Below, one piece after another: positions 1 through 64,000 of a stretch of 64,000 nucleotides of DNA. The notes beneath the pieces were generated by a model. That model was given only the letters and a program-made list of their open reading frames with translations. It did no database searches and had not been told where the DNA came from. The translations under genes and the position numbers were made by a program. Location: NCBI RefSeq assembly GCF_020148005.1, contig NZ_JAGXFD010000001.1, forward strand, positions 1,484,556 to 1,548,555. The letters run 5' to 3'. Every line of letters starts with the position of its first letter. Position 1 is the first letter of the stretch. The stretch is from Modicisalibacter tunisiensis. Lineage in GTDB: Bacteria > Pseudomonadota > Gammaproteobacteria > Pseudomonadales > Halomonadaceae.

Positions 1-1079
<1,079 letters not shown>

Positions 1080-1083
1080 ACGC

Positions 1084-1767
1084 ATGATCGCCTTCGAGCA
1101 CGTCGGCAAGCGTTACGGCGGGCGCTACGAGGCGCTCGCCGACATCAACTTCCGCATCGCCCGCGGCGAAATGCTGTTCCTGACCGGCCACTCCGGGGCC
1201 GGCAAGAGTTCGCTGCTGCGGCTGATCATGCGCCTCGAGCGGCCGTCCCGGGGGCGGCTGCTGGTGGCCGGGCACGACATCGACCGCCTGCACGCCAGCC
1301 AGATCCCCTACTACCGGCGCCAGATCGGCGTGGTCTTCCAGGACCACCAGCTGCTGTTCGATCGCGATGTCTTCGCCAATGTCGCCCTGCCGCTGGCGAT
1401 CCAGGGGGTCGAGCCGCACGAGTCGGCCCGGCGGGTCCGGGCGGCGCTCGACAAGGTGGGCCTGCTGCACCGCGAGCGGGCCCTGCCCATCGAGCTCTCC
1501 ACGGGCGAGCAGCAGCGCGTGGGCATCGCCCGGGCGGTGGTCAACAAGCCGCCGCTGCTGCTCGCCGACGAGCCCACCGGCAATCTCGATCCCCAGCTGT
1601 CCGCCGATATCATGCGCCTGTTCGAGGAGTTCAATCGCATCGGTACCACGGTGCTGGTGGCCAGTCACGACCTGGCGCTGATCGCGCGGCTGCGGCATCG
1701 CGTGCTGCGTCTGCGCGAGGGGCGGCTGGTCAGCGATGAGCAGATCGGCGACGGGGAGGGCGCATGA
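1084..1767 (+). CDS. ftsE: FtsE, cell-division ABC ATPase
   Basis: FtsE is the cytoplasmic ATPase of the FtsEX divisome complex, which controls septal peptidoglycan hydrolases. The 227-residue protein has Walker A GHSGAGKS at residues 35-42, a Q-loop (VVFQDHQ), an ABC signature written LSTGEQQ (usually LSGGEQQ in this family) and Walker B LLLADEP followed by TGNLD. The start lies four bases after the ftsY stop, and the last four bases overlap ftsX (ATGA), so the three genes are probably co-transcribed and translationally coupled. The Gly-to-Thr change in the signature loop is a small oddity and not obviously inactivating. Confidence 0.96.
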
Positions 1768-2747
1768 AGGCATCGGGGTCTCGCCAGTCACCGCCGCGGC
1801 GCGGGGCGCGCAGCCGGCGAGCGGGTATCGACAGTCGCACCCGGGCCTGGCTGCGCCATCATCGGGCCGTGGGCCTCGACAGCGCCCGGCGCCTGCTGCG
1901 CCGCCCGCTGAGCAGCCTGCTGACCATGCTCGCCATCGGCATCGCCCTGGTGCTGCCGGCCGGACTGTGGCTGGCGCTGTCCGGCGCCGACGACATCGGC
2001 CGGCGGCTTCAGGACAGCGCCACGCTGACCGTCTATCTGTCGCCCGCGGTCAGCGAGAGCCGGTCCATGACGATCGCCGACACCCTGAGACGCCATCCGG
2101 ACGTGGCGAGCGCCCGGCTGATCACCGCCGCCGAGGGGGCGGCCGAGTTCCAGCAGGCGCTGGGGCTCGAGGATGCCCTGGCCGAACTCGACGACAACCC
2201 GTTGCCGGCCAGCGTGGTGATCTCGCCCGTCGACACGTCTCCCGCGGCGGTACGCGACCTCGGCGACCAGCTCGAACGCGTCGACGGTGTCGACGAGGTG
2301 CGCGTCGACCTGGCCTGGCTCGAGCGCCTGCGGCAGCTGGCGGCGTTCGGCCGTCGGCTGACGCTGGCCCTGGGCGGGCTGTTCGGGCTTGGTGCCCTGC
2401 TGGTGGTGGGCAACACCATTCGTCTGGCGGTGGAGAGCCGTCGCCGGGAGATCGAGGTGGTGACGCTGATCGGTGCCACCCATGCCTTCGTGCGTCGGCC
2501 CTTCCTCTACAGCGGCGCCTGGTACGGCCTGGGGGGCGGGGTGGTCGCCTGGTTGCTGCTGGCGCTGGGCGGGCGCTGGCTGGCGGCGCCGCTGCATGAC
2601 CTGGCCCAGAGCTACGGGGCGCACTTCGGCATGCCGGCGCTGGGCTGGCAGGGCTCGGCAATGCTGCTGGCTTCGAGTACACTGGTGGGCTGGCTGGGCG
2701 GCTGGATCGCCGTGCATCGTCATCTCGCCGATGCGCGCCCACGCTAG
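1764..2747 (+). CDS. ftsX: FtsX, cell-division permease-like protein
   Basis: FtsX is the membrane partner of FtsE. The 327-residue protein has a basic, disordered N-terminus (about residues 1-40), a first membrane helix (about 49-75), a periplasmic domain that in relatives contacts amidase activators, and three C-terminal helices (about 205-225, 250-275, 295-315). The conserved stretch between helices (VESRRREIEVVTLIGAT) is typical of FtsX. The ATG overlaps the ftsE stop by four bases. The Arg-rich N-terminal extension is longer than in some relatives. Confidence 0.94.
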   Translation: MKASGSRQSPPRRGARSRRAGIDSRTRAWLRHHRAVGLDSARRLLRRPLSSLLTMLAIGIALVLPAGLWLALSGADDIGRRLQDSATLTVYLSPAVSESRSMTIADTLRRHPDVASARLITAAEGAAEFQQALGLEDALAELDDNPLPASVVISPVDTSPAAVRDLGDQLERVDGVDEVRVDLAWLERLRQLAAFGRRLTLALGGLFGLGALLVVGNTIRLAVESRRREIEVVTLIGATHAFVRRPFLYSGAWYGLGGGVVAWLLLALGGRWLAAPLHDLAQSYGAHFGMPALGWQGSAMLLASSTLVGWLGGWIAVHRHLADARPR

Positions 2748-2800
2748 ACGCGGATCAAGACACACCCTGTACAGGGGCCTCGGCGGCTTGCACGAAAGTT

Positions 2801-2827
2801 GAACTTCTTTCTACGCTGAGGGTCCGA
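2801..2827 (+). promoter_or_regulatory. Sigma-E (RpoE)-type promoter of rpoH
   Basis: GAACTT (2801-2806), a 16-base spacer and TCCGA (2823-2827) match the RpoE consensus (GAACTT, about 16 bases, TCTGA). E. coli rpoH P3 has the same -35 hexamer, the same spacing and a GGTCTGA -10, compared with GGTCCGA here. The expected start lies about 85 bases upstream of the rpoH ATG. Fit is by eye; activity is inferred. Confidence 0.75.
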
Positions 2828-2916
2828 GGTCAGGGAATCAAGGTTGGATAACGAAGAGTTACCGGATCGAGGTCATGCGGCATCGGTCCTTCAAGGGCAA
2901 CATGGAGACATCTTGC

Positions 2917-3783
<867 letters not shown>

Positions 3784-3827
3784 TTCCCTGCGGGCCCCTC
3801 GCGCATGTTGCCCCTGGACCGAATGAC

Positions 3828-3856
3828 ACGACGCCCGGCTCGATGCCGGGCGTCGT
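3828..3856. terminator. Bidirectional hairpin between rpoH and slmA
   Basis: Perfect 12-bp stem ACGACGCCCGGC (3828-3839) / GCCGGGCGTCGT (3845-3856) with a five-base loop. It sits between the convergent stops of rpoH and slmA. The T-tract is poor on both sides, so termination strength is uncertain. Confidence 0.7.
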
Positions 3857-3861
3857 CGTCT

Positions 3862-4479
3862 TCAGCAGGCCTGGGTTTGTGCGACCCCTCTCAGCAGCTC
3901 GCGGGACAGGTGGGCCCACTGGGTGTCCCACTGGTCGGTGGGGCGGCGCCGGAAGTCGCTGCGCACGTACTGGCCGATACGCCCCTCGGCATAGGCCAGC
4001 AGCAGGTTGGCGGCGGCGGGAACCGGCAGCGACGGGCGCAGCCCCTCGCGCAGCTCGGCTTCGCGCAGCACCTGCTTGAGCTGGGTTTCCAGGCGCTCGA
4101 AGAGCTGGCCCATGCGCACCCGCAGCCGGGCGGTCTCGCCGGTCAGGGCGTCGCCGTTGAGCAGTCGACACAGCCCCGGGTTCTTCTCGGCGAACCCCAG
4201 CAACAGCATCAGGATATGCTGACAGCGAGGCAGGGCCTCCTGGGTCTCGTCGAGGATCAGCCGGATGCGCTCGAACAGGGTCGACTCGATGAACTCGATC
4301 AGCCCCTCGAACATCCGCGCCTTGCTGGGGAAATGGCGGTACAGCGCGGCTTCGCTGACGCCGACCTGACGGGCCAGCGAGGCCGTGGTGATGCGCTTGC
4401 CGCTGTCCTCCTCGAGCATCAGCGCCAGCGCCTGGAGGATCTGCTCGCGGCGGTTCTGCTTGGTGGTTACCTGCGTCAT
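3862..4479 (-). CDS. slmA: SlmA, nucleoid occlusion factor (TetR family)
   Basis: SlmA binds specific chromosomal sites and blocks FtsZ assembly over the nucleoid. The 205-residue protein has the TetR-type helix-turn-helix near the N-terminus ([20 protein letters not shown]), followed by [16 protein letters not shown] and [16 protein letters not shown], all close to E. coli SlmA. The position downstream of argB, in the coaBC-dut-algC-argB group, supports this over a generic TetR regulator. It probably has its own promoter (4512-4540) in the argB-slmA gap. Confidence 0.95.
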
Positions 4480-4511
4480 GAGGATTCTTCTAATATTTTA
4501 TGATGTCCCCA

Positions 4512-4540
4512 ATCGTACTGTCGGGCCTGCCTGGTAGCAA
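4512..4540 (-). promoter_or_regulatory. Sigma-70-like promoter upstream of slmA
   Basis: On the minus strand, TTGCTA (4540-4535), a 17-base spacer and TACGAT (4517-4512) give a four-of-six match to each consensus hexamer. It lies 33 bases or more upstream of the slmA ATG. Confidence 0.45.
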
Positions 4541-4591
4541 ACCGCGCTCATTCTATTTCGGCAGGCGCGACCGTCCTGTCGCCGGCCGGAG

Positions 4592-5524
<933 letters not shown>

Positions 5525-5535
5525 TCAGGATGGAA

Positions 5536-5561
5536 CGCCGCCGGCGCGAGTGCCGGCGGCG
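5536..5561 (-). terminator. Hairpin between algC and argB
   Basis: Perfect 10-bp stem CGCCGCCGGC (5536-5545) / GCCGGCGGCG (5552-5561) with a six-base loop, just after the algC stop on the minus strand. It may terminate partially or shape mRNA ends within the cluster. Confidence 0.5.
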
Positions 5562-5570
5562 GGGGTGGGG

Positions 5571-6953
5571 TCAGAACGGCAGTTCGGCGTCCGGGGCGAC
5601 CTGCTTCAGGGCATCGCGGAAGCGCGCCTGGACGCGCTCGAGCGCCTCCTGGCTCTTGCCCTCGAAGCGCAGCACCAGCACCGGCGTGGTGTTGGAGGCA
5701 CGGCACAGGCCCCAGCCGTCGGGATAGTCGACGCGGATGCCGTCGAGGGTGGTCTTGACGCCCTCGTCGCCGAAGTCGCCCTCGCGGGCCAGCTTGTCGA
5801 CGATCGCGAACTTGTTGTCGTCGGTGACCTTGACGTTGAGTTCCGGGGTGCCGAGATCCTGCGGGAAGTGGGCGAAGAAGGCGTCGGCGTCGTCGGCCTG
5901 CCTGGAGAGGATCTCCAGCAGCCGTGCGGCGCCGTAGAGGCCATCGTCGAAGCCGTACCAGCGCTCCTTGAAGAAGATGTGGCCGCTCATCTCGCCGGCG
6001 AGCTGCGCGCCGGTCTCCTTCATGCGCGCCTTGATCAGCGAGTGACCGGTGCGCCACATCTCCGGCTCGCCGCCAGCGTCATCGATCACCTTGGCGAGAT
6101 TGCCGGTGCACTTGACGTCGAAGATGACACGGGCGCCGGGGTTGCGGGTGAGCATGTCCTCGGCGAAGGCCATCATCAGCCGGTCGGGATAGATCACTTC
6201 CCCCTTGGGGGTGACCACGCCGAGGCGGTCGCCGTCGCCGTCGAAGGCCAGGCCGATGTCGGCGCCGGTTTCCTTGACCGTGCGGATCAGGTCCTCGAGG
6301 TTCTCGAGCTTGCCCGGGTCCGGATGGTGGTTGGGGAAGTCGCCGTCGATCTCGTCGAATAGCGTCACGGTCTCGGCGCCGAGCCGCGCGACCAGCTGGG
6401 GCCCCAGTTCGCCGGCCACGCCGTTGCCGCAGTCGACCACCGCCTTGATCGGGCCGCCCAGCTTGACGTCGCCGAGGATGCGCTCGAGATAGGCGTCGCG
6501 CACGTCATGTTCACTGACCTTGCCCTCGCCGTGGGTCAGGTTGTCGTCGACGATGCGCTGGTACAGGGCGGTGATGGCGTCACCGGAGAGCGTCTCGCCG
6601 CCCAGCACGATCTTGAAGCCGTTGTACTCGGGCGGGTTGTGGCTGCCGGTGACCATCACCCCGGAAGTGCTGCCCTCGAGGGTATGCGTGGCGAAATAGA
6701 GCACCGGCGTGGGCACCATGCCGATGTCGATGACATCGCGGCCGGCGGCGGTCAGTCCCTTGATCAGTGCGGCCTGCAGGCGCGGCCCCGAGTGGCGGCC
6801 GTCGCGGGCGACGATGACGGTCTGCTCGCCGCGTTCGGCGGCCTCGCTGCCGATGGCCCGGCCGATCAGCTCGACATTGGCCTCGGTCAGGGTGTCATCG
6901 ACGGTGCCGCGGATGTCGTAGGCCCGGAAGATGGATGGGGTGATATCGCTCAT
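5571..6953 (-). CDS. algC: Phosphomannomutase / phosphoglucomutase (AlgC type)
   Basis: AlgC-type enzymes interconvert hexose 6- and 1-phosphates for LPS, exopolysaccharide and nucleotide-sugar synthesis. The 460-residue protein has the active-site phosphoserine loop TGSHNP (Ser near 104), the Mg-binding loop DGDGDRLG, a sugar-binding GEMSGH loop and a C-terminal phosphate-binding SNTTP. The ATG at 6953 has a near-perfect AAGGAGG five bases upstream; an in-frame ATG at 6980 lacks such support. Length matches P. aeruginosa AlgC (463 residues). The neighbours dut and argB are the same as in Pseudomonas. Confidence 0.95.
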   Translation of the reverse strand: MSDITPSIFRAYDIRGTVDDTLTEANVELIGRAIGSEAAERGEQTVIVARDGRHSGPRLQAALIKGLTAAGRDVIDIGMVPTPVLYFATHTLEGSTSGVMVTGSHNPPEYNGFKIVLGGETLSGDAITALYQRIVDDNLTHGEGKVSEHDVRDAYLERILGDVKLGGPIKAVVDCGNGVAGELGPQLVARLGAETVTLFDEIDGDFPNHHPDPGKLENLEDLIRTVKETGADIGLAFDGDGDRLGVVTPKGEVIYPDRLMMAFAEDMLTRNPGARVIFDVKCTGNLAKVIDDAGGEPEMWRTGHSLIKARMKETGAQLAGEMSGHIFFKERWYGFDDGLYGAARLLEILSRQADDADAFFAHFPQDLGTPELNVKVTDDNKFAIVDKLAREGDFGDEGVKTTLDGIRVDYPDGWGLCRASNTTPVLVLRFEGKSQEALERVQARFRDALKQVAPDAELPF

Positions 6954-7042
6954 GGGTCCCTCCTTGGTCATGGGATGCAAAACGAACGGGGCGGGTGGTC
7001 ATCCGCCGGTTGTCGGCCGCCGTCGGCGGCCCGTGCTGCTTT

Positions 7043-7096
7043 CTCAGGCTCGTCCGAAAAGCCGGCAGGCGCGGTCAGTTTTCGGTCGAGCCTGAG
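7043..7096. repeat. Long inverted repeat in the algC-dut gap (unit A)
   Basis: Arms CTCAGGCTCG-T-CCGAAAA (7043-7060) and TTTTCGG-T-CGAGCCTGAG (7079-7096) pair over 17 of 18 positions, leaving an 18-base loop. Part of the unit (AAAAGCCGGCAGGCGCGGTCAG) resembles the beginning of the larger element that follows at 7097, suggesting two related copies side by side. It looks like a REP-type structured repeat. Confidence 0.85.
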
Positions 7097-7232
7097 TGCT
7101 GCCTGAAAAGCCGACGAGCGAAGTCAGGACAAGGCAAAAATCGGTGAAAGAGCGGAGCTTACGGGGTGTAAATGAGCATCTTGAACCGATTTTCAACGTC
7201 GTATTGCCGAGCGTAGTCCTTTTCAGGCAGTG
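7097..7232 (-). repeat. Structured repeat directly downstream of dut (unit B)
   Basis: A 136-base imperfect palindrome begins one base after the dut stop on the minus strand. Outer arms CTGCCTGAAAAG (7099-7110) / CTTTTCAGGCAG (7219-7230) are perfect 12-mers; inner arms AAAATCGGT (7137-7145) / ACCGATTTT (7185-7193) are perfect 9-mers. Read on the minus strand, its core GTTCAAG-A-TGCTCATTTAC is nearly the same as the element after rho at 61753-61855. It could act as a 3'-UTR structure or terminator, or as a mobile repeat. Confidence 0.8.
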
Positions 7233-7233
7233 C

Positions 7234-7722
7234 TTAGTGGCGGCCGGAGTGGCCGAAGCCCCCTTCTCCGCGCTGGCTGGCGGCGAAGTCGTCGACGACC
7301 TCGATGTCGGCCTGCACCACCGGTACCAGCACGAACTGGGCCAGGCGTTCGCCGGGCTCGAGCACGAAGGGCTCGCGGCCGCGGTTCCAGACCGAGATCA
7401 TCAGCTCGCCCTGGTAGTCGGAATCGATCAGCCCGACCAGGTTGCCCAGCACGATGCCGTGCCTGTGGCCCAGGCCCGAGCGGGGCAGGATCATGCCGGC
7501 GAGCCCGGGGTCGGCGATGTGCACGGCCAGGCCGGTGCGCACCAGCTCGCAGTCGCCCGGCGCCAGCTCGAGCGGCGCGTCGAGCAGGACGCGCAGGTCC
7601 ATGCCGGCGCTGCCGGTGGTGGCGTAGTGCGGCAGCGGGTAGGCGTGGACGCGCTCGTCGAGCACCTTCACGGCCAGCGGCGGTCGGGTGGCTTGCGGGG
7701 TCGGGGAAAGGGTGTCGTTCAT
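7234..7722 (-). CDS. dut: dUTPase
   Basis: Dut hydrolyses dUTP to dUMP, keeping uracil out of DNA and feeding thymidylate synthesis. The 162-residue protein has the five trimeric dUTPase motifs in order: [22 protein letters not shown], the [10 protein letters not shown] strand and the C-terminal P-loop-like arm [10 protein letters not shown]. Its ATG overlaps the coaBC stop by four bases (ATGA), so it is translationally coupled to coaBC. The N-terminus is about ten residues longer than the E. coli enzyme. Confidence 0.97.
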
Positions 7723-9047
7723 CGGCAGTCCTGTCGGGACACGGAAGCGTTCGTGGAAGCGCGCTCGCGAAAGCGCGCGATGACCTGGTCGATCACGGCC
7801 TCGGCCAGCGCGCTCTTGGACTGGGCCGGCAGCTCGCGGCGTCCCTCGCCGCCGAGGCCATCCCGCCACAGTACCAGTGCGGCGTTGTCGTCGGCGCCGA
7901 AACCCAGCCCGGGGCGCGAGACATCATTGGCGACGATCATGTCGAGGTTCTTGCGGGCGAGCTTGTCGCGGGCATAGGCCTCGAGATCGCGGGTCTCGGC
8001 CGCAAAGCCCACCACGAAGGGGCGCGGGGTCTCGGCGGCGATCGTGGCGATGATGTCGGGATTCTTGACCAGCTCCAGGGTCAGGGTGTCGGTCTCGTCG
8101 GTCTTCTTGATCTTGTGCTCGGCGGGGCGGGCGGCACGGTAGTCGGCGACCGCCGCGCAGCCGATGAAGACGTCGCTGTCGGCGACGGCCTCGCGGACGG
8201 CGGCGAGCATCTCGTCGGCCGAGGTGACGTCGACGCGCTCGACCCCGGCGGGCGTCCCCAGCGCCACCGGGCCGCTGATCAGGCGCACACGGGCGCCGCG
8301 GGCGGCGGCGGCGGCGGCCAGCGCATAGCCCATCTTGCCCGAACTGTGGTTCGAGAGATAGCGCACCGGGTCGAGCGCCTCGCGGGTCGGGCCGGCGGTC
8401 AGGGTCAGGGTCAGGCCCGCGGCATCGCCGGTGACCGGCTCGTGAGTCGCGGCAGGCGGCGCGGCTTCGGGCGCCCTGTCGGACGCGGCATTGGGTGCCA
8501 TGAGAAGCTGCTCGACGATCGCCTCGGGCTCGAGCATGCGCCCGGCGCCGATGTCGCCGCAGGCCTGGTCGCCGCTGTCGGGACCCAGCAGGCGCCAGCC
8601 GTGGCCCTCGAGGCGGCGGGTATTGTCGCGGGTCGCCGGGTGTGCCCACATCGCCTGGTTCATCGCCGGAGCCAGCACGCACTCGGCGGTGGTGGCCAGG
8701 CACAGGGTGGTCAGGAGGTCATCGGCGTGGCCGTGGGCCAGGCGGGCCATCAGGTCGGCGGTGGCCGGGGCGATCAGCACCAGCTCGGCCCAGCGGGCCA
8801 GCTCGATGTGGCCCATGCCGGCTTCCGCCTCGGGGTCGAGCAGCGAGGTGCGCACGGCCTCGCCGGTCAGCGCCTGGAGGGTCAGCGGCGTGATGAAGGC
8901 CTGCGCGCCCTCGGTCATCACCACGCGCACCTCGGCGCCCGCCTTCTTGAGCAGGCGGGCGAGCATGGCGCTCTTGTAGGCGGCGATGCCGCCGCTGATG
9001 CCCAGCAGGATGCGCTTTCCGGCCAGGGGCGGCCCGAAACCCGACAT
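7719..9047 (-). CDS. coaBC: Bifunctional phosphopantothenoylcysteine decarboxylase / synthetase
   Basis: CoaBC carries out two steps of coenzyme A synthesis: joining cysteine to 4'-phosphopantothenate, then decarboxylation. The 442-residue protein has the FMN-dependent CoaC half first ([10 protein letters not shown] near 16-25, [18 protein letters not shown]), a linker of about 35 residues rich in Ala and Pro near 185-215, then the CoaB half ([21 protein letters not shown] split over the linker end, and a KIKK motif). The linker is longer and less conserved than either half. It shares a four-base overlap with dut. Confidence 0.97.
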
Positions 9048-9115
9048 GACGGTTCACCTTCGAGAATGAAAGGGCAACTTTACCATTTCGCGGGGCGCGG
9101 TGCGTAATGCCGGCG

Positions 9116-10561
9116 TCAGCCCGCCCGGCGGATCGCGGCTTCCACGCCGCTCTCGTTCAGTGCGCGGTAGGCATCGAGCACCGCCCCGGAAAAGCGGGCG
9201 TCCCCGGCCAGTTCGCGCGGGACGATGGCATCGAGGGCGAGAAAGGCCGCGATCAGTCCGGCCGGCTCCTGATGGGCCTCGTGCAGGGCGGCGAAGGTCT
9301 CGGCCATGGGGTCGTCCACCGGGTGGCTCTCGCCCGACAGGTTGCTGCCGGCAGTGTAGCGAATCCAGGCCGCCACGCCGAGCGCCGTGCAGACGAGGTC
9401 GCCGCCGGCGTCGAGCCGTGTGCGGGCGCCGGCGAGCCAGCGCTGGGGCAGCTTCTGCGAGCCGTCCATGGCGATCTGCTGCAGGCGGTGGCGCAGGCTG
9501 TCGTTGGCGAAGCGCGCGAGCAGGCTCGTGGCGTAGGCGTCGAGGTCGGTGCCCGTGGGCATGGTCAGTGTCGGCGCGGCTTCGTTGCCCATGTAGCGGC
9601 ACAGCAGCGTGACGAATTCCGGGCGGCCGACGGCTTCCGCCACCGTCTCGATGCCCGCCAGCGCGCCGAGATAGGCGAGCAGCGAGTGGCTGCCGTTGAG
9701 CAGACGCAGCTTCATGGCTTCGAAGGGCGCGACGTCGGCGACCATCTGTACGCCGTCGTGTTCCCAGTCGGGGCGGCCCTGGGGGAAGTCATCCTCGACC
9801 ACCCACTGGCTGAAGGCCTCGCAGACCACCGCCGCCGGGTCGTCGATGCCCAGCGCCGCGAGGCCCGTGACATCGTCGTCGGTCATCGCCGGGACGATGC
9901 GGTCGACCATGCTGCAGGGAAAGGCGACGTGCTCGGCGATCCACCCGGCAAGGTGCGCGTCGCGGTGGCACGCCAGCTCGATCACCGCGCGGCGAACGCG
10001 TTTGCCGTTGTCCGACACGTTGTCGCAGCTGAGTACCGTGAAGGGCGGCGTGCCGGCGGCACGGCGGCGGGCCAGCGCCTCGACGAGCATCCCCGGGGCG
10101 CTGTGCGGTGTGGCGGGTTCGGCGATGTCGTGGGCGATCGGCGGGGCGTCGATGAGCAGGCGGCCATCGGCGGGATTCAGATGGTAGCCCTTCTCGGTGA
10201 CGGTCAGGGTGACGATGCGCACCCCGGGCTCGCTCATGCGCGCCAGCAGCGCCTCGCGGTCGGCGCCGTCGGGGCCGGCGTAGAGCGTCTCTCGGATCGC
10301 GCCGATCTCGCGCAGCGTGACATGCTCGCGGTCGGTGTATTCGACGACATGGTAGCGCCGGCCGCGCTCGCGCAGGCACTCGACGAGGCGGTGGTTGGAG
10401 CGGATGTTGGCGCTGACGATGCCCCAGTCGCCGCCGCCGTGGCGCGCCAGGTTGCGCTCCAGATAGACGGCCTGGTGGGCGCGGTGGAAGGCACCCAGGC
10501 CGAGGTGGACGATGCCCGGCCTGGCGTCTGCATACTGGCTGCCCACCCTGTGAAGTGCCAT
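9116..10561 (-). CDS. Mannitol dehydrogenase family polyol/uronate oxidoreductase
   Basis: Member of the long-chain polyol dehydrogenase family (mannitol 2-dehydrogenase, fructuronate and tagaturonate reductases), NAD(P)-dependent and cytoplasmic. The 481-residue protein has the nucleotide-binding start HLGLGAFHRAHQ (19-30) and the catalytic pattern Lys284-x4-Asn289-x2-His292 in KLRLLNGSH. Start at 10561 follows AAGGAG seven bases upstream; an in-frame ATG at 10600 is possible. Substrate cannot be told: no transporter, kinase or regulator for mannitol, arabinitol or fructuronate is next to it. It stands alone between coaBC and radC, two genes that are usually adjacent and divergent, so it may be an insertion. 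Confidence 0.88.
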   Translation of the reverse strand: MALHRVGSQYADARPGIVHLGLGAFHRAHQAVYLERNLARHGGGDWGIVSANIRSNHRLVECLRERGRRYHVVEYTDREHVTLREIGAIRETLYAGPDGADREALLARMSEPGVRIVTLTVTEKGYHLNPADGRLLIDAPPIAHDIAEPATPHSAPGMLVEALARRRAAGTPPFTVLSCDNVSDNGKRVRRAVIELACHRDAHLAGWIAEHVAFPCSMVDRIVPAMTDDDVTGLAALGIDDPAAVVCEAFSQWVVEDDFPQGRPDWEHDGVQMVADVAPFEAMKLRLLNGSHSLLAYLGALAGIETVAEAVGRPEFVTLLCRYMGNEAAPTLTMPTGTDLDAYATSLLARFANDSLRHRLQQIAMDGSQKLPQRWLAGARTRLDAGGDLVCTALGVAAWIRYTAGSNLSGESHPVDDPMAETFAALHEAHQEPAGLIAAFLALDAIVPRELAGDARFSGAVLDAYRALNESGVEAAIRRAG

Positions 10562-10946
10562 CTCCTGACTCCTTGTCGCGTTGGTCGCCGCGTATCCCAA
10601 GCCAGGCGATGGCCGTGGGCGGCCTCAGTATAGCGGGCCCGGGCGCCGCAGCAGGCCTGTCGAGCCGCAAAGCCGATACCGTTTCCCCGCAGGGCTATTG
10701 CTGATAGCTGCAACATGACTCGGGCTGATCCGTCGGCAGGTTTGCGAAGGGGCGCTGTGAACCCCTCCATGGGCGCTACCTACGCCATCCATGGCGTAGG
10801 ACCCCTTCTTCAACCTGCCCCCGGCCCCTCGTCAAAACCAACGGTGATTGCCCTACGTTTCCCCGGAGGTCGTCCATTAATGCGTAATTGCTGATATTGT
10901 GTGCATGGATGCCGTGAAGAGACCCGAAGCGGGAGTGGGGGAGCCG
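10562..10946. other. Divergent intergenic region between polyol dehydrogenase and radC
   Basis: This 385-base gap should hold the promoters for both divergent genes. Its clearest feature is the inverted-repeat element at 10735-10819. I see no convincing -35/-10 pair for either gene and no other gene. Confidence 0.6.
10735..10819. repeat. REP-like nested inverted repeat upstream of radC
   Basis: Outer arms of 18 bases (10735-10752 and 10802-10819) pair at 15 positions; within them lies a perfect 10-bp stem CCTACGCCAT (10779-10788) / ATGGCGTAGG (10791-10800) with a two-base CC gap. The nested design is typical of repetitive extragenic palindromes. Only one copy occurs in this window, so its repetitive nature is inferred. 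Confidence 0.75.
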
Positions 10947-11621
10947 ATGGGAATTCGTGACTGGCCGGAGGGTGAGCGCCCTCGCGAGAAGCTGTTGAGC
11001 CTGGGGCCGGATGCGCTCAGCGATGCGGAGCTGCTGGCCATCTTCCTGCGGGTGGGGGTGAAGGGACGCTCGGCGGTGGACCTGGCGCGGGACCTGCTCG
11101 GTGCCTTCGGCGGCTTGCGCCCGCTGCTGGAGGCCGATCGCCAGCGCTTCTGCGCCGAGCACGGATTGGGCGAGGCCAAGTACGTGCAGCTGCAGGCGGT
11201 GCTCGAGCTGTCCCGCCGGCATCTGGCCAGCCAGCTCGAGCGTGGCGGGGCGCTGACCTCGCCGTCGCTGGTGCGGGCCTATCTCGCGTCGCGATTGCGC
11301 CATCTCGGTCACGAGGAATTTGCCGCGCTGTTCCTGGATACCCAGCATCGGGTGATCCGCTTCGAGTCGCTGTTCCGCGGCACGCTGGACAGCGCCTCGG
11401 TCTATCCCCGCGAGGTCGCCAGGCGCGCCCTGGCGCTGGGCGCCGGGGCGATCATCTTCGCCCACAATCACCCCTCGGGCGTGGCCGAGCCCAGCGATGC
11501 CGATCGGCGTATCACCGATCGGCTCAAGGAGGCGCTGGCGCTGTTCGAGATCCGCGTGCTCGACCATTTCGTGGTCGGCGACGGCGAGGTGGTGTCGTTC
11601 GCCGAGCGGGGCTGGCTGTAA
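10947..11621 (+). CDS. radC: RadC-family JAB-domain protein
   Basis: RadC proteins are widespread conserved proteins with a helix-hairpin-helix N-terminus and a metal-binding JAB/MPN domain. Their exact role is unsettled; the old DNA-repair assignment is doubtful. The 224-residue product begins [16 protein letters not shown] like Pseudomonas RadC. The JAB motif HNHPSG is at 173-178, with an Asp at about 184 completing the metal site. ATG at 10947 was chosen on family alignment; GTG at 10899 and ATG at 10905 in the same frame would add poorly conserved residues. It lies upstream of rpmB-rpmG, as in many gammaproteobacteria. Confidence 0.93.
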
Positions 11622-11671
11622 CCCAGGCGGCGAGGGGGGAGGTCGCCAGGCGTTTTCGTCGCCATTTTCAG

Positions 11672-11700
11672 TTGCCGGGAGACAGGGTGTCTGGTATAAA
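11672..11700 (+). promoter_or_regulatory. Sigma-70 promoter of rpmB-rpmG
   Basis: TTGCCG (11672-11677), a 17-base spacer and TATAAA (11695-11700) form a good sigma-70 promoter about 120 bases upstream of rpmB, leaving a leader of around 110 bases. Confidence 0.65.
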
Positions 11701-11818
11701 GTACGCCCTTTGACTTCCTTGGGTTAATTAAGGGGCGGAAGGCGGTTACCTGCCATTCTCTCTTCTCCCGGTTTGCCCGACAGGTTTTGAACAACTCGCC
11801 CAGCGGTTGGAGGCTCTC

Positions 11819-12055
11819 ATGTCCAAAGTATGTCAGGTTACCGGCAAGCGTCCGGTGACTGGTAACAACGTATCCCACTCCCAGCGCAAGACGCGTCGTC
11901 GTTTCGTGCCCAACCTGCACACCCACCGTTTCTGGGTGGAAGCCGAGAAGCGCTTCGTCAAGCTGCGTGTTTCCTCCAAGGGCATGCGCATCATCGACAA
12001 GAAGGGCATCGAGGCGGTGCTGACCGATATTCGCAAGCGCGGCGAGCGCATCTAA
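11819..12055 (+). CDS. rpmB: 50S ribosomal protein L28
   Basis: L28 is a 78-residue large-subunit protein, beginning [12 protein letters not shown] and followed by the conserved [14 protein letters not shown] and NLHTHRFW segments. Start at 11819 follows GGAGG with good spacing; an in-frame ATG twelve bases upstream lies before that Shine-Dalgarno and is rejected. It forms a two-gene operon with rpmG 15 bases downstream. Confidence 0.98.
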
Positions 12056-12070
12056 GGGGAGACGAGACTC

Positions 12071-12226
12071 ATGCGTGACAAGATCAAGTTGGTGTCCAGT
12101 GCCGGTACCGGCCACTTCTACACCACCGACAAGAACAAGCGGAACACCCCGGACAAGCTTGAATTCAAGAAGTACGATCCGGTGGTCCGCAAGCACGTGA
12201 TGTACAAGGAAGCCAAGATCAAGTAA
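12071..12226 (+). CDS. rpmG: 50S ribosomal protein L33
   Basis: A short gene of 51 codons starting [19 protein letters not shown] and ending MYKEAKIK. It is the zinc-independent (Cys-lacking) form of L33, as in E. coli. GGGGAGACGAG upstream provides the ribosome-binding site. It is the second gene of the rpmB operon and is followed by a strong terminator. Confidence 0.98.
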
Positions 12227-12312
12227 GCGTCGCCGTCGAACGCGCTGCCTGCTGTGGTGGCGCGATCCGGAACGTGAATCTGCGCTTCCGCCGCAGGCGT
12301 GCCGCCTGCCGT

Positions 12313-12339
12313 AAAAGACCCGGCCTCGCCGGGTCTTTT
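12313..12339 (+). terminator. Rho-independent terminator after rpmG
   Basis: Perfect 12-bp stem AAAAGACCCGGC (12313-12324) / GCCGGGTCTTTT (12328-12339) with a CTC loop and T-rich end. Confidence 0.92.
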
Positions 12340-12394
12340 CGTCTCTGCACCCTATGAGGCTTGCCCATGCCTCGGTTCGTGACGGAGTCGCTCC

Positions 12395-13210
12395 ATGCCC
12401 GAGTTGCCCGAAGTCGAGACCACCCGCCGCGGCATCGCGCCGTATCTGCAAGGCCGCGAGATACGCGAGGTGATCGTGCGCGAGCGCCGTCTGCGCACGC
12501 CGGTACCGGCGGACCTCGAGGATGCCCTCGTCGGCCGCCAAGTCGGTGAGCCGGGCCGGCGTGCCAAGTACCTGACGATCCCCGTGGGTACGCGCACCCT
12601 GCTGTGGCATCTGGGCATGTCGGGCAGCCTGCGCATCGCCCGGCTGGGCGATGCGCCGAAGAAGCACGATCATGTCGACCTGGTGGTCGACGACGGCGCC
12701 ATCCTGCGCTATCACGATCCGCGCCGCTTCGGTTTCGTCGACTGGCTGCGCGGCGACGTGGGAGACGACCCGCGCCTGGCGCGGCTGGGACCGGAGCCGC
12801 TGTCGCCGGACTTCGACGGCGAGCGGCTGTATCGGCTGTCCCGCGGGCGACGTCTGGCGGTCAAGCCGTTTCTGATGGATAACGCCGTGGTGGTGGGCGT
12901 GGGCAACATCTATGCCGCCGAGGCGCTGTTCCTCGCCGGCATCGATCCGCGCCGCCCGGCGGGGCGCATCGCGCGGGAGCGCTACGCGCGGCTGTCCGAG
13001 GCCGTCCGCGAGGTGCTCGCCGCGGCCATCACCCAGGGCGGCACCACGCTGCGCGACTTCGTCAGCGGCGTGGGCGAGCCCGGCTACTTCGCCCAGCGCC
13101 TCAACGTCTACGGACGCGCGGGCGAGCCCTGCCGTCGCTGTGGCGGCGAGCTGCGCGGCGTCACCCTGGGCCAGCGGGCGAGCGTGTTCTGTCCGCGCTG
13201 CCAGACCTGA
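12395..13210 (+). CDS. mutM: Formamidopyrimidine-DNA glycosylase
   Basis: MutM (Fpg) removes 8-oxoguanine and formamidopyrimidines and nicks the abasic site. The 271-residue protein begins [13 protein letters not shown], with the catalytic Pro exposed after Met removal and Glu next to it. RRAKYL carries the conserved Lys of the active site. A C-terminal zinc finger has cysteines at about 246, 249, 266 and 269. A long loop with [17 protein letters not shown] is the helix-two-turn-helix. All hallmarks are intact. Confidence 0.97.
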
Positions 13211-13324
13211 TCCCCCGCTTCGTCACCCCCTTGCGAGACGCTGCACCACGTCTCCGGGCTTTTCCCCGGGGCGCGCGAGCGCGTTAAAATGCCCGCATTC
13301 CCGATAACCTGACCCGGAGTTACC

Positions 13325-14515
13325 GTGACCGAACGCCTGCGCCTGAAGAAGAACGCCGATCGCCGCCTCAAGGCCGGTCATCTCTGGCTCTATTCCAACG
13401 AGATCGATATCCAGGCCACGCCGCTCAAGACGGTGGAGCCCGGCAGCCAGGCGATCATCGAGGCCGCCAGCGGCAAGCCGCTGGGCATCGCCTACGTCAA
13501 TCCGCACTCGCTGATCTGTGCCCGCGTGGTCTCCCGCGATGTCAACGTGAGGCTGGATCGCTCGCTGCTGGTGCACCGCTTCAATCAGGCGCTGGCGCTG
13601 CGCGAGCGGCTGTTCGACAAGCCGTTCTATCGCCTGGTGCACGGCGAGGGCGACCTGCTGCCGGGGCTGGTGGTCGACCGTTTCGGCGACGTGCTGGTGG
13701 TTCAGCTCAACACCCTGGGCATGGAGCGGCTGGCCGAGGAGGTGATCGCGGCACTCGACAAGGTGTTCTCGCCGCGGGCGATCGTGTTCAAGAACGACAC
13801 CTCCGGCCGGCGGCAGGAACAGCTCGAGCGCGAGGTGACGGTGGTCCACGGCGAACTGACCGAGCCGGTGCTGCTCGAGGAGAACGGCGTGCGCTTCGTC
13901 GCGCCGGTGCTCGACGGCCAGAAGACCGGCTGGTTCTATGACCACCGTGCCAACCGCGCCTGGCTCAACGCCCTGGTGGAGGGCAAGCGGGTGCTGGACC
14001 TGTTCAGCTACATCGGTGGCTGGGGCGTCCAGGCGGCGGCGCACGGCGCCAGCGAGGTACTGTGCGTGGACCGTTCCGCCGAGGCCCTGGAACGCGTGGC
14101 CGAGAACGCCACGCTCAACGGGGTCGACGACCGGGTGGCGGTGGGCGAGGCCGACGCCTTCGAGGCCCTGGCCGCGCTCAAGGCCGACGGCGAACAGTTC
14201 GACGTGGTGGTCCTCGATCCGCCGGCCTTCATCAAGCGGCGCAAGGACATCGCCAACGGCGAGCGCGCCTACGCCCGTCTCAACCGCGAGGCGATGCGCC
14301 TGCTGGGGCGCGACGGCCTGCTGCTCTCGGCCTCCTGCTCGATGCACCTGACCACCGAACGGCTGGTGGAATGCGTGCGCGGCGCGGTGCGCCACCAGGA
14401 CCGCCACGGCCAGATCCTCTATCAGGGCGGTCAGGGGCCGGATCATCCGGTGCACCCGTCGATTCCCGAGACGGCCTATCTCAAGGCGCTGGGCGTGCGC
14501 GTGTTCCGCGACTAG
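13325..14515 (+). CDS. rlmI: RlmI-like 23S rRNA (cytosine-C5) methyltransferase
   Basis: Predicted SAM-dependent methyltransferase that, in E. coli, makes m5C1962 in 23S rRNA. The 396-residue protein has an N-terminal PUA domain (to about residue 75), a central EEHEE-type region (LVHGEGDLLPGLVVDRFGD) and a Rossmann methyltransferase domain with VLDLFSYIGGWG (motif I), VLCVDRSAEAL and the catalytic-loop region VVVLDPPAFIKRRKD. The start is ATG-less in strict terms: the first codon at 13325 is GTG, after GGAG. The family is clear; the exact target base is taken from E. coli and not proven here. Confidence 0.88.
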   Translation: MTERLRLKKNADRRLKAGHLWLYSNEIDIQATPLKTVEPGSQAIIEAASGKPLGIAYVNPHSLICARVVSRDVNVRLDRSLLVHRFNQALALRERLFDKPFYRLVHGEGDLLPGLVVDRFGDVLVVQLNTLGMERLAEEVIAALDKVFSPRAIVFKNDTSGRRQEQLEREVTVVHGELTEPVLLEENGVRFVAPVLDGQKTGWFYDHRANRAWLNALVEGKRVLDLFSYIGGWGVQAAAHGASEVLCVDRSAEALERVAENATLNGVDDRVAVGEADAFEALAALKADGEQFDVVVLDPPAFIKRRKDIANGERAYARLNREAMRLLGRDGLLLSASCSMHLTTERLVECVRGAVRHQDRHGQILYQGGQGPDHPVHPSIPETAYLKALGVRVFRD

Positions 14516-14538
14516 CCGAGGTGGCCGGGAGGCAAGGC

Positions 14539-14979
14539 ATGGACTGGGATCTGTCGACCCCCTTCACGATCACGATCGTCGTCGACGCGGCGGCGATCGA
14601 CCATTACGGTCACGTCAACAATGCCGAATACCTGCGCTGGGTCGAGCAGGCCAGCTGGGCGCACTCCCGCTCGCTGGGCCTGAGCCTCGATGACTATCGG
14701 GCGCTGGATCGGGGCATGGTGGTGCATCGCCACGAGCTGGACTACCTGGCACCGGCCTTCGCCGGTGACGACCTGCGCCTGGCGACCTGGATCGTGGCCT
14801 GCGACGGCCGCCTGACGCTGACGCGTCGCTTCCAGCTGATCCGCCCGAGCGACGGGGCGACGCTGCTGCGGGCGCGCACCCGCTTCGCCTGCGTGGCGCT
14901 GTCCAGCGGTCGCCCCCGTCGCCTGCCGGAGGCCTTTCGCGACCTCTATGGCGGCGCCCTGGTAACGGAGCCTGCCTAG
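14539..14979 (+). CDS. Hotdog-fold acyl-CoA thioesterase (4HBT/YbgC type)
   Basis: A 146-residue single hotdog domain. The signature DHYGHVNNAEYLRW (residues 21-34) is the 4-hydroxybenzoyl-CoA thioesterase motif, with Asp16/Asp21 the candidate catalytic acid. Probable activity is hydrolysis of a short or medium acyl-CoA; the substrate is not predictable. It begins 23 bases after rlmI behind GGGAGG, so co-transcription with rlmI is likely. It differs in context from the ybgC-tol cluster, so I do not give it that name. Confidence 0.85.
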   Translation: MDWDLSTPFTITIVVDAAAIDHYGHVNNAEYLRWVEQASWAHSRSLGLSLDDYRALDRGMVVHRHELDYLAPAFAGDDLRLATWIVACDGRLTLTRRFQLIRPSDGATLLRARTRFACVALSSGRPRRLPEAFRDLYGGALVTEPA

Positions 14980-15160
14980 GTCGCGAAAGTTTTTCGTGTG
15001 ATGGGCTCCTGCCGCGGTTTTTTCTGGCGGCAAAGGCTCGTCCGGGCGAAGTTTTTGTTTTGCGCCGGCTGTCTATCGTGATCCCCCGGAGCTGCTGTAC
15101 TAATGGCGTGTGAATCCACGGGCTCGCCCCTGTCCAACACGTCCATCGCAGGAGGGTGTC

Positions 15161-16279
15161 ATGAAGATTGCCGTTCCCAAGGAAATCAAGAACCACGAGT
15201 ATCGCGTCGCGCTGACCCCGACCGGAGTGCGCGAGCTGGTCGAGCGCGGCCATCAGGTCATCGTGCAGACCGGGGCCGGCGATGGCTCCGGTTTCGCCGA
15301 CAGCGCCTTCGAGGCGGCCGGGGCGAGCCTGGAGTCCGACGTCGAGGCGCTGTGGAGCGCCGCCGAGCTGATCCTCAAGGTCAAGGAGCCGCAGCGCGAG
15401 GAAGTCGCGCGTCTCTCGTCGGGCCAGACCCTGTTCACCTACCTGCACCTGGCGGCCGAGGAGTCGCTGACCAAGGGGCTGATGGCCTCCGGGGCGACCT
15501 GTATCGCCTACGAGACCATCACCGATGCCCAGGGCGGCCTGCCGCTGCTGGCACCGATGAGCCGGGTCGCCGGTCGCATGGCGGTGCAGGCCGGGGCGCA
15601 CAGCCTCGAGAAGGCGCAGGGCGGTTCCGGCGTGCTGCTGCCGGGGGTGCCCGGCGTGGCGCCGGCCAAGGTCACGGTGATCGGCGGCGGCGTGGTCGGC
15701 GAGAACGCCGCACGCATGGCGCTGGGGCTGGGCGCTGAGGTGACCGTGCTCGACCGGTCGCTGCCGCGCCTGGAGGTGCTCGATCATCGCTACCAGGGAC
15801 GGCTGCGCACCGTCTATTCCACCGCGGATTCCCTGGAAGAGGCGATTCGCGAATCCGACCTGATCATTGGCGCGGTGCTGGTACCGGGCGCCGCCGCGCC
15901 CAAGCTGATCACCCGTGCGCAGCTGGCCGACATGAAGCCGGGCAGCGTGCTGGTCGACGTCGCCATCGATCAGGGCGGCTGCTTCGAGACCAGCAAGGCG
16001 ACCACCCATGCCGAGCCCACCTACGTGGTCGACGGCGTGGTGCACTACTGCGTGGCCAACATGCCCGGCGCCGTGGCGCGCACCTCCACCCAGGCGCTGA
16101 CCAACGCCACCCTGCCGTTCATCATCGCCCTGGCGGACAAGGGCTGGAAGCAGGCACTGGCCGATGACCCGCACTTCCTGCCCGGCCTCAACGTCCACGA
16201 CGGCAAGATCACCTACCGTGCCGTGGCCCAGGCCTTCGGCCTCGACAGCGTCGACCCGGCCAGCCTGGTCGCGAGCTGA
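15161..16279 (+). CDS. ald: Alanine dehydrogenase
   Basis: Ald catalyses NAD-dependent interconversion of L-alanine with pyruvate and ammonium. The 372-residue protein has the catalytic pair Lys75 (KVKEP) and His96 (TYLHL), the Rossmann loop [12 protein letters not shown] (174-185) and the [11 protein letters not shown] segment that closes the active site. ATG at 15161 follows AGGAGGG; the frame is open 51 bases upstream but without a good start. It stands alone with a terminator-like hairpin after it. Confidence 0.97.
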
Positions 16280-16301
16280 CGGGCCGGGGTCTTCCCGCCG
16301 C

Positions 16302-16325
16302 ACGCCCGGCGTTACCGCCGGGCGT
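16302..16325 (+). terminator. Hairpin after ald
   Basis: Perfect 10-bp stem ACGCCCGGCG (16302-16311) / CGCCGGGCGT (16316-16325) with a TTAC loop, but no T-tract follows. Confidence 0.55.
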
Positions 16326-16390
16326 CGGTCGCCTTGGCCGGGGGGGCGCGTTACCATAGCGGGCATTTCCGACAGCAGAGTCCGCTTTCC

Positions 16391-17416
16391 ATGAGTACAG
16401 CCGCCAAGACGACCCGCGTGCTCACCGGCATCACCACGACCGGCACGCCCCACCTCGGCAACTACGTCGGCGCGATCAAGCCGGCGATCGCCGAGAGCCA
16501 GAACCCCGACGTCCAGTCCTTCTACTTCCTCGCCGACCTGCATGCCCTGATCAAGTGCCAGGACCCCGGGCGCGTCGAGCAGTCGCGTCTGGAGATCGCC
16601 GCCACCTGGCTGGCGCTGGGGCTGGATACCGACAACGCCATCTTCTATCGCCAGTCGGATATCCCGGAAATCCCCGAGCTGACCTGGATGCTGTCCTGCG
16701 TCTGCGCCAAGGGGCTGATGAACCGCGCGCATGCCTACAAGGCGGCGGTCGCCGAGAACGAGGCGGCCGGCAGCCCGGACCTCGATCGCGGCATCACCAT
16801 GGGGCTGTTCGGCTACCCGGTGCTGATGGCCGCCGACATCCTGATGTTCAACGCCAACAAGGTGCCGGTGGGGCGCGACCAGATCCAGCACATCGAGATG
16901 GCCCGCGACATGGCCGGGCGCTTCAATCACCTCTACAAGAGCCAGTACTTCACGTTGCCCGAGGCCGTGGTCGACGAGAAGGTCGAGGTGCTCGGCGGGC
17001 TCGACGGGCGCAAGATGTCCAAGAGCTACAACAACACCATCCCGCTGTTCGTCTCCGAGAAGAAGCTGCTCAAGCTGGTGCGCAAGATCAAGACCAACTC
17101 CCTGGAGCCGGGCGAGCCCAAGGACCCGGATACCTGCACCCTGTTCCAGATCTACTCGGCCTTCGCCAGCGCCGAGGAAAGCGCGGCGATGCGCCGGCGC
17201 TACGCCGAGGGCATCGGCTGGGGCGAGGCCAAGAACGAGCTGTTCGAGTACCTCAACGCCCACCTGCGCGAGCCCCGCGAGCGCTATCAGGCGCTGATGG
17301 AGGACCCGGGGCATATCGAGGACGTGCTGCGCAAGGGCGCCGATCGTGCCCGGGCGGAAGCCGCGCCGCTGATGGACAGGCTGCGTCACGCCGTCGGGCT
17401 GGGGCGCTTCATCTAG
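16391..17416 (+). CDS. trpS: Tryptophanyl-tRNA synthetase
   Basis: TrpS charges tRNA-Trp. The 341-residue class I synthetase shows a HIGH-type motif TGTPHLGNY (residues 17-25) and a KMSKS motif in [10 protein letters not shown], with a [12 protein letters not shown] segment between them. The ATG at 16391 matches family length; the frame extends upstream without a plausible start. Confidence 0.97.
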
Positions 17417-17455
17417 TGGTGATCTCTCGGCAGGTTGTTCATCCGCAGCCTGCCC

Positions 17456-17524
17456 GTGGGAGCGACTTCAGTCGCGATGGTTCCGCCACCGGGCCGCCGC
17501 TGTCGAGGATGAATCCTCTCCCAC
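17456..17524. repeat. REP/BIME-like element
   Basis: The element is bounded by GTGGGAG (17456-17462) and its complement CTCCCAC (17518-17524). Inside are two small hairpins: GCGACT-TC-AGTCGC (17462-17475) and GAGGAT-GA-ATCCTC (17505-17518). The GTGGGAGCGACTTCAGTCGCGA sort of sequence is a well-known extragenic palindrome style in Pseudomonas and relatives. Confidence 0.75.
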
Positions 17525-17609
17525 AAGCCCTCTTCAGGGCCCGCCTTGCCAAGGATCATCCCTGCCTGCAGGGGGATTCGGGCAGGTAGCGCACGCAGAA
17601 CCGGCTTCG

Positions 17610-17637
17610 ACACGGGGCGCCGTCGGGCGCCCCGTGT
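17610..17637 (+). terminator. Hairpin downstream of trpS
   Basis: Perfect 12-bp stem ACACGGGGCGCC (17610-17621) / GGCGCCCCGTGT (17626-17637) with a GTCG loop. A weak T-rich tail (CGTTGCATT) follows. Confidence 0.6.
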
Positions 17638-17648
17638 CGTTGCATTCG

Positions 17649-17684
17649 CTTATAATTATAAGGGATAGCCACGATATCCTTTAT
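17649..17684 (+). promoter_or_regulatory. Overlapping palindromes, probable operator for the YeeE/YedE gene
   Basis: A perfect 14-base palindrome CTTATAATTATAAG (17649-17662) contains a TATAAT -10-like box. It overlaps a second inverted repeat, ATAAGGGATA (17658-17667) / TATCCTTTAT (17675-17684), matching at nine of ten positions. The region is strikingly AT-rich for this genome. A repressor covering the promoter is the simplest reading; no regulator gene is next to it. Confidence 0.55.
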
Positions 17685-17753
17685 GCATTTCACAACTTTC
17701 GAGTCTGACGATAGCCTGATAACAATTCACGTAGCCATGTCATGGAGGCTCGA

Positions 17754-18938
17754 ATGTCGCAAGCAATGACAGTCACTCGTTCACCGCTGTCGGCCTGGCT
17801 GGCCGGCGTGCTGCTGCTGGCCGGCATCGCCGGTCTGGGGGCGGCCTACGGCGCCCGGCTGGCCGCCCTGCTGGTGGTCGGCGGCGCCTTCGGGGTCGCG
17901 CTCTACCATGCCGCCTTTGGCTTCACCGGCGCCTGGCGGGTATTCATCACCGAACGGCGCGGCCGTGGCCTGCGGGCACAGATGCTGATGCTGGCGCTGG
18001 CCGTGGTGCTGTTCTTCCCCGCGCTGGGGGCGGGCACGCTGTTCGGCAATCCGGTCAGCGGGTTCGTGGCGCCGATCGGCACTTCCGTGCTGGTGGGGGC
18101 CTTCCTGTTCGGTCTGGGCATGCAGCTGGGCAGTGGCTGCGCGTCCGGCACGCTGTACACGGTGGGTGGCGGCAACGCCCGCATGCTGATCACCCTGGCG
18201 TTCTTCGTCGTCGGCTCGTTGATCGGCACCGCGCACTTCAGCTGGTGGCAGAGCCTGCCGGCCTTTCAGCCGGTCTCGCTGGTCGACACCCTGGGCGCCG
18301 GCGGCGGCATCGCGGTCAGCCTGGTGCTGTTCGCGCTGATCGCCGGCATCACGGTGGTGCTGGAGAAGCGGCGTCACGGCCGGCTCGAGACGCCACCGCA
18401 ACCCGAGGCGCGACCGGGCTCCCGCTGGCTGCGCGGCCCCTGGCCGCTGCTGGGTGGCGGCGTGGCGCTGGCGCTGCTGAACTTCATCACCCTGGCGCTG
18501 GCCGGGCGCCCCTGGGGGGTGACCTCGGCGTTCGCGCTGTGGGGCGCCAAGGGCTACCAGGCGCTGGGCGGCGACGTCGGCCAGTGGGGCTACTGGCAGG
18601 CCCCGGGCCATGCCGAGGCGCTGGCCGGCAGTGTCTGGAGCCATGTCACCTCGGTCATGGACATCGGCATCATCCTCGGCGCCATGGTCGCCGCCTCGCT
18701 GGCGGGGCGCTTCGCGCCGAACTTCCGGATTCCGCGGCGCTCGGCGCTGGCGGCGGTGCTCGGCGGTCTGCTGCTGGGCTACGGGGCCCGGCTGGCCTTC
18801 GGCTGCAACATCGGCGCCTATTTCGGCGGCATCGTCTCCGGCAGCCTGCACGGCTGGCTGTGGCTGGTGGCCGCCTTCGCCGGCAACATGCTGGGCGTCA
18901 GACTGCGGCCGTGGTTCTTCGCCCCGTCATCGCGCTGA
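17754..18938 (+). CDS. YeeE/YedE family membrane transporter (sulfur compound uptake)
   Basis: Inner-membrane protein of the family that includes the thiosulfate transporter TsuA (YeeE) and the putative selenium transporter YedE. The 394-residue protein is almost wholly hydrophobic, with about ten to twelve helices in two homologous halves. The two conserved cysteines lie in equivalent loops: GSGCASGTLY in the first half and FGCNIGAYFG in the second; these Cys residues relay thiosulfate in YeeE. No other cysteine is present. No TusA-like or rhodanese partner is adjacent. Start at 17754 is set by GGAGG at 17744-17748. Its end overlaps the convergent MOT1-type gene by 12 bases. Confidence 0.86.
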   Translation: MSQAMTVTRSPLSAWLAGVLLLAGIAGLGAAYGARLAALLVVGGAFGVALYHAAFGFTGAWRVFITERRGRGLRAQMLMLALAVVLFFPALGAGTLFGNPVSGFVAPIGTSVLVGAFLFGLGMQLGSGCASGTLYTVGGGNARMLITLAFFVVGSLIGTAHFSWWQSLPAFQPVSLVDTLGAGGGIAVSLVLFALIAGITVVLEKRRHGRLETPPQPEARPGSRWLRGPWPLLGGGVALALLNFITLALAGRPWGVTSAFALWGAKGYQALGGDVGQWGYWQAPGHAEALAGSVWSHVTSVMDIGIILGAMVAASLAGRFAPNFRIPRRSALAAVLGGLLLGYGARLAFGCNIGAYFGGIVSGSLHGWLWLVAAFAGNMLGVRLRPWFFAPSSR

Positions 18939-20108
18939 GGCGTCGCGGGCACGACGATACCTGGCCCATCCGACCCGCCCCCATTCGGCGGCGGCACCGG
19001 CGACCAGCCCCCAGAAGGGGCTCAGTGCGACCGTCACCGCGGCGGTCGCGGCGATCACCGGCCAGCAGTCGGGCCGGCTGTCGAACAGCCGCCGGGTGAC
19101 ACCCAGCTGCCAGGCGGCCACCAGCAGCAGGGCGCCCAGCCCGGCGGCGGGAATGGCGGCCAGCAGGGCCAGGCTCCACGGCATCGGCAGGCAGGCCATG
19201 ATGAGCATGGCCAGGCCCATCAGCAGCGGTGCCGTGCCGGTGCGTGCGCCGAAGCGGTAGTGCGCCGCCAGCCCGCCCGCGCCATGGCACATCGGCAGGG
19301 CACCGAACGGCGCGAGCACGAGATTGGCGAGGCCGGTGGAGATCGACAGGCGTGCGGGCGTGACATGGGCCGCGCGTTCACCGAAGTAGTCGCCGGCCAC
19401 CAGGGCGGTCAGCACGATGGCATTGGTCACCGTCAACGCCAGCTGCGGCAGCACCAGGGTCGTCAGGGAATGCTCGATGGTGCCGATGTCCGGCCAGGCG
19501 GCCAGCGCCAGCAGGGAATGCGAGTCGGGCGCGGCGATCGCGCCCCGGTCCCCCCGCAGCAGGCCCAGCCCCGCCGCGACCAGCAGGGTGACCAGCACCG
19601 AGGGGCAGCGGGGCAGCCGCATCGTCACCAGCAGCACCACCAGCGTCACGCCGCCCAGCCAGGGTGCCTCGCCCATGAGTGCCAGGCTGGCCTGAGCCAG
19701 CATCACGCCCAGTCCCAGCTGCAGCCCGGCGAGCACGGACTGCGGTATCGGGCGGCTCAGGCGATTGATCCAGCCCGTCAGCCCGAGCCCCAGCATCACT
19801 CCCCCGATCATCACGCCGCTCAGGGCCACCGCCTGGGGCGTCATGCCCGTGGCCAGCAGCATCGCCGCCACGGCCTTCATGGGCTGTACGGGGATCGGCA
19901 GGCGGTAGCAGCAGGCGGTGGCGAGATAGAACGCCGCGAAGCCGAACAGCACCGGCCCGGGGGGCAGGACGCCCAGGGCCAGGATGCCCAGCGTCAGCGG
20001 CAGCAGGGTGCCCAGATCCCCCAGGGCGCCGTTGATCTCCTGCCCGTTGATGGCGAATCCGGCGGCCGGCGCTCCGGGGCTCCGACGACGCCTGGGAAGG
20101 GCTGGCAT
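18927..20108 (-). CDS. MOT1-type putative molybdate/sulfate transporter
   Basis: Predicted polytopic inner-membrane anion importer related to the SulP superfamily. The two MOT1 signatures are present: [13 protein letters not shown] in the first third and [20 protein letters not shown] in the second half, plus [13 protein letters not shown] near the N-terminus. About ten helices, 393 residues from the ATG at 20108; the frame stays open to 20198, so a longer form is possible. Substrate could be molybdate or sulfate. It faces the sulfur transporter tail to tail, overlapping by 12 bases. Confidence 0.82.
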
Positions 20109-20229
20109 GCCGTGTCGTGTCCTGTAATCGCGAGCGTCAAGTGGAGCAAAGCCCTCCCTTCCGGTCAATACGCTTGCTGTCGAAACGCAGGAAAGCACCG
20201 CGCTTTCGAGGCGGCCGAGCGGGTGGCTG

Positions 20230-20249
20230 TGTTATTGTATCCCGTAACA
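20230..20249. promoter_or_regulatory. Inverted repeat between the MOT1-type gene and maeA
   Basis: TGTTA (20230-20234), ten bases, TAACA (20245-20249). It sits 122 bases upstream of the MOT1-type gene and 78 bases upstream of maeA. It could be a regulator site; spacing does not match the E. coli ModE site, so I do not name one. Confidence 0.35.
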
Positions 20250-20326
20250 TTCCGTGTTCGCCGTGCCGTTTGCCCAACGGCATCCCAGCCCGCGCGAACG
20301 TCGTCACACCAACCTCGAGTCGAGAG

Positions 20327-22006
20327 ATGAGCGAGAACGCCAAGCGCCCCCTGTATACCCCCTATGCCGGTCCGTCGCTGCTGGAAATGCCGCTGCTCAA
20401 CAAGGGCAGTGCCTTCACCCTGAAGGAGCGCATCGACTTCAACCTGATCGGGCTGCTGCCCCAGAACGTCGAGACCATCGAGGAGCAGGCGGAGCGCGCC
20501 TATCGCCAGTACCGTCTGTGCAAGACCGATCTGGACAAGCACATCTATCTACGCTCGATCCAGGACGACAACGAGACGCTGTTCTTCCGCCTGCTGGAAG
20601 AACACCTCGAGGAGATGATGCCGATCATCTACACGCCGACGGTGGGCGAGGCGTGCGAGGAATTCTCCAACATCTATCGCAATCACCGCGGGATCTTCGT
20701 CGCCTATCCCGACCGGGAGCACATGGACGATATCCTGCGCAGTGCCACCAAGGATCGGGTCAAGGTGATCGTGGTCACCGACGGCGAGCGGATCCTGGGG
20801 CTCGGCGACCAGGGCATCGGCGGCATGGGCATCCCCATCGGCAAGCTCTCGCTGTACACCGCCTGCGGCGGCATCAGCCCGGCCTACACGCTGCCGATCA
20901 TGCTCGACGTGGGCACCAACAACCAGCAGCTGCTCGACGACCCGATGTACATGGGCTGGCGCCACAAGCGCATCGGCGACGAGGAGTATGCCGAGTTCAT
21001 CGACATGTTCGTGCAGGCGGTCAAGCGTCGCTGGCCCAACGCCCTGGTGCAGTTCGAGGACTTCGCCCAGACCAACGCCATGCCGCTGCTCGAGCGTTAC
21101 CGCGACGAGCTGTGCTGCTTCAACGACGACATCCAGGGCACCGCCGCGGTCTGCGTGGGCACGCTGCTGGCCGCCTGCAAGTCACGCGATGTCGGGCTCG
21201 GCGACCAGCGGGTGGCCTTCGTCGGCGCCGGGTCCGCCGGCTGCGGCATCGCCGAGCAGATCATCGTCGCCATGCAGGCCGAGGGGCTCAGCGAGGCCGA
21301 GGCGCGCCGGCGGGTCTACATGGTGGACCGTCATGGCCTGCTGACCACCGACATGGACGGGCTGTACGACTTCCAGCAGCGCCTGGCCCACGACCCGCAG
21401 GATCTCGAGGGCTGGTCGGACAGCCAGCTGATGGACGTCATCACCCAGGCCCGCCCGACGATCCTGATCGGCGTCTCCGGGCAGAAGGGGCTGTTCAGCG
21501 AGGCGGTGATCCGTGCGCTGCACGAGAACTGCCCCAACCCGGTGGTGATGCCGCTGTCCAACCCCACCTCGCGGGTCGAGGCAACCCCCCAGGACATCGC
21601 CGACTGGACCGATGGTCAGGCCCTGGTGGCCACCGGCAGCCCCTTCCCGCCGGCCAAGGTCGGCGATCGCGAGATCGCCATCGCCCAGTGCAACAATGCC
21701 TACATCTTCCCCGGCGTGGGGCTGGGCGTGGTCGCCGCCAATGCCTCGCGAGTCACCGACGGCATGCTGATGGCGGCCTCCAACGCCCTGGCCAACGGCG
21801 CGCCAATCGTCAGGAAGGGCGAGGGCGCGCTGCTGCCTTCCCTCAGGGACATCCGCGAGCTCAGCAAGTCGATCGCCTTCGATGTCGCCAAGCAGGCCCA
21901 GGAGGAGGGCGTGGCGCTGTCGTCCAGCGACGAGGTGCTGTGGGAGGCGATCGAGCGCCACTTCTGGTATCCGCGCTATCGCCGCTATCGGCGCCGCGCT
22001 TTCTGA
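20327..22006 (+). CDS. maeA: NAD-dependent malic enzyme
   Basis: MaeA decarboxylates malate to pyruvate with NAD reduction. The 559-residue protein is the large, E. coli MaeA (SfcA)-like form. It has the catalytic [12 protein letters not shown] segment, metal-binding [10 protein letters not shown] and [10 protein letters not shown], the nucleotide loop [15 protein letters not shown] and [16 protein letters not shown] at 20327 follows CGAGAG and gives the family start; the frame extends 210 bases upstream without conserved residues. It converges with acnA across a strong shared terminator. Confidence 0.96.
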
Positions 22007-22036
22007 GCCGCTCTCCACTCGAAGCTTGCCTGCAAG

Positions 22037-22067
22037 AAAACGCCCTGCCAGCAAGGCAGGGCGTTTT
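22037..22067. terminator. Bidirectional terminator between maeA and acnA
   Basis: Perfect 13-bp stem AAAACGCCCTGCC (22037-22049) / GGCAGGGCGTTTT (22055-22067) with a five-base loop. A-tract and T-tract on opposite flanks let it serve both converging genes. Confidence 0.92.
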
Positions 22068-22110
22068 CATTGGTGCCGAGTGACGGCCGGGGGCGTACCC
22101 CGGCACGGCG

Positions 22111-24864
<2,754 letters not shown>

Positions 24865-25221
24865 GGACTCCTCCTCATGCCTTGCTTGGGCGTCGACTCG
24901 GGCGGCGGAACTGCCGGCTTCAACGGCCTGCCGGTGGTGCCGGGAAGCGCCTCCCGAGTGGTCAGGTTCCTGATTGACTAGGGCTACGATACTACGCCTA
25001 GGGGCGGGATTGTCGACACTTGGCCCGCATTGCCTCTTTTCATCACATGGCAATGATAGGCCGAGAATTCAAGCGGGCCCAATCGGCGGTGGGTGTCCGG
25101 CGCCGACTCGACTATCCTGAACAGGACCGTCAATTCGCCCCTTGAAAGCCGATGTCGATGCCCCCAAATCCCCTGTCATCACGGCATCGACGCGCCGATC
25201 ATGGCAGAGTGGGAGTCGATC
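24865..25221. other. Divergent intergenic region between acnA and the CPXCG gene
   Basis: A 357-base gap with no gene. It holds one plausible promoter reading towards acnA (24989-25016). I see no clear repeat, terminator or well-defined operator in the rest. Confidence 0.55.
24989..25016 (-). promoter_or_regulatory. Sigma-70-like promoter of acnA
   Basis: On the minus strand, TCGACA (25016-25011), a 16-base spacer and TAGTAT (24994-24989), matching the consensus at five and four positions. The leader to the acnA ATG would be about 120 bases. Confidence 0.45.
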
Positions 25222-25431
25222 ATGAACGAAGAGATGCTCACCGCGCATGCGACCCACTGCCCCTATTGCGGGGCTGCCTTCGACCTGCTGGTCGATGCCA
25301 GCCAGGGCAGTCACGTGACCTGGGAGGATTGTCCGCGCTGCTGTGCCCCGATGCAGGTCGGCGTGGAGGTTTCTTGCGTGCTCGGCGACATCGAACGGGT
25401 GACGGTGGCGCGCGACGACGACATCGTGTAG
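25222..25431 (+). CDS. CPXCG-motif cysteine-rich small protein
   Basis: A 69-residue protein with two Cys pairs, CPYCG (Cys13, Cys16) and CPRCC (Cys37, Cys40, plus Cys41), forming a likely zinc ribbon, and one further Cys at 52. It belongs to a small family of unknown function common in gammaproteobacteria. ATG at 25222 has GGGAG six bases upstream; an in-frame ATG at 25201 is possible. It lies between acnA and a peroxiredoxin gene, 128 bases before the latter, but nothing shows a functional link. Confidence 0.8.
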   Translation: MNEEMLTAHATHCPYCGAAFDLLVDASQGSHVTWEDCPRCCAPMQVGVEVSCVLGDIERVTVARDDDIV

Positions 25432-25441
25432 GGCACGGCCG

Positions 25442-25478
25442 ATAGGCATGCCCTATATCGATCATTGGGGTTATCAAA
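25442..25478 (+). promoter_or_regulatory. OxyR-like operator upstream of the peroxiredoxin gene
   Basis: ATAG-N7-CTAT at 25442-25456 matches the OxyR half-site palindrome exactly at its eight key bases. After a seven-base spacer, a weaker half (ATTG-N7-CAAA, 25464-25478) sits where the second tetramer contact is expected. It is about 82-118 bases upstream of the peroxiredoxin ATG. OxyR control of peroxiredoxins is well established in relatives; binding here is inferred. Confidence 0.5.
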
Positions 25479-25559
25479 TTGGCAGATCGCGGGGGCGATC
25501 GTAACCTCGTCCTCGTCATCATTCACAAGCGACCACACTCAACTCTCAAGGAGCGTTAC

Positions 25560-26162
25560 ATGAGCGTACTGGTTGGACGTCAGGCACCGGATTTCGAAGC
25601 GGCCGCCGTTCTGGGCGATGGCACCATCGTCGACAACTTCAAGCTGTCCGACAGCAACGGCAAGCTGCGCGTGCTGTTCTTCTGGCCGCTGGACTTCACC
25701 TTCGTCTGCCCCTCCGAGATCATCGCCCACGACAACCGTCTGGCGCAGTTCAAGGAGCTGGGTGTGGAGGTCATCGGCGCTTCCATCGACTCCCAGTTCA
25801 CCCACTACGCCTGGCGCAAGACCTCGCCGGACAACGGTGGCATCGGTGAAGTCGGCTTCCCGGTCGTGGCGGACGTCAAGCACGAGATCGTCCAGGCCTA
25901 CGGCATCGAGCATCCGGAAGCGGGTGTCGCCCTGCGCGCCTCCTTCCTGATCGACGAGGACGGCGTGGTCCAGCACCAGACCGTCAACAACCTGCCGCTG
26001 GGCCGCAACGTCGACGAGATGCTGCGCATGGTCAAGGCGCTCAAGCATCACCAGACGCACGGCGAAGTCTGCCCGGCCGGCTGGGACGAAGGCCAGGAAG
26101 GCATGAAGGACACCGCCGAGGGTGTCGCCAAGTACCTCGGCGAGCACTCCAAGGAACTGTAA
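25560..26162 (+). CDS. Typical 2-Cys peroxiredoxin (AhpC/TSA family)
   Basis: Cytoplasmic thiol peroxidase that reduces H2O2 and organic peroxides. The 200-residue protein has the peroxidatic Cys50 in DFTFVCPSE and the resolving Cys171 in GEVCPAGW, with the supporting Thr and Arg (RASFLID region). It lacks the C-terminal YF motif tied to easy over-oxidation in eukaryotes. It resembles the Prx1/TsaA subgroup more than E. coli AhpC. ATG at 25560 follows AAGGAG. Thioredoxin reductase is encoded 192 bases downstream, so electrons probably come from the thioredoxin system. Confidence 0.94.
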   Translation: MSVLVGRQAPDFEAAAVLGDGTIVDNFKLSDSNGKLRVLFFWPLDFTFVCPSEIIAHDNRLAQFKELGVEVIGASIDSQFTHYAWRKTSPDNGGIGEVGFPVVADVKHEIVQAYGIEHPEAGVALRASFLIDEDGVVQHQTVNNLPLGRNVDEMLRMVKALKHHQTHGEVCPAGWDEGQEGMKDTAEGVAKYLGEHSKEL

Positions 26163-26179
26163 CGGTTTCCGGGTGTCAT

Positions 26180-26201
26180 GGGGCGGCCTGCGGGCCGCCC
26201 C
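26180..26201 (+). terminator. Terminator after the peroxiredoxin gene
   Basis: Perfect 9-bp stem GGGGCGGCC (26180-26188) / GGCCGCCCC (26193-26201), followed by TTGTCGTCT. Confidence 0.75.
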
Positions 26202-26232
26202 TTGTCGTCTACGGGAGGTTGTACCCGCGGGC

Positions 26233-27308
<1,076 letters not shown>

Positions 27309-27349
27309 ACGCCGGCCGGGCTTCGGTCTGACAGCCCTCCGATCGACTC

Positions 27350-27379
27350 GGGGAGCGCCGCCTGGCGCTCCCCGTTCTT
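27350..27379 (+). terminator. Rho-independent terminator after trxB
   Basis: Perfect 10-bp stem GGGGAGCGCC (27350-27359) / GGCGCTCCCC (27364-27373) followed by GTTCTTTTT. Confidence 0.92.
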
Positions 27380-27456
27380 TTTGCGACTTCCCGTCTTGGC
27401 CCCCCTTGCCGGGTCTCCCCGCCGTCCAGCGGTGCGTCTGCCGTCTGGCGGCGGCC

Positions 27457-27735
27457 TCAGTAGTGGGGCGGGCGCTCGTCCGCTGCCCCGAGATCCGGAG
27501 ACAGGCTTGCCAGGGTCTGATGCTGATCGCGCAGGCGCTGCTGCATCAGTTCGTTCATGCGCTCGAGCTGGCTCAGGCGCTGTTCCTGGCGCACTGCGGC
27601 GCGATCCAGCGTGTCCAGCCAGTGCTCCTGATAGGCCAGCCGGCTCTCCAGCGCCTCGATGCGCGCCTCCAGGCGGCTGATAAGCGGGCCATTTTCGATC
27701 ATGCTAGAATCGCTGCGTTGTGTGTTGCCGTTCAT
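27457..27735 (-). CDS. slyX: SlyX family protein
   Basis: Small coiled-coil protein of unknown function. From the ATG at 27735 (AAGGTG six bases upstream) it has 92 residues; a second in-frame ATG at 27702 would give 81, closer to the usual length of about 75. The body is a heptad-rich helix (residues about 18-70), and the C-terminus ends PPHY, as in SlyX. It is divergent from the cold-shock-domain membrane gene with an 84-base gap. Confidence 0.85.
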   Translation of the reverse strand: MNGNTQRSDSSMIENGPLISRLEARIEALESRLAYQEHWLDTLDRAAVRQEQRLSQLERMNELMQQRLRDQHQTLASLSPDLGAADERPPHY

Positions 27736-27819
27736 CGCGACACCTTGATTTTTCCTGACATCGCCCGTCGCCTCGGCGACCGGGCCGTTATTGGTTGACA
27801 ACAAGAGAACCCGAGGTCC

Positions 27820-28284
27820 ATGAATCGAAAGGTATTACTGCGTTGCAGTATCATCAGTCTCCTGCTGGCCGCTCCCGCCCCGCTGCTGATCGCCCTGTTC
27901 GCCTCGCTGGCCGACGGCGCGTTGACCGGCGAGCTGGAAAAGGCCCTGGAGCTCGATGGTATCGAGCGTATCTACGTGGCCAGCGCCGTGGCGATCTTCG
28001 TGATTCTACTGGTGGCGACCCTGGCCGTTAACATTCTCACCCCACAGCTGGCCAACCTGGCGGACATCGAAAGCGATGATCGCGAGACCGGCGAGGTCAA
28101 GTGGTTCAACGTCAACAAGGGCTACGGCTTCATCACGCGCGAGAACGGCGAGGATGTGTTCGTGCACTTTCGCGCCATCCGCGGCAAGGGGCATCGTACC
28201 CTGGCCGAGGGGCAGAAGGTGCGCTACCACGTGGTCCAGAACGAGCGTGGGCTGCAGGCCGATGACGTCACCGTCATCACCTGA
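27820..28284 (+). CDS. Membrane protein with C-terminal cold-shock domain
   Basis: A 154-residue fusion. Residues about 10-30 and 51-73 are hydrophobic helices; residues 88-154 are a complete cold-shock domain with GEVKWFN, RNP1 KGYGFI (100-105) and RNP2 VFVHF (113-117). The charge pattern (Arg/Lys at the N-terminus and after helix two) suggests both ends, including the nucleic-acid-binding domain, face the cytoplasm. Such an arrangement would tether RNA binding to the inner membrane. No partner gene is adjacent except divergent slyX. Domain calls are firm; the role is unknown. Confidence 0.88.
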
Positions 28285-28304
28285 CGCCTGTCAGCGCTTT
28301 CCGA

Positions 28305-28342
28305 AACGACATCGCCCCGGCCTTCGCCGGGGCGATGTCGTT
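28305..28342. terminator. Bidirectional terminator between the cold-shock-domain gene and the CDF gene
   Basis: Perfect 17-bp stem (28305-28321 / 28326-28342) with a CTTC tetraloop. It lies between convergent genes and has A-rich and T-containing flanks. Confidence 0.85.
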
Positions 28343-28356
28343 CGGGGCTCGGGCGT

Positions 28357-29298
28357 TCAGGTTGGATCCTCGCCATGGTCGGGGCGCTCGTCCACGTCGG
28401 CGCGTGCCTCGGCCTCGACGAACACCCGCTTGACCGTGGGCACCTCGGCCTTGATGTCCCGGTCCAGCGTGGCGATGGCGCGCTCGATGCGCTCGGCGGG
28501 GGTGCCGCGCGCAAAGCGGATGCTGAGCGTGGCGAGGACGAAGTCCGGGCCCATGTGCATGGTCAGCACCTCGTTGACCGACTCCACGGCGTCGGCCTGG
28601 CCGGCCAGCCGCCGGAGGGCGTCGACCACGCCGCGATTGGCGCTTTCGCCGATCAGCAGCCCCTTGGTCTCGACCGCCAGCCAGATCGCCGTGCCGCCGA
28701 GGATCAGGCCGATGATCACCGAGGCGATGCCATCGAAGAGCGGATTGTGCGTCCATTCGCTCAGCCAGATGCCGCCGAGCGCCACCAGCAGACCGAGCAG
28801 GGCGGCGGAGTCCTCGAACACCACCATGAACATGGTCGGGTCCTTGCCACGGCGCACCGCCTGCACATAGCCCCACTTGCCCTTGGTCTTGCGGAAGGCG
28901 TTCAGCGCGAAGGCCCAGGACGCGCCCTCGAAGAGGATCCCCAGCCCCAGCACGATGTAGTTGATCAGCGGCGACTGCATCGGCTCGGGGTGAAGGATGT
29001 GGTTGATGCCCTCGTAGACCGACACCCCGGCGCCCACGGCGAAGATCAGCAGGGCGACCACGAAGCTCCAGAAGTAGACCTCCTTGCCGTGGCCGAAGGG
29101 AAACTGCGCGCTGGGCGGGCGGCTGGCGCGCTTCAGGCCCAGCAGCAGCAGGCCCTGGTTGCCGGTGTCGACCACCGAGTGAATGCCTTCGGAGAGCATC
29201 GCCGAACTGCCGGTGAAGGCGGCGGCGACGAACTTGGTGATCGCGATCAGCAGGTTGCCGCCCATGGCGGCATAGATGACCGGCTTGGATTCCGCCAT
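28357..29298 (-). CDS. Cation diffusion facilitator (CDF) family transporter
   Basis: Inner-membrane divalent metal exporter family. The 313-residue protein has about six helices, with the helix-2 metal motif HSVVD (His40, Asp44), the FGHGKE segment after helix 2, a second metal pair region in FEDSAALLG (Glu/Asp on helix 5) and a cytoplasmic ferredoxin-like C-terminal domain ending in a His/Asp-rich tail. The family resembles the ZnT9-like branch; metal is likely Zn, Mn or Fe but not predictable here. It is the last gene of the map-glnD-dap cluster on the minus strand. Confidence 0.87.
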   Translation of the reverse strand: MAESKPVIYAAMGGNLLIAITKFVAAAFTGSSAMLSEGIHSVVDTGNQGLLLLGLKRASRPPSAQFPFGHGKEVYFWSFVVALLIFAVGAGVSVYEGINHILHPEPMQSPLINYIVLGLGILFEGASWAFALNAFRKTKGKWGYVQAVRRGKDPTMFMVVFEDSAALLGLLVALGGIWLSEWTHNPLFDGIASVIIGLILGGTAIWLAVETKGLLIGESANRGVVDALRRLAGQADAVESVNEVLTMHMGPDFVLATLSIRFARGTPAERIERAIATLDRDIKAEVPTVKRVFVEAEARADVDERPDHGEDPT

Positions 29299-29359
29299 GG
29301 CATCGCATCCTTGTCGTCATGGGGAGAGTGGAGAACGGGCAATGTGCCCGCAGCATGGC

Positions 29360-29746
29360 CTATTGTCCCGAGTCCGGCCAGTCGATGGGGCCCTCGTGGC
29401 CGCTCGGGCAGACCTGCCAGAAGCGGTCGGGGTCGTCGCCGGGCTGCCAGCCGCCCAGCGAGCAGCGCACCTCGCAGCCCAGCCGCTGCACGGCCTCCCG
29501 GGCGAGATCGATGTCCCGCGGCCAGGGCGTGGCGGCGCTGTCGAGCCACAGGCTGGCGAAGCCGTCGGCCACGCCCTCGACCAGTAGCACCGGAACCGTC
29601 TCGCCCGCGCAGTAGCCGCGGCCGCGCCACTTGCGCTTGCCGGCGGGCTGCAGCGGGGCGGCGTCGAGGCGCTCGCCCAGCCAGGCATTGAGGGCCTCGA
29701 GGTCGGCACCCGCCAGATAGATTTCGATATCGGGATAGCGTTCCAT
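29360..29746 (-). CDS. Hypothetical protein downstream of dapE
   Basis: I do not recognise this 128-residue protein. It has no signal peptide or membrane helix and is rich in Trp (about nine) and acidic residues; three Cys are present (in RGYCAGE, LGCEVRC and WQVCPSGHEGP the pattern gives four in all). It opens MERYPDIEIYLAGADLEAL. GAGG lies five bases before its ATG. It begins seven bases after the dapE stop and 61 bases before the CDF gene, so it is probably co-transcribed with dapE. Coding is supported by codon use, tight spacing and a ribosome-binding site. Confidence 0.78.
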   Translation of the reverse strand: MERYPDIEIYLAGADLEALNAWLGERLDAAPLQPAGKRKWRGRGYCAGETVPVLLVEGVADGFASLWLDSAATPWPRDIDLAREAVQRLGCEVRCSLGGWQPGDDPDRFWQVCPSGHEGPIDWPDSGQ

Positions 29747-29753
29747 GGCAGCC

Positions 29754-30911
29754 TCAGGTGAACAGCCGGACGAGGATCGTCTCGTAGACCCGGCTCAGTG
29801 TATCGAGATCCGCCGCGCGCACGCGCTCGTTCACCTTGTGGATGGTGGCGTTGAGCGGGCCGAGTTCCACCACCTGGCAGCCGAGGGTGGCGATGAAGCG
29901 CCCGTCCGAGGTGCCGCCGGCGGTGGACAGGGTCGGTGTCAGGCCGGTCACCGACTCGACCCCGGCCACGGTGGCCTCGATGAGCGGGCCGTGGTCGGTG
30001 AGGAAGGGCTCGCCGTTGAGCGTCCAGTCGAGGCGGTAGTCGAGCCCGTGGGCGTCGAGGATCGCCTCGGTACGCTGACGCAGTGTCTCGTGGCTGAGCT
30101 CGGTGGAGTGGCGGAAGTTGAACACCACTTCCAGCTCGCCGGGAATCACGTTGGTGGCGCCGGTGCCCGAGCGGATGTTGGAGATCTGGAAGCTGGTCGC
30201 CGGGAAGAAGGCATTGCCGTCGTCCCAGTGCTCGCGGCACAGGGCATCGAGCGCCGGGGCCGCCTCGTGGATGGGGTTGCGCGCCATGTGGGGATAGGCC
30301 ACGTGCCCCTGCACGCCGTGCACGTGCAGCACGCCGCCCAGCGAGCCCCGCCGGCCGTTCTTGATGGTGTCGCCGAGGCGCTCGCTCGACGAGGGCTCGC
30401 CGACGATGCAGTAGTCGAGTCGCTCGTGGGCCTCGCGCAGGTGCTCGACCACCGCGCGGGTGCCGTCGACCGCGGGCCCTTCCTCGTCGGCGGTGATCAG
30501 GAAGGCGAGCTGGCCGGGATGATCCGGATGCGCCGCGACGAAGCGCTCCACGGCGGTGACCATCGCCGCCAGGCTGCCCTTCATGTCGGCGGCGCCGCGC
30601 CCGCACAGCTCGCCGGCGGCATTGATGCGCGGCTCGAAGGGCGGGGCGTCCCACTGCGCCGCGGGGCCGCTGGGCACCACATCGGTGTGGCCGGCGAAGG
30701 CCAGCACCGGGCCGTGATGCCCGCGCACCGCCCAGAAGTTCTCGACCTCGCCGAACGCCAGGCGCTGGATGCGAAAGCCCAGACGCTCGAGGCGCTCGAT
30801 CATCAGCGTCTGGCAGCCGGCGTCATCGGGGGTCACCGACGGGCGGCGCATCAGCTCCATGGCCAGGTCGAGCGTCGGCGACAGCGACGCGGGGGAGTCG
30901 GACGAAGACAT
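29754..30911 (-). CDS. dapE: Succinyl-diaminopimelate desuccinylase
   Basis: DapE removes succinate from N-succinyl-LL-diaminopimelate in the lysine/peptidoglycan pathway. The 385-residue M20 zinc peptidase-like protein has GHTDVVPSG (His75), GRGAADMKG (Asp109 bridging the two zincs), DEEGPA (catalytic Glu near 143) and the C-terminal GGTSDGRF. Start is ATG at 30911. It is preceded by dapD on the same strand, separated by a hairpin. Confidence 0.97.
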
Positions 30912-30937
30912 GCGGATTCCTGGTAGTCGGCCGGTGG

Positions 30938-30958
30938 GGCGCCCGCGTGGCGGGCGCC
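30938..30958 (-). terminator. Hairpin between dapD and dapE
   Basis: Perfect 9-bp stem GGCGCCCGC (30938-30946) / GCGGGCGCC (30950-30958) with a three-base loop, six bases after the dapD stop on the minus strand. It may limit read-through into dapE. Confidence 0.55.
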
Positions 30959-30964
30959 GTCAGC

Positions 30965-31990
30965 TCAGTTGTGGGCGTGCAGCGCTTCGTTCAGCGCGAC
31001 GGCACTCTTGTTGGTCAGGCACTCGATGCGCCCGTTGAGCGAGTTGCGACGCAGCAGCAGGTCGTTCTGGTTGGCCAGCTCGCGGGCCGCCACGGTACGC
31101 ACTTCCTGGCCCTGGTCGTCGAGCACCACGACCTTGGCGCCGGCGGTGAGGTAGAGGCCGGCCTCGACGGTGCAGCGATCCCCCAGCGGGATGCCGATCC
31201 CGGCATTGGCGCCGATCAGGCAGCCCTCGCCGACCTTGATCACGATGTTGCCGCCGCCGGAGAGGGTGCCCATGGTCGAGCAGCCGCCGCCCAGGTCCGA
31301 GCCCTTGCCGATCATCACCCCGGCGGAGATGCGGCCCTCGACCATGCCCGGGCCTTCGGTGCCGGCGTTGAAGTTGACGAAGCCCTCGTGCATGACCGTG
31401 GTGCCCTCGCCGAGGTGGGCGCCGAGGCGCACGCGGGCGGTGTCGCCGATGCGCACGCCCCGGGGTACCACGTAGTCGGTCATCTTGGGGAACTTGTCGA
31501 CGCAGTCCACCGACAGCACGCGGCCTTCGAGACGGGCCTTGAGACGACGCTCCGGCAGCTCCTCGACGTCGATCGGGCCTTCGCTGGTCCAGGCGGTGTT
31601 GCGCAGCAGGCCGAACATGCCGGTGAGGTCGACGCCGTGGGGCTTGACCAGGCGGTGCGAGAGCAGGTGCAGCTTGAGATAGACCTCCGGGACGCTCTGC
31701 GGCGGCTGGTCCACCTCCAGGAAGGTGGCGACCAGCGGGCGCCGGCTGGCGGCGAGGCTGGCGGCCAGCTCGGCCTGGTCGGCATGACCGGCGGCCTTGA
31801 GCGCCTCGGCCAGTGCCGCGCAGTGCTCGGGCAGGAAGCTCACTGCGGCGTTGCCGGCCGGGGCGTCGAGCGCCTGGCGGGCGGCCTCGACCAGCGCGGC
31901 GTCGGGCTTGAGCAGCGGCGCCGGATAGTAGACGTCCAGCCAGTCGCCTTGGGTGTTCTGATGGCCGATTCCGAGGGCGAAACTCAGCAT
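30965..31990 (-). CDS. dapD: Tetrahydrodipicolinate N-succinyltransferase
   Basis: DapD transfers succinate from succinyl-CoA to tetrahydrodipicolinate. The 341-residue protein is the longer, Pseudomonas-type enzyme (E. coli DapD has 274 residues). A left-handed beta-helix built of hexapeptide repeats is clear from about 170 to 285 (VVPRGVRIGDTARV, GKGSDLGGGCSTMG, IKVGEGCLIGANAGIG). CAGGAG lies eight bases before the ATG. It is part of the dapC-arsC-like-dapD-dapE run. Confidence 0.96.
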   Translation of the reverse strand: MLSFALGIGHQNTQGDWLDVYYPAPLLKPDAALVEAARQALDAPAGNAAVSFLPEHCAALAEALKAAGHADQAELAASLAASRRPLVATFLEVDQPPQSVPEVYLKLHLLSHRLVKPHGVDLTGMFGLLRNTAWTSEGPIDVEELPERRLKARLEGRVLSVDCVDKFPKMTDYVVPRGVRIGDTARVRLGAHLGEGTTVMHEGFVNFNAGTEGPGMVEGRISAGVMIGKGSDLGGGCSTMGTLSGGGNIVIKVGEGCLIGANAGIGIPLGDRCTVEAGLYLTAGAKVVVLDDQGQEVRTVAARELANQNDLLLRRNSLNGRIECLTNKSAVALNEALHAHN

Positions 31991-32024
31991 GTGCAGTCTC
32001 CTGAAACGTGGGTGTAGAACAGGT

Positions 32025-32372
32025 TCAAGTCAGATCGGCGTAGTCGTCGCGTGCTCGGCCGACGATCAGCGTCTCGCCGGTGTCGAGCAGCGGGCGCTTG
32101 AGCAGGGTCGGCTGCGCCAGGATCAGGGTGCGGGCGTGGGCGTCGTCGCTGCGTGCGGCCTGGCGGTCGGTGTCATCGAGCCCGCGCCAGGTGGTGCTGC
32201 GGGTGTTGAGCAGCGCCTCCAGACCGGCCAGCGCGATGAAGCGGTCCAGTGTGGCGGCGTCGAGCCCGTCGGCGCGCAGGTCGTGGTAGCGATGGGCGAT
32301 GCCGCGGGCGTCGAGCGCCTTGCGGGCCTTGCGGCAGGTGTCGCAGCTCTTGATGCCGTAGAGCGTCATCAT
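32025..32372 (-). CDS. ArsC/Spx-like thioredoxin-fold protein (YffB type)
   Basis: A 115-residue ArsC-fold protein of the YffB/Spx group. It starts MMTLYGIKSCDTCRKARKAL, with a CxxC (SCDTC) where arsenate reductases have their catalytic Cys, and ends with the conserved LKRPLLDTGE and VGRARDDYADL. The role of YffB is unclear; glutathione-dependent thiol reduction has been proposed. Two ATGs (32372, 32369) are possible. It lies 16 bases after dapC, as in Pseudomonas, where this gene also keeps company with dap genes. Confidence 0.87.
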   Translation of the reverse strand: MMTLYGIKSCDTCRKARKALDARGIAHRYHDLRADGLDAATLDRFIALAGLEALLNTRSTTWRGLDDTDRQAARSDDAHARTLILAQPTLLKRPLLDTGETLIVGRARDDYADLT

Positions 32373-32388
32373 CGGGCGTGGTGTCCTC

Positions 32389-33588
32389 TCACTGGCGGCG
32401 TTCGATGAAGGCACGCAGGCGCCGGGCGGCCTCGGCCGTGGCGTCGGCCTCGGCGACCAGCGCCAGGCGCAGGCGTCCGGCGCCGGGGTTGCCGCTCACG
32501 CCGTCGCGGGACATGTAGCGGCCGGGCAGCACGCTGACGTGTTCCTCGGCGAACAGCGCACGGGTGAAGGCCTCGTCGTCGCCGCCCGGGACCGCCGGCC
32601 ACAGGTAGAAGCTCGCCTGCGGCGCGGGGAAGTCCAGCACCGGCGCGAGGATCTCGGTGACGGCGGCGAACGTCTCGCGGTAGGCGTCGCGGTTGGCGCG
32701 CACGTGGCTCTCGTCGTTCCAGGCGACGATCGAGGCCTTCTGCACCTGCAGCGGCATGGCGCAGCCGTGATAGGTGCGGTAGCGCTTGAAGGGCGCGATC
32801 AGCTCGGCGTCGCCGGCGACGAAGCCGGAGCGCAGCCCCGGCAGGTTGGAACGCTTGGACAGCGAATGGAAGACGATGCAGCGCCGGTAGTCGTCGCGGC
32901 CCAGCGTCCGGCAGGCCTCGAGCAGCCCCGGCGGTGGTGCGGTCTCGTCCAGGTAGAGTTCGGAGTAGCACTCGTCGGAGGCGATCAGGAAGTCATGCTC
33001 GTCGGCCAGCGCGATCAGCCGCCGGAAGTCGGCCAGCGGCGTCACCGCGCCGGTGGGGTTGCCCGGCGAGCAGACGAAGACCAGCTGCACCTCGCGCCAG
33101 ACCTCGGCCGGCACGGCGTCGAGGTCGGGGCGGAAGTCGTTGGCGGCGGTGCAGTCGAGATACAGCGGCGTGCCGCCGGCCAGCAGGGTCGCGCCCTCGT
33201 AGATCTGGTAGAAGGGGTTGGGCATCGCCACCTTCGCCGGGCGCGAGCGATCGAGGGCGGCCTGGACGAAGGCGAAGATCGCCTCGCGGGTGCCGTTGAC
33301 CGGCAGCACGTGGCGCTCTGGGTCGAGGCTGCCCGGCGCCAGGCCGAAGCGCCGCGTTGCCCAGCCGGCGAGGGTCTCGCGCAGCTCGGGCAGCCCGGCG
33401 GTGGCCGGGTAGCGGGCGACGTCGCCCTGGTGGCGGGCGAGCGCCTCGAGCACCGCCGCGGGCGGCGCGTGCTGCGGCTCGCCGATGGTCAGCGGAATCG
33501 GCGACCGATCGGGAGGCGTCACGCCGGCCTTGAGCGCGGCGAGCTTCTCGAAGGGGTAGGGCTTGAGCGCGTCGAGATTGGGATTCAT
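32389..33588 (-). CDS. dapC: Succinyldiaminopimelate transaminase
   Basis: DapC makes N-succinyl-LL-diaminopimelate by PLP-dependent transamination. The 399-residue class I/II aminotransferase shows the PLP Lys in SLSKRSNLPGLRSGF, the CSPGNPTGAVT segment and SDECYSELY. The length and the position between glnD and dapD match Pseudomonas DapC. ATG at 33588 begins MNPNLDALKPYPFEKL, the usual start. Confidence 0.95.
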   Translation of the reverse strand: MNPNLDALKPYPFEKLAALKAGVTPPDRSPIPLTIGEPQHAPPAAVLEALARHQGDVARYPATAGLPELRETLAGWATRRFGLAPGSLDPERHVLPVNGTREAIFAFVQAALDRSRPAKVAMPNPFYQIYEGATLLAGGTPLYLDCTAANDFRPDLDAVPAEVWREVQLVFVCSPGNPTGAVTPLADFRRLIALADEHDFLIASDECYSELYLDETAPPPGLLEACRTLGRDDYRRCIVFHSLSKRSNLPGLRSGFVAGDAELIAPFKRYRTYHGCAMPLQVQKASIVAWNDESHVRANRDAYRETFAAVTEILAPVLDFPAPQASFYLWPAVPGGDDEAFTRALFAEEHVSVLPGRYMSRDGVSGNPGAGRLRLALVAEADATAEAARRLRAFIERRQ

Positions 33589-33698
33589 GGGGTGCCAGCG
33601 GCCCGGCGAGCGGGCGAATGTCATTATGAGTGCCGTGCGGCGCGAAGCCACCGATTATAGGGAAGCTGCGGGACCCCCTCAAATGCTTGGGGCCGGTG

Positions 33699-36374
33699 TC
33701 ACACGTCGAGGGTCTCGCACAGCCGGCGGCGCAGCTCGGCCTGGCGCTCGGGGTCGGTGAGCGGCTCGCCGTTCTTGTCGGTGATGAAGAACACGTCCTC
33801 GACGCGCTCGCCGAGGGTGGCGATCTTGGCCGCCGAGAGGGCGATGTGCTGTTCCATGAAGATCCGCCCCACGCGGGCCAGCAGCCCCGGACGGTCGGGG
33901 GCGATCAGCTCCAGCATGGTACGGGCGTTGGTGCCGTCGGGCTCGATCAGCACCTGGGTGGGCACGCGGAAGTGCTTGAGCTGGCGCGGCGTGTGGCGGT
34001 TGACGATCTGCGGGTAGTCGTCCGGGTCGTCGAGTTCCTCGATCAGGTGCTCGCGGATGCGCTCGAGACGGGCGGGCTCACGGATCGGCTCGTTGTTGTC
34101 GTCGAGCACGATGAAGGTGTTGAGCGTGCGGTTGTTGCTCGAGGTGGCGATGCGCGCGTCGTGGATCGACAGGTCGAGCTGGTCGAGCGCCGCGGCGGTG
34201 GCGGCGAACAGGTCGTCCACCGAGGGGGTGTGGATGAATACCTTGGTGCCGCCCTCGCTGGTGCCCTCGGCCGGCGCGCTGACCAGCACCATGGGCAGCT
34301 CGGAGCCGCCGTGGGCGAGGATGCCCTGGGTGTGCCAGGCGATCTCGCTGGGGGCGTACTGCACGAAGTAGTCGTCGCCGAGGGTGTCCCAGAGCGCCTC
34401 GACGCGGTCCGCGTCGACGCCCAGGGTGCGCAGCAGGGCCAGGGCCTCGGTGCGCGTCTCGCGGATCCAGTCGTCGCGGTCGATGGGGTTTTCCAGGCCG
34501 CGCCGCAGGGCGCGCTTGGTCTCGCTGTGCAGCTGACGCAGCAGGGCGGCGCGCCAACCGTTCCACAGCGAGGGGTTGGTGGCGGTGATGTCGGCGACGG
34601 TAAGCACGTAGAGGTAGTCGAGGTGCACCTCGTCGCGCATCTGGCCGGCGAACTCGCGGATCACGTCCGGGTCGGAGATGTCGCGCTTCTGCGCGGTCTT
34701 CGACATCAGCAGGTGGTGTTCGACCAGCCAGGCGACCAGGCGGGTGTCGCGGGGCGACAGGCCGTGGCGCTCGGCGAAGTCGGTGACCAGGCCGGCGCCG
34801 ATGTGCGAATGATCGCCGCCCTGGCCCTTGCCGATGTCGTGGAAGAGCCCGGCGATCCACAGCAGTTCCAGCTTGGGCAGCTGGTGGACCAGGGTGGCCG
34901 CGACCGGAAAGTCCTGGCGGCCCTCGGGCTCGCGGAAGCGCTGGATGAAGGTCAGCAGGCGCAGGGTGTGGGCGTCCACCGTGTAGAGGTGGAAGAGGTC
35001 GTGCTGCATCAGCCCTACCGCCTGGCCGAACTCGGGCAGGTACTTGCCGAGGATGCCGTAGCGGTTCATGCGGCGCAGCTGGCGGGCCACGTTGCCGCCG
35101 CTGCGCAGCAGCTCCATGAACAGGCTCTGGTGGCGCAGGTCGTCGCGGAAGCCTTCGTCGATCAGGTGGCGGTGGTCGCGGATCAGGCGAATGGTCGCGG
35201 CACGCACGCCCTCGATCTCGGGGTGCTGGGCCATCAGCAGGAACAGCTCGAGCAGCGCGCCGGGGCGGCGCAGGAAGACGCGGGGATGACGCGCCTGGAT
35301 ATAGCCGCCCTTGACCTCGAAGCGGGCGTTGAGCGGCCGGGTCTCGAGCACCTCGGCGGCGCGCAGGATCATCTCGTCGAAATGCTGCAGCAGCATGTCG
35401 TTGAGCCCGGCCAGCGCGGTGACGTGGCGATAGTAGCGCTTCATGAACTGCTCGACGCCCAGCCGCCCCGGCGAGTCGTGGTAGCCGAACAGCTCGGCAA
35501 TGGCCCGCTGGTGGTCGAACAGCAGGCGGTCCTCGGCGCGCCCGGTGAGCATGTGCAGGGCGTAGCGCACCTGCCACAGGAAGGCCTGGCCCTGGCTGAG
35601 GATGCGCAGCTCGGCATCGTTCATGAAGCCCTGGGCGACCACCTCCTCGTAGCGCAGCGGGCCGAAGTAGCGCTTGGCAACCCAGCCGATCATCTGGATG
35701 TCGCGGAGCCCGCCGGGCGAGCTCTTGAGGTTGGGCTCGAGCTGGTATTCGGAGTTGTTGTGCTTGTAGTGACGGGCGATCTGCTCCTGCCACTTGGCCT
35801 CGAAGAACTGATCCGGCGGCCACATGTGCGCGCTCGACAGGCGTTCGCCCATCGCCGTGCGCAGCCGCTCGGGGCCGGCCAGGGTGCGCGTCTCGAGCAG
35901 GTTGGTGATCACCGTGACATCGTTGCGGGCCTCGCGTTCGCAGTCAGCCAGCGAGCGCACGCTGTGCCCGATCTCCAGGCCGATGTCCCAGAGGAAGGTG
36001 ATGAAGGCGGTCAGCGGTTCACGGTAGGGGGTGTCGTCGTCGCGCTCGAGCAGCAGCAGCAGGTCGATGTCGGAGTGTGGATGCAGCTCGCCGCGGCCAT
36101 AGCCGCCCACCGCCAGCAGGGCCACGCCGTCGTCGGGCCAGGCGTGGTGCTCCCAGGCGATGGCCAGCAGCCGGTCCAGGCACCAGGCGCGCCCGTGGAC
36201 CAGATCGCGGATGTCGGCGCCGGCCCGGAAGCGGGCGTCCAGGCGCTCCTGGATCTCGCGCAGCGCCTGCTTGTAGACCGGAATCGGCGAGCGGCTGGTG
36301 TCGAGCGCGGCGCAGAACGCCGTGGCGTCGAACAGCGTCTCGTCCGGAACGAAGCGGTAGTGGTGCAGCAGCAT
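33699..36374 (-). CDS. glnD: Bifunctional PII uridylyltransferase / uridylyl-removing enzyme
   Basis: GlnD senses glutamine and adds or removes UMP on PII proteins, setting glutamine synthetase activity and nitrogen gene expression. The 891-residue protein has the nucleotidyltransferase motif GGYGRGEL (90-97) with SDID (101-104), an HD hydrolase domain with LFHDIGKGQGGDHS, and two C-terminal ACT domains. Length is nearly the same as E. coli GlnD (890). It follows map by 44 bases on the same strand. Confidence 0.97.
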   Translation of the reverse strand: MLLHHYRFVPDETLFDATAFCAALDTSRSPIPVYKQALREIQERLDARFRAGADIRDLVHGRAWCLDRLLAIAWEHHAWPDDGVALLAVGGYGRGELHPHSDIDLLLLLERDDDTPYREPLTAFITFLWDIGLEIGHSVRSLADCEREARNDVTVITNLLETRTLAGPERLRTAMGERLSSAHMWPPDQFFEAKWQEQIARHYKHNNSEYQLEPNLKSSPGGLRDIQMIGWVAKRYFGPLRYEEVVAQGFMNDAELRILSQGQAFLWQVRYALHMLTGRAEDRLLFDHQRAIAELFGYHDSPGRLGVEQFMKRYYRHVTALAGLNDMLLQHFDEMILRAAEVLETRPLNARFEVKGGYIQARHPRVFLRRPGALLELFLLMAQHPEIEGVRAATIRLIRDHRHLIDEGFRDDLRHQSLFMELLRSGGNVARQLRRMNRYGILGKYLPEFGQAVGLMQHDLFHLYTVDAHTLRLLTFIQRFREPEGRQDFPVAATLVHQLPKLELLWIAGLFHDIGKGQGGDHSHIGAGLVTDFAERHGLSPRDTRLVAWLVEHHLLMSKTAQKRDISDPDVIREFAGQMRDEVHLDYLYVLTVADITATNPSLWNGWRAALLRQLHSETKRALRRGLENPIDRDDWIRETRTEALALLRTLGVDADRVEALWDTLGDDYFVQYAPSEIAWHTQGILAHGGSELPMVLVSAPAEGTSEGGTKVFIHTPSVDDLFAATAAALDQLDLSIHDARIATSSNNRTLNTFIVLDDNNEPIREPARLERIREHLIEELDDPDDYPQIVNRHTPRQLKHFRVPTQVLIEPDGTNARTMLELIAPDRPGLLARVGRIFMEQHIALSAAKIATLGERVEDVFFITDKNGEPLTDPERQAELRRRLCETLDV

Positions 36375-36418
36375 GCGCGATGGCTCTCCGAAGCTGGCGG
36401 CGCGGCGCGTGTGGCGGG

Positions 36419-37210
36419 TCAGCCCTGAAGGAAGGAGAGGTCTTCCTCGGGGCGGGCGGTCAGCACCTCGACGCCGGTGGCGGTGACCACCAGGGTGTGC
36501 TCCCACTGCGCGGATAGGCTCTTGTCGCGGGTCACCGCCGTCCAGCCGTCGCGCAGCACCTTGGTGCGATAGCCGCCGGCGTTGATCATCGGCTCGATGG
36601 TAAAGCACATGCCCTCGGCGAGTGCGATGTCGGCCTCGGGGGCGTAGCCGTCGTAGTGCAGTACCTGCGGTTCCTCGTGGAAGACGCTGCCGATGCCGTG
36701 GCCGCAGAAGTCGCGCACCACCGAATAGCCGTTGGCTTCGGCATGCTGCTGGATGACGCGACCGATCTCGGAGAGCCGGGTGCCGGGGCGGACCAGTGCC
36801 ATGCTCTTGTACAGGCACTCCTGGGTGACGCGGCACAGTCGCTCACCCTGGATGCTCTCGCCGATCACGTACATCTTGCTGGAGTCGCCGTGGTAGCCGT
36901 CGGCGGTCTTGACGGTGACATCGATGTTCATGATGTCGCCTTTCCTGAGGGTCTTGCCGTCGTCGGGGATGCCGTGACACACCACATGGTTGATCGAGGT
37001 GCAGATCGACTTGGGGAAGCCGTGGTAGTTGAGCGGTGCGGGCACCGAGCCCAGCTCGTTGACAATGAAGTCGTGGCACAGGCGGTCAAGTTCGCCGGTG
37101 CTGACGCCGGCACGTACGTGCTGGTCGAGCAGCGCGAAGACGGCGGCGGCCTGTCGGCCGGCCTCGCGCATCTTGATGATTTCGTCGGGAGTCTTGATGG
37201 AAGCGTTCAT
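36419..37210 (-). CDS. map: Methionine aminopeptidase, type I
   Basis: Map removes N-terminal Met from nascent proteins. The 263-residue protein has the pita-bread fold and the five metal ligands: two Asp in NIDVTVKTADGYHGD, His in FCGHGIGSVFHEEP, and two Glu in MCFTIEPM and WEHTLV. It is divergent from rpsB, as in E. coli and Pseudomonas. ATG at 37210 gives the family start; the ribosome-binding site is weak. Confidence 0.97.
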   Translation of the reverse strand: MNASIKTPDEIIKMREAGRQAAAVFALLDQHVRAGVSTGELDRLCHDFIVNELGSVPAPLNYHGFPKSICTSINHVVCHGIPDDGKTLRKGDIMNIDVTVKTADGYHGDSSKMYVIGESIQGERLCRVTQECLYKSMALVRPGTRLSEIGRVIQQHAEANGYSVVRDFCGHGIGSVFHEEPQVLHYDGYAPEADIALAEGMCFTIEPMINAGGYRTKVLRDGWTAVTRDKSLSAQWEHTLVVTATGVEVLTARPEEDLSFLQG

Positions 37211-37262
37211 GGAATCTCGAATCGGGAGCGTGGGGAAGCCCGCGTGGCGCGGGGCCATCGGC

Positions 37263-37291
37263 TTCATTCTGGCATCATTCTATGGTATAAA
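37263..37291 (+). promoter_or_regulatory. Probable rpsB promoter
   Basis: TTCATT (37263-37268), a 17-base spacer and TATAAA (37286-37291). The -10 is good, the -35 weak. It would give a leader of about 175 bases before rpsB. Confidence 0.45.
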
Positions 37292-37297
37292 GCCGCG

Positions 37298-37473
37298 CGC
37301 TTGACTGCAATCCGCCCGCCGGCGGAGCGCCGTCAGGCGGCAAGTCCATCAAATGCCTGAAAACACACATGTACCGTCACATGGTCCCGGGTGCCGAGGT
37401 CGACGCCGATGCGTGCCGCGGTCGGATCCATGGGGTACATGGAGGCCTAACCCGATTCATCAGGAGACATCCC
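37298..37473 (+). promoter_or_regulatory. rpsB 5' leader, candidate S2 autoregulatory region
   Basis: A leader of about 175 bases with no reading frame of its own, containing several GC-rich paired segments (for example GCCCGCCGGCGGAGC and GGTCGACGCC/ATGCGTGCCGCGGTCGG) and ending CAGGAGACATCCC before the ATG. In gammaproteobacteria S2 represses its own rpsB-tsf mRNA through the leader. The presence here of that control is inferred from position and length only. Confidence 0.4.
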
Positions 37474-38205
37474 ATGGCGCAAGTCAACATGCGCGACCTG
37501 CTCAAGGCGGGCGCCCACTTCGGCCACCAGACCAAGTACTGGAACCCGAAGATGAGCAAGTTCATCTTCGGTGCGCGCAACAAGATTCACATCATCAACC
37601 TCGAGCACACCCTGCCGGCGCTGAACGACGCCATCGGCGTGGTCGAGAAGATGGCTGCCGCCAACAACAAGATCCTGTTCGTCGGCACCAAGCGCGCCGC
37701 CAGCAAGATCATCAAGGAAGAAGCCACCCGCGCGGGTCAGCCGTTTGTCAACCATCGCTGGCTCGGCGGCATGCTGACCAACTACAAGACCATTCGCGTG
37801 TCCATCAAGCGTCTGCGCGAACTGGAAGCGATGCGCGAGGACGGCACCTTCGAGAAGCTGACCAAGAAGGAAGTCCTGATGGCCACCCGCGAGCAGGACA
37901 AGCTCGAGCGGTCCATCGGCGGCATCAAGGACATGGGCGGCCTGCCGGATGCGCTGTTCGTGGTCGACGTCGACCATGAGCGGATTGCCATCAACGAAGC
38001 CAACAAGCTGGGCATCCCGGTCATCGGTGTGGTCGACACCAACTCCGACCCGGACGGCGTCGACTACGTCATCCCGGGCAACGACGACTCCATTCGCGCC
38101 ATCCAGATCTACGTCCAGGCGATCGCCGACGCCTGCGCCAAGGCGAAGGAAGGCCGTCCCGACGAGTTCGTCGAGGTGACCGAGAACAACGAAGTCGCCG
38201 AGTGA
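37474..38205 (+). CDS. rpsB: 30S ribosomal protein S2
   Basis: S2 is a 243-residue small-subunit protein, begins [19 protein letters not shown] and has the conserved [23 protein letters not shown] and [16 protein letters not shown] segments. CAGGAG lies ten bases before the ATG. tsf follows after a hairpin-containing gap of 176 bases. Confidence 0.98.
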
Positions 38206-38272
38206 TCGCGACGCGCCTATCCTGACTGTCATCCCTGCCGGCCAGACTGGCAGCGCGGACAGCCAGGGCGCG

Positions 38273-38296
38273 CGAAGGGGGCCGCGGCCCCCTTCG
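38273..38296 (+). terminator. Hairpin between rpsB and tsf
   Basis: CGAAGGGGGCC (38273-38283) / GGCCCCCTTCG (38286-38296), a near-continuous 11-bp stem. It probably acts as a partial terminator setting the S2 to EF-Ts ratio, as in E. coli. Confidence 0.65.
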
Positions 38297-38381
38297 TTGC
38301 GCCGCAGCCAGGCGTTTCGCTTCCGGCAGAACTTCTGCCCTTCGTATTATCCGACGTCGAATTTTTCAGAGGTTTACCACC

Positions 38382-39251
38382 ATGGCAGCTATCAGCGCAT
38401 CTCTGGTCAAGGAACTGCGTGAGCGCACCGGGCTCGGCATGATGGAGTGCAAGAAGGCACTCTCCGAGGCGGACGGTGACATCGAGCAGGCCATCGAGAA
38501 CCTGCGCAAGAACTCCGGTCTCAAGGCCGCCAAGAAGGCCGGCCGCACCGCCGCCGAAGGCGCGGTCATCACCCGTGTCGCCGAGGACGGCAGCTACGGC
38601 GTGATGCTCGAGGTCAACTCCGAGACCGACTTCGTGGCCCGTGACGACAACTTCCGCGCCTTCGCCGAGCGCGTGGTCGGCAAGGTCTTCGAGAGCAAGA
38701 GCGAAGACGTCGCCGCCCTGATGGAAGGCGAGCTCGAGGAAGCCCGCGAGCAGCTGGTCCAGAAGATCGGCGAGAACATCAGCGTGCGTCGTGCGGTGGT
38801 CGTCGAGGCCCCGGCCGACGGCGTGGTCGGTGCCTACGTCCACGGCAGCCGCATCGGCGTGCTGACCGTCCTCAAGGGCGGCAACGCCGAGGCGGCCAAG
38901 GACGTCGCCATGCACGTCGCGGCGATCAACCCGGTCGTGGCCCATCCCGAGGACATGCCGCAGGAAGAGCTCGACAAGGAAAAGGCGATCATCCTGGCCC
39001 AGCCGGACATGGCCGGCAAGCCGGAGAACATCGCCGAGAAGATGGTCCAGGGCCGTCTCAAGAAGTACCTGGCCGAGAACAGCCTGACCGAGCAGCCCTT
39101 CGTCAAGGACCCCAACGTCACCGTGGCCGACTATGCCAAGTCGCAGGGTGGCGAGGTGGTCGGCTTCACCCGTTTCGAGGTGGGCGAGGGCATCGAGAAG
39201 GAAGAAGTCGACTTCGCCAAGGAAGTGATGGAACAGGCTCGCCGTAGCTGA
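38382..39251 (+). CDS. tsf: Elongation factor Ts
   Basis: EF-Ts recycles EF-Tu from GDP to GTP form. The 289-residue protein has the N-terminal UBA-like domain with [20 protein letters not shown], the TDFVARD signature, the core subdomains and a C-terminal module ending [12 protein letters not shown]. It is separated from pyrH by another perfect hairpin. Confidence 0.98.
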
Positions 39252-39273
39252 GGTCCTAGCTTCTGGTTGTCGC

Positions 39274-39299
39274 ATGGCGTGCGCCCAGGCGCACGCCAT
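39274..39299 (+). terminator. Hairpin between tsf and pyrH
   Basis: Perfect 12-bp stem ATGGCGTGCGCC (39274-39285) / GGCGCACGCCAT (39288-39299), then CGTGTAT. No strong T-tract, so partial termination is more likely than full. Confidence 0.6.
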
Positions 39300-39362
39300 C
39301 GTGTATCCGGCCGGTGGATGTCACCGGCAAGCCACATCCCGCCGTTACCAGGAGATTCCCGC

Positions 39363-40124
39363 ATGCCTGTCATTTCCGACCGCAATACGCCGTCACCGGA
39401 ACGCAACAAGAAGTCGAAGTACAAGCGCATCCTCCTCAAGCTCTCCGGCGAGGCACTGATGGGCGACGGCGAGTTCGGCATCGACCCCAAGGTGCTCGAC
39501 CGCATGGCGCTGGAGATCGGCCAGCTGGTCGGCATCGGCGTTCAGGTCGGCATGGTGATCGGCGGCGGCAACCTGTTCCGCGGCGCGGCCCTGCACGCCG
39601 CCGGCATGGAGCGCGTGACCGGTGACCACATGGGCATGCTCGCCACGGTGATGAACGCCCTGGCGATGCGCGACGCCCTGGAACGCTCCAACATCCGTTC
39701 GCGGGTGATGTCGGCGATTCCCATGAGCGGCGTGGTCGAGCATTATGATCGGCGTACGGCGATCCGTTATCTGACCTCGGGCGACGTGGTGATCTTCTCC
39801 GCCGGTACCGGGAACCCGTTCTTCACCACCGATTCCGCGGCCTGCCTGCGCGGTATCGAGATCGATGCCGACGTGGTGGTCAAGGCCACCAAGGTCGACG
39901 GGGTCTACGACAAGGACCCGGTGCTGCATCCCGATGCCGTCAAGTACGAGCGCCTGGGTTATGACGAGGCCCTCGACCGCAAGCTGGGCGTGATGGATTT
40001 GACCGCCATCTGCCTGGTACGGGACCATGACATGCCGGTCCGCGTGTTCGACATGACCAAGCCCGGAGCGTTGCTCAACCTGGTCGTGGGTGGTAAGGAA
40101 GGAACGCTGATAGACAGAGGTTGA
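39363..40124 (+). CDS. pyrH: UMP kinase
   Basis: PyrH phosphorylates UMP to UDP. The 253-residue amino-acid-kinase-fold protein has [11 protein letters not shown], the glycine loop [12 protein letters not shown], and [13 protein letters not shown]. An N-terminal extension of about 15 Lys/Arg/Pro-rich residues precedes the core. ATG at 39363 follows CAGGAG. frr begins four bases after its stop. Confidence 0.97.
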
Positions 40125-40128
40125 AACC

Positions 40129-40686
40129 GTGATCAACGAGATCAAGCAGGATGCGGAAACCCGCATGAAGAAGAGCCTGGAATCGCTGCAGGCCCACTTC
40201 CACAAGATTCGTACCGGGCGCGCCCACCCGAGCATCCTGGACGCGGTGACCGTGGAGTACTACGGCTCGCAGATGCCGATCAATCAGGTGGCCAACGTCA
40301 ACGTCGAGGATGCCCGGACCCTCGCCGTCGTGCCCTGGGAAAAGAGCATGGTGCCCAAGGTCGAGAAGGCGATCATGACCGCCGACCTGGGCCTCAATCC
40401 GGCCACGGCCGGCACGGTGATCCGCGTGCCGATGCCGCCGCTGACCGAGGAGACACGCCGCAACTACATCAAGCAGGCGCGCGGCGAGGCCGAAACCGCC
40501 CGCGTGGCGGTGCGCAACGTGCGGCGCGATGCCAATGCCGACATCAAGGCGCTGCTCAAGGAAAAGGAAATCACCGAGGATGAAGAGCACCAGGGCGAGG
40601 ACGCCATCCAGAAGCTGACCGACAAGTACGTCGCCGAGATCGACAAGCTGCTGGAAACCAAGGAACACGACCTGCTGCAGGTGTGA
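40129..40686 (+). CDS. frr: Ribosome recycling factor (GTG start)
   Basis: RRF splits the post-termination ribosome with EF-G. The 185-residue protein begins with a GTG codon ([18 protein letters not shown] in the frame), preceded by AGAGG; no ATG is closer. The conserved [11 protein letters not shown] and [16 protein letters not shown] segments are present. It lies four bases after pyrH and is followed by a strong hairpin. Confidence 0.97.
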
Positions 40687-40692
40687 GCCGTG

Positions 40693-40714
40693 CCCGGGCG
40701 GCGTGCCGCCCGGG
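40693..40714 (+). terminator. Hairpin after frr
   Basis: Perfect 10-bp stem CCCGGGCGGC (40693-40702) / GCCGCCCGGG (40705-40714), followed by AGCCCCTTTCC. Probably a partial terminator before uppS. Confidence 0.6.
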
Positions 40715-40741
40715 AGCCCCTTTCCTCCCGCGTGAGAGACC

Positions 40742-41485
40742 ATGAGTTCACCGCAGTCATCCAACCTGCCGCGCCACGTGGCGATCATCATGGACGGCAA
40801 CAACCGCTGGGCACGCGCGCGGGGCCTGTCCGGCGTGCGCGGGCACCGGGCCGGTGTCGAGTCGGTCCGGGCGGTGATCCGGCGCGCGGCCGAGCGCGGC
40901 GTCGAGACGCTGACCCTGTTTGCCTTCTCCAGCGAGAACTGGAAGCGTCCGCCCGCCGAGGTGCGGGCGCTGATGGAGCTGTTCCTGCGGGTACTCAAGC
41001 GCGAGGTCGGCAAGCTGCATGAGCATGGCATCCGGTTGAGCGTGATCGGCGAGCGGGAGCGCTTCTCGAACACCATTCAGCAGTACATCGCCCAGGCCGA
41101 GTCGCTGACCCACGACAACCGCGGGCTGCACCTGATCATCGCTGCCAACTACGGCGGGCAGCGCGACATCGCCCTGGCGGCGCGGCGCCTGGCCGAGCGG
41201 GTCGAGGACGGCGAGCTCGAGGCCGGGCAGATCGACGAGCACGCGCTCGACGAGGAGATCGGTCGGTTCAGCGCGCCGCCGGTCGACCTGTGCATTCGCA
41301 CCAGCGGCGAACAGCGCATCTCCAATTTCCTGCTCTGGCAACTGGCCTATGCCGAGCTTTTCTTCTCGCCGCGTCTGTGGCCCGACTTCGGGGGGGATGC
41401 CTTCGACGAGGCGCTCGATGATTTCGCGCATCGCCAGCGGCGCTTCGGCATGACCCAGGAACAGATTGAGGCACAGGGTGCTTAA
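40742..41485 (+). CDS. uppS: Undecaprenyl diphosphate synthase (cis-prenyltransferase)
   Basis: UppS makes the C55 isoprenoid carrier for cell-wall synthesis. The 247-residue protein has the catalytic Asp in IIMDGNNRWA (Asp18), the FAFSSENWKRP segment and the C-terminal LCIRTSGEQRISNFLLWQ and ELFFSPRLWPDF motifs. Its end overlaps cdsA by eight bases. Confidence 0.97.
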   Translation: MSSPQSSNLPRHVAIIMDGNNRWARARGLSGVRGHRAGVESVRAVIRRAAERGVETLTLFAFSSENWKRPPAEVRALMELFLRVLKREVGKLHEHGIRLSVIGERERFSNTIQQYIAQAESLTHDNRGLHLIIAANYGGQRDIALAARRLAERVEDGELEAGQIDEHALDEEIGRFSAPPVDLCIRTSGEQRISNFLLWQLAYAELFFSPRLWPDFGGDAFDEALDDFAHRQRRFGMTQEQIEAQGA

Positions 41486-42275
41486 GCAACGGATCCTTAC
41501 CGCCGTCATTCTCGCTCCGCTGATGCTGGCCGGCCTGTTCGGCCTGTCCGGTACGCCCTTCGCGCTGTTCACCGGGGCCGTCGTGCTGCTCGCCGGCTGG
41601 GAGTGGGCCAACCTCTCCGGCGTCGCCGCCCCGCTGGGGCGGCTGGGCTATCTGGCGGTGATCGCCGTGCTGATGCTGGCCGGCTGGCAGACCGGCGCGG
41701 TGGCGGCGGCCTGGCCGCTGTGGCTGGCGCTCGGCGGCTGGTTGCTGAGCTTCTACTGGGTCGCCGGGTATCCCGAGCGCGGCTGGCAGTGGCGCTCGTC
41801 GCCGGCCCGCCTGCTGACTGGGCTCTGGGTGCTGGTGCCCTGCTGGGCGGGGCTCGTGCAGCTGCGCGCCAGCGGTGCCGAGTGGCTGCTCTACGTGCTG
41901 CTGCTGGTCTGGCTGGCGGACATCGGTGCCTATTTCGCCGGGCGGCGCTTCGGCCGCCACAAGCTGGCGCCCCGGGTCAGCCCCGGCAAGTCGTGGGAAG
42001 GCGTCTACGGCGGCATGGCGGTGACCGTGCTGCTGGCCCTGGGCTATGCCCTGGGGCTGGCGCTGCCGCTCGGCGAGAGCCTGTGGCTGGTGCTGATCAC
42101 CCTGGTGGTGACGCTGGCCTCGGTGCTCGGCGACCTGCTCGAGAGCCTGTTCAAGCGCTGGCGGGGCATCAAGGATTCCGGGCGCCTGCTGCCGGGGCAT
42201 GGCGGCATCCTCGATCGCATCGACAGCCTCACCGCGGCCGTGCCGCTGTTCGCGCTGCTCAAGCTGTGGCAGTGA
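41478..42275 (+). CDS. cdsA: CDP-diglyceride synthase (GTG start)
   Basis: CdsA activates phosphatidate with CTP, the entry to all phospholipids. The 265-residue protein has about seven to eight membrane helices and the family signature near the C-terminus ([21 protein letters not shown] with [12 protein letters not shown]). The most likely start is GTG at 41478 ([14 protein letters not shown]), preceded by GAGG; it overlaps the uppS stop by eight bases, suggesting translational coupling. A TTG twelve bases upstream is the alternative. Confidence 0.94.
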
Positions 42276-42285
42276 GGAGGCCCTG

Positions 42286-43491
42286 ATGACTGCACATTCC
42301 TCCGCCCGCCCCCCGCAGCGCGTCACCGTGCTGGGGGCCACGGGCTCCATCGGCACCAGTACCCTGGATGTCATCGCCCGGCATCCCGAGCGCTACCGCG
42401 TTCACGCCCTGACCGCCGGCACCCGGCGCGAGGCGCTTCTCGCGCAGTGCCGGGTGCACCGGCCGGCCGTGGCGGTCCTCGCCCGCGAGGCCGATGCGAC
42501 CTGGCTGCGCGAGCGTCTGGCCGCGGCGGACATCGCCACCGAGGTGCGCGCCGGCGAGGCGGCACTGGTCGAGGTGGCCGAGGCCGGCGAGGTCGAGGTG
42601 GTGATGGCGGCCATCGTCGGCGCGGCGGGGCTGCTGCCGACCCTGGCGGCGGTGCGTGCCGGCAAGCGCGTGCTGCTGGCCAACAAGGAGGCGCTGGTGA
42701 TGTCCGGGGCGCTGTTCATGGACGCGGTGGCGCGTCATGATGCCGTGCTGCTGCCCATCGATTCCGAGCACAATGCCATCTACCAGTGCCTGCCGCCCGA
42801 CCGCGGCGACGGCCTGGCCGGGGCCGGTGTGACCCGGCTGCTGCTGACCGCCTCGGGCGGGCCGTTTCGCGGCTGGGCGCCGGACGCCCTGGCCGCGGTC
42901 ACGCCCGAGCAGGCCTGTGCGCACCCCAACTGGTCGATGGGCCGCAAGATTTCCGTGGACAGTGCCACACTGATGAACAAGGGGCTCGAGCTGATCGAGG
43001 CGTGCTGGCTGTTCGCCGCACGGCCCGAGCAGATTCAGGTGGTGGTGCATCCGCAGAGCGTGGTGCATTCCATGGCCGCCTACAGCGACGGCTCGGTGAT
43101 CGCCCAGCTGGGCAATCCCGACATGCGCACCCCGATCGCCTACGGCCTGGCCTGGCCGGAGCGCATCGCGGCCGGTGTCGAACCGCTCGACCTCTTCCAG
43201 GTGGCCCGGCTCGACTTCGAGCCGGCCGACGAGCAAGCCTTTCCCTGCCTGCGCCTGGCGCGCGAGGCGATGCGTGCGGGCGGCACGGCGCCGGCGGTGC
43301 TCAACGCCGCCAACGAGGTGGCGGTGGCCGCATTTCTGGACGGGCGGCTGGGCTTCACGGCCATCGCCGAGGTCGTCGAGGCGGTGCTTGACGCCTGCCC
43401 GGCGGTGCCGGCCGACAGCCTGGAGCAGGTTCTCGCCGAGGACGCCCGTGCCCGGCGGCTGGCCGACCAGCGCCTGTCGCTGGCGCGTTGA
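42286..43491 (+). CDS. dxr: 1-deoxy-D-xylulose 5-phosphate reductoisomerase
   Basis: Dxr (IspC) commits DXP to the MEP isoprenoid pathway, which feeds uppS upstream. The 401-residue protein has the NADPH loop [14 protein letters not shown] (about 15-28), the catalytic [44 protein letters not shown] at 42286 follows GGAGG. Confidence 0.97.
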
Positions 43492-43506
43492 TCGAGGAGG
43501 GACGAG

Positions 43507-44862
43507 ATGGACGCGATTCAGAACATCCTGGCGGCCATCGTGGTGCTGGGGCTGTTGATCACCTTCCACGAGTTCGGCCATTTCTGGGTCGCGCGCCGTT
43601 GCGGCGTCAAGGTGCTGCGCTTCTCGGTGGGCTTCGGCAAGCCGCTGTGGTCGCGTTTCGACCGCCACGGCACCGAGTACGCCATCGCCGCGATCCCGCT
43701 GGGTGGCTACGTCAAGATGCTCGACGAGCGCGAGGGCGAGGTGTCCCCGGAGGAACTGCCGCGGGCCTTCAACCGGCAGTCGGTCGGCAAGCGCATCGCC
43801 ATCGTCGCCGCCGGGCCGCTGGCCAACTTCCTGCTCGCCCTGGTGGTCTACTGGGCCCTGTTCGTGGCCGGCACCACCGCGGTGGCGCCGGTGGTCGGCA
43901 CGGTGGCGCCCGACTCGCCGGCGGCGCGAGGCGGGCTGGCGGCGGGTCAGGAGATCGTCGCCGTGCAAGGCGAGGACACGCCGACCTGGGAGGCCGTCAA
44001 CCTGCGCCTGCTGTCGGCCATCGGCACTCGCCAGCCGCTGCACATCGAGACCCGCGACGCCGATCAGGGCGGTCCCGCCCAGCGCCATTCGGTGCCGGTC
44101 GATCGCTGGCTGGTCGGGCAGGATCCGCCGCAGCCGCTGGAAACCCTGGGGGTCACTCCCTGGCGGCCGGCGACGCCCGCGGTGCTGGGCAAGGTACTCG
44201 ATGACGGGGCGGCGGCCGGCGCCGGGCTGGCCTCCGGGGATCGCATCGTCGCGGTCGACGGACGCGCCATCGACGGCTGGACGGCCTTCGTCGAGGCGGT
44301 GCGGGCGCATCCCGGGCAGGCCATGACCCTGACGGTGGCCCGCGACGGGCAGACACGGGAGGTATCGCTGACCCCGGCGGTCCACGAGCAGGATGGGGAG
44401 CGCATCGGCTACATCGGCGCCGGTGTGGCGCCGGTGTCCTGGCCCGACGCCTATCGTCGCGAGATTCGCTACGGGCCGCTGGCGGCGGTGGGGCAGGCCG
44501 TGTCGCGCACCACGGAAATGACCGTGCTGACCCTGGACTCGATCCGCAAGATGCTGCTGGGGCTGATCTCGCCGAGCAACCTGTCGGGGCCGATCACCAT
44601 CGCCCGCATCGCCGGCGACACGGCCCGCAGCGGTCTGGAGAGCTTCGTGTCCTTCATGGCCTACCTGTCGATCAGTCTCGGGGTGCTCAACCTGCTGCCG
44701 ATCCCGGTCCTCGACGGCGGCCATCTGCTCTATTACCTCATCGAGGCGGCGCGCGGCCGCCCGGTCTCGGAAGCCGCCCAGGCGGCGGGGCTGCGAATCG
44801 GCATGGCGCTGGTCGGCACCCTGATGCTGATGGCGCTGTACTTCGATCTGATGCGGCTGTAG
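43507..44862 (+). CDS. rseP: RseP, site-2 intramembrane protease
   Basis: RseP cleaves the anti-sigma factor RseA in the sigma-E envelope stress pathway. The 451-residue inner-membrane protein has the zinc motif HEFGH (21-25), two central PDZ domains (about 120-305) and the C-terminal LDGGH that gives the third zinc ligand. Its target pathway probably connects with the sigma-E-type promoter of rpoH at 2801. It precedes bamA. Confidence 0.97.
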   Translation: MDAIQNILAAIVVLGLLITFHEFGHFWVARRCGVKVLRFSVGFGKPLWSRFDRHGTEYAIAAIPLGGYVKMLDEREGEVSPEELPRAFNRQSVGKRIAIVAAGPLANFLLALVVYWALFVAGTTAVAPVVGTVAPDSPAARGGLAAGQEIVAVQGEDTPTWEAVNLRLLSAIGTRQPLHIETRDADQGGPAQRHSVPVDRWLVGQDPPQPLETLGVTPWRPATPAVLGKVLDDGAAAGAGLASGDRIVAVDGRAIDGWTAFVEAVRAHPGQAMTLTVARDGQTREVSLTPAVHEQDGERIGYIGAGVAPVSWPDAYRREIRYGPLAAVGQAVSRTTEMTVLTLDSIRKMLLGLISPSNLSGPITIARIAGDTARSGLESFVSFMAYLSISLGVLNLLPIPVLDGGHLLYYLIEAARGRPVSEAAQAAGLRIGMALVGTLMLMALYFDLMRL

Positions 44863-44873
44863 CGTTGGCCGGC

Positions 44874-44894
44874 GCTGGCGCGCGGCGCGCCAGC
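44874..44894 (+). terminator. Hairpin between rseP and bamA
   Basis: Perfect 9-bp stem GCTGGCGCG (44874-44882) / CGCGCCAGC (44886-44894) with a three-base loop. The next bases overlap the bamA promoter. Confidence 0.55.
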
Positions 44895-44895
44895 C

Positions 44896-44923
44896 TTGTC
44901 AGTGGGCCGAGTAAATGTATAAG
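44896..44923 (+). promoter_or_regulatory. Sigma-70-like promoter of bamA
   Basis: TTGTCA (44896-44901), a 16-base spacer and TATAAG (44918-44923), about 48 bases upstream of bamA. No sigma-E-type site is visible here, unlike E. coli bamA. Confidence 0.6.
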
Positions 44924-44970
44924 GTGCCTGTTCAGCGAGCTGGCGGAAACAACTCGAGCGAAGCGACTGC

Positions 44971-47304
44971 ATGAAACTCAAGACCCTTGGATTGGCGGCA
45001 CTGCTGCTGTGCGGCACCCCGACGGCCTTCGCGGCCCCCTTCACGGTTTCCGACATTCGCGTGGAGGGCCTGCAGCGCGTCTCCGCCGCGTCGGTCTTCA
45101 ACGCCTTTCCGGTTTCCGCCAGCGAGCGCGTCGACGACCGGGAGCTGGCCGACGCCGCCAAGAAGCTGTTCGACACCGGTCTGTTCGAGGACGTGCGCCT
45201 GGCACGCGACGGTGATGTGCTGGTCATCCACGTCGTCGAGCGGCCGTCGATCGCCGGCATCGACATCGAGGGCAACTCGCAGATTTCCGACGACGATCTC
45301 CGCAAGGGGATGAAGGATGCCGGCCTGGCCGAGGGCCAGGTGCTGCAGCGGGCCACCCTCGAGGACGTGCAGCGCCAGCTCGAGCAGCTCTATCATGCCC
45401 AGGGGCGTTACAGCGCCCGCATCGAGACCTCGGTGGAGCCCATGGAGCGCAACCGGGTCAAGGTGAACATCAAGGTCAACGAGGGCGCCGTCGCCAAGAT
45501 CCGCCAGATCAACATCGTCGGCAACGAGGCCTTTTCCGACGACACCCTGCGCGGCCTGCTGCAGCTCGAGGACCGCCCCGGCTGGTTCTTCGGCTGGTTC
45601 TCCGACGACGAGTATTCCCGCGAGAAGCTGTCCGGGGACCTCGAGACCCTGCGCTCCTGGTATCTCGATCGCGGCTACGTGAACTTCGCCATCGACTCCA
45701 CGCAGGTGGCGATCAGCCCCGACAAGTCGAAGATCTTCGTGACCATCAACGTCAACGAAGGCAAGCGCTATCGCATCGACCGGATCAAGTTCGCCGGCGA
45801 TCTCAAGATCAGCGAGTCGCAGGCCCGCAAGCTCATCACCGCCAGGTCCGGGGAAATCTATTCGCGCAGCACCCTGACCGATTCCGCCGAGGCGCTGCGC
45901 CAGAAGCTCGGTGCCGAGGGCTTCGCCTTCGCCAATGTGGAGAGCGTGCCCGAGGTCGACGAGAACGGCGACACCGTCGACGTGACCTTCATGGTCGAGC
46001 CGGGGCGGCGTGCCTATGTGCGGCGCATCAACTTCGAGGGCAACACCACCACCCAGGACGAGGTGCTGCGCCGCGAGATGACCCAGATGGAGGGCGCGCC
46101 GGCCTCCACCGACAAGATCAGCCAGTCCAAGCAGCGCCTCGAGCGGCTGGGCTTCTTCAAGCAGGTCGACGTCGAGACACGCCCGGTGCCGGGCGAGCCC
46201 GATCAGGTCGATGTCACCTACAACGTCGAGGAGCAGCCTTCCGGCTCGATCTCGGCGAGCGTCGGCTTCTCGCAGACCGCCGGGGTGATCTACGGTGCCT
46301 CGCTGTCGCAGAAGAACTTCCTGGGCACCGGCAACCGGGTGAACATCGGCGCCCAGCGCAGCGACACCTACACCAAGCTCAACTTCGGCTATACCGACCC
46401 CTACTGGACGCTGGACGGCATTTCCCGCGGCTTCAACGTCTTCTATCGCAAGACCGACTACAAGAATTCCGACATCTCGACCTACTCGACCGATGCCTAC
46501 GGCGGCAACATCAACTTCGGCTATCCGGTCAACGACATCACGCGGCTGAACTTCGGCGTGGGTCTCGAGAATCTGAGCATCAATACCTACAGCGACACGC
46601 CGGCCGAGATCATCGAGTACGTCGATGGCCAGGGCAAGGATGCGATTGCCTACAAGCTGACCGCCAGCTGGACGCGCAACAACCTCGACCGTGGCATCCT
46701 GCCCACCGACGGCAGCTACCAGCGCCTGTCGCTGGAAACCGCCGTGCCCGGCTCCGACGCCCAGTACTACAAGCTGCGCTATCGCGGCCAGAAGCTCTTC
46801 GAGCTCTCGACCGACTGGTCGCTCAAGTTCTCGTCGACGTTCGGCTATGCGGATACCGTCGGCAACGACCCCTACCCGTTCTACGAGAACTTCTACGCCG
46901 GCGGACTGGGCTCGGTGCGCGGCTTCTCCGGCAACACCCTGGGGCCGAAGACCACGCGGCGGGGCACCGGCAACAACGACACCCTGGGCGGCAACGTGCT
47001 GGTCGAGGGCTCGGCCGAGCTGATCTACCCGTTCCCGTTCGTCGAGGACCATCGCACCCTGCAGACCAGCGTGTTCCTTGATGCCGGCAACACCTACCTC
47101 ACCGACTGCTACGATGTGCCGTCCGGCTACAGCTCCAGCTGCGAAAGCGGCGTGCAGCTCGACCAGCTGCGCTACAGCGCCGGTCTGGGGCTGTCGTGGC
47201 TGACCCCGGTGGGGCCGCTGACCTTCAGCATCGCCCAGCCGCTCAACGACAAGTCGGGCGACGACACTCAGGTCTTCCAATTCTCCCTCGGCCAGACCTT
47301 CTGA
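44971..47304 (+). CDS. bamA: BamA, outer-membrane protein assembly factor
   Basis: BamA inserts beta-barrel proteins into the outer membrane. The 777-residue precursor has a signal peptide (MKLKTLGLAALLLCGTPTAFA, cleavage after residue 21), five POTRA domains (about 22-420) and a 16-strand barrel with the conserved GGLGSVRGF loop-6 motif. The last residue is Phe, the outer-membrane insertion signal. Its chaperone skp and the lipid A genes follow directly. Confidence 0.97.
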   Translation: MKLKTLGLAALLLCGTPTAFAAPFTVSDIRVEGLQRVSAASVFNAFPVSASERVDDRELADAAKKLFDTGLFEDVRLARDGDVLVIHVVERPSIAGIDIEGNSQISDDDLRKGMKDAGLAEGQVLQRATLEDVQRQLEQLYHAQGRYSARIETSVEPMERNRVKVNIKVNEGAVAKIRQINIVGNEAFSDDTLRGLLQLEDRPGWFFGWFSDDEYSREKLSGDLETLRSWYLDRGYVNFAIDSTQVAISPDKSKIFVTINVNEGKRYRIDRIKFAGDLKISESQARKLITARSGEIYSRSTLTDSAEALRQKLGAEGFAFANVESVPEVDENGDTVDVTFMVEPGRRAYVRRINFEGNTTTQDEVLRREMTQMEGAPASTDKISQSKQRLERLGFFKQVDVETRPVPGEPDQVDVTYNVEEQPSGSISASVGFSQTAGVIYGASLSQKNFLGTGNRVNIGAQRSDTYTKLNFGYTDPYWTLDGISRGFNVFYRKTDYKNSDISTYSTDAYGGNINFGYPVNDITRLNFGVGLENLSINTYSDTPAEIIEYVDGQGKDAIAYKLTASWTRNNLDRGILPTDGSYQRLSLETAVPGSDAQYYKLRYRGQKLFELSTDWSLKFSSTFGYADTVGNDPYPFYENFYAGGLGSVRGFSGNTLGPKTTRRGTGNNDTLGGNVLVEGSAELIYPFPFVEDHRTLQTSVFLDAGNTYLTDCYDVPSGYSSSCESGVQLDQLRYSAGLGLSWLTPVGPLTFSIAQPLNDKSGDDTQVFQFSLGQTF

Positions 47305-47332
47305 GGCACCGAGATCGGCAAAGGAGTCATTC

Positions 47333-47830
47333 ATGCGCAAACTGACCGGAGCGCTGTGCCTGCTGGGCGCACTCGCCGCCGCCCCCGCCTACGCCACGGA
47401 CGTCGTGGTGCTCGACTGGCGCGCCGCCCTGATGCAGTCCGACGCCGCCCAGCGGTCGATGAACGAGCTGCGCAACCAGACCAGCGAGCAGCGCCAGCAG
47501 GCGAAGTCCCTGAGCGAAGAGCTGCAGAAACTGCAGCAGCGCCTGCAGAAGGATGGCGCGGTGATGTCCGATGCCGAGCGCAAGAAGCTCCAGCAGGAAT
47601 TGCGCCAGAAGGGCGGCCGGTTCCAGCAGCTGCGTGCCCAGCTCCAGCAGGAGCAGCAGAAGCAGCAGCAGGCCTTCCTCAAGTCCGCCAAGCCGCGACT
47701 GGACAAGGCCATCCAGCAGGCGGCCGAGCGCCACGGGGCCGATCTGGTCGTCGACCGCGATGCGGTCGTGCACATGAATGACGGCCTGGACATCACCCAG
47801 GAAGTCACCAAGATTCTCAACGCCAAGTGA
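47333..47830 (+). CDS. skp: Skp/OmpH periplasmic chaperone
   Basis: Skp holds unfolded outer-membrane proteins on the way to BamA. The 165-residue precursor has a signal peptide (cleavage near A-T after residue 21), a Gln/Lys-rich helical region (about 50-115) forming the tentacles, and a short trimerization core at both ends. GGAG is before the ATG. The downstream lpxD start region overlaps its last codons. Confidence 0.95.
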   Translation: MRKLTGALCLLGALAAAPAYATDVVVLDWRAALMQSDAAQRSMNELRNQTSEQRQQAKSLSEELQKLQQRLQKDGAVMSDAERKKLQQELRQKGGRFQQLRAQLQQEQQKQQQAFLKSAKPRLDKAIQQAAERHGADLVVDRDAVVHMNDGLDITQEVTKILNAK

Positions 47831-47865
47831 GGGATCGGGCGCCGGCCGCCCGTCTCGTCGATGAC

Positions 47866-48903
47866 ATGAAACGATCCGAGCCCTTTTCCTGCTCCCTGGC
47901 CGAGCTGGCCGACCGACTGGGGGCCACTCTCGTCGGCGACGGCGAGCGCCGGGTCAGCGGCCTGGCGACCCTCAGCGACGCCGGCCCGGACGACATCAGC
48001 TTCCTGGCCAACAAGGCCTATCTGAAATACCTGACGCAGACCCGGGCCGCCGCCGTGCTGATTCATCCCGCCCATGGCGGCGAGTGCCCGGTGGCGCGCC
48101 TCGAGCTGGACAATCCCTATCTGGCCTATGCCGAGCTGTCGCGCCTGTTCGACCCCATGGCGGCGCCTGACGCCGGTGGCGTGCATCCTTCCGCGGTGGT
48201 GGCCGGGGACGCCGTGCTGGGGCGCGACGTGACCATCGCGGCGAACGCGGTGATCGAGAGCGGTGTCGAGCTGGGTGACGGCGTGAGCGTCGGCCCCGGC
48301 TGCGTGATCGGCGCGGATTCGGTCGTCGGCGACGGCTCGCGGCTGCATGCCAACGTGACGCTCTACCACGGGGTGGTGGTCGGCAAGCGGGCGATCCTGC
48401 ACAGTGGCTGCGTGATCGGTGCCGACGGCTTCGGCTTCGCCCATGATGGCCGCGGCTGGCACAAGATCGCCCAGCTCGGCGGCGTCGTGCTGGGCGACGA
48501 CGTCGAGGTGGGCAGCTGCTCGAGCATCGATCGCGGCGCGCTCGGCGACACCGTGATCGGCGACGACGTCAAGATCGATAGCCAGGTGCAGATCGCCCAC
48601 AATGTGCAGGTGGGCGATCACAGCGCGCTGGCCGGCTGCGTGGGCATCGCCGGCTCCACCAAGGTGGGGCGTCACTGCCTGCTCGGCGGTGGCGTGGGCC
48701 TGTCCGGCCATCTGACGATCTGTGACGGCGTGCAGGTGACCGGCATGAGTCTGGTGACCAACTCGATCACCGAACCGGGTGTCTACTCGTCGGGAACCGG
48801 CGCCATGAGCAACGCGCTGTGGCGCAAGAACGCGGTGCGCTTCAAGCAGCTCGACGACATCGCCAAGCGCCTGTCACGCCTCGAGCGGGGTTCGACCGGC
48901 TGA
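47866..48903 (+). CDS. lpxD: UDP-3-O-acylglucosamine N-acyltransferase
   Basis: LpxD adds the second R-3-hydroxyacyl chain in lipid A synthesis. The 345-residue protein has a uridine-binding N-terminal domain (about 1-100) and a left-handed beta-helix of hexapeptides, with the catalytic His in the conserved GFGFAHDGRGWHKI stretch. I chose ATG at 47866; a GTG at 47827 in the same frame would overlap skp by four bases and cannot be excluded. Confidence 0.95.
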   Translation: MKRSEPFSCSLAELADRLGATLVGDGERRVSGLATLSDAGPDDISFLANKAYLKYLTQTRAAAVLIHPAHGGECPVARLELDNPYLAYAELSRLFDPMAAPDAGGVHPSAVVAGDAVLGRDVTIAANAVIESGVELGDGVSVGPGCVIGADSVVGDGSRLHANVTLYHGVVVGKRAILHSGCVIGADGFGFAHDGRGWHKIAQLGGVVLGDDVEVGSCSSIDRGALGDTVIGDDVKIDSQVQIAHNVQVGDHSALAGCVGIAGSTKVGRHCLLGGGVGLSGHLTICDGVQVTGMSLVTNSITEPGVYSSGTGAMSNALWRKNAVRFKQLDDIAKRLSRLERGSTG

Positions 48904-48930
48904 GGCGCGACTGACGGCGTGCAGGAACGC

Positions 48931-48936
48931 TATAAT
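48931..48936 (+). promoter_or_regulatory. Consensus -10 box in the lpxD-fabZ gap
   Basis: A perfect TATAAT at 48931-48936, 93 bases upstream of fabZ. The -35 is unclear: CTGACG is only 14 bases upstream. It may be an internal promoter for fabZ-lpxA-lpxB. Confidence 0.4.
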
Positions 48937-49028
48937 CCCGCGCCAACATCAACGCGGCGGGGCGCCCGACGTCCCGCCTGAGATGCCTGCCTTCCGTGCA
49001 GGCATATGTACTTCCAGAGGTCGCATCG

Positions 49029-49472
49029 ATGGTAATGGACATCAACGAAATTCGAGAGTATCTGCCCCACCGCTATCCCTTCCTGCTGGTCGATCGGGTG
49101 GTGGAGCTCGAGCTCGGCGAATCCATCGTTGCCCGCAAGAACGTCAGCATCAACGAGCCGTTCTTCAACGGCCATTTTCCCCATCATCCGATCATGCCGG
49201 GCGTGCTGATCGTCGAGGCCATGGCCCAGGCCTGTGGCATTCTCGGCTTCAAGACGGTCAACAAGCTGCCGGCCGACGGCTATGTCTACTACCTGGTGGG
49301 CAGCGACAACGTGCGCTTCAAGCGTCCGGTGATGCCCGGCGACCAGCTGCGCCTGGAAGCGCGGGTGATCCGCGCCCGGCGCGGCATCTGGAAGTTCCAG
49401 TGTTCCGCCACCGTCGACGGTGAAGTGGCCTGCGAGGCCGAGATCACCTGTGCCGAGAGGAAGGTCGCTTGA
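49029..49472 (+). CDS. fabZ: 3-hydroxyacyl-ACP dehydratase
   Basis: FabZ dehydrates 3-hydroxyacyl-ACP in fatty acid elongation and competes with LpxA for its substrate. The 147-residue hotdog protein has catalytic His49 ([12 protein letters not shown]) and Glu63 (IVEAMAQ). AGAGG lies eight bases before the ATG at 49029; a second in-frame ATG is six bases later. It overlaps lpxA by four bases. Confidence 0.96.
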
Positions 49473-50239
49473 TTCATCCAACCGCCATCGTCGACCCCAG
49501 CGCGCGTCTCGCCGATGATGTCGAGGTGGGGCCGTTCAGTGTCATCGGCGCCGACGTCGAGATCGGCGAGGGGTGCCGTATCGGCCCGCACGTCGTGGTG
49601 AACGGGCCGACGCGGCTGGGGCGACGCAATCGCATCTTCCAGTTCGCCTCGGTGGGCGAGGCCTGCCAGGACAAGAAGTACGCCGGCGAGCCGACCCGGC
49701 TGGAAATGGGCGACGACAACGTGGTGCGCGAGGGCGTGACCCTGCACCGCGGCACCGTCCAGGATCGCGGCGAGACCACCATCGGCAGCCGCAACCTGTT
49801 CATGGCCTATTCCCATGTCGGCCATGACTGCGTGATCGGCGACGACTGCATCCTCGCCAACCAGGCGACCCTCGGCGGCCACGTCACCCTGGGCAACTTC
49901 GCGATCCTCGGCGGGCTGGCCGCCATCCACCAGTTCTGTCATGTCGGCGAGCATGCCATGTGCGGCGGTGGCTCGATCGTCACCAAGGACATTCCCGCCT
50001 ACCTGATGGTCAACGGCAATCCGGGCGAGGCGCATGGCCTCAACCTGGTGGGGCTCAAGCGGCGCGGCTTCTCCCGCGAGGCGATCAAGGCCTTGAGCGA
50101 GGCCTACCGCATCGTCTATCGCCAGGGGCTGACCGTCGAGCAGGCGCTCGAGAACCTGCACGAGCGCTACGGCGAGATGCCCGAGGTGGCGGTGTTCATC
50201 GCCTCCCTCGAGGCTTCCACCCGCGGCATCATCCGTTGA
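49469..50239 (+). CDS. lpxA: UDP-N-acetylglucosamine acyltransferase (TTG start)
   Basis: LpxA starts lipid A synthesis by acylating UDP-GlcNAc. The 256-residue protein is a left-handed beta-helix with many hexapeptide repeats, the catalytic His region ([14 protein letters not shown]) and a helical C-terminal domain. The start is TTG, giving [14 protein letters not shown] exactly as in the family; the codon shares TTGA with the fabZ stop, and GAGAGGAAGG lies before it. No ATG gives a full-length protein. Confidence 0.96.
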
Positions 50240-50243
50240 GCCG

Positions 50244-51425
50244 ATGCGCGTCTACCTGATCGCCGGCGAACTCTCCGGGGACCTGCTCGGCGCCGGGCTG
50301 ATGCGCGCGCTCAAGGCCCGTCATCCCGAGGCCGAGTTCCGCGGCATCGGCGGCCCTCGCATGATCGCCGAGGGCCTGGAGAGCCTCTACCCGCTGGAGA
50401 CGCTGTCGGTGATGGGGCTGGTCGAGGTGCTCAGGCACCTGCCCGGGCTGGTGAAGGCCCGTCGCCACCTGCGCCACGACGCCCTGGCCTGGCGACCCGA
50501 CGTGATGGTCGGCATCGACGCCCCCGACTTCAACCTGGGCCTCGAGCGTCAGCTGCGCGAGGCGGGGGTGCCCACCGTGCATTACGTCAGCCCCTCGGTG
50601 TGGGCCTGGCGGCAGGGGCGGATCAAGGGTATCGCCCGGGCGGTGGACGCCATGCTCACCTTCCTGCCGTTCGAGGCGAGCTTCTACCGCCAGCATCGGG
50701 TGCCGGTGGCCTTCGTCGGTCATCCGCTGGCCGACGAGCTGCCGCTGGTCAACGACCGGGCCGCGGCCCGTGCGGCGCTGGAGCTGCCCACCGAGACGCC
50801 GGTGCTGGCCATTCTTCCCGGCTCGCGCGGCAACGAGATCCGCTTCATGGGCCCGACCTTCCTGGCGGCCGCCGAACGGCTGCTGGCCACGGTCGATGGG
50901 CTCGAACTGGTGATTCCCGCGGCCTCGCCGGAACGCCGGCGCGAGCTCGAGGCGCTGCTCGCGGCCCATCCCGGCCTGCAGGCACGAACCCGGCTGCTCG
51001 ACGGCCGCTCGCGGGAGGCGATGGTGGCCAGCGATGCGGTACTGCTGACCTCGGGGACCGCGGCCCTGGAGGCGATGCTCTGTCACCGGCCGATGGTGGT
51101 CGCCTACCGCATGGCGCCGACCACCCACTGGCTGGCCCGTCGGCTGGTCAGGACGACGTGGATCTCGCTGCCCAACCTGATCGCCCGCGAGACGCTGGTG
51201 CCCGAGCTGATCCAGGAGGCCGCCACGCCGACGGCGATCGGCGAGCACCTGCGTCCCTGGCTGTGCGAGCCGGCCTCGCGCGCGGCGCTGGAGCAGCGCT
51301 TTGCCACCCTGCACGCCGGGCTGCAGCGCGGCGCCAGCGAGCGCGCCGCCGAGGCGGTACTGGCGGTGGCCGAGCGCCGGCCGCTGCCCGAGGCGCCGGC
51401 GGCGCTGCCCGGGGAGACCTCATGA
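50244..51425 (+). CDS. lpxB: Lipid-A-disaccharide synthase
   Basis: LpxB joins UDP-2,3-diacylglucosamine and lipid X to give the lipid A disaccharide. The 393-residue GT-19 protein has the N-terminal [17 protein letters not shown], the [14 protein letters not shown] motif and the nucleotide-binding [23 protein letters not shown]. It starts four bases after lpxA and overlaps rnhB by four bases (ATGA). Confidence 0.97.
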
Positions 51426-52063
51426 GCACGGTCGCAGGACGCCATGTCATCGCCGGTTATCGGGGCAGTGCCGAGATCGTCCTCGACTACACCGGCGAGC
51501 GGCTGGCCGGGGTCGACGAAGTGGGTCGCGGCCCGCTGGCGGGCGCGGTGGTCGCCGCCGCGGTGATCCTCGACCCGCAGCGGCCGATCGACGGGCTGGG
51601 CGACTCCAAGGCGCTCAGCGAGACGCGTCGCCGGGCGCTGGACGCGACGATCCGCGAGCGGGCGCTGGCCTTCGCCGTGGCCGAGGCCACGCCGGCCGAG
51701 GTCGACGAGTTCAACATCTACCATGCCACCCACCTGGCGATGCGCCGGGCGATCGACGCCCTGACGCCGGCGGCCGAATACCTGCTGGTGGACGGCAATC
51801 GCCTGCCCGGGCATCATGTTCCCGGCCAGGCGGTGGTCAAGGGCGACGCCCGTCATCCGGCCATCGGTGCCGCATCGATCCTCGCCAAGGTGGCTCGCGA
51901 TGCGCAGATGGTCGCCCTCGATGCGCGCTTCCCCGAGTACGGTTTCGCCCGCCACAAGGGCTACCCGACCCCGGAACACCTGGCGGCGCTGGAGCGCCTC
52001 GGGCCGCTGCCCGAGCACCGCCGCTCCTTCGCTCCGGTGAAACGCCAGCTGGATCTCTTCTGA
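51422..52063 (+). CDS. rnhB: Ribonuclease HII
   Basis: RNase HII removes ribonucleotides from DNA-RNA hybrids. The 213-residue protein has the [12 protein letters not shown] motif with two acidic catalytic residues, plus [27 protein letters not shown] and the C-terminal RRSF region. Its N-terminus carries about 25 extra residues before the core compared with E. coli. Translation is coupled to lpxB through the ATGA overlap. Confidence 0.96.
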
Positions 52064-52104
52064 CGCGGCGGCCGCTGCCGCCCGACAACCATCACGAGAG
52101 CGAC

Positions 52105-55100
52105 ATGACGACTCCCTTCGTTCATCTGCGCGTGCACAGCGAATACTCCCTCGTCGATGGCCTGGTGCGCCTCAAGCCGTTGGTGAGCGCGACCGCCGAG
52201 GCGGGCATGCCGGCCCTGGCGGTGACCGACGAGGCCAACCTGTTCGGCCTGGTCAAGAGCTACAAGGCGGCGCTGGGCGCCGGTCTCAAGCCGGTCATCG
52301 GCGCCGACCTGTGGCTCGAGAACCCGTTCGACGAGAGCCATCCCTACCGGCTGACGCTGCTGGCGATGAACGACGTCGGCTACCGCAACCTCACCGAACT
52401 GATCTCGCGGGGCTGGCAGGAAGGCCAGCGCCAGGGCAGCGCGCTGCTCAAGAAGGCCTGGATCTTCGCCCAGAGCGACGGGCTGATCGCGCTGTCCGGC
52501 GCCCGGGAAGGGGAGGTCGGCCGCTTCCTGCTCGCCGAGCACGGCGACGAGGCCCGCGAACTGCTCGCCGAGTGGCAGCGCCACTTCCCCGGGCGCTTCT
52601 ATCTCGAGCTGCAGCGCACCGGTCGCCAGTACGACGAGGAATGTGTTCACCTGTCGGTCGACCTCGCCGCCGAGACCGGCACGCCGGTGGTGGCGACCAA
52701 CGACGTGCGCTTTCTGACCCGCGAGGACTTCTGGGCCCACGAGACCCGGGTGTCGATCGGCGAGGGCAAGGCGCTCGACGACCCGCGCCGCGAGCGCAAG
52801 TACAGCGAGGAGCAGTACCTCAAGAGCCCCCAGGAGATGGCCGAGCTGTTCGCCGACATCCCCGAGGCGCTCGAGAACACGGTGATGATCGCCGCGCGCT
52901 GCAGCGTCGACGTGCGCCTCGGCGAGATCTTCCTGCCCGAGTTCCCGGTACCCGAGGGCATGACCCTCGACGAGTTCTTCCGCCAGCTCTCCCACGACGG
53001 CCTCGGCGAGCGCCTGACCCAGCTGTTCGACGGCGACGACGCCATCTATCCGGATCGCCGCCGCGCCGATCACGAGGCGGCCTACCGCGAGCGCCTCGAC
53101 TTCGAGCTCGACATCATCATCAAGATGGGCTTTCCCGGCTACTTCCTGATCGTGATGGACTTCATCCAGTGGGCCAAGGACAACGACATCCCGGTGGGGC
53201 CGGGGCGTGGCTCGGGGGCCGGCTCGCTGGTCGCCTATGCGCTCAAGATCACCGATCTGGACCCGCTGGAATACGACCTGCTGTTCGAGCGCTTCCTCAA
53301 TCCCGAGCGCGTGTCGATGCCCGACTTCGACGTCGACTTCTGCATGGAGAAGCGCGACCGGGTGATCGACTATGTCGCCGAGCGCTACGGCCGCGACGCC
53401 GTCTCGCAGATCGTCACCTTCGGCACCATGGCCGCCAAGGCGGTGGTGCGCGACGTGGCGCGTGCCCAGGGCAAGCCCTACTCGCTGGGCGACAAGCTCT
53501 CCAAGCTGATTCCCTTCGAGGTCGGCATGACGCTGGCCAAGGCCCACGAGCAGGAGGAGGCGCTGCGCGACTTCCTCGCCGGTGACGAGGAGGCCCAGGA
53601 GATCTGGGACATGGCGCTCAAGCTCGAGGGCATCACCCGCGGCACCGGCAAGCACGCCGGCGGGGTGGTGATCGCGCCGACCCGGCTCACCGACTTCTCG
53701 CCGCTGCTCTGCGAGCCGGACGGCAGCGGCCTGGTGGTGCAGTTCGACAAGAACGACATCGAGGATGCCGGGCTGGTCAAGTTCGACTTCCTCGGCCTGC
53801 GCACCCTGACCATCATCGACTGGGCGCTGGAGATGGTCGATGCGGTGCGCGCGCGCCAGGGGCAGGGCCCGCTCGACATCAACACCATCCCGCTCGACGA
53901 CGTGCCGACCTTCGACATGCTCAAGAAGGCCGAGACCACGGCGGTGTTCCAGCTCGAATCCCGCGGCATGAAGGAGCTGATCAAGCGCCTGCAGCCCGAC
54001 TCGCTGGAGGACATGATCGCCCTGGTGGCGCTGTTCCGTCCGGGGCCGCTGCAGTCGGGGATGGTCGATGACTTCATCAACCGCAAGCACGGCCGCGCCG
54101 AGCTGGCCTTCCCGCATCCCGACTACCAGCATGAGCTGCTCAAGCCGGTCCTCGAGCCCACCTACGGCGTGATCCTCTACCAGGAGCAGGTCATGCAGAT
54201 CGCCCAGGTGCTGGCCGGCTACAGCCTGGGGCAGGCCGACATGCTGCGCCGCGCGATGGGCAAGAAGAAGCCCGAGGAGATGGCCAAGCAGCGCGTCGGT
54301 TTCATGGAGGGCTGCGCGGCCAACGGCATCGACAAGGATCTGGCGGGCAACCTCTTCGACCTAGTGGAGAAGTTTGCCGGCTACGGCTTCAACAAGTCGC
54401 ACTCGGCGGCCTACGGCCTGGTCTCGTACCAGACCGCCTGGCTCAAGGCGCATTACCCCGGGCCCTTCATGGCCGCGGTGCTGTCCACCGACATGGACAA
54501 CCTCGACAAGGTGGTGCCGCTGATCGAGGAATGCCGCAACCTGGGCCTGACGGTGACCCCGCCCGACGTCAACGTCGGTGGCTACAAGTTCACCGTCGAC
54601 GAACAGGGGCGCGTGGTCTATGGCCTGGGGGCGATCCGCGGCGTCGGCGAGGGGCCGATCGAGGCGATCGTCGAGGCGCGCACCGCGGGCGGCGCCTTCA
54701 GCGACCTGTTCGACTTCTGCCGTCGGGTCGACGCCAAGCGCATGAACAAGCGTACCCTCGAGGCTCTGATCCGCTCCGGCGCCGTGGATACCCTGGGGCC
54801 GAGCCGGGCGGTGCTGGCCGCCGCGCTGGACGACGCCATCAAGGCGGCGCAGCAGAGTACCACCAACGCCAACCTGGGCATGATGGACATGTTCGGCGAG
54901 GCGTTCAGCGAGCCCGAGGCCGGCGATGTCTATGCCGACTACCGTCAGGTTCGCGACTGGAGCGACAAGGAACGCCTGGCCGGCGAGAAGGACACCCTGG
55001 GGCTGTATCTCACCGGCCACCCGATCGACGAGTACGAACAGGAGCTGGCGCGCTTCGTGTCGACGCGGATCCGCGATCTCAAGCCGTCGCGCGAGCCGCA

Positions 55101-55608
55101 GCGGGTCGCCGGGCTGGTGGTGGCCATGCGCACCATGAAGTCGAAGCGCGGCGACACCATGGCCTTCGTCACCCTGGATGACCGCACCGGGCGCATCGAG
55201 GCCTCGCTGTTCGGCGAGCTGTTCGACCAGGTGCGCAGTCGGCTGGATACCGATCAGGTACTGATCGTCGAGGGCGAGGTGCAGAGTGACGACTACTCCG
55301 GCGGGCTGCGCCTGCGCGGCAAGGACGTGACCGCCATGGTCGACGCGCGCAGCCGCTACGGCGAGGCGGTGGAGCTGTCGGTGGACGGCGCGCGCTGCAA
55401 CGGCCGCTTCATCGCCACCCTGCGCGACAGCCTCGCGCCGTGGCGCAACGAGACCGGTCTGCCGGTGCGGGTGCGCTATCGCAACGACGCCGCCAGCGGC
55501 TGGCTGGAGCTCGGCAGCGAGTGGAAGGTGGCGCCCGCCGACGAGCTGCTCGCCGCGCTGCGCGATGTCGAGGGGCAGGACGGCATCCGGCTCAAGTACC
55601 GTGGCTGA
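52105..55608 (+). CDS. dnaE: DNA polymerase III alpha subunit
   Basis: DnaE is the replicative polymerase subunit. The 1167-residue protein has the N-terminal PHP domain (FVHLRVHSEYSLVDGL), the catalytic Asp pair in MPDFDVDFC, the GPGRGSGAGSLVAYAL segment, a helix-hairpin-helix with GLGAIRGVGEGPIEAI and an OB-fold near the end (VAGLVVAMRTMKSKRGDTMAFVTLDD). Length matches E. coli DnaE (1160). Start at 52105 gives the conserved N-terminus. Confidence 0.97.
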   Translation: MTTPFVHLRVHSEYSLVDGLVRLKPLVSATAEAGMPALAVTDEANLFGLVKSYKAALGAGLKPVIGADLWLENPFDESHPYRLTLLAMNDVGYRNLTELISRGWQEGQRQGSALLKKAWIFAQSDGLIALSGAREGEVGRFLLAEHGDEARELLAEWQRHFPGRFYLELQRTGRQYDEECVHLSVDLAAETGTPVVATNDVRFLTREDFWAHETRVSIGEGKALDDPRRERKYSEEQYLKSPQEMAELFADIPEALENTVMIAARCSVDVRLGEIFLPEFPVPEGMTLDEFFRQLSHDGLGERLTQLFDGDDAIYPDRRRADHEAAYRERLDFELDIIIKMGFPGYFLIVMDFIQWAKDNDIPVGPGRGSGAGSLVAYALKITDLDPLEYDLLFERFLNPERVSMPDFDVDFCMEKRDRVIDYVAERYGRDAVSQIVTFGTMAAKAVVRDVARAQGKPYSLGDKLSKLIPFEVGMTLAKAHEQEEALRDFLAGDEEAQEIWDMALKLEGITRGTGKHAGGVVIAPTRLTDFSPLLCEPDGSGLVVQFDKNDIEDAGLVKFDFLGLRTLTIIDWALEMVDAVRARQGQGPLDINTIPLDDVPTFDMLKKAETTAVFQLESRGMKELIKRLQPDSLEDMIALVALFRPGPLQSGMVDDFINRKHGRAELAFPHPDYQHELLKPVLEPTYGVILYQEQVMQIAQVLAGYSLGQADMLRRAMGKKKPEEMAKQRVGFMEGCAANGIDKDLAGNLFDLVEKFAGYGFNKSHSAAYGLVSYQTAWLKAHYPGPFMAAVLSTDMDNLDKVVPLIEECRNLGLTVTPPDVNVGGYKFTVDEQGRVVYGLGAIRGVGEGPIEAIVEARTAGGAFSDLFDFCRRVDAKRMNKRTLEALIRSGAVDTLGPSRAVLAAALDDAIKAAQQSTTNANLGMMDMFGEAFSEPEAGDVYADYRQVRDWSDKERLAGEKDTLGLYLTGHPIDEYEQELARFVSTRIRDLKPSREPQRVAGLVVAMRTMKSKRGDTMAFVTLDDRTGRIEASLFGELFDQVRSRLDTDQVLIVEGEVQSDDYSGGLRLRGKDVTAMVDARSRYGEAVELSVDGARCNGRFIATLRDSLAPWRNETGLPVRVRYRNDAASGWLELGSEWKVAPADELLAALRDVEGQDGIRLKYRG

Positions 55609-55677
55609 GCGGGACGGTGGTCCTGAAGGCCGGCTCGCCCGAGCCGACACCCACCCGGGGCCGGCGTGGCCGGCGCC

Positions 55678-55705
55678 TTGCGTGCGCTGGCCAAGCTGCG
55701 ATAAT
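55678..55705 (+). promoter_or_regulatory. Probable accA promoter
   Basis: TTGCGT (55678-55683), a 16-base spacer and GATAAT (55700-55705), about 80 bases upstream of accA. Confidence 0.5.
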
Positions 55706-55785
55706 GCCCGGTCATTGCACGCCCATCGTCGCATGACAGCCGTGCCGCCAGGCTGGCCGTGCCTACTTCAAGAAGCTCAAGCGCT

Positions 55786-56739
<954 letters not shown>

Positions 56740-56746
56740 GGGCCGC

Positions 56747-58033
56747 ATGTCGCTGCAAGCCGTGATCGATGACGCCCTGGCGGAGACCCCGCCGGGGCGT
56801 GTCGTCTGGGTGGCGCTGTCCGGCGGTCTCGATTCCTGCCTGCTGCTGGCGCTCGTCGCCGATGCCGCGCGGCGTCATCCGCGCCCCATCCATGCCCTGC
56901 ACGTCGACCACGGCCTGCAGTCCGCCGCCGCCGATTTCGTGCGTCACTGCCGGTGGTCCTGCTCGCGCCACGGCATCCCGCTGTTCGTCGAGTCGGTCGC
57001 GGTCGAATCCGTGGGCCGGGGGCTGGAGGCGGCGGCCCGCGAGGCGCGCTATGCGGCGTTCGCCAAGCGGGTGGCGCCGGGCGAGACGCTGTGGCTGGCC
57101 CAGCACGCCGACGACCAGGCCGAGACCTTCCTGCTCGCCGCGTTGCGCGGCAGCGGGGTACGCGGGCTGGCGGCGATGCCCGAGACGCGTGACTGGCGCG
57201 ATCGGCGGCTGGCGCGGCCGCTGCTGGGCGTGAGCCGGGAGCGGCTCGCGGCGGCCGCCGCCGAGCGCGGCCTGAGCTGGTGCGACGATCCCACCAACCT
57301 TGATATCTCGCTCGACCGCAACTATCTGCGCCATCGCGTGCTGCCCGTGCTGGCGGTGCGCTGGCCCGGCGCCGCGCGCTCGCTGGGCGAGGCGGCGCGC
57401 CACGCCGGAGAGGCCGATGCCCTGCTCGCCGACCTGGCCGCGATCGACCTGGCCGCTGCCGGCAATGATCCGGCGCGACTCGACGTCGCCGCCCTGGTCG
57501 GCCTGTCGCGGCCCCGGCAGCGGCTGCTGGTGCGTCACGCCTGCCGGTGCCTCGAGCTGCCCACGCCACCGGCGGCGCGTCTGGAGAGCCTGCTCGGGCA
57601 GCTCGCGGCGCGGGACGATGCCGAAGTGCACGTGAGCTGGCCGGGCGGCGAGGGACGGCGCTGGCGCGGGCAGCTCCATCTGCAGCGACCCGCCGAGCCG
57701 CTGCCCGCGGGCTGGCGTGCCGTGTGGGACGGCCGGCCGGGCCGGGTGGTACCCGAGTCGCCCGGCCCGGCCGTGGCCGTGGCCTGGTCGCTGACCCGCG
57801 AGACGGGAGAGGATGCCGTGCTGACGCTCACCGCGCGACGGGGCGGCGAGCGCCTGCGTGCCGCCGGGCGTGGCCGGCGCGACGTCAAGCGCCTGCTCCA
57901 GGAGGCCGGGGTACCGCCTTGGCGGCGCGAGCACCAGTTGCTGGCCTGGCACGGCGAGGTTCTGGTCGCGGTGCTGGGGGTGGCCGTGGCGGAGGGCTGG
58001 CGCCAGATTCCGCGAGCCTGGAATCGCGACTGA
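56747..58033 (+). CDS. tilS: tRNA(Ile)-lysidine synthase
   Basis: TilS modifies the wobble C of the CAU tRNA-Ile with lysine so it reads AUA. The 428-residue protein has the PP-loop SGGLDS (25-30), AQHADDQAET, and a C-terminal TilS domain ([30 protein letters not shown]). I chose ATG at 56747 (AAGGG upstream); ATG at 56723 in the same frame would overlap the accA end by 17 bases. It follows accA as in Pseudomonas. Confidence 0.95.
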   Translation: MSLQAVIDDALAETPPGRVVWVALSGGLDSCLLLALVADAARRHPRPIHALHVDHGLQSAAADFVRHCRWSCSRHGIPLFVESVAVESVGRGLEAAAREARYAAFAKRVAPGETLWLAQHADDQAETFLLAALRGSGVRGLAAMPETRDWRDRRLARPLLGVSRERLAAAAAERGLSWCDDPTNLDISLDRNYLRHRVLPVLAVRWPGAARSLGEAARHAGEADALLADLAAIDLAAAGNDPARLDVAALVGLSRPRQRLLVRHACRCLELPTPPAARLESLLGQLAARDDAEVHVSWPGGEGRRWRGQLHLQRPAEPLPAGWRAVWDGRPGRVVPESPGPAVAVAWSLTRETGEDAVLTLTARRGGERLRAAGRGRRDVKRLLQEAGVPPWRREHQLLAWHGEVLVAVLGVAVAEGWRQIPRAWNRD

Positions 58034-58082
58034 CGCCGCTCCCGCGGCCAGGCTCCGGATGCCCCCTGTCGAGAGATCACAC

Positions 58083-59606
58083 CTAGATCTCGAGAGTGAG
58101 CGGATCCACCGCCAGACGAAAGCCGGCGGCGCGCTGGTAGGCGATCTCCTGCTCGAGGTCGGTCAGCAGCAGCGACTGCTCGGCCAGCGCATCCGGCAGC
58201 ATCATCAGCAGCGCCTCGCCCTCGGCCTGCAGCTGGAATGTCGTCGGCGGGTGTTCCGGGCGCGAATGGTTGAGCACCACGGCGAGTCTCAGCAGTCGCG
58301 CCAGGCGCGCGGCGCGGTCCCGGTAGGCCGGCGGCAGGGCCTCGAGCTCCTTGAGCGCGAACTTGCGCCGATGGGCGCGGACCAGAAACGCCAGCAGCTG
58401 CTGTTCGGGGCGCGAGAAGCCGGGCAGGTCGGCGTTTTCCAGCAGGTAGGCGCCGTGGCGATGGAACTGGCTATGGGAGACCGCCAGGCCGATCTCGTGA
58501 AGCTCGGCGGCCCACAGCAGGAAGGGGCGTATCATCTCGCCGAGCTGCCAGGCGTCGCAGACCTGATCGAAGGCGCTGGCCGCGCTGGCGGCGACGTTGG
58601 TGGCCTGGCGGTGATCCACGCCGTAGCGCCGGGTCAGGCCGGTCAGGGCCGGTAGGCGCGGGTCCTCGGCGGTGTTGCGACCGATCAGGTCGTAGAGCAC
58701 GCCTTCACGCAGGGCGCCGTCGGCGAAGCGCATGTGCTCGAGTTCGAAGGCTTCGAAGATGGCGCAGAGAATGGCGACGCCCGCCGGGAAGACCCGGGCC
58801 CGGTCGGCCTTGAGCCCGGCCATCTCGACCCGGTCGAGATGCTTGCACTTGATCAGTCGCCTGCGCAGCCGGGCCAGGCCCTGGCGGGTGAGGGTGCCCT
58901 CGGGGGAGTCGCCGGCGGCGGCGATCACCGAGGCGGCGGCCTTGATGGTACCGCTCGAGCCGATCGGGTCGGACCAGCCCAGGGCGAGGTAGTGGCGGCG
59001 GATGTTGGCCAGTTCCGAGAGCGCCGCCAGCTCGGCCTGGCGAAAGCGCTTCTCGGTGATCTGGCCGTCGGGAAAGAAGCGCCGGGTGTAGGCCACGCAG
59101 CCCATGTGCAGGCTTTCCAGAGCCTCGGGCTCGAAGCGCTCGCCGATGATGAATTCCGTGGAGCCGCCGCCGATGTCGACGATCAGCCGTCGGCCGTGGA
59201 TGTCGGCCAGGGCGTGGGCGGCGCCCAGGTAGATCAGGCGGGCTTCCTCGCGGCCGGCGATGATCTCGATCTCGTGACCCAGCACGGCCTCGGCGCGCTC
59301 GATGAAGTCGCGGCTGTTGTGGGCCGCGCGCAGGGCGTTGGTACCCACCACGCGCATGGCGTCCGCGGGGATGCCCTCGACGAAGGGCGCGAAGCGCGCC
59401 AGGCAGTCCAGGGCACGCTGGATGGCGGGTTCGTCGAGGTGGTCGTCGTCGCCGAGACCGGCGGCCAGCTGGACCTTCTCGCCCTGCTTGGCGACCACCT
59501 GCAGATGGTCGCCAAGCCGGTTGGCCACCAGCAGGTGGAAACTGTTGGATCCCAGATCGATGGCGGCCAGGCGCTGAGGGGCCTGGGCAGCGGGCGTCCT
59601 GCTCAT
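58083..59606 (-). CDS. ppx: Exopolyphosphatase
   Basis: Ppx hydrolyses inorganic polyphosphate (and, in family members, pppGpp). The 507-residue ASKHA-fold protein has [15 protein letters not shown] (phosphate-binding loop), [12 protein letters not shown] (second phosphate loop) and a C-terminal HD-like helical domain with [20 protein letters not shown] at 59606 follows AGGGA. It is convergent with tilS and divergent from the thioredoxin-like gene; ppk is not in this window. Confidence 0.96.
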
Positions 59607-59735
59607 GGGATTTCCCTGTCGATACACGATTAGCGCAAGGTTGCGTGGGCGCTCATGGCTTGTCAATCGCCGGGCGGGAGCGTCCAATAGGGGAAATCGT
59701 CGTCGCAAGACGGCACGAGCCGACAAGGACGGGCC

Positions 59736-60068
59736 ATGGCCGAAACCACCTTCGAAACCCTCTCCGGCGACATGCTCGAGGCGCGTCTCGCCGCTCATGA
59801 GACCCTGCTGGTCGCCTTCGTCGCCGACTGGTGTGAACCCTGTGCCGTCCTGCTGCCGCGCCTGGCCCGTGCCCTCGAGCGCCAGCCGGTGCCTCTCGCG
59901 ACCTATCAGGTGGAGGTCGACGCGGCACCGGAGCTGGCGCGCAAGTACGGTGTGCGCGGCATGCCCACGTCGATCCTCTTCGTCGACGGCGACCTGGTGG
60001 CCACCCGGGTCGGAGCACTCGACGACGATCAGCTCCGGCAGCTGCTCGACAGCGCCCGGGAGCGATGA
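59736..60068 (+). CDS. Divergent thioredoxin (WCEPC active site)
   Basis: A 110-residue thioredoxin-fold protein. The redox pair is Cys33 and Cys36 in WCEPC, where classical thioredoxin has WCGPC. The buried Asp26 of E. coli thioredoxin is replaced by Ala27 ([10 protein letters not shown]), and the Trp equivalent to Trp28 by Val29. The cis-Pro loop is kept (GMPTS, Pro77). The position just upstream of rho is where E. coli and Pseudomonas carry trxA. It may be the cell's main thioredoxin in an altered form or a paralogue with other partners; the sequence alone cannot decide. Confidence 0.85.
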
Positions 60069-60075
60069 ATCCGGC

Positions 60076-60103
60076 CCCGGCGGGACTTGCGTTTACCGCC
60101 GGG
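60076..60103 (+). terminator. Hairpin after the thioredoxin-like gene
   Basis: CCCGGCGG (60076-60083) / CCGCCGGG (60096-60103), an 8-bp stem with a 12-base loop, followed by CTTCACT. Confidence 0.55.
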
Positions 60104-60480
60104 CTTCACTAACATCGAGTCGTTCGCCTGTTCCGAAAGCTTCCCGACCGTCGCCCGGTGCCACCGACGCGGTCATGCCAAGTCGTCAGAAAGCCCGCTG
60201 TTCATCCCCTGTCATCGGTTGTGTAGATCCCGGGACGATCCCGGTTGCCAGGCAACGTCAGGGACCAAGGAAAGTCAGGAGCATCAACCAGGCGAAGGGA
60301 ACAGCGCCTCCCTCGATATCGATAGTGTCCATGGTTCTCCGCCAGGAGTCGCCATGCGAGGGTCCTATCCGCGAGAGGCTCGACGGGCACACTGAACGCA
60401 CCGCGCGGCGCACTGTCTCCGCCTCCTGTCCCATCGGCCCGCAAGCGGCCACGCTGACACGAGCTACTTCTGAACAAACG
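60104..60480 (+). promoter_or_regulatory. Long leader upstream of rho
   Basis: About 375 non-coding bases between the thioredoxin-like hairpin and rho. The gap from the trx stop is 412 bases, with no gene seen. It includes a direct repeat of GATCCCGG near 60228-60245, a small GTTGCC/GGCAAC hairpin next to it, and stretches where C clearly exceeds G (about 60120-60215 and 60410-60475). Rho autogenously attenuates its own leader in E. coli, through C-rich rut regions; the same is likely here. Confidence 0.5.
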
Positions 60481-61740
<1,260 letters not shown>

Positions 61741-61752
61741 TTCTGGCCTGCT

Positions 61753-61855
61753 GCGCTCGACGATACATCGTTGGAAAACAGTTCAAGCTGCTCATTTACT
61801 CAAGTAAACTCCGCGCTTTCGCTGTTTTCCGCCTTGTCTCGTCTTCGCTCGCAAC
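61753..61855 (+). repeat. Structured repeat directly downstream of rho (relative of the element after dut)
   Basis: Nested inverted repeats: GACGATAC (61759-61766) / GTCTCGTC (61836-61843, seven of eight paired), GGAAAACAG (61773-61781) / CTGTTTTCC (61822-61830, perfect) and an apical TTTACT-CA-AGTAAA (61795-61808). Its core GTTCAAG-C-TGCTCATTTAC, CTCCGC-G-CTTTC, GCCTTGTC and CTTCGCTCG match the minus-strand reading of the element at 7097-7232, in the same orientation relative to the gene before it. Confidence 0.8.
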
Positions 61856-61930
61856 GGCTAGCCCCCAACGTCTCGGTCTTGGTTAGTGCGGGGATCACTC
61901 CCCTGGCGTTCGTCACCGCAGCACCTTGGA

Positions 61931-61953
61931 GGGGCGGCATGCTATGCTGCCCC
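61931..61953 (+). terminator. Hairpin 28 bases upstream of ubiD
   Basis: GGGGCGGCAT (61931-61940) / ATGCTGCCCC (61944-61953), nine of ten standard pairs plus a G-U, followed by TTTCGTCG. It could end rho transcripts or belong to the ubiD leader. Confidence 0.55.
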
Positions 61954-61981
61954 TTTCGTCGTTCGGGAAACGAGAAACCCC

Positions 61982-63466
61982 ATGAAGTATAGGGACTTGC
62001 GCGAATTCATCGCGGCACTCGAGGCGCAGGGCGAACTGCATCGCGTCACCGCCGAGGTCGATCCTTACCTGGAGATCACCGAGATCTGCGATCGCACGCT
62101 GCGCGCCGGCGGGCCGGCATTGCTGTTCGAGAACGTCAAGGGTCACGCCATGCCGGTGCTCGGCAACCTGTTCGGCACACCCCGGCGGGTGGCGCTGGGC
62201 ATGGGGCAGGACTCGGTCGCGGCGCTGCGCGAGGTCGGCGAGCTGCTGGCCTTCCTCAAGGAGCCCGAGCCGCCGAAGGGGTTCCGCGACGCCCTCGACA
62301 AGCTGCCGGTGTTCCGCCAGGTGATGAGCATGGGACCGAAGACCGTCCGGCGCGCGCCCTGCCAGGAGGTGGTGCTCGAGGGCGACGACGTCGATCTCGA
62401 TCGCATCCCCGTGCAGCACTGCTGGCCGGGGGACGCCGCGCCGCTGGTGACCTGGGCCCTGGTGGTCACCAGGGGGCCGCAGAAGACGCGCCAGAACCTG
62501 GGGATCTACCGCCAGCAGAAACTCGGCAGCAACCGCCTGATCATGCGCTGGCTTTCCCATCGCGGCGGCGCGCTGGACTTCCAGGAATTCCAGCAGGCGC
62601 ATCCCGGCGAGCCCTTTCCGGTGGCCGTGGCGCTGGGCGCCGACCCGGCGACGATTCTCGGCGCGGTGACCCCGGTGCCGGACACGCTCTCCGAATACGC
62701 CTTCGCCGGGCTGCTGAGAGGCTCGCGCACCGAGCTGGTCAAGTGCGGCCATGCCGACCTGCAGGTGCCGGCCTCCAGCGAGATCGTCCTGGAGGGTTTC
62801 ATCTATCCCGACGATGTCGCCGAGGAGGGGCCCTACGGCGACCACACCGGCTACTACAACGAGGTCGAGACCTTCCCGGTGTTCACTGTCGAGCGCATCA
62901 CCCATCGCCGCGAGCCGATCTATCACTCGACCTACACCGGTCGGCCGCCCGACGAGCCGGCGGTGCTGGGGCTGGCCCTCAACGAGGTGTTCGTGCCCAT
63001 CCTGCGCAAGCAGTTCCCGGAGATCGTCGACTTCTACCTGCCGCCGGAAGGCTGTTCCTACCGCATGGCGGTGGTGACCATGAAGAAGCAGTACCCGGGG
63101 CATGCCAAGCGCGTGATGATGGGTGTGTGGAGCTTCCTGCGCCAGTTCATGTACACCAAGTTCGTGGTGGTGCTCGACGACGACGTCGACGCGCGCCGCT
63201 GGGAGGACGTGATCTGGGCGATCACCACGCGCATGGACCCGGTGCGTGATACGGTGATGGTCGAGAATACCCCCATCGACTATCTCGACTTCGCCTCGCC
63301 GGTCGCCGGGCTGGGCTCGAAGATGGGGCTCGACGCGACCAACAAGTGGCCGGGCGAGACCGATCGCGAGTGGGGGCGGCCGATCGTCATGGACGAGAGC
63401 GTCAAGGCGCGCGTCTCGGCGCGCTGGAACGAGCTGGGCATCCCGCTGCCCGATGAGGGTCGCTGA
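61982..63466 (+). CDS. ubiD: UbiD, 3-octaprenyl-4-hydroxybenzoate decarboxylase
   Basis: UbiD removes the carboxyl group in ubiquinone synthesis using prenylated FMN made by UbiX. The 494-residue protein (E. coli UbiD has 497) starts [36 protein letters not shown], the cofactor region [19 protein letters not shown] and the catalytic [13 protein letters not shown] are conserved. A flavin reductase gene follows, as in E. coli (ubiD-fre). Confidence 0.97.
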
Positions 63467-63502
63467 ATGCCGGCGCCCGAATTCCACCGACATGAGGACA
63501 GC

Positions 63503-64000
63503 ATGACGGCAAGGACCCTGACCTTTCAGGTGGCATCGGTGGAGGATCTCACTCCCGATGTCTTCCGCGTGCGGCTCGAGGGCCGCGCCGAGGCCGTGGC
63601 CCACGCGCCGGGGCAGTACCTCGAGCTCAAGCTCGACGACGAGACCTGGGTGCCGTTCTCGATCGCCAACGCCCACCGCGGCGACGGCAGCATCGAGCTG
63701 CACATCCAGCACTGGCCGGAGCGCAGCAATTCGCGCCGTCTGCGCGAGCTGATGCAGCACCTCGCCACGCTCACCGTGCGCCTGCCGGGGGGCGAGTGCG
63801 TGCTCGATGCCGACAGCCGCCGGCCGCTGCTGCTGATCGCCGCCGGTACCGGCTTCGCCCAGATGAAGGCCCTGCTCGAGGCGGTCTTTGCCGCCGACGA
63901 CGCCCTGCCGGTCGAATTCTGGTGGGCGGTTCGCGAGCGCCGCGACTTCTACCTCGAGAGCCTGGCCCGCGACTGGGCCGCGCGCTATCCCAACTTCACT
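63503..64000 (+). CDS. fre: NAD(P)H-flavin reductase (3' end outside window)
   Basis: The gene runs off the window; 166 codons are visible and none is a stop. Fre-type reductases use NAD(P)H to reduce free flavins. The N-terminal FAD/flavin-binding barrel has GQYLELKL and VPFSIANAH, and the NAD-binding start GTGFAQMKAL follows. ATG at 63503 has GAGGAC upstream; a nearby ATG at 63492 is in a frame that stops after four codons. Location after ubiD supports the name. Confidence 0.88.
   Translation, partial: MTARTLTFQVASVEDLTPDVFRVRLEGRAEAVAHAPGQYLELKLDDETWVPFSIANAHRGDGSIELHIQHWPERSNSRRLRELMQHLATLTVRLPGGECVLDADSRRPLLLIAAGTGFAQMKALLEAVFAADDALPVEFWWAVRERRDFYLESLARDWAARYPNFT

Follow-up and report, generated by a model that had tools for sequence, protein, structure and literature searches.

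A mobile hairpin element with IS5-type ends and an ERIC-like core lies in sense at the stop codon of dut in Modicisalibacter tunisiensis

Two structured sequences, one following dut on the minus strand and one following rho on the plus strand, lie in the 64,000-nucleotide stretch of M. tunisiensis DNA analysed here (hereafter the window), and they raise the question of what they are and why both sit just 3' of a stop codon in the direction of the upstream gene. An earlier note on this DNA had put forward two explanations: selection on structure, probably at the RNA level (stability of the 3' end, termination or a trans-acting product), or a repeat that prefers such sites. The two sequences turn out to be copies of one mobile element, a hairpin-forming MITE of about 143 bp. 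The features referred to below, delimited from the sequence, are these:

7095..7233, minus strand: the dut copy, inclusive of its two outer inverted repeats
7234..7236, minus strand: dut stop codon TAA, adjoining the left end of the dut copy
7234..7869, minus strand: dut reading frame (longest ORF), the gene upstream of the dut copy
7219..7233, minus strand: left outer inverted repeat of the dut copy, GCACTGCCTGAAAAG, a class-A-like IS5-type end
7095..7110, minus strand: right outer inverted repeat of the dut copy, CTTTTCAGGCAGCACT
7131..7198, minus strand: conserved core of the dut copy, CGTT to GCCTT, a 22-bp hairpin with conserved internal loops
7168-7178, 7152-7157, 7128-7135 and 7115-7123, minus strand: the shared blocks in the dut copy, respectively TGCTCATTTAC, CTCCGC, GCCTTGTC and CTTCGCTCG
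61753..61855, plus strand: the rho copy, old, with eroded outer repeats
61769..61835, plus strand: conserved core of the rho copy
61138..61740, plus strand: 3' part of rho, the gene upstream of the rho copy, with its stop TGA at 61738-61740

The shared blocks do occur in the same order in the dut (minus) and rho (plus) copies, and the flanking stems, AAAATCGGT/ACCGATTTT and GGAAAACAG/CTGTTTTCC, differ in sequence yet pair as had been claimed. Folding agrees, with z-scores of -4.4 and -5.5 for the two copies and equally stable shuffles in 0/200 for either. The placement 3' of a stop, with the same orientation as the gene upstream, was likewise borne out, the dut TAA (7234-7236) adjoining its copy and the rho TGA (61738-61740) preceding the other. 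The span in which the dut structure was first noticed, 7097-7232, covers almost all of the element (7095-7233). Elsewhere in the window, positions 37346-37451 match the Rfam t44 RNA at 70.8 bits, the sole Rfam match in the window above the gathering score.

With the dut copy as query, BLAST finds 26 places in the own genome at E < 1e-4, well beyond what chance would give. A covariance model (R1), built from 86 distinct cores of three sources (the same genome, its relatives and named genomes scanned for a pattern), gives 36 own-genome matches at E ≤ 1. All but one of them reach E ≤ 3.4e-4, and only the dut and rho copies among the 36 fall within the window. Their cores score 82.5 bits (E 7.8e-21; contig coordinates 1491686-1491753) and 79 bits (E 9.9e-20), respectively. 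The search of this genome and its relatives that the earlier note had proposed as a check thus yielded further copies in number: 35 at E < 1e-3 in the own genome, and many in relatives. All 14 genomes of the genus (own counted) hold 11 to 52 copies each at E ≤ 1e-5. At wider range, matches at E ≤ 1e-4 occur in 104/274 evenly sampled genomes of the class Gammaproteobacteria and in 71/299 of the phylum, the own genome being counted in both. The exact central pattern is found, among the matches listed, in Halomonas, Salinicola, Chromohalobacter, Pseudomonas, Marinospirillum, Methylophaga, Vibrio, Nitrosomonadales and Mariprofundales, and also in Bacteroidetes such as Alistipes, Tannerella and Prevotellaceae; several of these hosts are metagenome bins, and chance may account for a few of the matches to the pattern. 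In a Rikenellaceae bin of 2.1 Mb the model has 49 matches at E ≤ 1. Seven plasmid records match the dut copy, and a search of phages with one copy from a relative matched nothing.

From the outside inwards, the target duplication is followed by an outer inverted repeat, which varies from group to group, and then by a 68-nt core of the order CGTT-stem-TC-stem-T-GC-TCA-stem-loop-stem-CTCC-GC-stem-TC-stem-GCCTT. The unpaired blocks (CGTT, TC, TCA, CTCC, TC and GCCTT) are near-constant, with 20/20 block bases in both the dut and the rho core; the stems vary freely and keep their pairing. Across the 86 sequences, 90.8% of 1890 cells are paired, double changes are seen in 17/22 pairs, and the doubly changed cells number 297 against a shuffled mean of 81. 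Constancy of the apical stem and of the flanking GC means little in the alignment gathered mostly by a fixed pattern (A1), since that pattern fixed both in most rows; in the alignment gathered by the model (A2), the apical stem varies, with compensation. Among 28 old or eroded copies, which were hand-picked and include some orthologs, every base of the unpaired blocks is kept in at least 21 copies, mostly in at least 24, and the stems are 94% Watson-Crick. The proposed selection on structure is upheld by these conserved unpaired blocks together with the maintained pairing.

The CTCC block is variable in one other family (f16), where CTGC is found in 16/60 copies, often near-identical ones; a sub-family with a changed loop may be spreading there (L451-L458 and other f16 loci). 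Some copies carry extra hairpins, recognised by eye, which flank the apical stem on either side at two constant positions in the core; these include copies after rho (L222, L223, L218) and in named contigs (L036, L050, L079). Two further loci, L106 (Vibrio mexicanus) and L140, have the same apical pattern with unclear outer CGTT/GCCTT blocks and lie about 15 nt 3' of a stop, in sense. We rejected a reading of the reverse strand as a ribosome site split by a hairpin (window 7131-7198, plus strand: GGAG-hairpin-ATGA as Shine-Dalgarno sequence and start), as the frames terminate at varying places (by eye).

Whether the pairing is selected in RNA is a separate matter. G-T against A-C cells number 26:35, 33:41 of 1875 (A2) and, in the old copies, 9:12, with none of the G-U excess to be expected if the pairing were kept in RNA. 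Because G-T is no commoner than A-C, the stem covariation alone does not show selection at the RNA level, and it may partly stem from homogenisation of the arms at the DNA level. What fits best is such homogenisation of the arms, with selection acting in addition on orientation and on those blocks that stay unpaired. The RNA part of the earlier proposal thus keeps an indirect argument, that from orientation, and has the 33 G-T to 41 A-C cells against it.

The ends of the element point to how it moves. Six copies picked for their recognisable ends measure 146-147 bp from end to end including the target repeats, three of them running from CTAG to CTAG, and the target duplications, read by eye, are CTAG, TGA, TAA, TCA, TTA and TCG. 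Empty sites were sought by comparing the joined flanks of own-genome copies with the genus genomes. One relative (G002) has a lone CTAG at the site of copy L155, the copy being absent, and lacks copy L152 in otherwise continuous sequence; at the L151 site it has 10 additional bases, and copies L153, L154 and L156 are present in it. In a second relative (G011) the L153 site is gapped. The class-A end, TAGGCTTTGTCTGAAAA, is found without mismatch on both sides of elements of about 916 bp that carry PF13340, that is, IS5-type transposase genes, in four places of one genome (G010). The class-B end, GAGGGTGTTTACAAAAT, bounds two elements of about 1.2 kb (L343 and L364) with 1-3 mismatches, and in G011 one core is found with both kinds of ends in the same genome. 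None of the three PF13340 loci of the own genome has these ends on both sides; one of them, L352, has a single class-A-like end nearby. Since the element shares its outer inverted repeats with IS5-type insertion sequences, it is most likely that IS5-type transposases move it in trans, duplicating a target of 3-4 bases such as CTAG, TGA or TAA. A further group of PF13340 insertion sequences, of about 790-970 bp, has ends like AAGAGTGCCTTTCAAAACCTTGA (L338, L342, L345, L352, L353, L363).

We then consider where the copies lie relative to genes, which were called with a simple coding-potential caller. The genus set comprises 120 copies, 36 from the own genome and 84 high-scoring ones from relatives, and is not a random sample; 108 are usable, two having no neighbour and 10 overlapping a called gene. 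A stop codon lies exactly at the element edge on the left, in sense, for 42 of the 108 and on the right, convergent and hence antisense, for 8 (p 1.2e-6); after deduplication the figures are 30 and 7 of 87. In tandem contexts the genus set has 41 sense and 18 antisense copies. Copies with intact ends adjoin a stop in 28/40 cases, 23 on the left and 5 on the right. Away from stops, the intact copies in tandem contexts do not favour sense, with 2 so oriented and 5 in antisense. The eroded copies in tandem contexts are in sense by 14:3, with the core mostly 17-47 nt 3' of the stop. As a control for availability, CTAG sites outside coding sequence were counted over 184 kb of own-genome DNA; 7/34 are stop codons, a measure valid for class-A ends only, other ends having other targets. 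Set against the 28/40 intact copies, this means that stops are over-used about threefold by CTAG-type ends and that the excess is in sense.

The bias recurs in f16, which has other ends. Here an independent set of 60 high-scoring copies from five genomes, again not a random sample, provides 55 usable cases, with 22 stops on the left and 3 on the right (p 1.6e-4) and a tandem count of 31 to 12. The left stops are TGA in 11, TAA in 10 and TAG in 1, while those of the genus are TAG in 24/38 under a stricter core pattern that leaves out 13/120 copies. The bias is weaker among the mixed named contigs whose copies have a clear outer repeat: a left sense stop in 21/57, a right one in 11 and both in 3, or 18 against 8 when counted exclusively (p 0.076). 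A repeat that prefers such sites, the second of the explanations first put forward, is therefore what the counts describe (42 against 8 of 108 and again 22 against 3 of 55), and the suggested check of orientation and distance to stops shows copies adjoining stops to be mainly in sense in the genus and in f16.

The copy after rho was followed through other genomes. The rho gene was found in 25/25 genomes of the own family, and the element lies directly 3' of its stop in 11 of these, spanning three genera, with stems that differ and still pair; some of the other genomes have flanking remnants after rho (by eye), and one (G021) is cut 60 nt past the rho stop and cannot be judged. Among other rho loci of the order, 1/5 carries the element (L237, in another family). 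The idea that rho is a general hot spot was abandoned, as 0/30 rho loci, taken from the 38 further genomes with a rho match, carry the element near rho. With 11/25 family genomes against 0/30 further loci, the rho copy looks like an old insertion that was kept and sometimes lost.

Taking together the mobility observed at empty sites, the ends that match insertion sequences, the conserved unpaired blocks, the sense placement at stops and the retention after rho, all of them computational observations, we favour with moderate confidence the following reading. The element is a non-autonomous MITE of about 143 bp with IS5-type ends and a hairpin core shared with ERIC, and its sense orientation would be kept through an effect on the 3' end of the upstream mRNA, where the hairpin would act once transcribed. 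A ribosome terminating at the adjoining stop might occupy the left arm of the outer stem and so release the right one, by analogy with the RNase E model for ERIC, which a 2007 review, in the passage concerned, presents as orientation-dependent and ribosome-coupled with an effect on the mRNA (PMC2229807). An element adjoining a stop in sense has the layout that such a ribosome-coupled device needs. The net effect on the mRNA could be processing, destabilisation or merely harmless. A bolder version, which we offer tentatively as a possibility, is that of a portable, translation-coupled module for mRNA 3' ends: one core, common to Pseudomonadota, Bacteroidota and ERIC, with interchangeable transposon ends, would land in stops and be kept best where the terminating ribosome remodels the hairpin. 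If so, a single regulatory part would have been delivered to bacterial mRNA 3' ends again and again.

The same ends, target duplications and empty sites would be expected of an ordinary functionless MITE with short stop-like targets and insertions tolerated mostly at stops, its arms kept complementary by quasi-palindrome template switching and not by selection. The symmetry of the G-T and A-C counts speaks for such an element, as do its patchiness among relatives and its apparent loss after rho in several of them (by eye). We nevertheless think this account unlikely: the sense bias of 42:8 and 22:3 at like targets is left unexplained, and TC/TC and TCA/CTCC, which homogenisation should pair, have neither become paired nor changed much, whether in old copies or in ERIC.

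The bias at stops could also arise at insertion, if the transposition complex itself read stops in an orientation-specific manner, for example via coupling to transcription or translation, with no benefit to the host. Intact, that is young, copies already stand at 23:5 at stops, and all three stops are used, mostly TAG in the genus (the 24/38 given above) and TGA or TAA in f16 (21/22). Intact copies elsewhere are unbiased, however, and the proposal comes without a mechanism; IS5-type DDE transposition is not known to recognise codons or orientation, which counts against it. We regard directed insertion as improbable. The stable fold and the sense position 3' of genes might argue for a terminator or for a small RNA acting in trans. 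Either is highly improbable given a position that is mobile and polymorphic, no promoter-like site in the dut or rho element region, no Rfam match in the two elements at the gathering score (a permissive search of nine loci gave six matches, all far below it) and no intrinsic terminator (GC stem followed by a T-run) within either element, terminator-like sites lying only outside, so that termination of the intrinsic kind is not borne out for these structures.

The reading favoured here, of a MITE whose sense orientation would be kept by an effect on mRNA, includes a relation to ERIC. When blocks defined on non-enterobacterial copies were scored on six ERICs, two from Klebsiella reached 20/20 and the four others 18/20, with the spacing of the family kept; of 400 shuffles per ERIC, none reached the score in five cases and one did in the sixth. 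Across 40 kb of E. coli sequence, no other site scores as well as the ERIC. On both strands of the window, 20/20 is reached only at the two real copies and 18/20 at one unrelated site (3664-3736), so 18/20 alone is modest evidence. A model of 11 ERICs only (R2), run on 224 kb, places the rho copy next after ERIC (E 0.062), then another own-genome copy (E 0.37) and fourth a non-copy (E 0.79); in the own-genome stretches it recovers 2/7 known copies at E ≤ 1 and misses the dut copy and four others. When 44 loci totalling 342 kb were searched with it, four matches reached E ≤ 1, the best at 0.0024; all four are on known copies, and the other 40 loci were missed. In the other direction, R1 scores one E. 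coli ERIC at 16.2 bits (E 0.0023 in 3.1 kb).

These weak scores, the low recovery by the ERIC-only model, the chance 18/20 site in the 64-kb window and the different ends of ERIC are what might be expected if two unrelated hairpin MITEs had converged. Against this stand the block scores, equalled by at most 1/400 shuffles for any ERIC, the E. coli ERIC as sole top site in 40 kb, and the placing of ERIC-only matches, 4/4 of them on known copies in the 44 loci and the best two after ERIC likewise in the own genome. Convergence therefore appears rather improbable, and ERIC and the MITE core very probably form one superfamily. The hosts extend far beyond Enterobacteriaceae and Vibrionaceae, the families given for ERIC in the pertinent passage of one paper (PMC10969869), and for this reason we file the element under an ERIC superfamily and not as ERIC itself. 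As regards the TA ends and TA target of ERIC, the CTAG copies contain TA in their target and the TGA, TCA and TCG duplications do not (by eye). Three of 11 ERICs (L399, L400, L404) begin 0-3 nt 3' of a stop in the same sense; the other eight do not.

MITEs, MITEs borne by IS5 and ERIC are already known. Within the literature searched, we recognised no description of the core outside enterobacteria and vibrios, and to that extent three things are new: that ERIC and elements far outside the enterobacteria have a core in common, that this core is coupled to different IS5-type ends, and that copies at stops are biased towards sense. How ERIC moves and persists is an old question: the review passages that treat it name no IS partner, and the 2007 review says in the relevant section that similarities of such repeats to insertion sequences were not sought or not found, RUP excepted (PMC2229807). 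A superfamily outside the enterobacteria with identifiable IS5-type partners makes both movement and persistence testable in common laboratory strains, and the pattern of stops and orientation in two families with different ends offers a quantitative handle on the action of such repeats on mRNA.

Among known systems, ERIC (also IRU or RU-1) resembles the element in the order and spacing of the unpaired blocks, in the long imperfect palindrome and in its dispersed intergenic sites, and differs from it in the stems, outer ends and target; the element has IS5-type partners and hosts that include, among the matches listed, Halomonas, Pseudomonas, Nitrosomonadales and Bacteroidetes. MITEPsy1 of Pseudomonas syringae, listed as an 'IS5?' MITE with a 4-nt CTAG or YTAA target duplication and with transposition shown, in the account given of it (PMC3189936), shares the MITE character, the putative IS5 link and the CTAG duplication; compared by that description, it is unlike the element in its length of 100 nt and its other ends. 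The R0/R2 repeats of P. fluorescens, which are described in the passage devoted to them as intergenic palindromes with inverted repeats equal to those of a resident insertion sequence (PMC2718517), are similar, by that description, in having IS-matching inverted repeats. REPs and BIMEs are likewise dispersed intergenic palindromes; REPs, in the definition given for them, are 20-40 bp long with GTAG/CGTC tags (PMC3733652), whereas the present element is about 147 bp long and has transposon ends and a target duplication.
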